A DNA stretch of 64,000 nucleotides. It comes from Adineta ricciae (taxonomy: Eukaryota > Rotifera > Eurotatoria > Adinetida > Adinetidae). Location of the stretch: positions 62,001 to 126,000 of the forward strand of contig CAJNOJ010000233.1 in NCBI GenBank assembly GCA_905250025.1. The letters are read 5' to 3'. Of the stretch, positions 1 to 64,000 are shown in pieces (position 1 is the first letter of the stretch; each line of letters begins with the position of its first letter). The translations under genes and the position numbers were made by a program. The notes beneath the pieces were generated by a model. The model ran no database searches and was not told where the DNA came from. It worked only from the letters and a program-made list of their open reading frames with translations.

Positions 1-164
1 TTATAATACTTGCTCGACGCATAACCCTCTTTTCAGTAGAGGGAGCAACTACCGAAGTTTCTCCTAGTCATCGATGTCGATCGATTTCTGAGCTGTTCAA
101 TGGAACATTCGTTCATCAACACCTATTGAAACGTATAAAATACTATCATATTCCATGTAAACAA

Positions 165-1165
165 CAACTTCAGTTAATTTGTGTTTACGCGATATTGACC
201 GCGCCACTAATTGTTATGAATTTGATCATAAAATGAAGTACGATTGTAAAGGGGACAATATCTGCGAAAACGATGAGTTTTGCTTTCAAGACAATCCCAA
301 ATGCTCGACACTGTTGAGTTACGCTTGTAAACGATGTTATTTTGGATGAAGATGTTAACTTTCGACGAAAGGCTCGGTGCTTTCTTTGGAAATAATTCTA
401 CGCTATCATATTCATACAAATACTGGTATTAGTCGACAACTTACTATCATCAAAGTTGCAATAATACCCATCGCAGTATTCTTTCTTGTCAAACTTTTCG
501 AGGAAAAGAAGCATGTACTGTTGGTTGTGGTCTTTATCTTTATGCAACATCAATTATATCGATCGCTGTCACAGTTATATTAACTTTAAGATTTGTATTT
601 CTCTTAACAGTGCATATGTGTGCTATCGAAAACCAGATTTGCCTGCATTTCCACTGTTTGTCGATAGACTTTTTACTTCGATTTATTTTGAGCACTAACG
701 ATTGGCTTACTGCTTGTGTTACCATCGAACGTGCAGTTATATAGTGTATCAAAAGGAGCTAATTTTAAGAAAGCGAAAATTAAACAAATAGCAAAATGGA
801 TGATTTTGATTACCCTTCTATTCAGTAGTTTGACGTATATTCACAATCCAGTCCATTATTATCTTATTGACGATAAAGAAGAACAGCGTACCTGGTGCGT
901 TCGTGGATACTGATCATCCGTGCAACAATTCGATAGGTTCTTGAATATCTTTGATTTCGCTGCACCGTTTATAATCGAAACATTTACAAAACCAAATTCA
1001 ACGATTCAAACATCTACTTAATATTACCTTGTATTCTCATTTTACTAGCTGTTCCTCGTCTAAGTGTATCGCTTCTGTCGGGATGTATGAAATTATAACA
1101 TTGATGGTGTTATTTGTAGTATTTGTTTTACCATCCGCAGTCTATAAAGATGAATTTACTAAGTC
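165..1165 (+). pseudogene. Decayed EGF-like/7TM receptor gene (copy A)
   Basis: Broken remains of a receptor with a Cys-rich, EGF-like ectodomain (Cys pattern at about 230-350, including the stretch CENDEFCFQ) followed by seven-helix fragments. Recognisable pieces lie in all three plus frames: a segment at about 375-580, a helix-rich piece at 745-900 containing AKWMILITLLFSS, and a last-helix piece near 1030-1165 ending PSAVYKDEF-like. Several frameshifts and stops are needed to follow it, and about 55 bp present in copy B (near 12955-13010) are missing here near 980. It is clearly the same locus as 12140-13190. The family is from memory of bdelloid 7TM families and was not searched. Upstream of 165 the two copies are unrelated. 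Confidence 0.6.
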
Positions 1166-1311
1166 AGTCGGTTGCATCTGGCATCGATCATTATAGTGTG
1201 TTTTAAGTCAATCTCTCGTTTATTGAAATGTCAATGTTAAAACAAAAAGAAATACAAAAAAGGTTTCTGCATACTTTCATATAAGTTCAGTTATGAATTC
1301 TTTGGTTATGA

Positions 1312-3027
1312 TTAATTCCGATTGATCCAAATAAATAATAGCCGAGGATTGTACTCAGCATCAAAACTACCAACTATATCCAAACCAAGTTTTTCCAGTT
1401 CATTTCCAATCGAAGATATTTGATAATTCTTGCAAAAGACATCAATTTGTAGATATGTTAATTTAGGTAGATATTTAATTAAAAATAGAGTTTCTAATTC
1501 GTTTACAGTACAGTAAAGTTGTTCAAGGTTATTAAATATGTTACAGAATTGTTCCAATTGAATCGAGTTTTGAAACCGATTAAAAACAAAGAACTCCAGT
1601 TTTCGAATACATTTATTGAAATATTTACATAGTTCACCATCTTCAATCCAATGTCTTAGATCATCTAAGTAAACGCCTAATGATGTTAAATCTCTCGCAG
1701 ATTTGAATATTTCCACGAGTATACCTGATGTTTCGAATTTAAAATGTTGTAATAAACTCAAATGTTTAATATTTGCTAAATTAACTGTCATTTGCAGACA
1801 TCTGAAATCTGAATATTTCATTTTTAGAGGATTATCACGAAATAAAGAACATGTGCTTGCAAGTGATAACGAATCTACATTAGAAAAATGATATTGATTT
1901 TTTTCTTCTAATATCACAGGTTCGATTGTTAAGTATTTCACATGATCAAATGTGTTCATATAATTAACTATGTCATTATAATGTCTATCACGATCAAGTC
2001 GAATCATAAAGCTTTTCGATGGATATGGTATTGTATAAATTGTTACGTAAGATCTTGTCATCATATATTCCGTATACGGAAAGCTATTCTGAAATCGTTT
2101 CAAAATTTGTTCATCATTTTCGCTGCGATTGGTGTAATCAATAGAAAATATGAATTGAAATTTTTTTAGATGTCTTAATGAAGAAATCATCAGGTTTTTC
2201 CATCTATCGACATTTATGATATTTGGTCGACAACAATTCAATATTGATAACTTTTCTAAATTTGGTGTTCGTTCTAACAATTGAAAAAGATGATCTATTT
2301 CACCTTCAAATGAGTCAATATGTAGAGTTTGAAGATTAATCGCAGGATTAGTCAAATTTACTGCAGTTGGAGGAGAAGTAGTGGAAGGAACTTCCCCTAT
2401 TCGCAAATGTTTTAATTTTAATGCACTGGCGAGTGTACCGAATAGATCGGTTGAATAACATCGGTTTATTGATAAATATACAAGTGATGGAAAGTGAATA
2501 TTTGAAGCCCATTGTTGGTAGTATTGAAAAGTTAGCTTTAATATTTGTATTTGTGACATCGTTGCTAATAGAGACATCATATTGTCTCTTATAAAACTAT
2601 CACCCATAAAACTATCAATCATCCGCAAACAAGATAGTTTAGATAATAATGGTAAAGTTAAGCAAATACATTTCCAATTGACTTGTGTTGTATGATGAAA
2701 AGTTAATGAACGAAGATTTGGAAAATCTGTTAAGGAACATTTTGAAAGGAATAAATGAGCCGGATAACAAGTACTTTTGTTGGATAAGTATAATGAATGA
2801 AGTTGAGTTTTCATTGTTTGTTCAATCGATAACTTTTGACAGAATTGTTCACATTGAAATTTACTTGGAATATTTTGAAAATTTAAATGAAATGGAATAT
2901 TTCGTATAAGACGATTAAAACGATGATTTAATTGATCAAATGAATGAAATATATGAATAATATTCAAATATTGAAAGCACTGAAATAATATTTCATTTGC
3001 TAAAAGTTCAAATGTCGTTAGCGGCAT
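1312..3027 (-). CDS. F-box/leucine-rich protein (copy A)
   Basis: Intact, intronless 571-aa protein. Residues about 5-45 form an F-box (NEILFQCFQYLNIIHIF then a conserved Asn-Arg-Phe), the Skp1-binding motif of SCF ubiquitin-ligase adaptors. The rest is Leu-rich with irregular LxxLxL strands, consistent with a substrate-binding LRR-like region. The start is the ATG at 3027, directly before the F-box. It differs from its colinear copy at 13342-15057 at about 44 of 571 residues by my count, with no frame breaks in either, so both look functional or recently so. Known for the family: cytosolic or nuclear substrate adaptor. The substrate cannot be inferred. Bdelloids carry many such genes. Confidence 0.85.
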   Translation of the reverse strand: MPLTTFELLANEILFQCFQYLNIIHIFHSFDQLNHRFNRLIRNIPFHLNFQNIPSKFQCEQFCQKLSIEQTMKTQLHSLYLSNKSTCYPAHLFLSKCSLTDFPNLRSLTFHHTTQVNWKCICLTLPLLSKLSCLRMIDSFMGDSFIRDNMMSLLATMSQIQILKLTFQYYQQWASNIHFPSLVYLSINRCYSTDLFGTLASALKLKHLRIGEVPSTTSPPTAVNLTNPAINLQTLHIDSFEGEIDHLFQLLERTPNLEKLSILNCCRPNIINVDRWKNLMISSLRHLKKFQFIFSIDYTNRSENDEQILKRFQNSFPYTEYMMTRSYVTIYTIPYPSKSFMIRLDRDRHYNDIVNYMNTFDHVKYLTIEPVILEEKNQYHFSNVDSLSLASTCSLFRDNPLKMKYSDFRCLQMTVNLANIKHLSLLQHFKFETSGILVEIFKSARDLTSLGVYLDDLRHWIEDGELCKYFNKCIRKLEFFVFNRFQNSIQLEQFCNIFNNLEQLYCTVNELETLFLIKYLPKLTYLQIDVFCKNYQISSIGNELEKLGLDIVGSFDAEYNPRLLFIWINRN

Positions 3028-3370
3028 TGTGATAAAAATTTCTCGAATGTGAAATATCTTGTTCGTTTATACACATATTTAGTGACTCATGTTAACTTTT
3101 TATGTTTTTCAAGTCATTACGCAACGTCCTTGAAGATATGACGTTGATAGTGGGTGACAGAGAATTCGAGTACTGTTATTCAGTGGGTAAATGATAACGT
3201 TCTGCACACAGTCAGTTATTCATTTGGAGACACAATCGATTCGGGCGGGATCCAGTCGAACTCGTAAAGCCATCACTTTTCTTTCTCCAATAAGAGGCGT
3301 TGTTATTATGATAAAGCAAAAACGAAATATCGCGAGTACAAGATCGCGCTAAGCTTATCTAAAGCGTTGG

Positions 3371-3382
3371 TTATATATATAA
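3371..3382 (+). promoter_or_regulatory. Candidate TATA box before cathepsin fragment (A)
   Basis: TTATATATATAA lies about 35 bases before the ATG at 3416 and is kept identically at 15401-15412 in the second copy. It probably is the relic core promoter of the cathepsin-like gene. Confidence 0.4.
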
Positions 3383-3415
3383 GTATTGCCGTGATTGTTA
3401 TTGTATACATCGACA

Positions 3416-3643
3416 ATGAAAGCTTTGATTTTGTTATGCGCGTTTCTTATCAGCGAACATTGTTTCCCAACATCGAATGAATCCTGGTTGTTATTCAATC
3501 GTGTTTTTTAAAAAACAATACTCTTCGGATGAAGATCAACTCAACCGGTTTGTTAGAATTATCAAATTTCGGTATAAATAAAAGAAGTAACTTAAATCTT
3601 TTCATAGTCGTCAAATTTGGGAAGCAAATCTAGCGATGATTAA
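3416..3643 (+). pseudogene. 5' end of a cathepsin L-like protease gene (A)
   Basis: ATG at 3416 opens a signal peptide (MKALILLCAFLISEHC) followed by ESWLLF and, in another frame, KKQYSSDEDQLNR. A GT-AG intron at 3548-3607 then joins to RQIWEANLAMIN. This matches the I29 propeptide inhibitor domain of papain-family cysteine proteases (W..F, then R..W..NL..I). A frameshift lies between the two parts of exon 1. The reading stops exactly at the TTAA target of the piggyBac-like element, and no mature protease domain follows. Copy B (15446-15615) has lost most of exon 1. Known role of the family: secreted or lysosomal proteolysis. Here it is a dead fragment. Confidence 0.65.
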
Positions 3644-5588
3644 CCCTAGTACTCCGAGCCTATTTTAAGCGCTATACTAACAACACTTCTCTTTATCGAG
3701 TGACTTCTTTACTCTTGCATCAATGTCCCGAGGGGAAAGCAGTCCCACCCCCCCCCCCCCCTAGGAATCGAAGATTTTATATTTTCTGATCGTAAATAAA
3801 AAATTTTTTTTTGGCTGCGTAGAATTTTCATTTGGTTCTGGTTCTTGTAGATTCTTTACCATCGGATAACCAACAATACCTAACGCATTTTCAACATCTT
3901 TATTCAGAAATGTCGACGTTTTTGAACGAAAAATCAAAAGATTTTATACTAAACTGAGTCCTAGTTCTTCCAGGAATAATCGACGTTGATATTTTTTATT
4001 TTGATCCCATTGAGGGGCTTTCGCCTTCCATACGATCAGAGCATTTATAGTGGCAATATCTATCATTCCATAAAAGACGCAAAGTGGTCATCGCCTTGTA
4101 CCTCGTTTAACCTATAGAAAATGAAATGTAGAAATGTAAAAGAAAAAAAAAATTTACCGTATACTTATGACACATTTGATGAACAGTATCAACAGCTCCC
4201 TTTGTTTTATTATAATCCAAAACAATAATTGGTTTTCCAGTTTTCATATCCACCTGATTATCATGATGTTTTGAACAAAGTAGTAATACAACTTTATTTT
4301 GTTTGGGCACAAATGATACTACAGTTAAACCGTCATGAAAATCAAAGAGTGAAGGACCAATTTCACGTTTTCTGTTTGACTAGAATTCCATAGATATTTC
4401 TGGTTTATTTTTTCGTAATGTTCCTATAAGAGTCAAGTTCTTCATTTGAAGTTCTTTGTTCACTTCTTTCCCTTTCTTCTCTTGTTGTTTTATCATCAAA
4501 TCTTAAGCAGGAGATAATTTTTTCAAAACATTCTCTTGACATAGTGGCTTCGAATATAGGAGACTCTAACGGATTTCTTCTCTATATGGATTTAATGACT
4601 TTCTTCGATTTTCATAATAAACCACCAAGTAATAAAAGTCCAATAAAAGCTATTATTTCCATCATTGTTATTTCTTCTGTCTTTCCATTAGAAGTAGTAT
4701 TTCGAATATGTTCCATACTTGAATAAATCAAAATTTTGTGTATGATTTTTTCCGACATAAAACACAAATGAATCTTCAATAGATGATACATTTTCAGTGA
4801 ATCCAGTAGGTACAGTTTTCTCGTTTGTATCATTTGAAGAGCTTATTTTCGTCGAAGAGGACGGAATTGAGGACCAGATAATTCCAGATTTAGAACTATA
4901 TAAACTCCTTTCTGTAGAATCGTCGTCCAATTTAAGATTTTCTAAATCAGTTTCATCATCTTCTTCTGATGTTTGACTTTCAGCATTTTCTGTTTCCGAA
5001 CCGATATCTTGATCGTAAAGGTCTTCATCATCACTTTCATCTTCAATCCAACTGTTCATAATTGTTTTCATAATATTCTGAGCAATTTATTCAGCGTGTA
5101 TAAGAAAAAAAAATTTTTATCTATAAATGAAAGGTAAATAAAGACGCACTAGATAAATTACTATCAGCTAAAAGAATAAATATGCATATGAAGGTAAACA
5201 TTTAAAAAAATCATCAATAGATATGACTTTAAAAAGAGAGGCAAGTCTCATCTTCGATCCATAAATGAATGAATCATCTATCATCTTAATTGGCTAAACA
5301 GAAACCAAACAAATTTTTTAAAAGCAGGTGGTGTAACACTCCCAGGAATATCGAAAATTTTTGTGTTTTTTTTGAAAAAATTTATGATTTACAGATTTTT
5401 TCTTTGTTCGAGCGGGGGAGGGGGGACGCAAAGTGTCCCTCCCCCTTCCCTCTCGACATCCTTAGACATTTTCCCTTGCCCCCTGAATACTAGTTGGTTT
5501 AGAAAACTAGGATATAACAAAATATTTCTTTTGTATTTTCACATTTTTACATATGGGTAAAAAATGACCCAGGCTCGGAGTACCAGGA
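3644..5588 (-). mobile_element. piggyBac-like DNA transposon, internally deleted (A)
   Basis: Flanked by TTAA on both sides (3640-3643 and 5589-5592), the hallmark target duplication of piggyBac. The 17-bp terminal inverted repeats (3644-3660 CCCTAGTACTCCGAGCC; 5572-5588) match at 15 of 17 positions. G/C-run subterminal inverted repeats occur at about 3725-3762 and 5410-5470. The transposase reads on minus: acidic N-terminus (from 5059), and the core piece NLTLIGTLRKNKPEI to VDTVHQMCHKYTV at 4456-4170. Compared with copy B it lacks about 310 bp of the core, including the first two catalytic Asp regions, and about 165 bp encoding the C-terminal Cys-rich finger. It cannot be autonomous. It is shared with copy B at the same site, so insertion preceded the A/B split. 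Confidence 0.88.
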
Positions 5589-5589
5589 T

Positions 5590-6044
5590 TAATCGACATT
5601 GTTCAATCGAAGATTGAATGCAAACTTCAAGATCTTGAACCAAAACTTATACCAATTCCACTTACAGAACAAACATTTCAGGTTGACGTTGGTGATCTCA
5701 TTCCAAAAGATAAGAAACCGAAATCGAATCAAAAGACAGTTTTATCAATTAAACAATGTGCATTACCACTTGTACCTGCTTATTGTATTACAACACATAA
5801 AAGCCAAGGTCAAACATTGAGCAAAGTAGTTATTGATTTAAAATTGCTGAATGAAACTGACGATATTGCAGCAGTATACGTACCACTATCTCGTGTAAAA
5901 CGTTTGGCCGATCTAGCTATTCTACGACCATTTGATAATAAAGTTTTGCTGATGAAACCATCTAAATTTCAAGTTGCTGAAATGGAGAGACAGGATCAAC
6001 TGTTTTTCAATATACGATCACGTTTTCCGAAATGGTTTCAATGA
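5590..6044 (+). pseudogene. Pif1-like helicase C-terminal fragment (A)
   Basis: Open frame running from the edge of the piggyBac-like element to TGA at 6042-6044, about 150 aa without its own N-terminus. It carries the late superfamily-1 helicase motifs of Pif1 proteins: AYCITTHKSQGQTL (Ser-Gln-Gly-rich motif) and AVYVPLSRVKRLADLAIL (final Arg motif). Walker A/B motifs are absent, so it is a fragment, possibly from a Helitron-type Rep/helicase gene (inference). The first 130 bp are far more diverged from copy B than the rest. Confidence 0.7.
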
Positions 6045-7310
6045 ATCATATGTATAATAAGATAACTGTTACTTCGTTTATCAGTTTGTACAATATATAA
6101 TTTGAATTTTGCATAAATTTTTCATTATCTTTGATTGAATTATGGAATTTCTACATTTTAAAATTCTTTAAAATCGAGATTATTTTGCTTTTCTAATTGT
6201 GTTCTGTATGTTGACACAGATATTGATTTATTCTGTTCATTTCTCTTTCGTTTCATAGAATATAAAACAAATTTATTTTATGCAGTTGATTAGCGAAGCT
6301 CTGAATCAAATCTTTGCAGCTGTCATTTGATTTATATTACGTTTTTAAAATTCTTACAAAATGACTTAAAGGATTATAAGGTAAAAAAGGACTATGACTA
6401 GTACGTAATAATCAAGTTTACATTAATATGAATAATTTCAGCAAGAGAAAACATTTAAAGTTACTTATTCAGTCGAGTGATACTAGTTTTAATGGATGGG
6501 ACATACTTAGTGAAACAGTTTTTAGCTAACACATCGCTTGTTCGTGCTAGCTTCACACCGATAATTGTTTGCGATTGTTTTCCATTAAAAATTGAAATGT
6601 TTTATAAAATATGAAGATCAGCTCTTCTTTTTTCTCTTCAATTGACATTCAGAAAGAATTGGAGAAGAAGATGTTGAAATTTTCAAACATGAATATAAAT
6701 GTGACAAAAGACAGCAAGTTTTTCTTTCTTTGTCAAAGAAAAATTCTTTTCATCAAAAAAGAGAAAAGTCAAATCTTTTATTTGTCTTCTCGCATAGGAA
6801 AGTGAAAATCTCTCAACAAAATTCTTCATTTTCACCTCAACTTCTTCTTCACAGATCATTTTCATATTGAGAATCATTTTTGTTCAACTTTTTCCTTGCA
6901 ATTTTTTACAAGTTTTCATCAGTTCGCATGTTTATCGTCGAATCATCACAATTTACAATACTTTTCGAAAATCAAAAACTCTTTCGCAAAATTCTTTCTT
7001 TCTTCATTTTCTTGTCAAATCTAATCAATTTCAACAGATAATCGAATTTAACACATAGTTTTATCGAAAAGCCAACTTTTGAACTTGATTTTCATCACCG
7101 TTCGATTTATTCTCTGAAATTTCTCCGTTCTCATTTCGTTGAAAATTCAAAAGAAGATCAAAAACAAATATTTTCAAACATTCTCTCGTTTTTCAGTTCA
7201 ACAAATTTCTTGTTTGTTGGTAAAATTTCAACAAAAATCTTATCTTTTCAATTTGCCACTTTTTTTTAAAAACAAAAGAAATTCAAGTTCAACTTCAAAA
7301 TCGTTTTTCG
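6045..7310. other. T-rich intergenic stretch with fold-back repeat fragment (A)
   Basis: No convincing gene. AT-rich sequence with many TTTTC and GAAAA runs, ending at the stop of the Kelch gene. At 6481-6562 it holds one arm of the fold-back repeat seen complete at 24988-25372 (shared motif GTGCTAGCTTCACACCGAT). The same stretch in copy B is 18556-19768, with small indels. Confidence 0.6.
6481..6562 (-). repeat. Single arm of fold-back repeat family R2 (A)
   Basis: Matches the right arm of the 24988-25372 inverted repeat, sharing 'ggGacatacttagt' and the end 'gtgctagcttcacaccgat'. It is present also in copy B at about 19018-19098, so it predates the A/B split. Confidence 0.6.
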
Positions 7311-10300
7311 TCAATAGATCTCAGCACTACTCAGAGTAATACTACCATTCTTTCCACCGACGACTAAGACCTTTCCACTAGATAATATCCATGCTGTGTG
7401 TGAATCTCGTGCAGCACGCATATTTCCAGTTCTTGTCCAACTACCTGTTGATGCATCATACAATTCAGCACTATTCAGAGAAACACTACCAGTCTCTCCA
7501 CCAGCGACTAGGACTTTTCCATTTGATAAAATCGATGCTGTATGTGTGTCTCGTGCAACACTCATATTTCCAGTTGCTGACCAATTACCTGTTGATGGAT
7601 CATACAGTTCAGCACTATTCAGAGAAACACTACCAATGGTTCCACCAGTGGCCAAGACTTTTCCATTTGATAAAACCGATTGCGTATAACTATATCGTGC
7701 AACACTCATACTTCCAGTTGCTGCCCAATTACCTGTTGATGCATCATACAATTCAGCACTACTCAGATCAACACTACCAGTGTATCCACCAGTGACTAAG
7801 ACTTTTTCATTTGATAAAATCGATGCCTTGTGACCATATCGTGCAACACTCATACTTCCAGTTGTTGTCCAACTACCTGTTGATGGATCATACAATTCAG
7901 CACTATTCAGATAACCACTATCACTTAATCCACCAGTGACTAAGACTTTTCCATTTGATAAAACCGATTGCGTATGAGCATATCGCCCAACACTCATAGT
8001 TCCAGTTGTTGTCCAACTACCTGTTGATGGATCATACAATTCAGCACTATTCAGATGAACACTACCAGTGTATCCACCAGTAACTAAGACCTTTTCATTT
8101 GATAAAATCGATGCTTGAGGAGATTTCCGCACAACACTCATAGTTCCAGTTGTTGTCCAATTACCTGTTGATGGATCATACAATTCAGCACTATTCAGAA
8201 TAGCACTACCAGTGTATCCACCAGCGACTAGGACTTTTCCATTTGATAAAACCGATGCTGCATAACTATATCGCGCAACACTCATACTTCCAGTCGTTGT
8301 CCATGCTAAACAAAACAAAAACAAATTCAAAACTCTATTTTTTCCTTCTGCAAAATTTTCAATCGAAAATTATTTGTTTTTCTTTAATTTTCCAGTAGTG
8401 TCAAATTCGAAACTTGAATTCAAGTATTCAACTATCTCTTTGAGTGTTTAACTATTATACTTGAACTAGTGGGGGGTGCCCAGTCGGTAATAAGGAATAT
8501 CTATGTCGAACGTATTAGGTGTTGAAAAACTGCAATAGATAGAATAATCAATATACTTCAAATTTCTACGCTTGCGGTCCCTATCTTTCTCGCCGGCCGT
8601 CGAACAAAGCAGCAGTTTAAGTTATATCTCATTATGGAAAAGAGTTGCGGGAGCTAATTTCTGCATCAGAATTTATTCACATTTCCTTTTTTTCTCCGAT
8701 ATTCATTCTCCATTTCAGTCGTTCACACAACTGTCATAATATCACTACGCTGGGTATCCAAAGCTGAACGTTTCGATACAGTAGGGTAACGAAATAGACT
8801 TGATTGACTGATATTGTTACCCGATACTCAAACAGAATCCTACAGACCACGGAGGAGCTAAAAAGCTGGGCCTATAAGTGCAGTACGATGTGAGAGCGCT
8901 GGAGACCCCGATTAGTCTACTACAGATTCCTAACATTCTACGTTGGGATTCTACAAAGCGTTTCTACGCCAGCATAACAAACCTATCGAAAGCCTCCATG
9001 TGAAATATTGTGCCACCTATGGCACGCCGTTTTCGATCTATTTCTAATTGAATACTACAATTCATGACCAAATTTACTCAAATTCCTCGTGTGGAGATAT
9101 AGACATCTCCGTTTTGGGATAGATACCCGGGATATTGGTATTATGACATCACTCGTCGTTCATTTATCCACCTCATTCGCATTCTCACGTGATTTAATAC
9201 TTTATACCCTTTGAATTCACCCTCACCCACCTCAAGATTTATCTTAATCGTTTGAAATTGTGTAATACTATTGTTGAGTTGCTTAGGTTGCCTGTGACAT
9301 GCACAGAACTGTCATCGATATAGAGAACATGTGGATTGTTCTCTGTGAGCGCGCAGACTGCCTCTGGCCGCCTTCGCTAATCAGTTTCTCAGTGTTGGAT
9401 TATGTAACAAACCGAACACATTCTCAATCAGAAGATACGCGCATCACGCACCCCACACTCATCAAGAGAGATCCCTACCGACAGTCACCCACCCACTCAT
9501 CCTCATTCAGTGTTCGAATAATTAAATTGATAGTTGAATTCTATTTTCAAGTTTAACACGTACGAATAGGAGCAAGCCCTGTAATTGAAGTGAGATGTCA
9601 GCAGTTCAAGCGAAAGACCATGCTCGTCATCTTTTTCATGACCAACGGACCACTACAGATGCATGAAATACCTTCGAGAACACCGCTCAATGCTGTTTAT
9701 TATTGAGACGTATGTTTATCCCAGTTGGCAAGAAGAGTGCACAAGAAAAGATCCCTCTCAACGATTACATACCAGTAGTTGCTGAAGTCGTACTTGACGT
9801 TGAGGTTGATGTTGAAGTGAAGGTGGAGCTTGTGCTTGATGTAGATGACGATGAAGTTGACGTTGAAGTTGATGTCGTAGTGGACACTTTTTTGTGAAAA
9901 AAAGACAATTAATTAAACGAAAGAAAAAAAGTTTTATAAGTGTGAACTAAAGATTAGTCTTTTTCGTGTAATCACCGAGGATCTTTCGAATCATTGAGTT
10001 TCAGTGAGAGCAAAGAACATTACGTTTTTTTCGAAATCATTCATACCTACACCCTCAAAATACAACAATTTATTTGATGGAAGAAATGTTTATATTTCTA
10101 TCCGTGTCTACTATACGATTTCTTTTAATGACAATTGAAAGCCTTCTTTATTTAGATACGACATTAGATAACAGGAAATATTGGTGATAAAAACAGACTA
10201 ACTAGTTTTTCAGTATGTCATCTTCTAGAACTTTCGCAATCAATCTCTTTCGTATACTTTTGTTGCAGAAAATGTGCTCTTTTTAAGGAAAAAAGCTCAA

Positions 10301-10730
10301 CGTGCTACCACATTCTATTGCAAAGTTATAGCAGAGACAAAATTAACGGGAACTTTTTGTCTCTTTGTATATCTAACATGAAGTATTTGTACTAACCAGG
10401 CGGTACTCGAGTTCCACTTTGAACAATCAATGAAATTACATTCGAATTGGCCAACATATTTGTATTCTGAAGCAATGCATCAGTAAATAACCGACAAGTC
10501 AACGTTGATTGATAAAAACTGGCTGCTTTACATTGAAGTGACGATAGACACGCTATTTGACATATGAGAACATCTTTCGCCGTTTGATTGACGTACGATG
10601 TACAAGTGGTATTAACACATTGAAATTCCAAACTGTGAAATACAAACATCTTTGCTGATCGCATATCTTGTGCAACGAATTGTTCAATAAGAAGAAACAA
10701 AAGCATAAGATACATTCCTCTTCGAGACAT
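7311..10730 (-). CDS. Secreted PAN/apple - Ser/Thr linker - Kelch protein (A)
   Basis: Three-exon gene read on minus with agreeing phases. Exon 1 10397-10730: ATG at 10730, signal peptide (MYLMLLFLLIEQFVAQ), then a PAN/apple-like domain with the Cys spacing expected (CQIACLSSLQCKA, later CRLF). Exon 2 9773-9886: a Ser/Thr-only linker like a mucin stalk. Exon 3 7311-8305: seven about 47-residue Kelch repeats, each W-TTG-M-ARYSH followed by SNGKVLVTGG and NSAELYDPSTG, giving a seven-blade propeller. All junctions are phase 1, GT-AG; total about 480 aa. The 1.47-kb intron between exons 2 and 3 contains repeat R1. Expected role: extracellular ligand or glycan binding (inference). The copy at 19769-22422 lacks exon 1 because the assembly breaks there. 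Confidence 0.72.
8471..9560. repeat. Interspersed repeat R1, full copy in Kelch intron (A)
   Basis: About 1.1-kb non-coding block inside intron 2 of the Kelch gene, present at the same place in copy B (about 21017-22100). It is defined as a repeat because a shorter diverged version, missing the middle, lies at 22696-23033. No coding potential or clear terminal repeats were seen. Borders are approximate. Family unknown; it could be a non-autonomous DNA element. Confidence 0.5.
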
Positions 10731-10803
10731 CACTATTATAAAACTGTTAGTTAGAAAACGATTCTCTCGATATGTAACGTTTTTAATCTAATGAAAGAAA
10801 AAA
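10632..10803. repeat. 172-bp segment identical to 23035-23206, abutting an assembly N
   Basis: Runs from inside exon 1 of the PAN-Kelch gene to the single N at 10804. The same 172 bases follow the N at 23034 without a difference that I can find. This is best read as the overlapping ends of two contigs that belong next to each other. Confidence 0.85.
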
Positions 10804-10804
10804 N
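10804..10804. other. Assembly gap base (N)
   Basis: A single N, after which the sequence changes abruptly to material unrelated to what follows the homologous point at 23206. Likely a scaffold join. Confidence 0.9.
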
Positions 10805-10839
10805 ACGACCGTTGTTTTCTCGTCCTCTTATTTATTATA

Positions 10840-11832
10840 CAGGGTGGTGTGACGAATTTCTTCGTTCACTAAACCAAGAGAGGAAGGTGCTGATGAGAGA
10901 TGAGTTTATTTCTTATCCGAATCAAGCACACACTACTATACAATCCTCAGTCCTTATATAGTCCTCAGAATGTATAGTATCACGTCATATGCAATCAGCT
11001 GAAAGATTAGTCCGGGTAGTATCACGCCATATAAAATCAGCTGATCATCAGCTGTGAGAAAAGGATTAGTACTGGTAAAAGTACAAAGGTGAGTACCGAG
11101 CATATGGCTCGATATGCTTCAGGTGTAGAAGCTAAGTGCAAAGAGAGTGGATGCTAACTGTGGATCGTCACAGGTGGTAACGGTATAATTGCGAATAGCA
11201 ACCATAATGAATTTTATATCAAATGAAAGCCCGTCAAAAGCGGGATCTACGGATATGATTAGCCATTCCTAAAATAAGAATGGACCGAGAAAATAAGGAA
11301 AGTTTCAAATTTTAGTCGTATAATTCAATCTTTTTACCAGTGGCCAACTAAAAAACGTCAAGCTCCCGGTGGCGCGTCTTCAAGTCTGTAGAGCTTTTCA
11401 TTTTCGTCATTTTAGTAGAAAAAAGTTTTTAAATTTCATTGATCAATAACGGAGCTAGAGTCGGAATACGAAAAACATCTATCAAGTTTATTCATCATAA
11501 AACCATGATGTTTTCAGTATTTTGACTCTAGCATAGTTATTTGTCAATGAAATTTAAAGACTCTTTTTACTAAAATGATCAGCGCGTCAAGATCTACCAG
11601 AATAAGCAATTAAAAACGGAAAAGAAAACTTTGTTTAAACTACGAATTATTTAGACCTTAGCATCAAAGTTTGAAACTTTCCTTATTTTCTCAGTCCATT
11701 CTTATTTTAGGAATGGCTAATCATATCCGTAGATCCCGTTTTTGACGGACTTTTATTTGATTTAAAATTCATTATGGTTATTATTCGCAATTATACCGTT
11801 ATCCCCCTGGAATAATATTATTTACCACCCTG
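10840..11832. mobile_element. Fold-back (MITE-like) element with nested insertion
   Basis: Outer ends CAGGGTGG (10840-10847) and CCACCCTG (11825-11832) are inverted. Inward, 11178-11320 pairs with 11670-11815 (both carry 'acggtataattgcgaa' and the complement of 'ggaatggctaatcatatccg'), and the middle also pairs (11415-11470 against 11525-11575). Without the nested piece it is about 665 bp and almost wholly palindromic. No transposase is inside, so it is non-autonomous. A TA target duplication is possible but not clean. It is absent from copy A, so it marks a difference between the two copies. Confidence 0.75.
10848..11172. mobile_element. Solo-LTR-like insertion (325 bp) in the fold-back element
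   Basis: Begins TGTGACGA and ends TCGTCACA (perfect 8-bp inverted ends with TG...CA) and is flanked by the 5-bp duplication GGTGG (10843-10847 and 11173-11177). It has a central TATATAG. TG...CA ends plus a 5-bp duplication fit a solo LTR. No internal retroelement genes are present here. Family not identified. It is younger than the fold-back element it sits in. Confidence 0.55.
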
Positions 11833-12139
11833 CAGTATAAATGGTATATGCGGTATAGTAGCTTACTTCTATACATCCTGTGCTATTACACCACAATATC
11901 GTTTATACCGCAATACTGCTCATACCACTAAGTCTATTATGCAATTTCATCTGCACTTTATAGTTGAACAAACAGAGTCTTCCTATATTGTGATTTTGTC
12001 AAAAATTAGGAATTAATTTAAAAAGTTAATTTGCCGCAAAATCATATTCCCAGCTTATAAAATGCTTTGACGTACAGCTCAAAACAAGATCCACCTTGAT
12101 GGTGGGTGAGGGATGAGACTGGTGACACCCACACTCTCA
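11833..12139. other. Unassigned non-coding stretch
   Basis: No gene or clear repeat seen. It ends where similarity to copy A begins (12140 corresponds to 165). Confidence 0.5.
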
Positions 12140-13190
12140 ACAACAACTTCAGTTAGTTTGTGTTTACGCGATATTGACCGCGCCATTAATTGTTATGAAT
12201 TTGATCATAAAACGAAGTACGATTGTAAAGGGGACAATATTTGCGAAAACGATGAGTTTTGCTTTCAAGACAATCCCAAATGCTCGACACTGTTGAGTTA
12301 CGCTTGTAAACGATGTTATTTTGGATGAAGATGTTAGCTTTCGACGAAAGGCTCGGTGCTTTCTTTGGAAATAATTCTACGCAATCATATTCATACAAAT
12401 ACTGGTATTAGTCGACAACTTACTATCATCAAAGTTGCAATAATACCCATCGCAGTATTCTTTCTTGTCAAAGTTTTCGAGGAAAAGAAGCATGTACTGT
12501 TGGTTGTGGTCTTTATCTTTATGCAACATCAATTATATCGATCGCTGTCACAGTTATATTAACTTTAAGATTTGTGTTTCTCTTAGCAGTGCATATGGGT
12601 GCTATCGAAAACCAGATTTTCCTGCGTTTCCACTGTTTGTCGATAGACTTTTTACTTCGATTTATTTTGAGCACTAACGATTGGCTTACTGCTTGTGTTG
12701 CCATCGAACGTGCAGTAATATAGTGCCTCAAAAGGAGCTAATTTTAAGAAAGCGAAAATTAAACAAATAGCAAAATGGATGATTCTGATTACCCTTCTAT
12801 TCAGCAGTTTGACGTATATTCACAATCCAATCCATTGTTATCTTATTGACGATAAAGAAGAACAGCGTACCTGGTGCGTTCATGGATACTGATCATCCGT
12901 GCAACAATTCGATAGGTTTGTGGATATCTTTGATTTCGCTGCACCGTTTATAATCAACTGTATCTCAGCTTTAATCGTTATTATCACTGTCTCTCGCGTC
13001 CGTTCAAGAAACATTTACAAAACCAAATTCAACAATTCAAACATCTACTAATATTACCTTGTATTCTCATTTTACTAGCTGTTCCTCGTCTAAGTGTATC
13101 GCTTCTGTCGGGATGTATGAAATTATAACATTGATGGTGACATTTGTAGTATTTGTTTTACCATCCGCAGTCTACAAAGATGAATTTACT
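12140..13190 (+). pseudogene. Decayed EGF-like/7TM receptor gene (copy B)
   Basis: Colinear partner of 165-1165. A longer continuous piece of the ectodomain is readable here (12113-12328: SLCLRDIDRAINCYEFDHK, then CENDEFCFQ and a CKRCYFG end), followed by 7TM fragments in shifting frames. It retains about 55 bp lost from copy A near 12955, encoding a helix piece with ISALIVIITVSRVRS. Several frame breaks remain, so it is a pseudogene in both copies and most of the decay predates their split. Confidence 0.6.
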
Positions 13191-13341
13191 AAGTCAGTCA
13201 GTCGCATCTGACATCGGTCACTATAGTGTGTTTTAAGCCAATCTCTCGTTTATTGAAATGTCAAGATTAAAACAAAAAGAAATACAAAAAAGGTTTCTGC
13301 ATACTTTCATATAAGTTCAGTTATGAATTCTTCGGCCATGA

Positions 13342-15057
13342 TTAATTCCGATTGATCCAAATAAATAATAGCCGAGGATTATACTCAGCATCAAAGCTAC
13401 CAACTATATCCAAACCAAGTTTTTCCAGTTCATTTCCAATCGAAGATATTTGATAATTCTTGTAAAAGACATCAATTTGTAGATATGTTAATCTAGGTAG
13501 ATATTTAATTAAAAATAGAGTTTCTAATTCGTTTACAGTACAGTAAAGTTGTTCAAGGTTATTAAATATGTTACAGAATTGTTCCAATTGAATCGAGTTT
13601 TGAAACCAATTAAAAACAAAGAACTCCAGTTTTCGAATACATTTATTAAAATATTTACATAGTTCACCATCTTCAATCCAATGTCCTAGATCATCTAAGT
13701 AAACGCTTAATGATGTTAAATCTCTCGCAGATTTGAATATTTCCACGAATATATCTGATGTTTCGAATTTAAAATCTTGTGATAAACTCAAATGTTTAAT
13801 ATTTGCTAAATTAACTGTCATTTGCAGACATCTGAAATCTGAATATTTCACTTTTAGAGGATGATCACGAAATAAAGAACATGTTCTTGCAAGTGATAAC
13901 GAATCTACATTAGAAAAGTGATATTGATTTTTTTCTTCTAATATCACAGGTTCGATTGTTAAATATTTCACATAATCAAATGTGTTCATATAATTAACCA
14001 TGTCATTATAATGTCTATCACGATCAAGTCGAATCATAAAGCTTTTCGATGGATATGGTATTGTATAAATTGTTACGTGAACTCTTGTCATTATATATTC
14101 CGTATACGGAAAACTATTCTGAAATCGTTTCAAAATTTGTTCATCATTTTCACTGCGATGGGCGTAATCAATAGAAAATATGAATTGAAATTTTTTTAGA
14201 TGTCTTAATGAAAAAATCATCAAGTCTTTCCATCTATCGACATTTATGATATTTGGTCGGCAACAATTCAATATTAATAAGTTTTCTAAATTTGGTGTTC
14301 GTTCTAACAATTGAAAAAGATGATCTATTTCACCTTCAAATGAGTCAATATGTAGAATTTGAAGATTAATCGCAGGATTAGTCAGATTTACTGGAGTTGG
14401 AGGAGAAGTAGTGTAAGGAACTTCCTCTATTCGAAAATATTTTAATTTTAATGCATTAGTGAGTGTACTGAATAGATCGGTTGAATAGCATCGGTTTATT
14501 GATAAATATACAAGTGATGGAAAGTGAATATTTGAAGCCCATTGTTGGTAGTTTCGAAAAGTTAGCTTTAATATTTGTATTTGTGACATCGTTGCTAATA
14601 GAGACATCATATTGTCTGTTATAAAACTATCACCCATAAAACTATCAATCATCTGCAAACAAGATAGTTCAGATAATAATGGTAAAGTTGAGCAAATACG
14701 TTTCCAATTGACTTGTGTTGTATGATGAAAAGTTAATGAACGAAGATTTGGAAAATCTGTTAAGGAACATTTTGAAAGGAATAAATGAGCCGGATAACAA
14801 GTACTTTTGTTGGATAAGTATAATGAATGGAGTTGAGTTTTGATTGTTTGTTCAATCGATAACTTTTGACAGAATTGTTCACATTGAAATTTACTTGGAA
14901 CATTTTGAAAATTTAAATGAAATGAAATATTTCGTATAAGACGATTAAAACGATGATTTAATTGATCAAATGAATGAAATATATGAATAATATTCAAATA
15001 TTGAAAGCACTGAAATAATATTTCATTTGGTAAAAGTTCAAGTGTCGTTAGCGGCAT
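13342..15057 (-). CDS. F-box/leucine-rich protein (copy B)
   Basis: Intact intronless 571-aa partner of 1312-3027, with an F-box at residues 5-45 (NEILFQCFQYLNIIHIF) and a Leu-rich C-terminal region. About 44 amino-acid differences from copy A, no indels. Changes are scattered, with a small cluster around residues 195-225. Start ATG at 15057. Same flanks as copy A on both sides (7TM relic downstream on plus, cathepsin relic upstream). Likely an SCF substrate adaptor by family. If the block is a haplotig this is an allele, not a second gene. Confidence 0.85.
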   Translation of the reverse strand: MPLTTLELLPNEILFQCFQYLNIIHIFHSFDQLNHRFNRLIRNISFHLNFQNVPSKFQCEQFCQKLSIEQTIKTQLHSLYLSNKSTCYPAHLFLSKCSLTDFPNLRSLTFHHTTQVNWKRICSTLPLLSELSCLQMIDSFMGDSFITDNMMSLLATMSQIQILKLTFRNYQQWASNIHFPSLVYLSINRCYSTDLFSTLTNALKLKYFRIEEVPYTTSPPTPVNLTNPAINLQILHIDSFEGEIDHLFQLLERTPNLENLLILNCCRPNIINVDRWKDLMIFSLRHLKKFQFIFSIDYAHRSENDEQILKRFQNSFPYTEYIMTRVHVTIYTIPYPSKSFMIRLDRDRHYNDMVNYMNTFDYVKYLTIEPVILEEKNQYHFSNVDSLSLARTCSLFRDHPLKVKYSDFRCLQMTVNLANIKHLSLSQDFKFETSDIFVEIFKSARDLTSLSVYLDDLGHWIEDGELCKYFNKCIRKLEFFVFNWFQNSIQLEQFCNIFNNLEQLYCTVNELETLFLIKYLPRLTYLQIDVFYKNYQISSIGNELEKLGLDIVGSFDAEYNPRLLFIWINRN

Positions 15058-15400
15058 TGTGATAAAAATTTCTCGAATGTGAAATATCTTGTTCGTTTAT
15101 ACACATATTTAGTGACTCATGTTATCTTTTTATGTTTTTCAAGTCATTACGCAACGTCCTTGAAGATATGACGTTGATAGTGGGTGACTGAGAATTCGAG
15201 TACCGTTATTCAGAGGTTAAACGATAGCGTTCTGCACACAGTCATTTATTCATTTGGAGACACAATTGATTCGGGTGGGATCCAGTCGAACTCGTAAAGT
15301 CATCACTTTTCTTTCTCCAATAAGAGGCGTTGTTATTATGATAAAGCAAAAACGAAATATCGCGAGTACAAGACCGCGCTAAGCTTATCTAAAGCGTTGG

Positions 15401-15412
15401 TTATATATATAA
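15401..15412 (+). promoter_or_regulatory. Candidate TATA box before cathepsin fragment (B)
   Basis: TTATATATATAA, identical to 3371-3382, 34 bases before the ATG at 15446. Confidence 0.4.
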
Positions 15413-15445
15413 GTATTGTCGCGATTGTTATTGCATACATCGACA

Positions 15446-15615
15446 ATGAAAGCTTTGATTCTGTTATGCGCGTTTCTTATCAGTGAACATTGTTTTTCAA
15501 CATCGAATGAATCCTGGTTGTTGGAATTATCGAATTTCGATATAAATATATAAAAGAAGTAACTTATATCTTTTCATAGTCGTCAAATTTGGGAAGCAAA
15601 TCTAGCGATGATTAA
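15446..15615 (+). pseudogene. 5' end of a cathepsin L-like protease gene (B)
   Basis: Signal peptide MKALILLCAFLISEHC and ESWLL are kept, then most of exon 1 is deleted relative to copy A. The intron end and the exon-2 piece RQIWEANLAMIN remain up to the TTAA at 15612-15615. Same truncated I29 propeptide as in copy A, with no protease domain. Confidence 0.6.
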
Positions 15616-18099
15616 TCCTAGTACTCCGAGCCTATTTTAAGCGCTATACTAACAACATTTCTCTTCATCGAGTGACTTCTTTACTCTTGCATCAATGCCC
15701 CGAGGGGAGGGGCAGTCCCCTCCCCCACTCCCAGTAATCGAAGATTTTATATTTTCTGATCGTAAATGAAAAATTTTTTTTTAACTGTATGAAAAATCTT
15801 AAAACGATCTTCTTTTTATTTTTGAACAGTTCGTACACTAAATGAGTTTTACAGAATGTTCATTACAAACAAATTCGGAACAACGACAACATTGAATTGA
15901 AGTTTTTTTGTCTCTCGAAGTTTTACAAATCTAACATCTTTTTCGTTTTTTTGGCTGAATAGAATTTTCATTTGGTTCTGGTTCTTGTAGATTCTTCACC
16001 ATAGGATAACCAACAATAGCTAACGCATTTTCAACATCTTTATTCAGAAACTTCGACGTTTTTGAACGAAAATCCAAAAGATTTGATACTAAACTTAGTC
16101 CTAGTTCTTCCAGGAATAATCGACGTTGAAATTTTTTATTTTGATTCCATTGAGGGTTTTTCGCCTTCCATACGATCAGAGCATTTATAGCGGCAATATC
16201 TATCATTCCATAAAAGACGCAAAGTGGCCATCGCCTTGTACCTCGTTTAGCCTATAGAAAATGTACTGTAGAAATGTAAAAGAAAAAAATATTTTTACCG
16301 TATACTTATGACACATTTGATCAACAGTATCAACAGTTCCCTTTGTTTTATTATAATCCAAAACAATAATTGGTTTTCCATTTTTCATATTCACCTGATT
16401 ATCATGATGTTTTGAACAAAGTAGTAATGCAGCTTTATTTTGTTTGTGTACAAATGATGCTAAAGTTAAACCGCCATGAAAACCAAAGAGTGAAGGACCA
16501 ATTTCACGTTTTCTGTTTGACTGGAATTCTATAGGTATTTCTGGTTTATTTTTTCGTAATGTTCCTATAAGAGTCAAGTTCTTCATTTGAAGTTCTTTGA
16601 CTAATGGAACACTAGTGAAAAAATTATCAATAGAAACATTCCTATTTGAATCGTATAGTGGTAGGAGCAATTCTAAAACGACACTGGCCCCTATTTGTGT
16701 TTGTCTTTCTTGATGTGGTTGTCGTCCAATGTAAGGAAATGCATTTAATACATAATATGAATCGACATCAACACATAACCAGAATTTTAACCCATATTTA
16801 TCATGTTTCTTTGGTATAAATTGACGAAATGGGCATTTAACTCTGAAACCTAATAGCAGTTCATCAATTGTTACGTCAGTACCTGGTATGAAACATATTT
16901 TTAAATTGTCTTAAAAGTCCGATCAAATTTCACGAATTGCTGCAAATTTATCACTTTTCCCCCTTCCTTCTCTTGTTGTTTTATCATCAAATCTTAAGCA
17001 GGAGATAATTTTTTCAAAACGTTCTCTTGACATAGTGGCTTTGAATATCGGAGACTCTAACGGATTTCTTCTCCATATGGATCTAATGCTTTTCTTCGAT
17101 TTTCCTAATAAACCACCAAGTAATAAAAGTCCAATAAAAGCTTTTATTTCCATCATTGTTATTTCTTCTGTCTTTTCATTAGAAGTAGTATTTCGAATAT
17201 GTTCCATATTTGAATAAATCAAAATTTTCCGTATGATTTTTTCCGACATAAAACACATAAATGAGTCTTCAATAGATGATACATTTTCAGTGAATCCGGT
17301 AGGTCCAGTTTTCTCGTTTGTATCATTTGAAGAGCTTATTTTCGTCGAAGAAGACGGAATTGACGACCAGGTAATTCCAGATTTAGAACTATATAAACTC
17401 CTTTCTGTAGAATCGTCGTCCAATTTAAGATTTTCTAAATCAATTTCATCATCTTCTTCTGATGTTTGACTTTCAGCATTTTCTGTTTCCGAACCAATAT
17501 ATTGATCGTAAAAGTCTTCATCATCACTTTCATCGTCAATCCAACTGCTCATAATTGTTTTTATAATATTCTGAACAATTTATTCAGAGTATATAAGAAA
17601 AAATCTTTTTTATCTATAAATGAAAAGTAAATAAAGACGCACTAGATAAATTCGTATCAGCTAAAAGAATAAATAGGCATATGAAGGTGAACATAAAAAA
17701 AATCATCAATAGATGACTTTAAAAAGAGAGACAAGTCTCATCTTCAATCCATAAATGAATGAATCATCTACCATCTTAATTGGATAAACAGAAACCAAAC
17801 AAATTTTTTAAAAGCAGGTGGGGTCACACTCCCAGGAATATCGAAAATTTTTTGGGAAAATTTTGAGAAATTTTTGTGATTTTTTGAAAAAATTTATGAT
17901 TTATAGATTTTTTCTTTGTTTGGGCGGGGGGGGGGCACGCAGAGTGTCTCTCCCCCTCTCCTCTCGACATCCTTAGACATTTACCCTTGCCTCCTGAATA
18001 CTAGTTGCTTTAGAAAACTAGAATATAACAAAATATTTCTTGTGTATTTTCACATTTTTACATACGGGTCAAAAATGACCCAGGCTCGGAGTACTAGGG
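15616..18099 (-). mobile_element. piggyBac-like DNA transposon, longer copy (B)
   Basis: TTAA at 15612-15615 and 18100-18103; inverted ends 15616-15632 and 18083-18099. Transposase on minus in order: acidic N-terminus (17552, SSWIDDESDDED), DDE region with Asp in WLCVDVDSYY (about 16790-16760), Asp in NVSIDNFFTS (about 16640), Asp in GTVDTVDQMC (about 16340), an intron of about 50 bp (16300-16250, GTAAAA...CTATAG), then KRGTRRWPL and IDIAAINALIVW. A Cys-rich zinc-finger tail (CCRCSEFVCNEH) at about 15880-15830 follows. All three catalytic Asp residues of the family are visible, but a frameshift near 16920 and stops in the tail break the frame, so it is inactive. It is better preserved than copy A. 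Confidence 0.9.
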
Positions 18100-18100
18100 T

Positions 18101-18555
18101 TAATTGAGATTGTTAAATCGAAGATTGAATGCAAACTTCAAGATCTTGAACAAAAACTTATTCCCATCCCATTAGTGGAACAAATATTTTGTGTCGATAT
18201 TCCTAATATTCTTCCGAAACAAAAGAAACCAAAATCAAATCAAAAAGCAGTTCTGTCGATCAAACGGTCTGCACTATCACTTGTACCTGCTTATTGTATT
18301 ACAACACATAAAAGTCGAGGTCAAACATTGTGCAAAGTGGTTATTGATTTAAAACTACCAAATGAAACTGACGATATTGCAGCAGTCTACGTACCACTAT
18401 CTCGTGTAAAACGTTTGGCCGATTTAGCTATTCTACGACCATTTGATTATAGAGTTTTGCTGATGAAACCATCTACATCTCAAGTTACTGAAATGGAAAA
18501 ACTGGATCCACTGTTTTTGAATATACGATCACGTTTTTCGAAATGGTTTCAATGA
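18101..18555 (+). pseudogene. Pif1-like helicase C-terminal fragment (B)
   Basis: Partner of 5590-6044, open from the transposon edge to TGA at 18553-18555. Contains AYCITTHKSRGQTL (Gln of the usual SQG changed to Arg) and AVYVPLSRVKRLADLAIL. The stretch 18165-18290 differs from copy A at roughly a third of bases, whereas the rest differs by a few percent. N-terminal helicase motifs are absent. Confidence 0.7.
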
Positions 18556-19768
18556 ATCATATGTATAATAAGATAACTGTTACTTCGTTTATCAGTTTGT
18601 ATAATATATAATTTGAATTTTCCATACATCTTTCATTATCTTTGATTGAATTATGGAATTTCTACATTTTAAAACTTTTTAAAATCGAGATTATTTTGCT
18701 TTTCTAATTGTGTTGTGTATATTTACGCAGATATTGATTCATTCTGTTCATTTCTCTTTCTTTTCATAGAATATAAAATAAATTTATGTTATGCAGTTGA
18801 TTAGCGAAGCTCTGGATCAAATCTTTTCAGCTGTCATTTGAATTATAATACTTTTTTAAAATTCTTACAAAATGACTTACAGGATTATAAGGTAAAAAAG
18901 GAGTATGACTAGTACATAATAATCAGGTTTACATTAATATGAATATTTTCAGCAAGAGAAAACATTTAAATTTACTCATTCAGTCGAGGGTTAAGTGAGT
19001 CTGCCTCGACGAGCGTTACTAGTTTTAATGGGTGGGACATACTTAGTGAAAAAGTTTTTAGCTAACACATCGTTAGTTCGTGCTAGCTTCGCACCGATAA
19101 TTGTTTTCCATTAAGAATTGAAATGTTTTATAAAATATGAAGATCAGCTCTTCTTTTTTTCTCTCCAATTGACATTGAGAAGCAATTGGAGAAGAAGAAG
19201 TTGAAATTTTCAAACATGAATACAAATGTGACAAAAGACAACAAGATTTTCTTTCTTTGCCAAAGAAAAATTCTTTTCATCAAAAAAGAGAAAAGTCAAA
19301 TCTTTTTTTGTCTTCTCACATAGAAAAGTGAAAATCTCTCAACAAAATTCTTCATTTTCTTGCCAAATCTAATCAATTTCAACAGATTATCGAATTTAAC
19401 ACATAGTTTTATCGAAAAATCAACTTTTCAAGTTGATTTTCATTACAATTCGATTTATTCTCTGAAATTTCTCCGTTCTCATTTCGTTGAAAATTCAAAA
19501 GAAGACCAAAAACAAATATTTTCAAACATTTTCTTCGTTTTTTATCAAAAATCCTTTTATTTTCTCTTCTTTTCGCAAAAATTTTCCCCAAAAGTCTTCA
19601 CAATCTCATTTTTCTTCAATTTTATTTCAGTTATCTCGTTTTTCAGTTCAACAAATTTCTTGTTTGTTCGTAAAATTTCCATAAAAATCTTATCTTTTCA
19701 ATTTGCCACTTGTTTTCAAAAGCAAAAAAAATTCAAGTTCAACTGTTGAACTTCAACATCGTCCTTCG
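18556..19768. other. T-rich intergenic stretch with R2 arm (B)
   Basis: Copy-B counterpart of 6045-7310, with no gene seen. It includes the R2 fold-back arm at about 19018-19098, preceded by 'gacgagcgttact', which also occurs next to the complete R2 at 24957. Confidence 0.55.
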
Positions 19769-22422
19769 TCAATAGAACTCAGCACTACTCAGAGTAACAC
19801 CATCATTATTTCCACCAACGACTAAGACTTTTCCATTCGATAATATACATGCTGTGTGTGAATCTCGTGCAACACTCATATTTCCAGTTCTTGTCCAATT
19901 ACCTGTTGATGGATCGTACAATTCAGCACTATTCAGAGAAACGCTACCAGTGTTTCCACCAGCGACTAGGACTTTTCCATTTGATAAAATTGATGCTGAA
20001 TGTGTGTCGCGTGCAACACTCATATTTCCAATTGCTGTCCAATTACCTGTTGATGGATCGTACAATTCAGCACTATTCAGAGAAACACTACCAACGTTTC
20101 CACCAGTGACTAAGACTTTTCCATTTGATAAAACCGATGCTGCATAACTATATCGTGCAACACTCATACTTCCAGTTGCTGTCCAATTACGTGTTGATGG
20201 ATCATACAATTCAGCACTATTCAGATAAACACTACCAGTGTATCCACCAGTAACTAAGACTTTTCCATTTAATAAAACCGATGCCTTGTGACCATATCGT
20301 ACAACACTCATACTCCCAGTTGTTGTCCAACTACCTGTTGATGAATCATACAATTCAGCACTATTCAGATAACCACTATCACTTAATCCACCAGTGACTA
20401 AGACTTTTCCATCGGATAAAACCAATTGCGTATGAGCATATCGTGCAACACTCATATTTCCAGTTCTTGTCCAATTACCTGTTGATGAATCATACAATTC
20501 AGCACTATTCAGATGAACACTACCAGTGTATCCACCAGTGACTAAGACTTTTCCATTTGATAAAATCGATGCTTTAGGCAATTTCCGCACAACATTCATA
20601 ATCCCAGTTCTTGTCCAATTACCTGTTGATGAATCATACAATTCAGCACTATTCAGAATAACACTACCAGTGTATCCACCGGCGACTAGGACTTTTCCAT
20701 TTGATAAAACCGATGCTGCATAACTATATCGTGCAACACTCATACTTCCAGTCGTTGTCCATGCTAAACAAAACAAAAACAAATTCAAAACTCTATTTTT
20801 TCCTCCTGCAAAATTTTCAAAAGAAAAGCAGAAAAGTTTTTTGAGAAAAAAAGAATTTTAGTAAATTTTTCTAAAGAAAACAATTTGAGAAATGTTCGAA
20901 GAAATTTTCAATTGAAAATGATTTGTTTTTCTTTAATTTTCCAGTAGTGTCAAATTCGAAACTTGAATTCAAGTATCCAACTATCTGTTCGAGTGTTTAA
21001 CTATTAAATTTGAACTAGTGGGGGTGCCCAGTCGGTAATAAGGAGTATCTATGTCGAACGTATCAGGTGTTGAAAAACTGAAACAGATAGAATAATCAAT
21101 ATACTTCAAATTTCCACGCTTGCGGTCCTTATCTTTCTCGCCGTTCATCGAACAAAACAGCAGTTTAAGTTATATCTCTTTATGGAAAAGAGTTGCGGAA
21201 GCTAATTTCTGCATCAGAATTTATTCACATTTCCTTTTTCTCCGATATTCATTCTCCATTCCAGTCGTTCACACAACTGTCATAATATCACTACACTGGG
21301 TATCCAGAGCTGAGCGTTTCGATAAAGTAGGGTAACGAAATAGACTTGATTGACTGATCTTGTTACCCGACACTCAAACAGAATCCTACAGACCGCAGAG
21401 GAGCTAAAAAGCTAGGCCTATAAGTGCAGTACGATGTGAGAGTGCTGGAGACCCCGAATAGTCTACTACGGATTCCTAACATTCTACGTTGGGATTCTAC
21501 AAAGCGTTTCTACGCTAGCATAAGTAAGCTATCGAAAGCCTCTATGTGAAATATTGTGCCACCTATTGCACACCGTTTTCGATCTATTTCTAATTGAATA
21601 CCACAATCCACGACCAGATTTACTCAAATTCCTCGTGTGGAGATATAGACATCTCCGTTTTGGGATGGATACTCGGGATATTGGTATTATGACATCACTC
21701 GTCGTTCATTTATCCACCTCATTCGCATTCTCACGTGATTTCATACCTTATACCCTTTGAATTCACCCTCACCCACCTCAAGATTTATCTTAATCGTTTG
21801 AAATTCTGTAATACTATTGTTGAGTTGCTTAGGTTGCCTGTGACATGCACAGAACTGTCATCGGTATAGAGAACATGTGGATTGTTATCTGTGAGCGCGC
21901 AGACGGCCTTTGGCCGCCTTCGCTAATCAGTTTCTCAGTGTTGGATTATGCAACAAACCGAACACATTTTCAATCAGAAGATACGCGCATCATGCACCCC
22001 ACACTCATCAAGAGAGATCTCTACCGACAGCCATCCACTCACCCTCATTAAGTGCTCGAATAATTAAACTGATAGTTGAATTCTATTTTTAAGTTTAACA
22101 CGTACGAATAGGAGCAAGCCCTGTAACTGAAGTGAGACGTCAGCAGTTCGAGCGAAAGACCATGCTCGTCATCTCCTTCATGACCAACGGGCCACTACTG
22201 ATGCATGAAATACCTTCGAGAACACCGCTCAATGCTGTTTATTATTGAGACGTATGTTTATCCCAGTTGGCAAGAAGAGTGCACAAGAAAAGATCCCTCT
22301 CAACGACTACATACCAGTAGTTGCTGAAGTCGTACTTGACGTTGAGGTTGATGTTGAAGTGGAGGTGGAGCTTGTGCTTGATGTGGATGACGATGAAGTT
22401 GACGTTGAAGTCGTAGTGGACA
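19769..22422 (-). CDS. Linker-Kelch gene, 5' exon cut off by assembly break (B)
   Basis: Exon 3 (19769-20763) encodes seven Kelch repeats like copy A, and exon 2 (22315-22422) encodes the Ser/Thr linker, two codons shorter than in A. Splice sites and phases are conserved. The PAN-domain exon should lie past 22690, but there the sequence enters a truncated R1 repeat and then the N at 23034. The Kelch part differs from copy A at roughly 45 of about 330 residues, more than the F-box gene. The difference is concentrated in the loops after SNGKVLV-GG. Confidence 0.65.
21017..22100. repeat. Interspersed repeat R1 in Kelch intron (B)
   Basis: Partner of 8471-9560 at the same intron position, a few percent diverged. 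Non-coding, borders approximate. Confidence 0.5.
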
Positions 22423-22695
22423 CTTTTTGTGAAAAAAAAGACAATTAATTAAATGAAAGAAAAAAGTTCTATAAGTTTGAACTAAAAATTAGTCTTTTTC
22501 GTGAAATCACCGAGGATCTTTCGAATCATTGAGTTTCAGTGAGAGCAAAGAACATTACGTTTTTTTCGAAATCGCTCATACCCACACCCTCAAAATACAA
22601 CAATTTATTTGATGGAAGAAATTTTCATATTTTTATCCGCATCTACTATACGATTTCTTTTAATGACAATTGAAAGTCTTCTTTATTTAGATACT

Positions 22696-23033
22696 AGAGG
22701 GAGACCCGCTGCAAATAAGAAATATCTATGTCGAATATCTTACGTGTTGAAGAGTTATAACAGATAGAAAATCAATACAATTAAAATTTCCACGCTTCCA
22801 GTCCTTATTTTCCCCACCGTGCATCGCATAAAATGGCAGTTTCGGCTATATCTCTTTATGCAAAAGAGTTACCGAAGCTAGTTTCTGCCTAAAAAATCAT
22901 GAAAATTTCCTCTTTCTCTGATATTAATTTTCCACTCCAGATATTCATTCATCGACCTCTTTCTCACTCTCATGTCATTTCATGCCTTATATCCTTCGAA
23001 TTCACCCACCCTCATCATTTATCTTAATCTTTT
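22696..23033. repeat. Internally deleted R1 copy at contig end
   Basis: 22700-22940 matches the start of R1 (for example 'aatatctatgtcgaa'), and 22940-23033 matches R1's later part (for example 'tttatcttaatc'), with about 420 bp missing between. It is inserted in what should be intron 1 of the copy-B Kelch gene and is cut by the N. Repeats are where assemblies commonly break. Confidence 0.6.
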
Positions 23034-23034
23034 N
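23034..23034. other. Assembly gap base (N)
   Basis: Single N between the truncated R1 repeat and the duplicated 172-bp contig end. Confidence 0.9.
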
Positions 23035-23133
23035 ACTGTGAAATACAAACATCTTTGCTGATCGCATATCTTGTGCAACGAATTGTTCAATAAGAAGAAA
23101 CAAAAGCATAAGATACATTCCTCTTCGAGACAT
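23035..23133 (-). pseudogene. Duplicate of the first 99 bp of the PAN-Kelch exon 1
   Basis: Encodes the same ATG, signal peptide and first residues (to about FVFHS) as 10632-10730, base for base. It is probably the overlapping contig end of the copy-A gene, not a separate gene. Confidence 0.7.
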
Positions 23134-23206
23134 CACTATTATAAAACTGTTAGTTAGAAAACGATTCTCTCGATATGTAACGTTTTTAATCTAATGAAAG
23201 AAAAAA

Positions 23207-24987
23207 AGTACATGACTATTGTGTTAGAAGTTATGAATTAATAATGCTTTGTCTTTATTCCGTTTTTCCTTCTGATTATTTCTTGTATACTTAAACAAAA
23301 TAATTAAGTTGTTTTTACAATCGATTTAGTTTTCATGAAACAATACAAGAAATTCAAACAAAATAACAAATGATAAAATATAAGACAGTTGTCTATTACA
23401 AAGGCATTTGCATTTTTCCTAGAGAATCTCAAAGAATTATGTATCACAACGAATAGTTAAACAAAGTTTTTTCTGTTAATCAATTAGAAAAGTGCACACT
23501 TTAGCATAGCATATTTTCCTGTCTCTCTTCTGCTTCTCCTCTGTTTCTAAAAAAACACAATTCGGTTTGTGAAAAAGCATTATGATTGACGTCGGCTAAC
23601 AGCTCTTGCATAGATTATGATGCACTTTTTGTCAAATTAAAACGATGAAGAAAAAGCATTGTTCACTCAAAAACTTCATATTTCAGTAGACCCTAGAAGT
23701 TTGCCAAAAAGAGTCATTAAGAACATTTTTCTCTCTATAACAATATTGAATGCGCATAGCTGAAAACTCAAATTTTACTGCTGGTTTCATGAATTCTAAA
23801 ATCGGCTCCGGTCCAATCTCTTGCTGTTACTGAATCCAGATTTGCCATTGAAATACTAGACGAGTACAAGTACTACAAGTAAAAGTAAAAAGACTTGTAC
23901 TTTAAAAACCGTATTTAGAACTTTTAATCAAGTATAATTACTCAAGTACATTTGTACCCAGTACCCGTACTTAAGTGCGTCTGTACTTAGAGGAAGATCT
24001 TTGTCAAACATCTATTTATCATGCAGATATTACTCCAGTGTACTGAAATGTACCATTTTACCATATAGCAATGTTATATTGAGAGCTCGTGAAATACATC
24101 TTTTCTAATTATTAATGAAGCTAGTAATAGGTGGGCATGTATCTAGTCAGGATTTATTATCGTTAAATCGAACAGGGACCTGGGGGAATAGATTAATCTC
24201 TGTTTGAGGATTTGGATGTGAGGGCGAAGACGTACTTTTTTGTTGACAGCCGCATTCCATGTCCTCACTCCTAAGAATGATCGATTTATTCTTGGTCAAT
24301 ATAACTTTTACGTCCTCACTATTTATTTCCTATATTATTTCGTTTTTCGAATTATTTCACTATACCAAGTATAATATTCTCAAGAGCTTTTCAAACTATG
24401 GCTACACACGACAAAACTCCGCAGAAGTATATCACTTATACGAATGCAGTTGAAATTTTACTTTCTGGCTATATTCTCTTTCTCGTAGAGAAGAGTCTTA
24501 GAAACATAAATTGTTTGCTTGCTTGCTTGCTTGTATGTCCGCAGGGTCAAAAAAACATCGAAAATCGATTTTTCCGAAAAGACATTTCCAGAGGTATTTC
24601 GATGCGGAGACTTCGAATCCGATGTTATTTTTTTGAAATTTTTCATAAAAAAAATTGTTTAGACAAAGAACCACTTTTTTTACAAAAAATTGTTTTTTTA
24701 TAAAATTTTACCGAAGGGTTTTTGGGGTTGAGGAATTCAGATCGGATGTTGTTTTTTGGAACTTTTTACGAAAACAAAGTTTTTTGAACATAAGACCCTT
24801 TTTACGAAAAATTGTTTTTTTTGAACGGGTCGACCGGAAAGTTTTTGAGGTCGAGAATTGCGATTCTTAAGTCAGTTTTTATATGTCATATAAGCAGAAA
24901 CTTCAGTGATATTGTAGAGCATGATTTATACGAGAAAGAGCTGAGCGAGTCCACAGACGAGCGTTACTTGTTAAATAGGAGAAAACC
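23207..24987. other. AT-rich non-coding stretch
   Basis: No supported gene. It holds a tract rich in 'agtacaagtac'-like words at 23860-23990, a TTGCTTGC microsatellite at about 24515-24535, and T-runs with repeated 'ttgttttttt' and 'gaatccgatgtt/cagatcggatgtt' words at 24610-24830. These suggest decayed local duplications. Probable old transposon debris. Confidence 0.5.
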
Positions 24988-25372
24988 ATCGGTGTGAAGC
25001 TATCACGAAGGAGCTAGCACAAACAAACGATGTGTTACCTAAAAGTTTTTTTACTAAGTATATCCGGCCCATGAAAACTACGTCATTTGACTCAGTATTT
25101 AATTCTGCATCGAATGGTGATGTTTCTACTTACGGCACAAGCTTTGGAAAAATTTTCACCTACATCTTTGTTCGCCTCCTATAGGCCTATTTATAATACA
25201 TGTAGAATTTTTCCAAAGTTTGTTCCGTGAATAAGAGTAGCACCATTCGATGCAGAATTAAATTCTGGATCGAATGGTGTAGTTTTCATGGACGGGGCAT
25301 ACTTAGTTAAAAATTTTTTAGGTAAAATATCGTTTCTTCGTGCTAGCTCCGTCGTGCTAGCTTCACACCGAT
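24988..25372. repeat. Fold-back repeat R2, complete
   Basis: Arms of about 175 bp (24988-25165 and 25199-25372) are inverted copies. The outer ends are ATCGGTGTGAAGCTA and its complement, and the inner part shares 'aattctgcatcgaatggtg'. The central spacer is about 33 bp. No coding capacity, so a MITE-like non-autonomous element. Single arms of the same family sit at 6481-6562 and 19018-19098. Confidence 0.7.
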
Positions 25373-26290
25373 ATTTCATTTTTATTATATTGTTTTCCAT
25401 TTGTATGTATTGATCGTATAGGCAATGTATTCCTATTTTGTGGTTGAACACGATGTTGACGATGAATTCGTAACATTCTAAAAATCAAGCATTTCAATTC
25501 TTTTCTGTGAATACGAAGAGAAAGTATATAAATAATAAAAGCTATTGCACAAGGTAAATAAAATAGTGAGTAACAAAATGTATAAATAGTATAAAAACTT
25601 TGAGTCGCTCGAAATACGGTTGGAAGAAGAATCATATTAGAAGTCACAGATGATGGTATTGTAAGGAGAACATGAGTACCGACTTGAAAGAAAAGCATTC
25701 GAGCTAGTTGATATTCAGTACCCAGGTCAAAAAATCCGATGCTGGATCCGATCGGATTCCAGGAAACGGAATTCAATTGGAATCCGACTAGGAATATCCC
25801 GTCGGTTGTTGCAAATTTTATGAGTGATCTTTTTAGCTATATTCTATGATGACCCTTAGGAAATTCATGTTTCGGATCCGAGACCGTCGGAATCCAATGC
25901 GATTCCGTCACCAGGATTTCATCGGATCCATCGAATTCCTGTAGGATCTGATAAAATCCTATATTGGATCCGATGGGATCCGAGTATGGTATTGTTCGAC
26001 CTGGGTACGCCGAAAACGTGATATTGCAACAGGAGTAATATGCAATTGTTTTGTATTATATACAGTTATTAGGTCAAAAAGTGTCATTAGACGTGGTGCA
26101 ATGACTGCTAAAAGAAGAATTTCATTATTGACATAGATTTGACCATAACGTGTACGAGAGCGAACATGACATCCAAATCGATCAGTTTGTCGTACATCTG
26201 CTATTACAAGAGTACTGATGGGGAAGAGCATAGATCCTGCAGTAACTGGCAGAATTGCCTGTCGAGTCACTGACAGAGAACTAAATTTAT
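25373..26290 (-). pseudogene. Rhodopsin-like 7TM receptor fragment split by a MITE
   Basis: Read on minus: 26270-26008 gives a helix 3-5 region (a CHVRSRTRYGQIYV loop, then LLLAVIAPRLMTLFDL). 25718-25400 gives helices 6-7 (LARMLFFQVGTHVLLTIP and FYTIYTFCYSLFYLPCAI), ending in a basic cytoplasmic tail (LSLRIHRKELKCL). Across the insertion at 25721-26005 the frame joins as RFRRT-EYQLAR if one TA copy and the MITE are absent. Helices 1-3 are missing upstream, and the 3' end abuts fold-back repeat R2. Host receptor family by pattern; ligand unknown. Non-functional as it stands. Confidence 0.65.
25721..26005. mobile_element. TA-flanked MITE (Tc1/mariner-like) inside the 7TM gene
   Basis: 285 bp with 8-bp inverted ends CCCAGGTC (25721-25728) and GACCTGGG (25998-26005), flanked by TA at 25719-25720 and 26006-26007, as for Tc1/mariner-type insertion. 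The inside is full of GGATCCGA/TCGGATCC words that pair with each other. No protein. The empty site restores the host reading frame. Confidence 0.75.
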
Positions 26291-26486
26291 GGAGATGAAG
26301 ATTTGTTGAACTCGCACAAAATCAATCGACTGAATCATCTCTATATCATTCTCGGTATTTTCTCTCTATCACTGCTTGATATATTACTTTAACATATTTT
26401 CATCGAAACTATCTTTTTGCTACCTTACCACCCTCATAACTTCATCGTCGCAAATAAAATCATAGTATCCTGAGTGTCAAATTACT

Positions 26487-27780
26487 ATGAAAGATCACCG
26501 TAAATATTGTGATAGTTGCAAATCAGTGCTATTTTGGGCATGTGTCTCCTCTGGGAAATCTGATTTGTCTAGTAATTATCATCGAGATCTTACAAGATGT
26601 GATTATTGTATATCAAACAGACATGGGCAAGTCGCAAGTCACCTGACTTGATTTTCTGTACGTGTTCAAGTCACAGGTCAAGTTGAAAACTATATAAATG
26701 TATATGTGTTTTGCGTACTTCAGTATCAGTTTGAGACTTAAAATTTGTCAAAAATTCTAAATCAAGGACAATAGGCTAACTTTCACAATCAGTTAGCATC
26801 AAAAATGAAAAGTCAATCCTATTTACGACTTGAATCAGGTTAAACCAATGTAAGTCAAGTGACTCGTGGCTTGACTTGGATCGAAAAGTCGATGAACTAC
26901 CCATGCCTGACACAAGAACTCGCAGAAGAGAGACAACAGCTGAAGGAAGAAAAGCAGGCCTATAAAGTAGGTATACATCTGTAATGATTGTTTTTCTTCC
27001 CTTTTGCATTCTCGGACAACGTCTATGGTCAGAGTGAAGTCGTAACAGCGAATTACGTACGCAGTATATGGGACTTGATATTGAACAAACTACAACTCTC
27101 ATACAGTCTGTGTGAACAATCCATTACAGCATATTGTACCAGCAGAAAGCGATTTAAATTGTAGTAGATCAACGGTGAATTATTTTCTATTTGTGATAAT
27201 AGATCATTTATATTTACCTGCATGTCCAAAGATGATTCTATTACTTGATAGTATGAATGATGAAAATACAGCACATAGATCGAAGGAATATCAGAAATGA
27301 TTTGTTGATTCTGCTTGTTCTGTAATAAGTCAGGAGATCATGGACAACATAAAGTATATTATTGTGCAAGAAGTCCAATGAACTATGTACTTAAAATCCA
27401 AATAGCTTGTGATTTTAATCATCGAATAGTTCATGATGTCATAATTTTACAAAGAATCAGGTCTCTTAGAGTATACAGAAGAAAATGTTGAAATTATCGG
27501 TGACAAGACCTACATTGGTGAAGAATATGTTATCACTCTGCGAAAGAAAACTCAAGACCGTGAACGGACAGTTGAAGAAAAGGATCCTAATCGATTTATT
27601 TTCAGTGCAAGGACACTGATTGAAAATAGCAATCGACGAGTTACAAGCTATGCTATTTTAGAAAGTATTTACAAAGGATCATATGGTGATATTGAAAAGA
27701 TTACTAAAACTGTATATGTAGTTTTTATTTTGTGTAGTCTGAAGTTGAGTAAATATCCTGTTTGTAGTATTAGAGTATGA
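26487..27780 (+). mobile_element. Harbinger/IS5-like (DDE_Tnp_4-type) transposase remnant
   Basis: Pieces in order: 26487-26617 has paired Cys (CDSCKSVLFWAC, later CDYC) like a zinc finger. 26910-26970 is a coiled, Glu/Gln-rich piece. 27340-27450 gives YYCARSPMNYVLKIQIACD. The open frame 27445-27780 gives SGLLEYTEENVEIIGDKTYI, then SARTLIENSNRR with the expected Glu, and ends LCSLKLSKYPV. The order and motifs fit the DDE core of Harbinger-type transposases. It is broken by frameshifts, stops and a hAT-like insertion. The family is from memory; terminal repeats were not found. Confidence 0.55.
26618..26909. mobile_element. hAT-like MITE nested in the transposase remnant
   Basis: Ends CAGACATGGG (26618-26627) and CCCATGCCTG (26900-26909) are inverted at 9 of 10 bases. 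CAG-RCATGGG ends are typical of some hAT-derived MITEs. The subterminal parts carry repeated 'caagtcaagt/acttgacttg' words. An 8-bp target duplication is not clean. No coding capacity. Confidence 0.5.
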
Positions 27781-30397
27781 TATATTAGCTACAGATCGTA
27801 TTGAATCGCTCCTCATAAACGTCTATCGTGTGCATTTCTAATTGTTTTGAATGAATAGCATGAATCACAAAGGCTAAGTATGGTTAAAATAGATTACAGA
27901 AAAAGATCATGCGAAGCTCTGTATCAATACTGTAACTGGTAAAACAAATCATGTTTCTAATAATGAATATCAGCTGTTTTAGCAGAAATGAAAATGGGAC
28001 TACAAAATATCGTGATGTCATTGGTGATTGCTGAGTTTGCTCAGCACCAAGAACAGCTGTGCTTGATTCTATAGCACCACTTCTAAGAGCACTGAGAAAA
28101 TAAATATTTATAACAAAACATCCTGAATATTCTACTCATGAAATTCATAATGTCAACTACACTGCAGCTAATCTTCAATATTCGATAGATTAGTATTCAT
28201 TGTATAAGAATAATTTGTGATTGACTGTTAAGTTTTATGAATAGGCGAAACGAAAGGTATTAGATGAAATATTTTATCCCTATCGACTTGTGTTTCAGAA
28301 AAATATCAGATTGTCATTCACAGCACTAACTGTCTTTCCACATATTTTTAATTTTTGGCATGAGATAGAAAAAGAAGTCATAGAAAGCCAACAAAATAAC
28401 ATCAAAAGCCTATGTTTATGATAATTACCAATATCTATATTCTGCAAACTCGACCTAATTTAGCCTCACTTATTATGGCGAAAAAAAATGAAGAAATACA
28501 GGATATACCTATAGAAACTAATTCTCTTCTGAGAATGTGTTCCCACAAGTAGTACTGACCTGAAAATATGAATAAAACGAATGCACTATTTTCAGATTTT
28601 CAATTTAAATATTCCTTAGAATTAAGATCGGCTACTAAACTTGTCAATAACGCATAATAAGTCGTGCGTTCAAAAAGTGTACCTAATAAAATAGCTTATA
28701 GAACTATTGATACAATCGATAAATACGATCGTGATCAACGATGATAGATATATTATTTCGTCTAACATAACACACGTTATTATAAAAAAGAGTCTTTTTC
28801 TCTTCTGACATCTATGTGACCTCCAAATGTTTACGGAGTAGTAAACTCTTGGAAAAAATCAAGTAGAAAGATAAATTCGAGATGAAGAACGCTTAGAGTT
28901 TGTTACAGGAGATGAATGAATAATTTTAAATAGTTGAATGTTGGTAACAGACAAGAAAAAAGTGTTGATAAAATCGTTGGTACAGTGGTGGTTCACCTTT
29001 TCAAAAAACGAATTTCATTCATTTAACTTTTTATCCCTTGTAGAAGGTGTGGATGACCTGAGTGAAATTTTATCCAAGTCTTCTTTCGTTTGTTTAATAT
29101 TATACGAAACTCTACTAGTTGCTGAAAAATGTACAAATCTATTCAAAAATATAACTTTTCTGTACCTAGACTAACGGAAAACTTTTTGCACAGTTTTGTC
29201 TCATCCATACCACCTTCGAATCCAAAAAATGGGCTTAGTTCGACGAGGTATTGTAGAAATAGTGACACTTCTCGATGATATTTCTATAGTTTCTCATGCA
29301 ATTTTTGCAGTACACTTCACTCTCGGATAAAATCCGAATTTTCTGCATTTCTTTCTTTCTTTCACTATGATGATGGTGTTTTCTCGTTTTTAACAAGTAC
29401 TGCCTATGTTTTACAAATGTAATGACCCTCATATAAAGTTTACCATTCTTCTTATTAGTATACTATATTAATCTTATTGCAATTAATTAATTAGACGAGG
29501 GATGACTCGTGCGACAGATTGTTCAGTTGTCTGTTGGATATGTGAAATAAATATCCAACTCGTCGGATACGATATCTTATTGTAAAATGACATCACTCAC
29601 GGAGTACGTGTTTCAGGTGTCTTTTGTTTTCTTCTAATGTTCTTTTTACTTTTATCGCGATTGGTATTGGAGTTCGTGATATTGTGACCGGTGGTTTGAA
29701 CGGTCCTGTCAATTTCACGCGGCGGCACATGTTGCTTATTCAACGCAACAACTCCTGTTGATGATGCCGCATTGGCTAAAATGGTCGTCAAAAGGTGATT
29801 ACATGACTGACCGTTTAAGTTGTGAAGCATCAGATGTATTCGCCAGTGTGGCAGTTTCGACAAGCGCAGCTATACTTTGCAATGGTTATGAAGTTGGATT
29901 TCTAGGAATGATTGTGATCATGTACCAATACAAACATATAATGATCAACAGAATTTCACAAATGTTCGATGGCCAAACTGTCCAGAAAAACGCATCAACT
30001 GAACTTATGACAGTCTGGAATGCACGTCATACGTGGTATACTTTGGGGACAGTAACTTTTCAATGACTGATTATGTGATGAAATCATTCACTCGACGATT
30101 TCTACTAAGATCAAAATAAACTTGGTGATTTCTCTTTCAAATCAATCATCCAGTTTGCCCATTCACACAGTAAATAACCTTGTTTTAATATTCATAAAGA
30201 AAAAAAAAGTTGTTCGAGGTCAGATTCATCTTTATATGCGAAGAACTAATATATGGATCTAACAAGGACGAGTGTGTTCTCTTTCTTTCACCTTCGCTGC
30301 CATTATTTATAAAAAAAAGAAAGAAAAAAAAGAACGAAAAAGAAAAGACCTTTTGTAAAACTACTCGATCATTTCGATTTTTCATCTGAATCAACAA
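27781..30397. other. AT-rich stretch without supported gene
   Basis: Mostly decayed sequence. A coding-like relic occurs at about 28240-28420 on plus (YPYRLVFQKNIRLSF then FPHIFNFWHEIEKE) with stops around it and no recognised family. Open frames at 28938-29174 and 29758-30066 have no recognised domain and ordinary composition, so they were not called. A purine-rich run (AAAGAAAGAAAAA) is at 30310-30345, before the next gene. Confidence 0.45.
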
Positions 30398-30835
30398 ATG
30401 AAGTTTCGAATCGTCTTTTTCTTCATCATCTTTCTCCTCAAAATAACTTTCTTCTCAACACAAGTCGAAACTCGATCTCTTCGTAAACGTCGTGGAGTTT
30501 GGCCCGATGTTCTCGCACCAGGTGGAAACACCTTCGCTAATCGTGGTTATTACAATATGCACAGTTATATAGCTTATCCAGAGAGTGGAATCGCGTTTAA
30601 CCAACCTTGGAACCCGTATTTTCCAAATTATTATCCAAACAATCAATTCAATCGTAGGATTTCTTTTACTTTTGCTTGCTTTCATTTTTTTCTCTTAGCT
30701 TTTGTTCCACCGAATCAAATCCCCCCGTTTGGAAATAATATGGTTTACCCGGGATATTTTCCGAATGGAAGAGCAAATCCTATGATTCCTCCGAATTTTA
30801 TTAATAAACGTTCGAATCCAATTTTTGAAAACTAA
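30398..30835 (+). CDS. Small secreted basic/Pro-Asn-rich protein
   Basis: Two exons: 30398-30653 and 30699-30835, joined by a 45-bp intron (GTAGGA...CTTAG), giving about 130 aa. It has a strong signal peptide (MKFRIVFFFIIFLLKITFF), then RSLRKRR, a likely furin-type cleavage site. The mature region is rich in Pro, Asn, Tyr and Gly (YPESGIAFNQPWNPYFPNYY). No Cys in the mature part and no recognised domain. A decayed paralogue lies 1.7 kb downstream (32096-32442) with the same intron position, so this is a local duplication. Function unknown; a secreted peptide or structural/antimicrobial role is only a guess. Confidence 0.65.
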   Translation: MKFRIVFFFIIFLLKITFFSTQVETRSLRKRRGVWPDVLAPGGNTFANRGYYNMHSYIAYPESGIAFNQPWNPYFPNYYPNNQFNRRISFTFACFHFFLLAFVPPNQIPPFGNNMVYPGYFPNGRANPMIPPNFINKRSNPIFEN

Positions 30836-32095
30836 CAAATTGTGAAGTTAATGTTATTCAGATGTTCTTTATACGACAGATTCTATTCCTCGTAGACGAA
30901 ATGGATTTACTTGGAGAAGGAAAGGGAAGGGAATTATTTCATAACCTTGTCAATTATTTTGGATGAAAAAAGAAACACGTTCGTCGTTTTCCGTTCGTAC
31001 TTGAATAATAAAACATTTCGCGAGTGGAGAAGTACCCTGAGTTGCATCCCGAGAATATGACAACAGTTCGTCTTAACAATAGTTATAATTGGAGATTGAA
31101 TTCATACTTGTTGAGATTTTCCTTGAACAAATCAAATAGTTCAGAACTGCTGAAACGAAAAATGAAAGCTCGGGAAAAGCCAGCTTTCCGTTTTCTACAT
31201 TTGCTCTGTGAAACAGCGGCTATTCGACGTTGGATTATTGTGATTTTATTGGATTGGCCTCGTCGTCAATCAGTTGAACAATGTTCATGACAAAGACCAA
31301 ATCTTACGGTATTAAGTAGGCAAAAAAAAATGGAAGACGATCGAAAGATTCCCATCAAGCAGTGAACCAATTGACTTTCATCGTTCTTCTTGTTGCACAA
31401 ACACAAAAAGTCGTTCGTTTGTCGGAAATGTTCACTATAACATGGACATCTTCCTCATCATTGAGATTGATCCGTAAAACATTGAAATTCTCTGTGATTT
31501 CCTCTTCCAACGGTTCCTCGCAGATACTGATGATATGTCGAATACTAAGATTCATAGGATGGAGATGAATGATTTTACAGTTCTCTGATCGGATTACTTC
31601 GACATCTATTAACAAGTTCTGTCATACGAATGACACTCTTTGACAAATAAACCTTCGATAACCTTACCTTTTCAAATTTGTTACACAGTATGAAAACTTT
31701 CAAAAGTATTACGTTTGAAATCAATGACTCATCCTTTCGCTTTTTGACTTCTTATGCAAGAAACACGTTTAACGCAGCTATCAATGTTATTTTTGTCTCA
31801 GTTTGCTTCTCAATGGAAAGAAACTCGTCAAGCTCAAGAATGAAAGGTTTGACTAGATTCAATGTTGACTCGATTCTATCCACGTCATCGTCTTCAAATA
31901 TTAGTAAAGTTTATACAAATGAAGAATTCAGTCTCGCCATTTTCGGTAAACAAGATCAACACTAAATTTATTTGACGAAAACAGATGATGGTAAACTTCC
32001 ATTCATAATATTTTTATCTGAAACGACATTTCGATTCGTTTTGGCATTTTCTTTTTCGATGTTATCTCATAAAATAAAATCAAGACGAGTTTTGC
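30836..32095. other. Intergenic stretch with possible minus-strand relic
   Basis: On minus, 31960-31640 and 31615-31355 read as coding-like pieces (for example ILELDEFLSIEKQTE and PLEEEITENFNVLRINLND) in different frames, separated by stops. They may be a decayed or multi-exon gene of unknown family. Confidence is too low for a gene call. Nothing else was seen. Confidence 0.35.
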
Positions 32096-32442
32096 CGCTT
32101 ATCTTCATTTTCAACACAAGCCGAAACTCGATCACTTCGTAACATCGTGAAATTTGCCCGAATGTTCTCGCACCAGGTGGAAACACCTTCGCTAATCGTG
32201 GTTACTACAATATGCACAGTTACATAGCTTATCCAGAGAGTGAAATCGCGTTTAATCAACCTTGGAATCCATATTTATCGAACAATTATAATCGAAAATA
32301 AATTTTTTCTTCGTTTTGATTGTTTCTTTTAGCATTTGTGTCGCTGCATCAGATTCCTCCGTATGGAAAGAATGTGATTTCAGATGGAAGAGCAAATTCT
32401 TTGATCTTGTCGAATTACATCAATAAACGATCAAATAATTAA
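32096..32442 (+). pseudogene. Decayed paralogue of the small secreted protein
   Basis: Matches 30450-30835 closely at DNA level: 'gttctcgcaccaggtgg', the YNMHSYIAYPES segment, the same intron position, and the NKRSN-like end at 32442. The signal-peptide region is lost and the frame is broken near 32150, where RKRR has degenerated. The intron starts with AAATAAATT instead of a GT donor. Confidence 0.7.
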
Positions 32443-32528
32443 TGAGATTCTTGTTTTTTTATTTCTTTTGAAATAAAAAGATATATGATGTGAATGAACA
32501 AGTCATAGATTAAAGTGAAACAAATGTT

Positions 32529-32927
32529 TCAATTTGATCGCTCATCAAATAAAATATCAACTTCGTCGGGAGCATCTTCGTCTTCATCCGTTTGAACCGC
32601 TACATCAACTCTATTACCACCTAGATTTCTGCAAACTGCAGCTGTTACACCACCTGCAGCAGCAGCAGCTGTGACTCCAACGCCAATAGATGTTGATGTT
32701 GCTACTGCACCGACTGCTCCAGCCGATTGACATAAAGCGAAAAGACTTCCCGATACTGTTGTTGCTGTTTGGAAATATGCAGCGACACTTCCAGCTGCCA
32801 CTCCGGCCGATGTAAAACCCGCTGCACCCAGTGCAGGTATTATAGCGAGGGGTGCGGCAACAGCAGCTACAACAGCTACACCACCGATAATAAGTCCTTT
32901 TTTAAGTCTTGGATTCTCTTCGAACAT
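32529..32927 (-). CDS. IFI6/IFI27-like (ISG12 family) membrane protein
   Basis: 132 aa from ATG at 32927 (an AG acceptor at 32940-32941 suggests a 5'UTR intron ending just upstream). The body is the Gly/Ala-rich hydrophobic repeat region of the IFI6/IFI27 family: AVAAPLAIIPALGAAGFTSA, GVAAGSVAAYFQT and SLFALCQSAGAVG. An acidic tail (TDEDEDAPDEVDILFDE) follows. Vertebrate members are interferon-induced mitochondrial or ER membrane proteins that affect apoptosis and antiviral response; in invertebrates the role is unclear. The acidic C-terminal tail is unusual for the family as I know it. The next gene upstream on the same strand is a lysozyme. Confidence 0.78.
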   Translation of the reverse strand: MFEENPRLKKGLIIGGVAVVAAVAAPLAIIPALGAAGFTSAGVAAGSVAAYFQTATTVSGSLFALCQSAGAVGAVATSTSIGVGVTAAAAAGGVTAAVCRNLGGNRVDVAVQTDEDEDAPDEVDILFDERSN

Positions 32928-33251
32928 TCTTCTTATCACCTGAAAAGTCAGAGTAAATCGATCTGGTAATGATAGAAAAACATGATTCTCTTATGTTTAT
33001 TCAGATATATATATAAACGCGCCGGAAAGATATGACGAGAAAGAGACAGAACGCAAGAAGAAAATATTTTCCGATTAGCGATCGCCAATAGAAAACAGAA
33101 CGAGAAAAATAGAAATTACAACAACTCTTGGCAACTCATGACATCTATCGTCATGTAGTTTTTGTCATACGCATTAGTTAACGAAAACAAGTCCTCTTAT
33201 GAAAGATCAAACGTTTTTATTAAATTCTTTTCAAACCAAGAAATGAACAAA

Positions 33252-33662
33252 TTAACCCGAGTTGTAACAAGCAGCAATTTTATTCCAATAGCCTTGCGTT
33301 GCAGTAATTTTGCATCCATTCGGACCACCATTATGAATTCTTGCATAATCTTGGCAAGTCGGTGCTCGTCCTCCGGTACATCTTGTGCCATATCGTGCCA
33401 TATAGGCTTGAACACATTTTTCCGAACAAGCTTTATCTTTTGAACAAGCTTCAAGCGAACCACCTGGGGAATAACAATCAATCCAATAGACTTGTTTTAG
33501 TTGATAATAACCACAGGAATTGGAATTGACATCCCATGCACAACCAAGTGGACGACAACCGGATTCAATTTTACAAATACAATCGAGACATTTTCGATCT
33601 ACTTGACCGAAAACTGCCAATGACAAAGATAAAACGAGAGTGGCGATGAAGATTTGACGCAT
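33252..33662 (-). CDS. i-type (invertebrate, destabilase-like) lysozyme
   Basis: 136 aa, single exon, ATG at 33662. Signal peptide MRQIFIATLVLSLSLAVFG. The mature domain starts CLDCICKIESGCRPLGC, with the catalytic Glu in the IESGC motif, followed by a conserved Asp (AWDVNSNSCGYYQ) that is the second catalytic residue in this family. The rest keeps the many Cys of i-type lysozymes (CSEKCVQAYMARYGTRC, HNGGPNGC). Length is usual for the family. It hydrolyses peptidoglycan outside the cell; some members also cleave isopeptide bonds. In a filter feeder it may serve digestion or defence (inference). A TATA-like box sits 27 bases upstream. Confidence 0.93.
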   Translation of the reverse strand: MRQIFIATLVLSLSLAVFGQVDRKCLDCICKIESGCRPLGCAWDVNSNSCGYYQLKQVYWIDCYSPGGSLEACSKDKACSEKCVQAYMARYGTRCTGGRAPTCQDYARIHNGGPNGCKITATQGYWNKIAACYNSG

Positions 33663-33688
33663 TTTGATCTGTGAACGATTTTCATAAT

Positions 33689-33698
33689 CTATTTATAA
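33689..33698 (-). promoter_or_regulatory. Candidate TATA box of the lysozyme gene
   Basis: TTATAAATAG on minus, 27-36 bases before the ATG at 33662. The spacing implies a very short 5'UTR. Confidence 0.4.
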
Positions 33699-34405
33699 GA
33701 AATTTGATTTTATTATGAGAATTAATCACATCTGTTGGTTATCTTTGATTTTATCATTGAAAATTGAGAAGAAAAACTATTCGAAATCTGCCATATGGCT
33801 TTCATTCTCATGGAATATCGATTTTGATCAAAATACATCGGAAAGCAACAACAGTCGCTTGGTGATTGAGTACAACAATCTGATTTAAGTTCACAAATTT
33901 ATTTTTACAATTCTTCAAATGAATTTCTTCGTCACTTTTGTTGTTTGACCAATTTTATCAAGTATTTTTGTTTCTGCTGGAAGAAGAATACGTTCAATAA
34001 TTGCGACATATTTTTCGTTCGTAGAATATCTCACCCTCACAACGTCGATACATTGATTCAACGTATTATTTTGATTATAATAGTTTTATTGATACTTTGC
34101 CTTTCTTATTATGTCAATTTTTATTCACTTAAACGATAGTTATCTTGATACAGATATTTTTACCTCAATGATCAACTCAAAGTATCTCTCATCACTCGCA
34201 ATACTTGTTCGAGAAATTCGTTATGAAAGTTGAAAGAGAACGTCCACTGCTGAGATGAATTTTGAGATGCTTTCATATGGTATCTTTAGATGAGGGTATA
34301 TTCTATGGAAAATCGTTTGAATCTTATAATATGATTGTATTTATTACAAGAGAAAAATGTTTGTATGGGTAAATATGATCACTTGAGGAATAATAAGTAA
34401 AATGA
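33699..34405. other. Intergenic, nothing recognised
   Basis: AT-rich. A 64-aa open frame at 33945-34139 has a hydrophobic end but no family and was not called. Confidence 0.5.
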
Positions 34406-35875
34406 TTATCTCTTTGAGGTATTTTTTTTGATACATGCCGCATCTAAGGTGTTTAATTGACTTTGAAGATTATCAATCATTGATCGAAGATTACGGTTCT
34501 CGATATCAACCTTTTCATTCGCATTTAAAAGTGCCGTAAGTTGTTGTTGTATTGGAATAGGATATTTTCTTGTCATTTCTTCGAAGCATATACGTAATGT
34601 ATGCTCTGTAACAGGTGGTCTTCCCGATAAAGGTAATTGGCATAGTTGACAAGGAACCATTTCAAATTCACATAGTTTTTCGTGCGCTTCAAGTTCATTG
34701 TATAATGAAATCACTTGACATCCATTTGGAGCATATGCACAATAGATTTGTAATCTTTCTAGATCGCTAATGATATCGGTAGGTGCTGGTACTTCTCTGA
34801 AATCATTACAATTGCTTCTTTCATGTCGAACCCCGACATTTATCTGAAGCATATATTTGAATGGGTTGAAAACGTTCTGTTGAGGACGGCATCTTTCGCA
34901 TAAAGTAATACCACATATGCTACAAGAAACTGGGCTCCACAATATGTTACGACATTTGGAACAGAATAATCTATCGTATAAGTTCCAGCTCAATTCCTGA
35001 TACGAAACGACACGATATACATTCAGCTTGCCAACTTCGTTCGTCGATTGAATATAAGTTCGTCCCGGTCTTGCCTATTCGAAACAGAGCAGAAGATCAT
35101 TTGTTACATTTTTACAAACCAACTTACAGCATTACCAGTAATATCTTGTGGCACAAGTATCGTAGCTTGATCATCTTTTTTAGAAAGAAAAATAAACAAA
35201 GAAGATTTTCCCAAAAATCTTTACTTTGTACTTGTCGAAGTTGTTCTTTGAGCTGTTGAATCTCATATTGCGATTCTTGTTGTAAATCTCGAAGTTGCTT
35301 TTTAAGACACATCAAATCCGAATGTCGTGTGAGAACTTCTGCGCGTTTATAAATCATTTTACATTCATCACATTTCGCTACAATTGCCGAACACGAAGAT
35401 TGATGTTCAATAACATTCTTTTGTAACATTTCCAATTGACAACCATTACAAATGACACGTTGATAACCACACATCATTTCGTGTTTTTCAAGTGCTTCAT
35501 ATGGAACAACCTGGAATAAATACATAGACGATGGTTTTCAACAAAATATGTAGGACAAAATGGTATCTAATTGAACTGTTTACAACCATTTGGCTGATAA
35601 ATGCAGATTACTTCCAATTTAGCCAATTGCTTGACAATGAATTTCGAACATGGTCGTTGGTTGAAATTATCACATCGCAATGGACATTGATTTGGATTAT
35701 TTTTCAGCCATTTCGCAATGCATTTCGAACAGAAATGAGTCTCACATTGTTGACATGAGACTGGTTTCCATAGAATATCTTCACATATCGTTGAACAATG
35801 AAGATCGTCTAGATCCATTCCGATCGGACATCGAATTCGTTCAGCACTAAGTCCTAATTCATTAGTCGATGTCAT
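34406..35875 (-). CDS. RING / TRAF-type zinc-finger protein, 4 exons
   Basis: Exons on minus: 35576-35875, 35225-35510, 35128-35174 and 34406-35074; about 433 aa. Exon 1 encodes a RING finger (CEDILWKPVSCQQC, HFCSKCIAKWL, CPLRC) ending in NGCKQ. Exon 2 has TRAF-type zinc fingers (LEKHEMMCGYQRVIC, HQSSCSAIVAKC) and a coiled coil (LKKQLRDLQQES). Exon 4 starts a second Cys-rich RING-like unit (CSKCRNILWSPVSCSIC), another TRAF finger (AHEKLCEFEMVPCQLC) and a short coiled coil. Introns 2 and 3 are canonical. The exon 1/2 join keeps frame only if exon 1 ends after CAG at 35576, where the intron would begin TT rather than GT. Likely an E3 ubiquitin ligase or signalling adaptor (family knowledge). 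No MATH domain was seen. Confidence 0.72.
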
Positions 35876-36543
35876 CTAAACAGAAACTTATGAACTTGCA
35901 CATATCTTTTCAAAAGAAAAGTATCATGTGTTACAGTATCCTCCAGGAACAAAGTGCGAGATACTCGATATACTGTCATAACGCGTCGTAAGTGAGCTAT
36001 CCAAAGCCTATCACATTTTCGTGGGATCCGGTGAAAAATTTCTATATAAGAATATCTTGTTTCAACGTTTCCCCGTTCGATATTTTCCACTAAATCCGAA
36101 AAAGTAATCGCTTTTATATATCGTCCAAAAGAAAATGCCTTGTTCAACTTCGAAGTAAAACTCGGTAAGCAGAGAGTCATTTTTACCGACTACCATTTCA
36201 TTTTCGTAAATATTTGATAATGATGACGCGTCGTCACATATTGCTTTAATGTTTATTTTTACGTACGAATAAACCAGTATTCTCACAAGTCAACAGAGTG
36301 CGCCGTTCTCCGTTTTTTACATCGAATAGCTGCTAAAAAAGACACGCTGAAGACATGAGAAATTCTTTGAAATGACTGTTTATGATATATGTGTCAATCA
36401 ACGTAAGTATTAGGCATCACTTTCATTCTGAACTAGTTCATATCGAGAACGCAAATTTCAATACACGCCTTTTACAGAAAAAGCAAGTTATTGAAGATTT
36501 TTTCGATATGAGAATAGAACGATATTTTTATATTGCAACAATG
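35876..36543. other. Intergenic, nothing recognised
   Basis: Separates two genes that both read on minus; contains upstream sequence of the RING gene. No gene or repeat seen. Confidence 0.5.
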
Positions 36544-39500
36544 TCAAGCTACACAACACTGACATATATTAGAGAGAGTATATTGAACAAACGACTGTAG
36601 ATTACCAACTGCCAGATCTTGAAAACCATCATTATTCAAATCTCCAGCAATGAAGGAAGGAATGGAATATATATCATCTTGTGTACTTAGTATTGTTTGG
36701 AGTCGAAATTCTCCATTTCCATTACCTATTAAGATGATTAAACCAGATGGTGCAATTTGTCCAATGATTATATCAAGGTATCCATCACAATTGAAATCAT
36801 TAGCAATAAGTGGAGAACTATCAACATATGATTCCAAGGTAATCTTTACTTTATTACTAAATGATCCATTTACATATCCAAACATAATACCAATAGAGTA
36901 CATTGTTGTGTAGGAGAGAGCGACATCAAATACAGAATCACTATTGAAATCAGCAATAACTACATAATATGGATAGATAGAATTGCCTCCACCAGCGAAA
37001 GATGTTATTGGCACTTGGAAATTTCCATTGCCGTATCCAAGAAATAAAGCAATAGTTTTACTCATATGATTCACTACTAGGATATCTACGTGATCATCTC
37101 TATTAAAGTCGACGATGGCAATTGATGTTGGACAACTGTTACGTCCAGTGTAAAGATTTGTTTGTGGCAAAAAACTACCATTACCATAGCCAAGAAATAT
37201 GGCAATATAATGTTCACAATAATTAACAATCGCTACATCGGAATAACTATCATTGTTAAAATCAGTGGCAATCAGGTCGAATGGGTAACTGTTATTTCCA
37301 GTTGAGATTAGATCTGATATTGCAAAACTTCCGTTACCAAAACCGATCATAATACCCATCTGCTGTACATTCGTCTCAATGAAAGCGATGTCTAGCTGTT
37401 TGTCTTGATTGAAATCACTTAAAATAAGCTTATTTAGCAACATTGTGTATCCTATCACGGACATAATCGATGCTCGAAATGTTCCATTACCATTACCAAG
37501 TTGTGTGTTTATTGCATAAGTTGTTGAAGAGAAAAATATGAGATCAAGTTGATTGTCGTTGTTCACGTCACCCATAGCAGATAATTTCAAATTAAGATAA
37601 CCGGGCAAATTGGTTCTTTTCACTTGAAATGCAGCTGGACAAGTCGAAACTACGAATGAGAAGAAAGTGGAAAATCACAACCATAGTTTTAAATCATGTA
37701 CGTCAAATGCTCCATGGCAGAGAAACACAATCACACGTAGTTTACCTTTATCTTCAATGACATTAAACAAATCTTACCCGAAGCATTCGTACTTGTGCTT
37801 AGCATTTCCATACTCGTTGTAGAATTGGTTATACTACTGGTTGCTTCGACCATTGTAGGTACTAATAAAGAAATGTTAAAACAAGCGATCTTCATTTGAT
37901 GATTCATACGACTCGTTCTCATCGAAATCGTGTCTGATAGGACATGATCAGTAAACTGTTTTACTACAAGAGAATTTCATTTTTGTTTTTTTTATTTCCT
38001 AGGCCACATATCTTTCTAGTAGACATTCACTGACTCATAAAAAGAGCTCACCTGTCGACTGAACCGGATTGTCATTCTTCCGAATACCAAAAATGGAAAA
38101 TATAATCAAGATAGTGATTAGAAACAAGATCGATAGGAGTGCTAAACAAAGTTTGAAAGAATACCGAACTGATGCGTTTGCGACCGTTCTATAATTAGAG
38201 AAAGTGAACGAGTTTGATCAACATGAAAGAGAACATACTGATGAAGTTCAATAGTTGGTAACACTAATGTTACTTGAGCAAGAATTTTTCGTTTTTTTCT
38301 CAACTGAAGTATTTGAATTATTTGCGGACAAATCCATTTGAGAACGATATTCAATCCTCCTTGAAAGCCAAGTATCAAAGTAATCGTATATAGAAAATTG
38401 ATCTTCTGAACAAATGTATAAGAACATGATGAAGGTGAGCATTGTTGAAAATATAATGAATAATTTGGTGTTATTGACCATTGTTCAATGAACAAATTCG
38501 AAATGAGTTCGTCAACCGTTGTGTTGATTACAAATCGACTTTGATTTAATGGAAGGGGATCACTATGATTTGTAGATTGTTGGAGAAGATCAAGACACGC
38601 TCGATCGTAGAAACATTCAAGAGTGGATAAACGAAATGATTCACTAGGTATACAACCGATTTTCAAACCTTTGATTGGTACCATTTCCGAAGAATTTCCT
38701 TGAAAAATATATGCTTGAGTTGTACAATTTGGATAAAACGCACAAGAACAGTTGTTATCATAGATAATTGGTTGAGTAATTGCATATGTACTCGAAGGAT
38801 TATTCAATGGATATAAATATCGAAAATTTGTTCCATAAGTTGACACAATAGCGTTTCCTTGATTGATATTTTGAATGAAGGATAAAAGTGTTAAAAATAT
38901 CGTTGGAGCACTAGATATAACCGTTTGAATTCGTAATTGAAGACGATCATTAAAATGCTGTTCAGAAAACAGTTGATCACCAATGAATAATGAGAAAAGA
39001 AACTGTTGTACAGTAGTGTTTACTGATTGTCTAGAAAGTTCGCATAATCCTTGAAGATATTGCAAATGAGAGGAGAGAAAACGACGATAGTCAATTTGAG
39101 AATAATCTAATAAATTTCTTCGCCATTCGTCCGAAGTAAATGTACTTGAACAGATCTAAATTGGATTAAACATAACAAATACCATTGTTGATCTTCTCCT
39201 TTCTTACCTGATGAAATGTCAGATTAACATTGACAAATCGATCGTATGTAAATGAAATTAATGAACATGAACATTTCAATCGTTCATTATATTTTTCATA
39301 AAGTTCATTGTAGATATCAAATGATGGTTTATCAAATGTTTTTCTTCCAACATAAGGTTCAATGGTCGTATACGATGTGAAAATAATGATACCGATGGTG
39401 AAAAGAACCATATAGAGACGTGTTGCCCATTGACCTAAACGTTTCACTGTCACGCTGTCGACATCATGTCCAAAATTTCGTGATGAGAACATATTTAGAT

Positions 39501-42500
39501 TGATTATTGTACTGTAGAGTAACATAATTCCATTCCATATGAATATTTTCATTCCGACGGACTCGTTCATTTGTACTATAGCAAAGTCAGAATTCATATT
39601 TTCTTCTTGTGAAAAGTAAATTGTGATTAATAATTACCTGTTTGTTGTTCTTGTCGTCTGTTGGTAATTATTTTCCATAATTTTGTAATAAATTTGACAA
39701 GACGCGGTATAATCAAGCGTAGTGAAACAGACAGACCACCAATCATCGATATCAATGCTACAATCACGTCAATCGACGTATTCTTACGAAGATTTTCCGA
39801 ATAAGTGCAATACTTTGGTGCGCATAGTTTATAAAAACTTTCATATGACGAACCTGAATTCCATTGTTCAATCATCATATTTTCTACAACAGTGGAGATT
39901 GTTGTATTCGGAGGATAATTACTTGACATTGGATCATATACAAGTGGATGAACATCAAACCAGGATGGATTTTCCACATTATAAACATACATTTCTTTGA
40001 TATAAGTCGTCAGAATTGGAAAACATCCGGAATCTGCATAGAAACATTCAAATGTCGATAATAAAAGAGATTCAGTAGCAGAACAGCCAGTGTATGCTCC
40101 AGGCACTATATACACAACATTGTAGTCAAAATCACCATGAGAATTTGAATTAACAGTATAGATGGCAACTGGACTTTTACAGTTTGAATTTGTTGCACAA
40201 ATACAATTGATCGATGTGTAATTTGTGTTGACAGTTCTACTCAAACCGATGATTAACTAAAAGGAAAAAACAAAGCTTTCATCTCGCTGTTTTATTTTTA
40301 TTGAAAAAAGTCCGTAAGTTTTACCTGTAAAAATTGTTCATCATCTGTTAGAACTGTTACAATATCTGAGATAGAATTTAAATTGTCTTTTGAATCCTGT
40401 TGATGTATTCCCATTAAAGGTTGATCGACTTGCATAAGAAGTCGTACTGTTTCGACAAGAAGATTAAAGTAACGAATAGTCGATTGTAAAAGCTCATTGA
40501 CTGTTGAATTCATTTGTAAAGTGAAATCATTTTCGGACAAGACATTTAAAGTAACAAAATATTGTAAAAGAAAACGATGAATAGCATCCTGAATTGTTTC
40601 ATTAGCAAGTTGACAAAGATTTGACAAGAGCTGAGCTTGTGAAAAAGCTTCACTTCGCCAATCAATGGACACTTCATTCAAACTACTTTGATTCAATATT
40701 GACATCCAACGATATGTGAGAAAATCACTCGTGCAGATCTGATGTAAAACTGGAGAAAATGAAATCAATTTCTGATAAGAAATTGTCATAATTGAACAAG
40801 GACATTCAAGAGTATCCGAATAGAATTTTTTCAAATGATTATAATCATTTAGTGATGGATTCTGTTTTGTTAATGTTATTATTTGTGTACTTAGTGAATT
40901 GAAGAGTACGAGAATGAGTATTGATCCTAAAACAAATCCTTTTCATTATTGAATTCAAATATTTAGTTGAGATATGTCAATCAATGCTCTAGAAAGACTC
41001 TGTACGTACCAATTAATAAAGTTAAGTAGACACGTGTCACTATTGTTTGTTGTTTGATACTATTTTCAGTTCGGTCATTGATATTTTTAAATAGATTCAA
41101 TCGTTTTATTGGTTTGACAGTTACTCGCAAGTGTGTTGAAAAGTTTCCTACAAAAAACACTGTTTATGAATGAGATAAATTTGATTCGAAATATACTTAG
41201 TTGAACACTGTGAAATCTTGTGAAGAAAAGGATGAGAAATGGTGAAATTAATCGTAATATAATGATGAGACCACCGTAGAGGCCAATGAAAATGGTAATT
41301 GCGTACGAGAAATCGAATTGATTGGTCATCGTGTACGTACAAAACTGCGGCGAACATGCATGGAAATATTTGGAATAATTCACCGAGATAATTTGCTTTT
41401 CAATGAAAACTGAAGATAAATAATCACTAACAGACATGTTTTCATTTTCTTTCAAAATTGAGTTTGTCCAATTGACATCAATCTATCAACGAAAAAAGAG
41501 ATTTGAAAATTGAGAAAAAAGTCAATTATTATAGAGACTTGATTCAGATCAGGAAAGTATTTCGACCACAATTCAATACATTCGATATCATACAAACAAT
41601 CAAGTGTACTGTGAAGAATACCGGCAAGTGGAGTACATCCTGCAAAAAAACCATTAGCCAATGTCGAATTCGATTCGGGTGGTGTCCAGATTAACCGATA
41701 TAATGTTCCTGGTCCTTTATGTGAGAAGAAACCTGTTTGGCTAAGTGGATTTCCATTAACGCACAAAACAGAATGGTAATCAATTCCATAATAATCATTA
41801 TAATTGTCGCTAAAAACTGTTGGTATTAAGTAGATACTATATCCAGAACCGGAATTGTAAACTGAAATGATTGAATTGGTATTGAGAGCTGAGACAAAAA
41901 AGTTTGCTTGAGTGATAATTTTGAGATAATTCAAAATTGAAATTATCCGAATGGAAATACTGTTAATGAATAATTCAATAGTTGTATTCACCTGGGACTG
42001 AACTTCCCTGTCAGATAGAAGATTTATACTAAGAAACTCGGTGTTACTAAGATCAATTTCATTTTGACTAATTGCATTTTGTATAGATGAACAAAGACTT
42101 GACAGAAGCTGGAACTAAATACAAAAATTTTGATCAGTGAATGAATACGAAAAGATTTTACTTGAGAATTAGCTATTGTTCGAAAATCTGCCGTTCCAAG
42201 CGCACTTGCATTTGAAAAGTACAACGAATGTATCCAACGTTCAGTGACAAATACACTGGAACAAATTGGATACAATTGATTGGTACTATTCACGAAAGTA
42301 TAATAAGGAATTGCAACTGTCGAACACGGACATGTCAGTTTTTGGTGATGTTCAAGATAAAGTTCATCTAAGATACCAGGACGAGTAATATCCGAAATAA
42401 TAATAGTTTTGGACTGTTGTTTGATCAAAGTGATATAAAAGAGAACGTAGATCGATACTAGACGAAACAATAAAGACGATCTTTTGCTATGGGTTATAGT

Positions 42501-42703
42501 TTTAACAATTCTAGTCAGCGTGTTTATTCGTTGGACTTACTTGTGAGAAGAAGAACGTATAACCACGTGGTATATTTCTGCTGACGGAGAGTGATTGTTT
42601 GATTATTTGATTCTTCGTCGGTATATTCATCATTATCTGGTATGAAAAGATTGTAATTGTATAGAGAATTATACAACCAGCGTAATAGAACTTTCAGATT
42701 CAT
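36544..42703 (-). CDS. Three-module membrane protein fused to FG-GAP propeller
   Basis: Twelve exons on minus: 42541-42703, 42162-42457, 41539-42114, 41197-41482, 41010-41147, 40325-40926, 39638-40256, 39208-39575, 38239-39155, 38052-38188, 37778-37861, 36544-37649. All eleven introns are GT-AG (47-190 bp) and every phase agrees, giving 1763 aa without a stop. Three modules each have a membrane helix (for example TTWLYVLLLTISIYVLF), an ectodomain with LxCPCS, ICSS, CxCA...C, ECFYD.AC and QCSPSSC-type Cys pairs, and a second helix with a Gly-Gly (LILGFQGGLNIVLK). A seventh helix (LCLALLSILFLITILIIF), a Ser/Thr linker and seven FG-GAP repeats (DxNxDxxxD calcium loops, for example DVNNDNQLDL) follow. 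Predicted topology puts all ectodomains and the propeller outside. The module family is unassigned; two- or three-gene alternatives remain possible. Confidence 0.62.
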
Positions 42704-43663
42704 GTTCAGCTGGAAGATGAAGGAAAAACTAAATAACTAATTGTTTGTGGTCGGCTGCGCGTGAACAATTAAATGAAAATCCAATTTCTTTTAGAAGTTC
42801 TTTTCGAGTATCGTTTATGAAAGATGCATGCACTGCTTTGTTTCTACTTGTGTACATTTCAATTTCTAATGAAAGTAAAAAGGAAGAGTAGAATTTCGAT
42901 TTTACTTTACTGTTTCTTTTTCGCGGAATCAACAAGGCCGATTCAAGTTTTCTGTTTAATTTTGTGTTCAAAATGGAGGGAGTCGACATCTGTCTTCTCC
43001 ACGATCATCTCTATTCATATCCTAATGAGAAGCAACAATGCGGGTCTGTTAGTGCAAAATTACTGCGAACTAATAATGTGTTAAAAAGTGTTCAGTCATG
43101 ACATACTACTGTTATGATTGAAAAATAAATTATTTTCTTTTTTAAAAAAAGCATTGTGTAGTTTTGAATATTTTGATGAAATTACATCCGTTTTAACTGT
43201 TTAATTATGAACATTACCAGCAAACACAAGTGCCAACTAGACACAGATAAACTCAACTTATACTCTATGATCCCAACCGAAAGAAGGGACTTGATTTTCG
43301 CATACAAATTTTTCGAATTTTGAAGCTGGAGTTTTAAAACTCGAAGAAAATGTTTAATATTTGGATCGAGTTAACGATTTCTACACTACTCCCCTCTCGT
43401 TAGGAAGAAGTTATTTTAGTTGTTGGTTTTTTTTTTCGAAGAATCACAACGATGAATAATCTTACGAAATATTACGATGTTTTTTCCGAGTAAAGTCTTG
43501 TCACAGATTTTTATCAAGAAGATAAAAATATCATAAACTGTTGTCAAGAAATTGTGCTTGGAAATACTATATCGATGAATCGTCCGTGTTTATCTAAGAT
43601 AAGATGTCTACATATAAATGCAAAATAATAATACCCAGTATTTATTTCAAGTAGGGAACAAGT
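42704..43663. other. Divergent intergenic region
   Basis: Lies between two genes pointing away from each other. TATAAA at 43613-43618 is about 46 bases before the NIDO gene start. No gene recognised. Confidence 0.5.
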
Positions 43664-46600
43664 ATGCTTCGAATACCGTTTATTCTCATTTTGATCCTTC
43701 TTAACATCATAATTGAACGGCATAGTAGTGAAGCCATTCAATCGCTTGATGATTTTTTTCCCTTTGGCCCGGAAGCAGATGACATCCGAATGATACGTAA
43801 TGATGATAAAAGTCTTGGTCCTATACCATTACCTTACATATTCCCGTATTTCGATAACAATCATCGTCAAATCTATCAAGCAAATAATGGTCTTTTTTCT
43901 TTCTTGGGTGGAATATCTACTTACAATCCAATTGAATTCCCAATTGGTAACAATCAACGTTTAATTACCCCGTTCTGGTCTGACATTGACACACGTGGAG
44001 TCACGAGTAATATCTCTGAAAATGCTGTTTATTATCAAGTTCATGTTAGAAACGCGAACAACTCGAGTAATGTGACAGCATTTGTATTTGACAAGGCTAC
44101 ACGCTTTGTTCGTCAATATTTTCCCCGAGAACAAATATTTGAACCAATGATGGTCATTACCGGTACATGGTATCGAGTTGGATATTGTTGCACACATATA
44201 GACCGTCTTAATACTTTTCAAATGGCATTAATTACTGACCAATCACGTAGTTTTGCATTCTTTTTCTACAATGATTTACAATGGGCTAGCCCATCTTCAA
44301 ATGGACCATATGCTCAAGCAGGTTTTAATGCTGGTGATGGTGTTGTATCAAAAATGCTTAAATATTCTCGGACAGGGAATATTACATTACTTGTTAATGA
44401 AAGTAATGTTAATGTGCCTGGCCTATTTGCTTTTCGCATAGATACAACAGATATTGAAGCAGGTGGATGTAACGAGCACGAGAGTCTTACTCATTTACCC
44501 GTGCGTGGTCCACAAATAGGTGACACAACTATAAATTTACAGGGGCCATGTTTTGATTCAAATACAACGGAAGTTCTGTGCCGTTTTGGTGAATTCGGAA
44601 CTGTCAATGGTATGATTTTGAATGAATTTCGAGCTGTTTGTGTTTCACCACTTGCAACATACCCTGGTAATGTTGAATTAACTGTATCTCTTGATGGAGG
44701 CAATACATTCGTATCTTCTGGAACTTTCACATACATGCCCATGACAAACGATGTTCTTATCAATGAAGAAATCATCCTCCGTCAGAATGGTACTGCTACA
44801 CAAGCTGTTAGTTGGGGAGATACAATTGAACTTGAATGGGTGATGTCTGAAGCATTATTCGCTGGAATTGATTCAGATGCTTTGATTGATATTGAATATG
44901 AATCATTGATACCAGACGAAGAAAGTACACGTCGACGACAGAAAGATTCAAATGCAGATGTTGATATTAAAATCGATAAAGTTATAACATTGGCTTCAAA
45001 TATTCGTCCACAAGTCGGTCGTCAAACAATACAAATTGATCTAGCAGAAATTGCGCGAAAACAGCCTCGTATTATTCCTCTAGCAGGTGTTGCAGTTGGT
45101 GCTATTCGCGTTGGTATATTTGTATATCGAGCTTACAAAATTTACCGTGCAGTTAAAACTGCGATCAAAATCATAAAAGCAACCGCAGAAGTGACATGTG
45201 ACATTTGGAGTTCTACTCAGCCGAATCCTTCGACATGGAATCAAAATCTTCCGCCGTGTCCGAACACTCTTCGGCAAGCTCAGGTTGCACGAGCTCAATA
45301 TGTACCTGATCCCGCATGCAAGGATGGAGGATTTCTTCCTTCATTTATTCCCGTTGTTGGTAATTGTTGGTTTCATCAAGGACGACCACAGTTTCAAGAA
45401 GACAATGCGGCAGCGTGTTTTCGCTCAGTTCAATCTAATCAACACGGCGCTGGTGGACAATGTTGTTACAATACCGCCGGACAAATTATCACTCGAGGAA
45501 CTGGGGCTGGCAGCGATGATCGTTATCACAGTGATAAAACATTCTGGAAACACCAGTTTCATGATGTCGCCACGTTTGTTGCTTGCTGTAAATTACAATC
45601 GAATCCGGAGCAATGCGATAAGTATCTTCAACATCGACCTTCACGACCAGGAAGTGATACTATGGGTCAATTTGGTGGTACTTGGGGTGATCCACATTTT
45701 TTAACACTTGATGGAACTGCTTATACATTTAATGGTTACGGAGAATACATATATCTGGTAAGTAGAAGTTCGATGGATAGATTACATATCTGATGAAATA
45801 TATTTTTATAGGCAGTTCCTTTGCAACAAACGATCTCGTATAATTTCAATACTACTTTTCGATTCGAATCACAAATTCGTACTACACCGATAGGATCTGG
45901 GGCAGCTACTGCAACAGCGATCAAAGCTTTTGCTGTTAGAATTGGTATGCAGAAACTTGCCATCACAGTATCTCGAAGAAATCAACTTCTTATTCTTCTG
46001 AATAATGATGAGCTGATATTTGAAACTGATCAAGATACATCGACGAACTTAGATCTCATTACTTTCCGTTTCGAAGAGTTTTTCATTTCGAAAAATCGGA
46101 CAAATAATCAACTTACACTGGTATGTGCACAAGGTGTTAGTATTCAGATCACACCAGTCTATGTAGCCACAGCGTCAACTATGGTTCTGAATATCGGCGC
46201 AGCAATTAGTGGAGAATTAAAAGGTGAATGGACATTAGGTTTAATTGGTTCTTACGATGGTAATCCTTTAAATGATTTACGAGATCGTTCTGGTGTCGTT
46301 ATTGGCACTGTTGATGAACTTTCGTCACAAGAAATACATGAAGTAAGTTTTTATGCACACCAGTTTTGTTTTCTTCTAAGAAGAATTCTTCATTTTCAGC
46401 AATTTGGCATGACATGGGCGATTGACCCTACTCGATCTCTTTTCTTTTACGAATCAGGTGATAATGCTTCGTTTTATTCATTTCAAAATCAAAATTACCG
46501 ACCAATGTTCAATGCTCTTATCGTCGATTCTGACAACGCAAATGCTCGTGATGCTTGTGAGATTCCTCACAATGCAACTGATTCATCGCAATGGTCTACT

Positions 46601-47068
46601 GTTCAACGCACTTGTTACTATGATATTGTTGTTACCGGTGATATTGATTTCGGCCGTACTTCACGTCAAGCAGCAGAACAACAAATAGAACAACGTGAAG
46701 CAATGCGTAATCCTCCAAAATTCAATTCTGGCCTATCTCTCACTCGATCAGTACAAATCGGTGAAGAAGTACGTCTTTCTTTTCGAGCCACTAGTGAATT
46801 CAGTTCGAGTATTAGCTACAAACTCCTTCGCGCGCCAAATGATGCATCTCTTAACGCAATGACAGGTGAATTTCAATGGAAAGTTTCGAAGAAACTTGAA
46901 ACCACGAATCAAATTCCTGTTCAAGTTAGCGCACAAGATACAGTTTTCAATTTAACATCAACTTATGAAGTTCTACTTCAGATTCAAGAAAAGAGTAAGG
47001 CTCTTTCACGTACAAGTTGTATGTTTTTACTTATTTTTACATTCGTTTGCCGTGTAATGCTTTCATAA
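43664..47068 (+). CDS. NIDO-AMOP-VWD extracellular protein (Mesh/SUSD2-like)
   Basis: Exons 43664-45757, 45812-46342 and 46400-47068, both introns GT-AG and phase 0, about 1097 aa. Signal peptide MLRIPFILILILLNIIIE. NIDO domain about residues 30-270 (FPYFDNNHRQIYQANNGLFS, ITPFWSDIDTR, RVGYCCTHID). IPT/TIG-like fold about 285-365 (GDTTINLQGPCF). AMOP domain about 515-655 (CNW-like CWFHQGRP, GGQCCYNTAG, FVACCKL). VWD domain from about 670 (WGDPHFLTLDGTAYTFNGYG; GLIGSYDGNPLND). A cadherin/Ig-like segment follows (residues about 1000-1080). It ends in a hydrophobic tail (CMFLLIFTFVCRVMLS), suggesting a GPI signal or short anchor. No sushi domain is seen, unlike Mesh and SUSD2. Family role: septate junctions and gut epithelium. 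Confidence 0.85.
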
Positions 47069-48099
47069 AATGTAGAAGCTCATTTGGCTTCTTTTCAATA
47101 AATTTTTTTATGAAGCGTCGGATTGAAAATGCTTTTATCCGAGGGCTGGCGCTTTCTTTCAGAATGAAGTTTCATTTGATAAAAGTGTGACTATCCCATC
47201 CGAATAATTCTATATGAAAGATAACTCGCCGAGATATATCGTATTGACTGATTCCATGAAGTTTTTGTCACGTTATACAAATATGTCGCCTGTCCATGTG
47301 AAAATTTCAGGACTTATAGAGCTCAATGACGTGATCATTTTGACCAATCGAGAACACGATGAACTCATAAATCTGCACATATACAGTCTTTAAAAACACT
47401 TGCAATATGTTCTACAATTTCATTGAGAAAACAGTCGTTTCTCCAAATTCTCGTAATGACAGACTTATAGGGAAAGATGGAGCAGAACTTGCTCTGTAAA
47501 CGGGTATACATAGCTTTTCGAGACATTCCGAAATTTGGAAACGACAAAGACATGATTTAAAGAGTTGAGAGTGTATTTTTGTTCAACTCCATGTTCTGTA
47601 TCTCGACTTATTCTTCGCTTGCAAATCTATGACAATGCTTGTGCTCACTTTGATCACATTGAGTCTCTCTTAGAACAAGTATGACCAGAGTTGACGCGAC
47701 ATGGACACTAAAATATCTCCTACGTGTAGTTGACCGTCTTTACATGAAAAAAAACTATTCGAAGGTATCTGAAAAGCCCGAATGGAGTGATAAGGTGTCT
47801 TATGTATCAACTGCCGTATCAAAAGCAAACGCATTTTAGAGCACTATCAATAACGAGATGCGCGTTTCCAAACGATTCGAAGCGTCTATGACTCGCATTG
47901 AAACGCGTCGCAAGCGCTTTTAATTGCTTATGATACATACATCGGGAAATGGCTATTTATTGATACTAAAACGTGCGTTCGTTTCTTTTTCTCCTTTTAT
48001 AACGTCCCACTCGCGATTTTTCTTCAACTCGAAGCAAGTGAGATTAAAGTACACTAAAAACATTTCGTTGCTTTTTGCTTCAACATAGGATAGGGCAGA
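47069..48099. other. Intergenic, nothing recognised
   Basis: No supported gene. AATAAA at 47097-47102 is a plausible poly(A) signal of the NIDO gene, about 30 bases after its stop. 5' sequence of the following F-box gene occupies the right end. Confidence 0.5.
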
Positions 48100-50001
48100 A
48101 TGGATCGAATTAAGCGTCAACGATGTGACAATTTGGACGGCCACGAAAGAAAAAGGACAGCATACGGGTGAGTCGTAACAGTAGACGGTCCATAAGAACT
48201 TCTTAGGTTCATTGTTTAGTCATGTTACATGCTTCGAACATCTTTCCAATGAACTTATTTACGAAATCTTTGACTATCTCGACTTTTACCATATTTATCG
48301 AGGATTTTCCAGTCTCAATTCCCGTTTTCACTCTATTCTCATCAGATCGAATCTTCCACTGAGAATCAAGATTCCCCTCATGTCTCCATCAACCTTCGAT
48401 CGTTACAATAATGACACCATTAAACCCAACTTGCAACGAATTCTTTCAATCCGCATTCCAAACTATTTTTTGTATCATAATCAAACATTTCCATTCACAC
48501 AAGCCACGTTCCTTCGGTCACTTATCATCGAACATATCGAGTCCAAGTACTTGGAACATCTTCTCAACCAACTAATTCCATTATCTCATTTATCTTCATT
48601 GAGTATTGCAACTATTGATGCAGTTAAAGATCTCGCTCCTATTTATCAACAAACCTTTCGTTTACCTTCATTGCGTTATTGCAAATTATCACTGAAACAC
48701 GTCATGACATGGAAACACCTGGTGGATTCGATACCAGCATGCCGTCATAACGAGTCAGATTCAATCGAGCATCTGATTATTGATGATGATATATCGTGTA
48801 GCCAACTGGATAATCTTCTTTCATATGTTCCTCGACTACGCCATCTATCCATAAAATTATTCGACAATCACGATCCATTGCCAAACAGTGGATCTTGTCA
48901 TCTGTTGGCTAATTTGACAGTTCTTTCTCTTGAATTTTATTTGAATGTGGCATTCGAAACGTTAGAATATATCTTTATCAATAATTTTCCTTCTGTCGAA
49001 GTTTTACACATATCAGGAGACGATGAATCTGTCGATGCAAACAGATGGCAGCAAATCATATCGACTCATTTGCTCAAATTGCGCATTTTTGACGCGAGAT
49101 TTGATTCTCATTTAGATTTTCCTGCTGAAAGAGTCGCCTACGATGAGAAAATCAAATTCTTTCAATCACCGTTTTGGATTGAACATCAATGGTTTTTTCG
49201 CATTCAGTTCCATAAAAAATCCTATATATATGGAAGGATTCTCTTTTCAACAGATCCATATCGGTAAACAACCAATAAGATCTTCAACACGATTGTATAG
49301 TTCTGTTCTATTGATTTAAAAGAAAGACTTATGAAATACATACAAAAGTCTCGGAAGAACCATTCAAAAACGAAATGGAAAGAGTGTTATCATCAGTTGA
49401 CCATGTTCAAGTTCGAGAAGACGAAGGAGTGTATCAACATATGTATTCGTTTCCAAATGCTATTGAACTCACTCTACGTGATTCTCTCGCTTCCGCTCCT
49501 CAACTTTTCACAATCGGTCTCAATCGTATTTTGTCGTTGCAACGGATAAAAACTCTAACGGTCAAATCTAATCCTTTCTATTTCAAAACAATGCTCGATT
49601 TGTTATTCTCTGCCCCGAATGTTCAAACATTAACAGTTGAAACGATCACTTCTTATAAGGAAGACAGAAGATTCATTGAACAATATCAAATATTTCAAAT
49701 ATTATCAAAGAGAAATCGTGTTACGAACGTCACTGTGAAACAAAAGCGTGCATTCGACGTATACGAATTGTTTGTTAAGTTATTTCCGCGTGTGGAAAAC
49801 CTTTCAATTCACATATTGATCAAAGATATGAAATCAATATTACAACTTCTATCAAAAGACAATGCTCGTCATCTACTTTTAATATGTTTTAACCCTGCAA
49901 GTAAAGCTTGTTTTCGACATTTCAATGGGTTAATTCGTTCTGAAGCATCAGCGCCTGATTATAAAGTGACGTATGCTGGTGGAAAGCTGTATTTATGGTG
50001 A
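48100..50001 (+). CDS. F-box/leucine-rich protein, three exons
   Basis: Exons 48100-48167, 48220-49263 and 49323-50001, phases agree, about 596 aa. The short first exon encodes a basic start (MDRIKRQRCD). Exon 2 has the F-box (FEHLSNELIYEIFDYLDFYH, residues about 25-65) and a Leu-rich region. Exon 3 continues it to YAGGKLYLW at the end. Its paralogue at 59922-61832 has the same three-exon structure, same phases and same C-terminus. Likely SCF adaptor by family. Different in sequence and intron structure from the intronless F-box genes at the left of the window. Confidence 0.85.
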
Positions 50002-50159
50002 CATTGTTTATCCTTCAGCGGCTATTGCGAATTATTAAGAAAGTTAAAATCTCTTCTCATAAACGTGTCTTTTAGTTTTGTATCATTGGACTTTTTTGTT
50101 CTACATAAAGCATATCTATTCAAATTGTCTTAGTCACGCGTAAAAAGCACGTCTTTCAT

Positions 50160-53122
50160 GATTTTCAGTTTTGGAATTGGCGAAGTTAGCAACCAATTTG
50201 CAAGAACTCGAATTTCTTTTCAAGATCTCATTTCCGTTAGGTATCATGCTCGTATAAAATCTCACAGAAACTATTCTTTGTCGAGGGTAAACACGACAAA
50301 ACTCGACTATAACTTTCCTCATCTCACTCAAATCGGTAGCAAAACATGGATATGCTCATCTTCTTACATGAAATGCTTTTGATTCTCGATCATCAGATCC
50401 GACAATCACACGCTGTGAATTGTTAACAACTCGTTTGTATCTCATTCTTCTGCTTATTTGTGTCGGTGTTTTAACAGCTTATACATCATTCAGTGTGCGA
50501 TCCAAAAGCGAATTCGTTCTCACTCCAACTTATTCTCAATATCAGAAACTTCAACGGCAAACGAGTCTCAGTGCCATGTGGAAATTCATTCGATCATTTT
50601 GTCAAAATGCTCACCGAATCATCGAAGCAAATGCACTACTAACCGCATCAGGAAACAACTATGTTCTTCGCGTGGTGTATGATAATCAATCTACTGATCC
50701 AAACCCGGATTTTTATGCCGCGATACATCGAAATCAATTTATACAAAACAATTCGAAGAAAGCCTGTGTCTGTGAGAATGATCGTTCGTGTCCACTTCCT
50801 GCTAATATTTATTTGTTCGACATCACACATTGATCTGTAGTTTATGACATGAACACAATACCATTCAATGAAACTTTGCTTGGCCTAGTTGTTACAATTG
50901 TTTGCCATTTCAAATGACATTTCGATCAACATTGGAATACTTTTATCACCAATCATATCTTGACTTTCATCTTATCAACAAAAGATCAATATTTCCATTC
51001 TAAATTCATCTCAGTCAAGTCAATTTGACCCAACAACAACAATCAAATCACTTTTCAGTGAACTTTTTCTTGAAGAAATCCACAATGAAACAAATTATGA
51101 AGATTATTACTTGACATGTTTTCTCAAAACATGTTCCTATTCATTCAATCATCGATTTAATTGGATCCACGCTTTGTCAACCCTGTTCGGACTTGAGGGT
51201 GGCATATCAGTCGTTTTACGTGTTATTACTCCCTATCTCATTCTTTTGTTTCTCTTCTTATACAAAGTGTTTTTTTGCAAAGAATCGACCAATGAGACAA
51301 CCATCAGGTAGGAGAATTTCAACAACAAGAAGGATCGACGATCGGCTTATCATTTTAGGTGAAAATTTCCCTAATCGATTCAAACGAATTTTAAAGAAGA
51401 TAAAAGACAAAATTGTAAGTTTAAACATCTACACAAAATATTCTCATGACGAAACATGTGTTCGTCATGGTCATCTACTCATCTGTATTAATTGAAACTA
51501 TCACTGAACAAGTTGTTCATCCAACACTAGACGAAGAATATCCGTTAACATTGATGTGTCCTTGTAGTCAAATGCCTATTCCGTACGAAGATTTTGTTCA
51601 AGTCTGGTGGTATCAAACTTTATCATTCCCGAATAATCCAACGGCAGACGTTCGTTTTATTTAGCTATCTTCATCATACTTGCAAACATTGGCAAGTTTT
51701 TGTGAATTAGTCAATGAAACAGTGAAGAACGGAGTTGAACAATATCTCTCCACTACATTTGTCAATGGTTTTACTTTATCCAATGATTCATTTCATGCAT
51801 AAATGAGTTCATTGATCAACTCATTCATCGAACATCGTTGACACAACTGTTTCTTCAGAGTGGTCAATACGCGAATCGTTTGCCGTTAAGTACATATATT
51901 GCACTAGTAAAATCTTATGTCGATTCTGACTTACAAGCTGTAAATGTATGCGCAATGCCCTCATACGTCAAGAAATATATCGATGGTACGAAATGTTTTT
52001 GTGCACTTGATTCCAGTTGTAATTTAGAAGATTGGGTGTTGACAGCAGCTTCACTCAAGTCCGTGTCTTGGGGACTTCCTGGAATAATTGGAGGTTATAC
52101 TATGGTTGATACTGTGTTCAGATCATCGTTTGTATCTTGGTTAAATGATGACTTGAACTCTACGTTGACACGAGTCTTGAAGGATGCGGGTGCAGCTGTA
52201 CCTCGTTTCCCAAGAATACTTAGCTCAACAGTTCCGAATCGATATGCCACAACAGCATCAGCTGAGTCGATTTTGAATCATCTGATGATTGAAGATTGGA
52301 ATGTGACTTATTCCTACGAGAATTATTATTTTAAATGTTTTTGACAGCGAATCAAATGATACCAGAACTATTCATCACGAACGAATAACTACACAAGTGT
52401 ATCTATTTCTCTTATTGTTCCCGTTATATTCCATAATACTTTATTCAATGTTTTCCAACGGAACTATGAACATCACGGTCTACAATCCCATGGAAAGTGA
52501 TTACAAAAAGTTAATGACGTTGTATTCAACGTCATTTCAATGTCCTTGTAATAATATTTCAGTTCAATATAAGAGTTTTCTTCGTGTTGATGCCATCTTT
52601 CATGAGATTTGTTCGAGTGACTTCGTCCAGGCAGAATGGCGTGATTATTTGTTTGATCAAGGCAATTGGCTGGATCATTATCGAGTGGATGTACGTTCAC
52701 GTCGAGGAATCTATTTTACATTTCTTTCCACTTTATGACAATTATCAAAGACCACAGTTCAACATGCGATTGATCAATTTCTTAATGAAACCTTTATCAA
52801 TACTCAACTGATTCCTCGATCGGAGTTTCAGCTTCGAATTAACATCAGCAATTTTATCTTACAATCTCAGCAAATAACAACAGCACAGTTTTCGCGCAGT
52901 GTAGATCTACTGCACAATGTGATGGATGGCAATGGTTTAATCTCTTCCTACCTTCTGAATTATAAGTGGTCGATCGATTTAAACAGAACTTACACGACAA
53001 TTCCAATTAGTTCAGTGACGATGAAAACTGGATGTTCGTGTGGAACACGAACTGACTGTATTGAATCAGGAGGAATATATTATGATAGGACGAATAGTCA
53101 AGTATTCGCAACACCCGGATGA
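50160..53122 (+). pseudogene. Decayed relative of the multi-module membrane gene
   Basis: Pieces in module order on plus. Helix LTTRLYLILLLICVGVLTAY at 50423. Ectodomain Cys pair CVCENDRSC at about 50765. Helix two with Gly-Gly (LFGLEGGISVVLRVITPYL) at 51185. Basic loop at 51340-51420. A second module starts near 51446 with LMCPCSQMPIPYEDF, then CFCALDSSC (52000) and LMIEDWNVTYSYENYYFKC (52290). A third module starts at 52397 (FQCPCNNISVQY, EICSSDF) with GCSCGTRTDC at 53025. Stops and frame changes separate the pieces, and large ectodomain parts are missing. It repeats the head-to-tail module plan of 36544-42703, in the opposite orientation. Homology is seen by motif order only. Confidence 0.6.
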
Positions 53123-53417
53123 AATGTTAGTTGTTCTCGTTGTAAATCAAATGAAATTGTTCCGGCTAATTAAAATCCTGTAAATCAAAAGATTCCTTTT
53201 ATGATGTAACAAATTCGAATAAACTTTGAAAAACAATATATTTTCAATGCAATCTTTCACCACATTAACATCCAAATGCATCACTTTGATTGTTTCTACA
53301 AAGAAGATGATAAGTTCACTTTCATCCTCATTCATGCTCTTTCGTTCAGCTTGCTCCACATATGCTATGTATATTTCTTTTTTATTCGCGAATATTTATT
53401 GAAAAAAATTTCTTCGA
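53123..53417. other. Tail-to-tail intergenic region
   Basis: Between the decayed plus-strand gene and the end of the minus-strand NYN-like gene; nothing recognised. Confidence 0.4.
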
Positions 53418-56018
53418 TTAAATAGAGCACGCTGGTTTGTAGTCATACAGTTTGGCTGAATCGATATCCAATATATTTGCCCACGTTTCCCTTTTCTGTT
53501 TTAGCTGAATTTGAAAACATTTTCGGTAATTCTCATTACGAAATGCCAGAAAATATTCGTCGTCTGTGCCATGCACGAGGACGTGAGAAAAATTATTTTC
53601 CACTTTTGGTACCTTGTGTCGGTAGGCATTAGTATTTGAAACCAGAGTTGGGGCCGGAGTCAATGGAATTTGGTGCATAAGGACAGCCAATGAACTTGGG
53701 AACCAAGTCGAAGCCGACATCATAAACAGCTCAGTCTCGAAGTCGGACTGGAGTCCAGACGAGTAGAGACCGGAGCTACCCAATTTTGGAGACACATGGG
53801 AACTTTCTAATTGTAGTAAAGCTCTGTATATTGAACCGGTAGAATTTGATTTGGATTTCTTAAATAGAATACACCAATATGGCTCAGCAATCGGTTGATG
53901 CTCACCGAATTGATCCCAACACTTTTTGAGATCGTAGAATTTAAGAAGACGTTCGTACTGCTCTTCGTTTTCAATAGTTGACTTCCAAGTCCAGACATCG
54001 ACTGAAATGTTGTTTTCGATCGCCAAATCTATTGCAGGTCTAAGTGCGGTAACTCTATCGGAAATAATACAGAGACGTGCTCTTTTTGTATTTTTCTGAC
54101 AGACAACTCTGGTGATCTGCGTCGCCAGTATGCACAAAGTTTGTGAATCATCGTTGCAGGGCAGTGTGCTTAGCAGATATGGATCCGAAACGTTGCGTGA
54201 AGCAAAAAATGAACCAGATTTGGATTTGTCTCGAGGATCGCGTTTGTTGGGATAAGACAGAGTTGATACTTCAGTTAGGGAAGTGTTTAAAGTTCTTGCG
54301 TCTGACGAAACGACAAAGCATTGATCTTTCGGTGGTAAATACGACTCAGTTGATTCGACGTGAGCACATATACGTAATAACATCGATGGATTATTAATAT
54401 GGTACGGGATTGGTCTACCATTCTTCAATTCATCGAACTTTTCAGATTTTTTGTTGAAACGACGGTGAATCTCCTCCTGTGAGTCAAACATTGACTCTTC
54501 AGCAAATAATTTTTTGTCAAGTTTGTCCTTAGTCATGTAATAATACAAAACTGCAGCTTCGCGCAACGTCCCTTTACGTTCAAGACTGTCCAAGTCGATG
54601 ATTATATAAACATTGCCCTATTAAAGATGTGTAGTAGTAGGATTTCTAGTAATGAGCAAGATAAAAAATAATACTCACACTTGATGGTGAATCTACAGGC
54701 TTCGACACCGCTTGCTCAAAGGTTGGTTCTTCAGTTGATAATTTCACCGTGGAGACACCTGTTGCTGTTATGGTTTCACTCCACGTGATGGGCATAATTT
54801 TATTACCATTCTTAAATACAAATTGCATTTTATATATAAATGTCTGCATAAAAGAAAAGATGTCATACATGAAATACACGAAATGCATCTACGATGGGCT
54901 CGAAAAGTGATTCCATACAAGGTTTTATCAAATCAACAGTACGCAGTACTGAGTGAAGTTCTCGAAGGTGGCGTATGGGCGTGGATAGACCTTAGTAAGT
55001 AATCCTCTGGTATATTCAAGGTTTTATCTAAAATCTTGTCAAATCACTTACCGTCTCCTGCCTCGCACACCTTCGTTTCTAGAATTCGTGACTCTTCATC
55101 CTCCTATAAGGTGGAAGTTTATATCATCAATCAGCGTTCAAATTATCAATCGGTACATACTGTTTTTGTTTTTGCATACCCAATAGTTCCTTGGCGAAGT
55201 TTTTGCGCATAGGATTTGAATAGAGTAGTGTAATATTCTTCGACTTTAAAAGTAAATTTGTTAGATTTAACAAAATCATCTATTGATATATCTCTTTGTT
55301 CTTTATCACACATCTGAATGTACTCTTGCAACGAATTCGCCAAGGTAAAATTATAATATATATCGATTTTAACATTGTCTGTAATAAATTCAAGCAACCA
55401 GCTTCTTGGTAATTTGAGATCTTTTTCGATCTCCTGAATGATCGTAAACGTCTCTTGCACATATTCGTTTTCATTGTATTTTTCCGCTCGTAAGTAAGCA
55501 AGTACATCTTCACTGAAATAGTTATTGTAAGACTTATTGGCTTTCATAAGCTTTGTGATTATATCATCACGGGCCGTAGTCAGAAGTTCTTGAAGTAAAG
55601 CGCCCTTTTCTTTGGGTATTTTTTCTATCATTTTCGAATAAGTAATTGGACAAGAAATAATCAAGAATAGACTGTTAAAGCACGAGTAGAACTTGGACAA
55701 AACGGTCAAAAAGAGAAGTTTTGGTTCTAATGATTGTTTGGTAGCTTCAGCGGTTGCTTGAAGTCTATGCGATACAGAAGTTAAAGTGTTCTTTATAATT
55801 TGATCGGTAATTAGTGGCGATTCATGTACATCGCATAGTTTTTCATGCACACCAGTAATCAATTTTGTTCTAGTTTCATCGAATATGGGTACATCTTCCA
55901 CTTTCCTTAAATACTCTTGGATGGTGATTAACGAGCTTTTCGACGACTCATGTTCACAGAGATTAATCAGTCGTGAACACCATTCTATCGTAAAATGAAC
56001 CGAATTTATGTTAAACAT
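53418..56018 (-). CDS. Helical protein with NYN/PIN-like C-terminal domain
   Basis: Exons on minus: 55161-56018, 55052-55103, 54869-54990, 54679-54843 and 53418-54617; 798 aa with all phases agreeing. The N-terminal 290 residues are helical with no recognised family. The last exon starts NVYIIIDLDSLERKG, a beta strand plus Asp like the first acidic motif of NYN/PIN nucleases. About 150 residues later it has CIISDRVTALRPAIDLAIEN then ISVDVWTWKS, matching the later strand-helix-strand of that fold. The usual second acidic cluster (SGDGD) reads SDRV here, so catalysis is uncertain. The intron at 54844-54868 would be only 25 nt (GTATGA...TGCAG). It is divergent from the gene at 56593. RNA-related function is inference. 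Confidence 0.55.
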
Positions 56019-56592
56019 TGTGAGCTTTCTTAATGATCAATACATCCCCCACAAAAACGAAGACAGCAACTCGACGAAAATAATCATCTATTCGAGTCGA
56101 ATAGAGGATATATATCCAGACATATCTTCTCTCTCTCAAGAACAAAGAACAAAAGCCGAAAAGAATGTTACTGTAGATAACATTCTTGCACGCATACAAG
56201 ACGTGAGAGAGAAGAGTAGCGAGAATGATATGATCGCTAACAAACATAGTTAGATAGTTGTATTAAAATTTGAAAACGGGAAGAAAAAACGTTAATGGTG
56301 TATATACACACTTGTTGCCAGAACGAGGAAACAGTAACGATAAGAACAGTTCATTGGACGACAAAAAATGCAGTATTCTACTGTGAATTTTTTTCTTTTT
56401 GTCCCATTTTATGTTGGTTTAGTTGGAGAGATCGAATGAGACTAGTACTGGGAACAGCTTGCCGTCTATAGTTTCTTATCACTATTTTTCTTTTTTAGTT
56501 TGCAAGAGAAACTCTGGTTTTCTCACTTTTTCTGCAGTTATATCTATCAAGTATTTAATTTTACTTTACTACGTTCGAATTTCGTCACAGAA
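56019..56592. promoter_or_regulatory. Shared upstream region of a divergent gene pair
   Basis: 574 bp between two starts pointing outward. On plus, an AG acceptor after a T-run at 56497-56498 suggests a 5'UTR intron for the right-hand gene. No clear TATA box for either. Could act as a bidirectional promoter (inference). Confidence 0.35.
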
Positions 56593-57904
56593 ATGTCGGA
56601 ATTGTTCGAATCGACGATTTCAAACATTGTTGAAACTGCGGAAGAACATATCTGTCTTACTATGTACCACATAAATAATTATTATGCAACATTAACAGAT
56701 GAAAATGAAAAACAATTTCTGCGTGATTTTTATGATGATTTTATCATAGCATGTATGGGAAATCAAAGATTTCTTGATGCTAGGTCGGTTGAAGTAACTA
56801 CTTTGACTCAGGCTCTAATAGATTTGTACCTCATCGGGTGTAGTGCAAATGACGGAACTCAAATGTGGATAGATACAATGAAAGCTCGTCTACAACTTTT
56901 AATAACAGAAATGCTAGAAGATTTCTCCGTTAGTCTTTCTTCAATGCAAAGTGCACTTCAAAAAAGCATTAACAATCTGGAGAATAATCAAATTCGGCTG
57001 ATATTAATTGCTGATTTGTTCAATGTTGCTGTACGTGATATTCATGGCTACGTATATCAGAGGAATCATATTTGCGAAACAAGAGGATGTAATACGCACA
57101 TACTTAATGTCATCGGCGAAATGGCAGAAATTGAAAGACGATCTGATGTTCCAAACGTAAATCGAGATTTCCCAGCCAGTCTTATTGGAGAAGTACAACT
57201 GAGAGAACTAGCATTATCTTGGTGTTCGGCAGAGTTAGAAAACAATCCATACGATGCCATGCCACAAGAGAACAGATCAGTTTTGCACAATAGAATCCGC
57301 AGAGCACTCCATTCTCTATTGGACATATACAGGGACATAGCAAATAATTATGGTTTGGGTTTGATACCGTTTATAAATTACTTAAAACAAAAACAACAAC
57401 GTAATCAGCTTGCCCATTATAATCAAGCTATTCAACAATACATTCACAATTCTAACAGATGGAACTTTTCATTTAACAATTTTCTTCAGATTCCTGATAA
57501 TCAACGCATTCGCAGAGCGATGGACGACGCGGAGAATCTTCAGCGTATATTTAGGCACACCTGTGACTGGCAAAAACGACCGCGGCACCGGCGGTAAACT
57601 TTCAGTTAATATATTACGAGATATTTTTTTACTATATGTGCCATTATTGATTTAAGATTTTGGCCTCGAGATGAAATCACAGTAGGTCCTCCAACATCAC
57701 CAAATAATTCATCGAATAATCAGGTATTCTGACAATGTGTCCTTATATTTTGTGTTGTTTTCCTTACAAGAGGATTTCTATACTTTTTTATAGGCGTATC
57801 CTGCATTTTTCATACGAGATCAAGACCAGATGTGCTTAGTTCGTCTTGAAAATAACCAGGGGGACGTACAAGTACATTGGAAATGTGTACATCGACGCTC
57901 TTAA
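56593..57904 (+). CDS. Unrecognised helical protein, three exons
   Basis: Exons 56593-57593, 57657-57723 and 57794-57904, GT-AG with agreeing phases, 392 aa. ATG at 56593 chosen because the frame upstream to 56500 has no ATG and follows a T-rich AG acceptor. The protein is mostly helical, with Gln/Asn-rich helices (ALQKSINNLENNQIRLILI; YLKQKQQRNQLAHYNQAIQQ), a central Cys pair (CETRGC), and a basic end (DWQKRPRHRR) before a Pro/Asn linker and a short C-terminal strand region (FFIRDQDQMCLVRLENN). No signal peptide or membrane helix. No family recognised. Its head-to-head partner is the NYN-like gene, so co-regulation is possible. Confidence 0.6.
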
Positions 57905-59921
57905 ATAAACTCAATGGACCGTTCAATTTTTCAGACATTTCTTCTTTTATGAATTGATTGATTTTTAATTCGTAGTTTTCATTACCCTTAGGCAGCGATC
58001 CCGGACTATTTTACAGATATATCTTGGAAAATAAAGAAAAGAAAAGAAGTGACCCTCATGATAAAAGCCTTTTCACAACATATTTGCTTAATTTTCAGGT
58101 GAGGTTGTAAGTATAGATGAAAGGAAAATGATCAAATTTACACTGGAACATTCACCCTCCTTTGATATGGCTGTCACAATCATAAGAATGAAGTTATTTC
58201 GGGCACTCACTGTCAACACTATTAATACTAAATTCAGCACGAATAAAATTAGTTTGAAATAGAGCAATAAAAGTGGCGGCGATCATGAAATGTACTAAAA
58301 GGAATATTAAAAAGTTCTGTGACTTCAATGTTAGCTAGATATGAACCAAATCCCATTCCAGTCAAATTCAAATTCACGCTTTCTTGAATTTCATTTCAAT
58401 ACGAATTAATAAGAAATGGGAATGAATGGGAACAAACATGTTTTGCACAGTTCTCTGAATTTCTTGATGACAGGACTCAAATACGACCAAGTCTTCGTTA
58501 GAATTCGATTAACTTTTCCAGACGTGTATTGGCGATTCTTTGTTATTTAAAAACGATGAAGATTTCATTGAATCTGACTGGAATTGGATTTGCTGCATAC
58601 AAAATCTCAGCTTCAGCGAAAACATCAAGCTCGATAAATACCATTCTTTGAAAAAAGAAAGATATACGATTACTTTTTTTGCAGCAATGGCAAACCTTTG
58701 GTACCAGTCTCTGTTCGTATTTTTTTACTCTCGCAGTAGCTGCAATGTAGGAAAAGCTGCAAGTGTAAATATTTATAGAAACCTAAATCTGACACATAAC
58801 TCACTTCAGGTTGTGTACCAGTCTTTAGTTCTTTACTGACCACGTGCCATGATAGAATCCTTAAATATGTGGATATTTCAAAAAGAGCCTATCAGGGGTT
58901 AGTAAGAGTTACTGTAGTATCAACAGCGTATTACTTACCAGAGCAGCGTTGATGTTATCTCAAATAAATGGAGTAATTGTCTGAATTTTTTGTCATATTT
59001 TAGATGTTTCACATGAAAATAAAATATCTATGGAAGAACAATTGTTGTTTGTTTTTCCGTCAAAATATTTAGATCGCCGTCTATTTCTAATGTGAATCAA
59101 TTGTTACCATGCGACTGTGCGAAAATACGATTTAGATTGCATGAAGCAGATAGCTATAAACAACAGTATCTACACAAGTCTTTGTTAGTTCTTTGTAAAT
59201 AGTGCTTTGATCGGTGTTGAGTATACTACCGAGAGGATTGTCTCACAAAAGAAGACGGAAGGCTCTACAGTATAGATTTTACGTCACTTACCAATCCCCA
59301 CTTCGTTTAATCTTCTATGCGTGCTTATTTCTTAGGACTTCAACTATTCTCTTGACTTCATGGCTCCTTCGTGTTTTAGAGCCTTCCTCTCTCATATCAG
59401 TAACGTCTTTTCTCAAGATCTCTGGAATTCTTGCTTTATTCTTTATTAGTCCAAGATGTAAATATTTTCTAAATTCTAATATAAATGATAAAATCTAACC
59501 ATATTGATCATTTGAAGAACTTTCGAAGTCAATCGAAGTTGGTTTAAAGCATTCTTGTCGTAAATGCTCATTTCCTTTCTCTCCTATTATACTACTTATA
59601 TCAGCTTAAATTGTGTGTTCTATAATTGGATTTACCACATCCGGACAATAATTCTATTCGTTTGGATGCGATGCAAATTTGGACTTAGCAAATGTCTAAC
59701 GCTATACTTATTGTATTGGCAAACACACAAGTAGGAATTCTTGCTAAAGAATCCGATTACTCATTCGCATGTTGGAAATTTTCAATATATCGTCCGAATT
59801 GAATGACTCATTTGTGTTTTTTCCTTTTCTACGTCTCAGTCGCAATTTCATCGACTCGAAGTAAGTCACATGAAGAGATATAAACAAATGAAAGTTTTCG
59901 TTAAACATCGAATAGTTTCGA
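57905..59921. other. Two-kb stretch without supported gene
   Basis: AATAAA-like signals near 58020-58030 may end the preceding gene. Open frames at 58540-58839 and 59214-59498 show no domain and were not called. A small imperfect inverted pair (TTCCCATTCC-type words at 58345-58435) was seen. Otherwise nothing. Confidence 0.45.
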
Positions 59922-61832
59922 ATGGATCAAATCAAACGTCAACGATGTGATAGTTTCAACGACAATAAAAGACAGAAAACCGATGATTGGTATGTTGAAA
60001 AGAATTAATCTTCCATGAGAATTTCTTTTTTTATTATTTCTATGATTTAGTTGTGTTACACGATTTGAAGATCTCGCGAACGAAATTATCTATGAAATTT
60101 TTGATTATCTTGATTCTTATCATGTTCACAAAGCATTTTCCAGTCTCAATTATCGATTTCAATCTTTTCTCATAGAATCAAATCTTCCACTTCGAATCAA
60201 CATTCCTCTCATGTCTCCATCAACATTTCATCGTTACAATAATGATATTATTCAACCCAACATTCAACGAATTCATTCCATTCACGTTTCACATTATTTT
60301 ATGTATGATGAACAAACACTTCCATTAACACAAATGACATTCCTTCGATCACTTGTCATCGAAAACATTGAGTCTGAATGCTTACAAAATCTGGCCAATC
60401 AATTAATTTCGTTATCACATTTATCTTCATTGAGTATTATGATTATCGATACAGTTAAAGATAAAATTGGTATTTATGAACAAATCTTTCGTTTACCTTC
60501 ATTACGTTATTTCAAATTATTATTGGAAAATCCAAGGTATCAATCATGTGATGTATCATCGATTCACCTGAACGAACAAAGTTCGATCGAACATTTAGTT
60601 ATTGATCATCAAATCAAATATATCCAGCTCAATAGTTTTCTTTCATATGTCCCTCGACTACGTCATCTTTCTTTACAATTATCATCAGATTATGAATATT
60701 CACTAATCAATGTACCATGTCATGTTCTAGACAGTTTAACACATCTATCTCTGAAATCAACTTACCAACTGAGATTCGAGACATTGGAACGTATTCTTAT
60801 CAATCATTTTTCTCTTGTTGAGGTTTTACGTCTCTCTGTATCGCTAACGACTTTAGATGCGAACAAATGGAAACAATTGATATCGACACATCTATCAAAA
60901 TTACGTATTTTTGATGTCAGGTTTAAATTTTATTCATATAATAATGCAAAAGATGTAGCGTATGAAGAGCAAGTTACTCAATTTCAATCATCGTTTTGGA
61001 TTGAACGTCAATGGTTTTTTCATTCTGAAATAATTCGACTTCGATACCCAGAGCAAAAACTTTTCTTTTCAGTGAATGCATATCGGTAAATACTAATGAC
61101 GAGGTTTTTCACAAGGTTTAAGAGTTATGTTTCATAACGTATTTTAGAAAAAAAGATTATAGAATATATAAACAATCCAATGAAGAAAGTTTCACAGATG
61201 AAATTCGAACAATGTTCTACTCAGTTGACCATGTTGAAATTGGAGATGAAAGAGCAATGAATCAGTCTATGTCTTACTTCCCGAATGCTAATAAACTTAC
61301 TTTCGAAGATCAATTTTCAAGCGCTGGCTATTTGCTACTTTCAGTCGGTGTCAATCGTATTTTATCTTTACAACGAATAAAAACTTTAGTGATCAAATGT
61401 CATCATTTTTCTCTGATGAAAATGATTGACTTATTATCATGTATTCCTAATCTTCAAATATTAGCATTTCAAACAATGCCTCTTTACAAAGAAGAAGGAA
61501 AATCCATTGAACAAAACGACAAATTTCAATTATTGTCAGAGACAAATTCCATCACGAATATCAGTTTTAAAGAACGATCTACGCCAGACAAAATCGAATT
61601 ACTTATAAAGTTATTTCCTCGTATTCAGTATCTTGCAATGAATACATATATGAAAGATATGAAAGTTATATTACAACTTTTAGTAAAGCAAAATACCCCT
61701 GATCTACTATTAACATGTTTTACATATGCAGGTGAAGTGTATTTTCGACATCTGACTGGCTTAATTCAATCTAAAGTATTATCTACTGATTACAAAGTAA
61801 CACATGCTGGAAGAAAATTATACTTATGGTAA
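59922..61832 (+). CDS. F-box/leucine-rich protein, paralogue of 48100-50001
   Basis: Exons 59922-59989, 60051-61085 and 61148-61832, phases identical to the 48100 gene, about 595 aa. Starts MDQIKRQRCD; F-box FEDLANEIIYEIFDYLDSYH at about residues 26-66; Leu-rich body; ends HAGRKLYLW. Exon 1 is exactly 68 bp in both genes. Diverged throughout but colinear without large indels, so this is an old local duplication, now separated by about 10 kb holding the decayed membrane gene and the NYN pair. Both copies intact. Confidence 0.85.
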
Positions 61833-61982
61833 TAATGTATTGATCTCCTGACAGACAGTAAAGTTTTGTTTTGTTTTCGTGTACGTGCTAACAACTTTGT
61901 GTTTCAGACTTCCGCTTTTTTGTATATCTTTGATTCAGATAATCTGCATTAACCATGAAAAGGATCGATTTTCTATTGTACG

Positions 61983-62720
61983 TCATACTATCAGAGTTTT
62001 TCCTCTATATTCATAGAACGCAACTGATTTAATAGTAACTCCATCTGTTGACAAAAGTTGCGTGGGTCGACCAACCAATCCGACGTCGCCTAAACTTGTA
62101 TTGTAAGCTGGATTTTGTCTTTGAATGCATTTCGGTGCTTGTAAATCGAAATAAGAACAGAGATTCGAATTGAAATTATCATAAGTCAAACAAATCTGAT
62201 GAAGTAATCCATCGTAGAATAAATTGGAATGTGAAGATTATCATAATCTTCATATCTTCCCAAAACATTCTCAAGTGTTTCATTATGAATCGCCATTGCA
62301 AAAAACGAAATCTTTTCATCAATAAATTTCTTCGCAGGAAACAAAACACAAACACTACGATTTTGATTTCCATTGATCAACGTATTCGTATTAGCATACA
62401 TAAAATTTGTTCCTTGATCTTCCGACGGCATCTTCCAAAATGGATCGCAGGTCAAATCTTGAAAAAAAGCCAAGATTCTATGCAAAACAAAGTTTCTATA
62501 AGCACTCACGTTCGGTTTCACAAGATAACTTCACCGTTTGCAGCACGGCGAGTTCGACGAGAATTGGATTTTTCGCATTGATAACTCGGGAGATAAAACA
62601 AGTTCGAATCAAAATCGATGGAGCAAAAAGGAGAAAAACAATGAAGAATCTCTATCCGATGTTTCAAACGCATTTGCAAAACGTTCTTTCTTTTATACGT
62701 CAGCAGATTTTTCTTCAAAC
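61983..62720 (-). pseudogene. Unrecognised gene with one frameshift
   Basis: On minus, a piece with SNSRRTRRAAN (about 62540; furin-like RRTRR) can splice through GTGAAG...TTTCAAG to DLTCDPFWKMPSEDQGTNF (about 62465). It runs to RYEDYDNLHIP (about 62230) and then, one base out of frame, continues as FYDGLLHQICLTYDNF to EYRGKTLIV at 61983, where a GTATGA donor-like site follows. Cys residues and the basic cleavage motif suggest an extracellular protein. Either a one-base assembly error or true decay; the 3' end may be truncated against the F-box gene. Family unknown. Confidence 0.4.
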
Positions 62721-62861
62721 ACCGACAATATTTAAATCTGATGAAAGCATTCATTCATTTAGATCAACAGAGCCTTTCCGTTTGAATAATATCATAAGTT
62801 TATTTTTTGATAAAAATCTCTTTTTATCTGTACATTATTAGAAAAACCTTCGTTAAATCGC

Positions 62862-63185
62862 TTAATAATATCCATAACCACCTCCATAACCACCATTATA
62901 ACCTCCACCGAAACCTCCGCCATAGGGCTGATGGCCTCCAAATCCACCACCCATTCCAAAGTTTCCACCCATTCCACCGCCCATTCCAAATCCACCATTT
63001 GGATTTCCGCCGAACATATTGTCAACAATCATTCCCATTGGACCTGAAACAAAGAAATTGCATAAAAAAAAGAAGAATTTTCCGTCGTAGACTTTACTGT
63101 TCAATCCACCAGGTACGAGACTGTTGATGGCAAAATCCGAGGCTAATTCTCCAAAGCCACCAGCGAAGGGATTACTTCCGTACAT
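62862..63185 (-). CDS. Small Gly-rich protein
   Basis: Exons 63098-63185 and 62862-63043 (54-bp intron GTAAAG...TTTCAG), 89 aa. Start ATG at 63185. The N-terminal half is MYGSNPFAGGFGELASDFAI, then MIVDNMFGGNPNGGF, followed by GGFGMGGG and GGYNGGYGGGYGYY repeats to the end. No signal peptide. Gly/Tyr/Phe-rich tails of this kind occur in RNA-binding or structural low-complexity proteins, but no RNA-binding domain is present. TATAAATA on minus at 63263-63270 is a possible TATA box. Confidence 0.6.
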   Translation of the reverse strand: MYGSNPFAGGFGELASDFAINSLVPGGLNSKVYDGKFFFFLCNFFVSGPMGMIVDNMFGGNPNGGFGMGGGMGGNFGMGGGFGGHQPYGGGFGGGYNGGYGGGYGYY

Positions 63186-63870
63186 ATTGTATTGAAAACG
63201 AATAAGCAACCTTTGGTATTTAGAAATAAAAATGAGACTGAAAACAAGATAATATTGTTCTGTTATTTATACATTTTGTTCTTCATGGACAAAAAAAATA
63301 TAATCACTCGAGCATAAAAATGCGTCATTGTTTCGTATTATCTTTTCATCATTCATTATTTCGTTTATTCTTCATACCACGTTTTGGTACAATCAACTCG
63401 ATTTTTTTCTACATACTTTTATCATAAAAGTAGCCACGTCATTAGTTTTACTCGAAAATACCGAAGATTATTCACATTTGAAATCACGCTCAGTCTTAAA
63501 ATACTCAGTTTTTCATCAACAAAATCACTGTTTACTTGATAACTTCGCCAAGTCCATACATCTCATCTCTTTCTCTCCAACTAAAAATAGTCTAAACACA
63601 CAACCTCCAAGTGAAGGATCACGTCTTGGTTTGAAAAACTAACCGTTTCGCCACTCATCTATTGTTCTTTCACGAACGCTCCAATATGTGTAATAGCAAT
63701 TAATAAAAATGATTTCATATAAGATTTCACGCCCAGTACGTGTAGAATCTTTGATTGTGGATCGATTTCTATCATGTGAAGGTCATGATGATGAAGATGA
63801 GATTGAATTGTGAACGTGATGGTTGAGCGGAGAATAAATGTGATTTGAGGAATTTGATCATTTGAAGAAA
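63186..63870. other. Divergent intergenic region
   Basis: Holds the TATA-like box of the Gly-rich gene (63263-63270) and the upstream region of the transporter. No gene recognised; the open frame at 63328-63642 has no domain. Confidence 0.45.
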
Positions 63871-64000
63871 ATGGAATTTGTGAGAAGGAATCCGAATTTT
63901 TATAAATCGTTGGGAGTTTTGATTTTGCTGATTGAAATGAATTTACTTGGTGGAACTATTTTCGGCTTTCCAGCACTTTTTCCTATTTTAAGTCAAATGA
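63871..64000 (+). CDS. 5' end of a membrane transporter gene (MFS/SLC43-like?), cut by window
   Basis: ATG at 63871 opens 43 codons to the window edge: a basic start (MEFVRRNPNFYKS), then one long helix (LGVLILLIEMNLLGG) running into TIFGFPALFPILSQM. A first helix followed by G-FP-LFPIL resembles the N-terminus of SLC43/MFS amino-acid transporters. The assignment rests on one helix and is weak. The rest lies outside. Confidence 0.4.
   Translation, partial: MEFVRRNPNFYKSLGVLILLIEMNLLGGTIFGFPALFPILSQM

Follow-up and report, generated by a model that had tools for sequence, protein, structure and literature searches.

Receptors and channels of the trimeric two-helix type are assembled from separate subunits that pack next to one another within the membrane. 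In DEG/ENaC channels (ASC, PF00858) and P2X receptors, each of the three chains contributes two helices, with both ends inside and a large cystine-rich ectodomain. Internal repetition has turned other oligomers into one chain, as in the four-repeat Nav and Cav channels, the textbook single-chain pseudo-tetramers, and in two-pore channels. A third relevant system is integrin alpha, whose seven-bladed FG-GAP propeller lies outside, carries calcium loops and serves as a binding domain. We know of no two-helix trimer that occurs naturally as a single chain, and searches of open-licence papers, judged by titles and abstract openings, showed none. Here we describe a gene of the bdelloid rotifer Adineta ricciae, located in a 64,000-nucleotide stretch of contig CAJNOJ010000233.1 (the window), whose product resembles all three systems. 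Its modules share with DEG/ENaC and P2X the predicted two-helix, ends-inside layout, the large cystine-rich ectodomain and the number of three units, but the three units lie in one chain. The protein would be an oligomer made single-chain by internal repetition, like Nav, Cav and the two-pore channels, although it is threefold rather than fourfold, uses two-helix units, showed no sequence relation to them and has only a putative channel role. Like integrin alpha it bears a predicted external seven-bladed propeller with calcium loops, carried here by a seventh helix that follows the three two-helix modules.

The gene runs on the minus strand from an ATG at 42703 to a stop at 36544, and its exons E1–E12 join into 1763 codons with a single stop, at the end of the joined frame (Table 1). 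All 11 introns are GT-AG and measure 47–190 bp. An earlier note on this DNA had proposed one continuous 1763-aa frame through these introns; the clean joining and the identity of the product with P0121, a deposited unnamed A. ricciae protein, confirm it, and on this sequence evidence it is near certain that the gene encodes one single chain. The same note had taken the twin 83-bp, phase-1 introns 1 and 5 as an argument for internal duplication. Their aligned position within their modules and their phase do match, but the equal length is probably a coincidence, because the two intron sequences are no more alike than shuffled ones (their likeness was equalled by 184 of 500 shuffles). A near copy of the gene, 95% identical and spanning aa 390 onward, lies 35 kb away. 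It shows zero gaps in the covered exons and gaps in four of the eight covered introns, all eight of which keep GT-AG. The dN/dS between the two is 0.28, and the values for the separate parts (0.42, 0.29, 0.21 and 0.18, given without a significance test) are each below 1.

Table 1 Features of the minus-strand gene, in window positions (1 to 64,000) unless given as amino acids (aa)
Feature	Position	Strand	Basis or remark
Module 1 (aa 1-440)	41197..42703	-	Gene model; identity with P0121; m1 clade 100/100
Module 1 exons	E1 42541-42703, E2 42162-42457, E3 41539-42114, E4 41197-41482	-	
Module 1 helices	near aa 48-66 and 406-424		
Intron 1	42458..42540	-	Phase 1, 83 bp, within first helix of module 1
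Module 2 (aa 441-893)	39638..41147	-	Gene model; m2 clade 100/100; Cys columns; 12 cysteines; phase-1 introns on both sides
Module 2 exons	E5 41010-41147, E6 40325-40926, E7 39638-40256	-	
Module 2 helices	near aa 476-494 and 852-870		
Intron 5	40927..41009	-	Phase 1, 83 bp, within first helix of module 2
Module 3 (aa 894-1321)	38239..39575	-	Gene model; m3 clade 100/100; model of relative P0010; 12 cysteines in the ectodomain
Module 3 exons	E8 39208-39575, E9 38239-39155	-	
Module 3 helices	near aa 947-965 and 1270-1288		
Seventh helix (aa 1337-1355) and Ser/Thr-rich stalk	37778..38188	-	E10 38052-38188, E11 37778-37861
FG-GAP propeller (aa 1396-1763), exon E12	36544..37649	-	Seven repeats, calcium-loop motifs, predicted outside

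Hydrophobic helices were found near aa 48, 406, 476, 852, 947, 1270 and 1337. Weaker hydrophobic windows at 900-918 (1.53), 1092-1110 (1.65) and 1685-1703 (1.73) were not counted as membrane helices; a true helix at aa 900-918 would upset the predicted topology. With helix limits set by hand, the predicted outside stretches hold 10, 12, 12 and 7 cysteines and the inside ones 0, 0, 0 and 1, while K+R make up 9-17% of the inside stretches versus 3-7% outside. Both biases agree with the earlier prediction that the Cys-rich domains and the propeller lie outside. Module 1 has 10 of the 12 family cysteines; columns 244 and 252 lack theirs in 28/28 m1 rows, so that one cysteine pair has been lost in this module alone. 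Among relatives that have a long tail, most carry a helix after the last module, at a spacing similar to that of the seventh helix. The propeller matches Pfam FG-GAP_3 at 6.2e-31 in 6 stretches and contains, within aa 1423-1732, seven DxNxDxxxD-like motifs spaced 51-53 aa apart. No integrin leg domain was found after the propeller, two FG-GAP families being the only ones above Pfam cut-offs in the whole protein.

To place the gene among its relatives, we assembled 51 long proteins from A. ricciae, A. vaga and A. steineri. Three modules, whole or partial, were present in 42 of them, with or without the propeller, which is optional in the family; the internal repetition is supported, and orthologues are not always split into separate genes. 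The remaining nine carried two modules, an observation that counts against a pseudo-trimer. None of the 51 had four or more, though candidates of up to 3085 aa were allowed, and the longest open frame among the genome matches listed (1314 aa) likewise corresponds to three modules. The counts from genomes are lower bounds, with 98 of 1371, 96 of 1389 and 93 of 1416 candidates scored. The order m1-m2-m3 was recovered in 39/51 relatives, using models built from those same proteins. Fusion also occurs without introns: the module 2-3 junction lies inside one frame at 6 of the 36 scanned loci, and two single-exon frames, L057 and L058, each hold three modules. No module 1-2 join without an intron was found among genes of the window type. 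Because of these six joins and two frames, the family's fusion is independent of splicing.

The organisms named among 120 of 205 and 120 of 320 matches listed, and those of all 51 relatives, were Adineta or Rotaria. The relatives are deposited as unnamed or hypothetical proteins, with FG-GAP as the sole annotated domain in most; neither their records nor that of P0121 give a function, and searches of open-licence papers by titles and abstract openings found no paper on this module family. The gene belongs to a large undescribed rotifer gene family. The earlier claim of a plan without described precedent needs two corrections: the protein itself was already deposited, though unnamed, and the plan is not peculiar to this gene but shared by a large bdelloid family.

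We then examined how the modules relate to one another. In window-type genes of Adineta, m1, m2 and m3 each form their own positional clade (support 100/100). The three modules of the intronless L058 instead group apart from these clades, and positional orthology was rejected for them (p 0.0006, 0.031 and 2e-5), L058 having been picked for the test after its modules 1 and 3 looked alike. On these sequence grounds, the three-module state may have arisen more than once. L058 is the one case that argues for a separate origin, since for P0165 positional orthology withstood the AU test (p 0.34, 0.27 and 0.23). Gene conversion could imitate the L058 pattern. Annotated single-module proteins fell within the module 3 clade in a 120-row FastTree, from which module rows covering <330 model positions were left out.

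Profile searches of the modules and a structure search with a relative's module, of the kind that the earlier note had suggested for one module, returned no Pfam family, DEG/ENaC profile or significant PDB fold. A module of the relative P0010 was modelled at pLDDT 89.8, with strands that immediately follow helix 1 and precede helix 2; a Foldseek search of the PDB with this model gave no significant match, although an ASIC-like palm/finger/thumb fold could still be missed by it. For the three-module relative P0145, whose folded chain is incomplete in module 1 and at the end of module 3, pTM was 0.71 at 1116 aa versus 0.73 for a single 430-aa module, and from this relative's model the three modules are predicted to pack together. 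A high pTM may reflect helices forced into one membrane.

We lean towards a membrane receptor that is a pseudo-trimer in a single chain, bears a seven-bladed propeller on the outside and may be a channel. The module number of three suggests a pseudo-trimer, which taken alone we regard as likely; channel function is a guess. Each module would act as a subunit of two helices, its ends both inside and its cystine-rich ectodomain outside, and the three modules of the chain would, by analogy with the separate subunits of two-helix trimers, be packed against each other in the membrane, presumably around a pseudo-threefold axis. The seventh helix would hold up the calcium-binding propeller on the outer side, where it would serve as a head for ligand binding or adhesion; binding there might be relayed to the membrane helices, and a pore may exist. 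A bolder version, in which bdelloids invented a single-chain trimeric channel or receptor more than once (at least two fusions), with a non-PDB fold, a large family and a detachable integrin-like propeller head, seems doubtful to us.

Less probable than not, but still to be reckoned with, is a poreless receptor for adhesion or recognition, whose ectodomains and propeller are tandem binding domains and whose three modules are a historical accident kept by descent. FG-GAP propellers do bind in integrins, no known channel signatures were found in the modules, and the positional clades of window-type genes look like one inherited set of three. Its large family, with only bdelloids named among the matches listed, also recalls the expansions of repeat proteins that PMC3846280 lists for A. 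vaga. Against this reading, the L058 trio does not look like one passed down from the window type, packing between the modules is predicted, and conservation extends to the second membrane helix. The shared layout and threefold use, together with the modelled strands flanking the ectodomain, would also fit very divergent DEG/ENaC or P2X channels, the modules being subunits changed beyond recognition. This we consider improbable: Pfam gave no match at E 10 for any of the three modules, the P2X family included, and none of the 90 PF00858 matches in the genome lies on the window's contig. Aligned by hhalign with five DEG/ENaC frames from this genome, profiles A4, m3 and m1 reached probabilities of 0.1-0.3%, whereas the best frames of 5/5 other DEG/ENaC loci exceeded 99% against a three-row DEG/ENaC profile. 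G/SxS, described in PMC8536179 as the selectivity-filter motif of the DEG/ENaC second helix, is not conserved (24/120 module rows have [GS]xS somewhere in columns 370-392), and neither is HG before the first helix (4/120 rows in columns 2-32, where some rows are cut); the fold search gave no significant match either. Finally, three or four tandem genes might have been misjoined by splice choice, since each module is readable as its own gene and the unspliced frame between modules 2 and 3 hits a stop, with an ATG next in a different frame. Such an artefact is very improbable, and for the family nearly refuted by the single-exon and intron-free fusions. Moreover, the module 2 helix and the seventh helix have no upstream start codon in their frames, and the near copy is gap-free in its exons.

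Bdelloids are known for lineage-specific gene expansions, and with this gene a large undescribed protein family of theirs gains a plan. If the modules do form a pseudo-trimer, the family would offer many natural trios of fixed subunit order for studying how trimer positions specialise. Conservation in the core of the second helix favours the pseudo-trimer: GG378-379 is present in most module rows, and residue 385 is R in 28/28 m1 rows, R or K in 27/33 m2 rows, and K in at least 18/33 m3 rows and in 10/10 intronless single modules. Counting against it, residue 385 is not always basic in m3 (Q in 7/33, E in 4/33), and P389, retained in the other modules, occurs in only 9/28 m1 rows.

The window gene comprises 12 exons joined through 11 GT-AG introns and encodes 1763 aa, with no stop before the terminal one. 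The single frame proposed in the earlier note was recovered intact, and all 1763 letters of its product are the same as those of P0121, an unnamed A. ricciae protein already deposited; PMC5916493 gives BRAKER with RNA-seq as the method of a published A. ricciae annotation. Each of the three modules consists of a helix, ~300–350 Cys-rich residues and a second helix. Only two FG-GAP families met the Pfam cut-offs in the whole protein (FG-GAP_3, 6.2e-31), and modules 1–3 searched alone returned no Pfam match at E 10. The FG-GAP part contains seven calcium-loop motifs at a spacing of 51–53 residues, which points to a propeller of probably seven blades. The finding on this gene is real, and its product is almost certainly a single chain.

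Coordinates of the window gene, its parts and other features (nucleotide positions in the window; aa, residues of the window protein)
Feature	Position	Strand	Remark
Window gene	42703–36544	minus	ATG to stop
Module 1	aa 1–440	minus	
Module 2	aa 441–893	minus	
Module 3	aa 894–1321	minus	
Seventh helix	aa 1337–1355		then Ser/Thr-rich stalk, then FG-GAP domain
Second three-module locus	50375–53089	plus	pieces, in short frames
Neighbour gene	43655–45793	plus	divergent
Reading frame	35567–35872	minus	resembles RING finger
Single N	10804; 23034		possible scaffold joins
Module 2–3 join in one frame			loci L015, L016, L021, L023, L024, L028

The layout of the window gene is common to a large undescribed family. 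One-module protein searches at E 0.001 gave 205 and 320 matches, and the organisms named among the best 120 of each were Adineta or Rotaria only; a longer query matched 51 proteins, every one from Adineta. Looking for the same fusion in relatives, as the earlier note had proposed, we counted, after merging split matches, three modules in whole or in part in 42 of these 51 proteins (near-full in 25) and two in the other nine; none had more than three, though candidates of up to 3085 aa were admitted. The modules were ordered m1-m2-m3 in 39 relatives and m2-m3 in eight, with other labels in four; these labels come from models built on the same proteins, so a tree is the better test of positional order. 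The propeller is optional in the family: by our own tally, 10/51 relatives end within 30 residues of the last module (module reaching model position 383 or beyond), and in 27/51 the modules are followed by at least five FG-GAP-like motifs. Exon-level matches in the genome numbered at least 130, 116 and 123 for the module 1, 2 and 3 queries, respectively, in overlapping sets. Single-module proteins are also annotated (e.g., P0193, P0195 and P0218), though these may not be free-standing, and on one contig, C553, three one-exon modules occur in tandem, separated by 0.7 and 1.0 kb, the last module being partly covered. The window itself contains pieces of a second three-module locus of this family, divergent and split into short frames.

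As read from the sequences, the family's fusion is demonstrable without relying on splice choice. The end of module 2 and the start of module 3 share one open frame at six of the 36 loci scanned (L009–L044), where the L021 and L028 frames, matching in position and length, are possibly near duplicates, and also in 12/46 unnamed matches from jgi, ena or lgn, picked by hand and presumed to be unspliced frames. At locus L057, three full modules are encoded by a single stop-closed frame that is 1287 codons long, or 1266 counted from the first ATG; at locus L058, three modules share a single frame of no fewer than 1283 aa, for which the genome search gives 1314 aa. Among the loci and frames examined, no window-type module 1–2 join without an intron was found. 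L041, a 95% identical copy of the window gene, shares its contig at a distance of ~35 kb and covers aa 390 onward, with no gaps in covered exons, gaps in four of the eight covered introns and GT-AG retained at all eight. Point estimates of dN/dS between the two, given with no significance test, were 0.28 overall, 0.42 for the end of module 1 plus module 2, 0.29 for module 3, 0.21 for helix 7 plus stalk and 0.18 for the propeller. L041 is without most of module 1, its break point marked by one N. The small contig C999 carries a module 1 copy (82–91% identity) but need not be the missing piece, because it includes the module 1 end already present in L041. Both single Ns in the window lie outside the window gene.

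For the positional tree, we chose 11 window-type proteins from the 42, representing three species. Positions 1, 2 and 3 formed three separate clades, each at 100/100, which on this tree marks the window-type set of three as old and inherited. Another set that keeps its positions is made up of L057 and the relative P0165 (100/99, 100/99 and 99/99), and shared ancestry of P0165 with the window-type set was not rejected. Modules 1 and 3 of L058 are 48% identical sisters (100/99), with module 2 at 32–35% identity to them; the three cluster with single-module relatives (100/99), and their support as a trio of their own is only 75/28. Forcing each to its window-type counterpart was rejected (p = 0.0006, 0.031 and 2e-5), L058 having been picked for this topology test after the likeness of its modules 1 and 3 was noticed. 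L058 represents either an independent second set of three or within-gene module exchange. One frame at locus L034 has two nearly identical module ends; in L034 as in L058, modules within a gene seem to have been duplicated or exchanged recently. Repeated arrival at three would fit selection for a trimer.

A model of P0010, a one-module relative of 430 aa, reached a mean pLDDT of 89.8 and a pTM of 0.73 from 120 sequences. In it, helix 1 (18–49) continues straight into a strand (52–59), two long helices follow (132–162 and 173–208), and a strand (353–362) continues straight into helix 2 (366–406). The model had no significant fold match in PDB or BFVD. P0145 (1116 aa), which has parts of all three modules but is missing some of module 1 and the terminal portion of module 3, was modeled from 39 sequences with a pLDDT of 78.2 and a pTM of 0.71. 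Applying the pTM formula ourselves, we estimate ~0.35 for three modules left unplaced and ~0.57 when two are placed, so the model predicts that the three modules are positioned against one another. We consider it probable that they pack as a pseudo-trimer, with a putative threefold symmetry.

The Cys-rich domains and propeller had been placed outside, and composition agrees: with hand-set helix limits, the outside stretches of the window protein contain 10, 12, 12 and 7 Cys and the inside stretches 0, 0, 0 and 1, and K+R makes up 9–17% inside and 3–7% outside. Counting against this topology, a hydropathy scan flags aa 900–918 between modules 2 and 3, barely above threshold (1.53); the P0145 model has an additional helix (792–812) in the module 2–3 linker, and we tentatively take aa 900–918 as a helix on the inside, preceding the first membrane helix. 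The scan also flags aa 1092–1110 and 1685–1703.

Twelve Cys columns are retained nearly throughout the family's modules. Columns 244 and 252 are absent together from 28/28 m1 and both present in 33/33 m2 and 33/33 m3, which suggests that they form one disulfide. In the core of the second helix, each class carries G378 and G379 in the majority of its rows. The core also includes L384 and, at position 385, a basic residue, which is R in 28/28 m1, R or K in 27/33 m2, K in at least 18/33 m3 (Q in 7, E in 4) and K in 10/10 intronless modules. P389 is present in 31/33 m2, 32/33 m3 and 10/10 intronless modules, and in just 9/28 m1. In a trimer, the basic residues could form a ring lining a pore or binding lipid.

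That the window protein is a channel is a tentative reading, and its main rival is a non-channel receptor or adhesion protein. DEG/ENaC membership, the most natural comparison, was not supported, with profile probabilities of 0.1–0.3% for the A4, m3 and m1 module profiles; as a positive control, 5/5 DEG/ENaC loci exceeded 99% when scored with a DEG/ENaC profile reduced to three rows. Of 120 module rows, 24 have [GS]xS within the second helix and 4 have HG ahead of the first helix. The window protein may work similarly to DEG/ENaC without being such a channel.

Ordinary DEG/ENaC genes are abundant in the same genome (90 exon-level matches), and the control list shows a match of DEG/ENaC, an animal channel family, in Thermotoga maritima. 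The neighbour gene combines NIDO, TIG and AMOP domains in one frame, together with the start of a VWD domain below the VWD cut-off.
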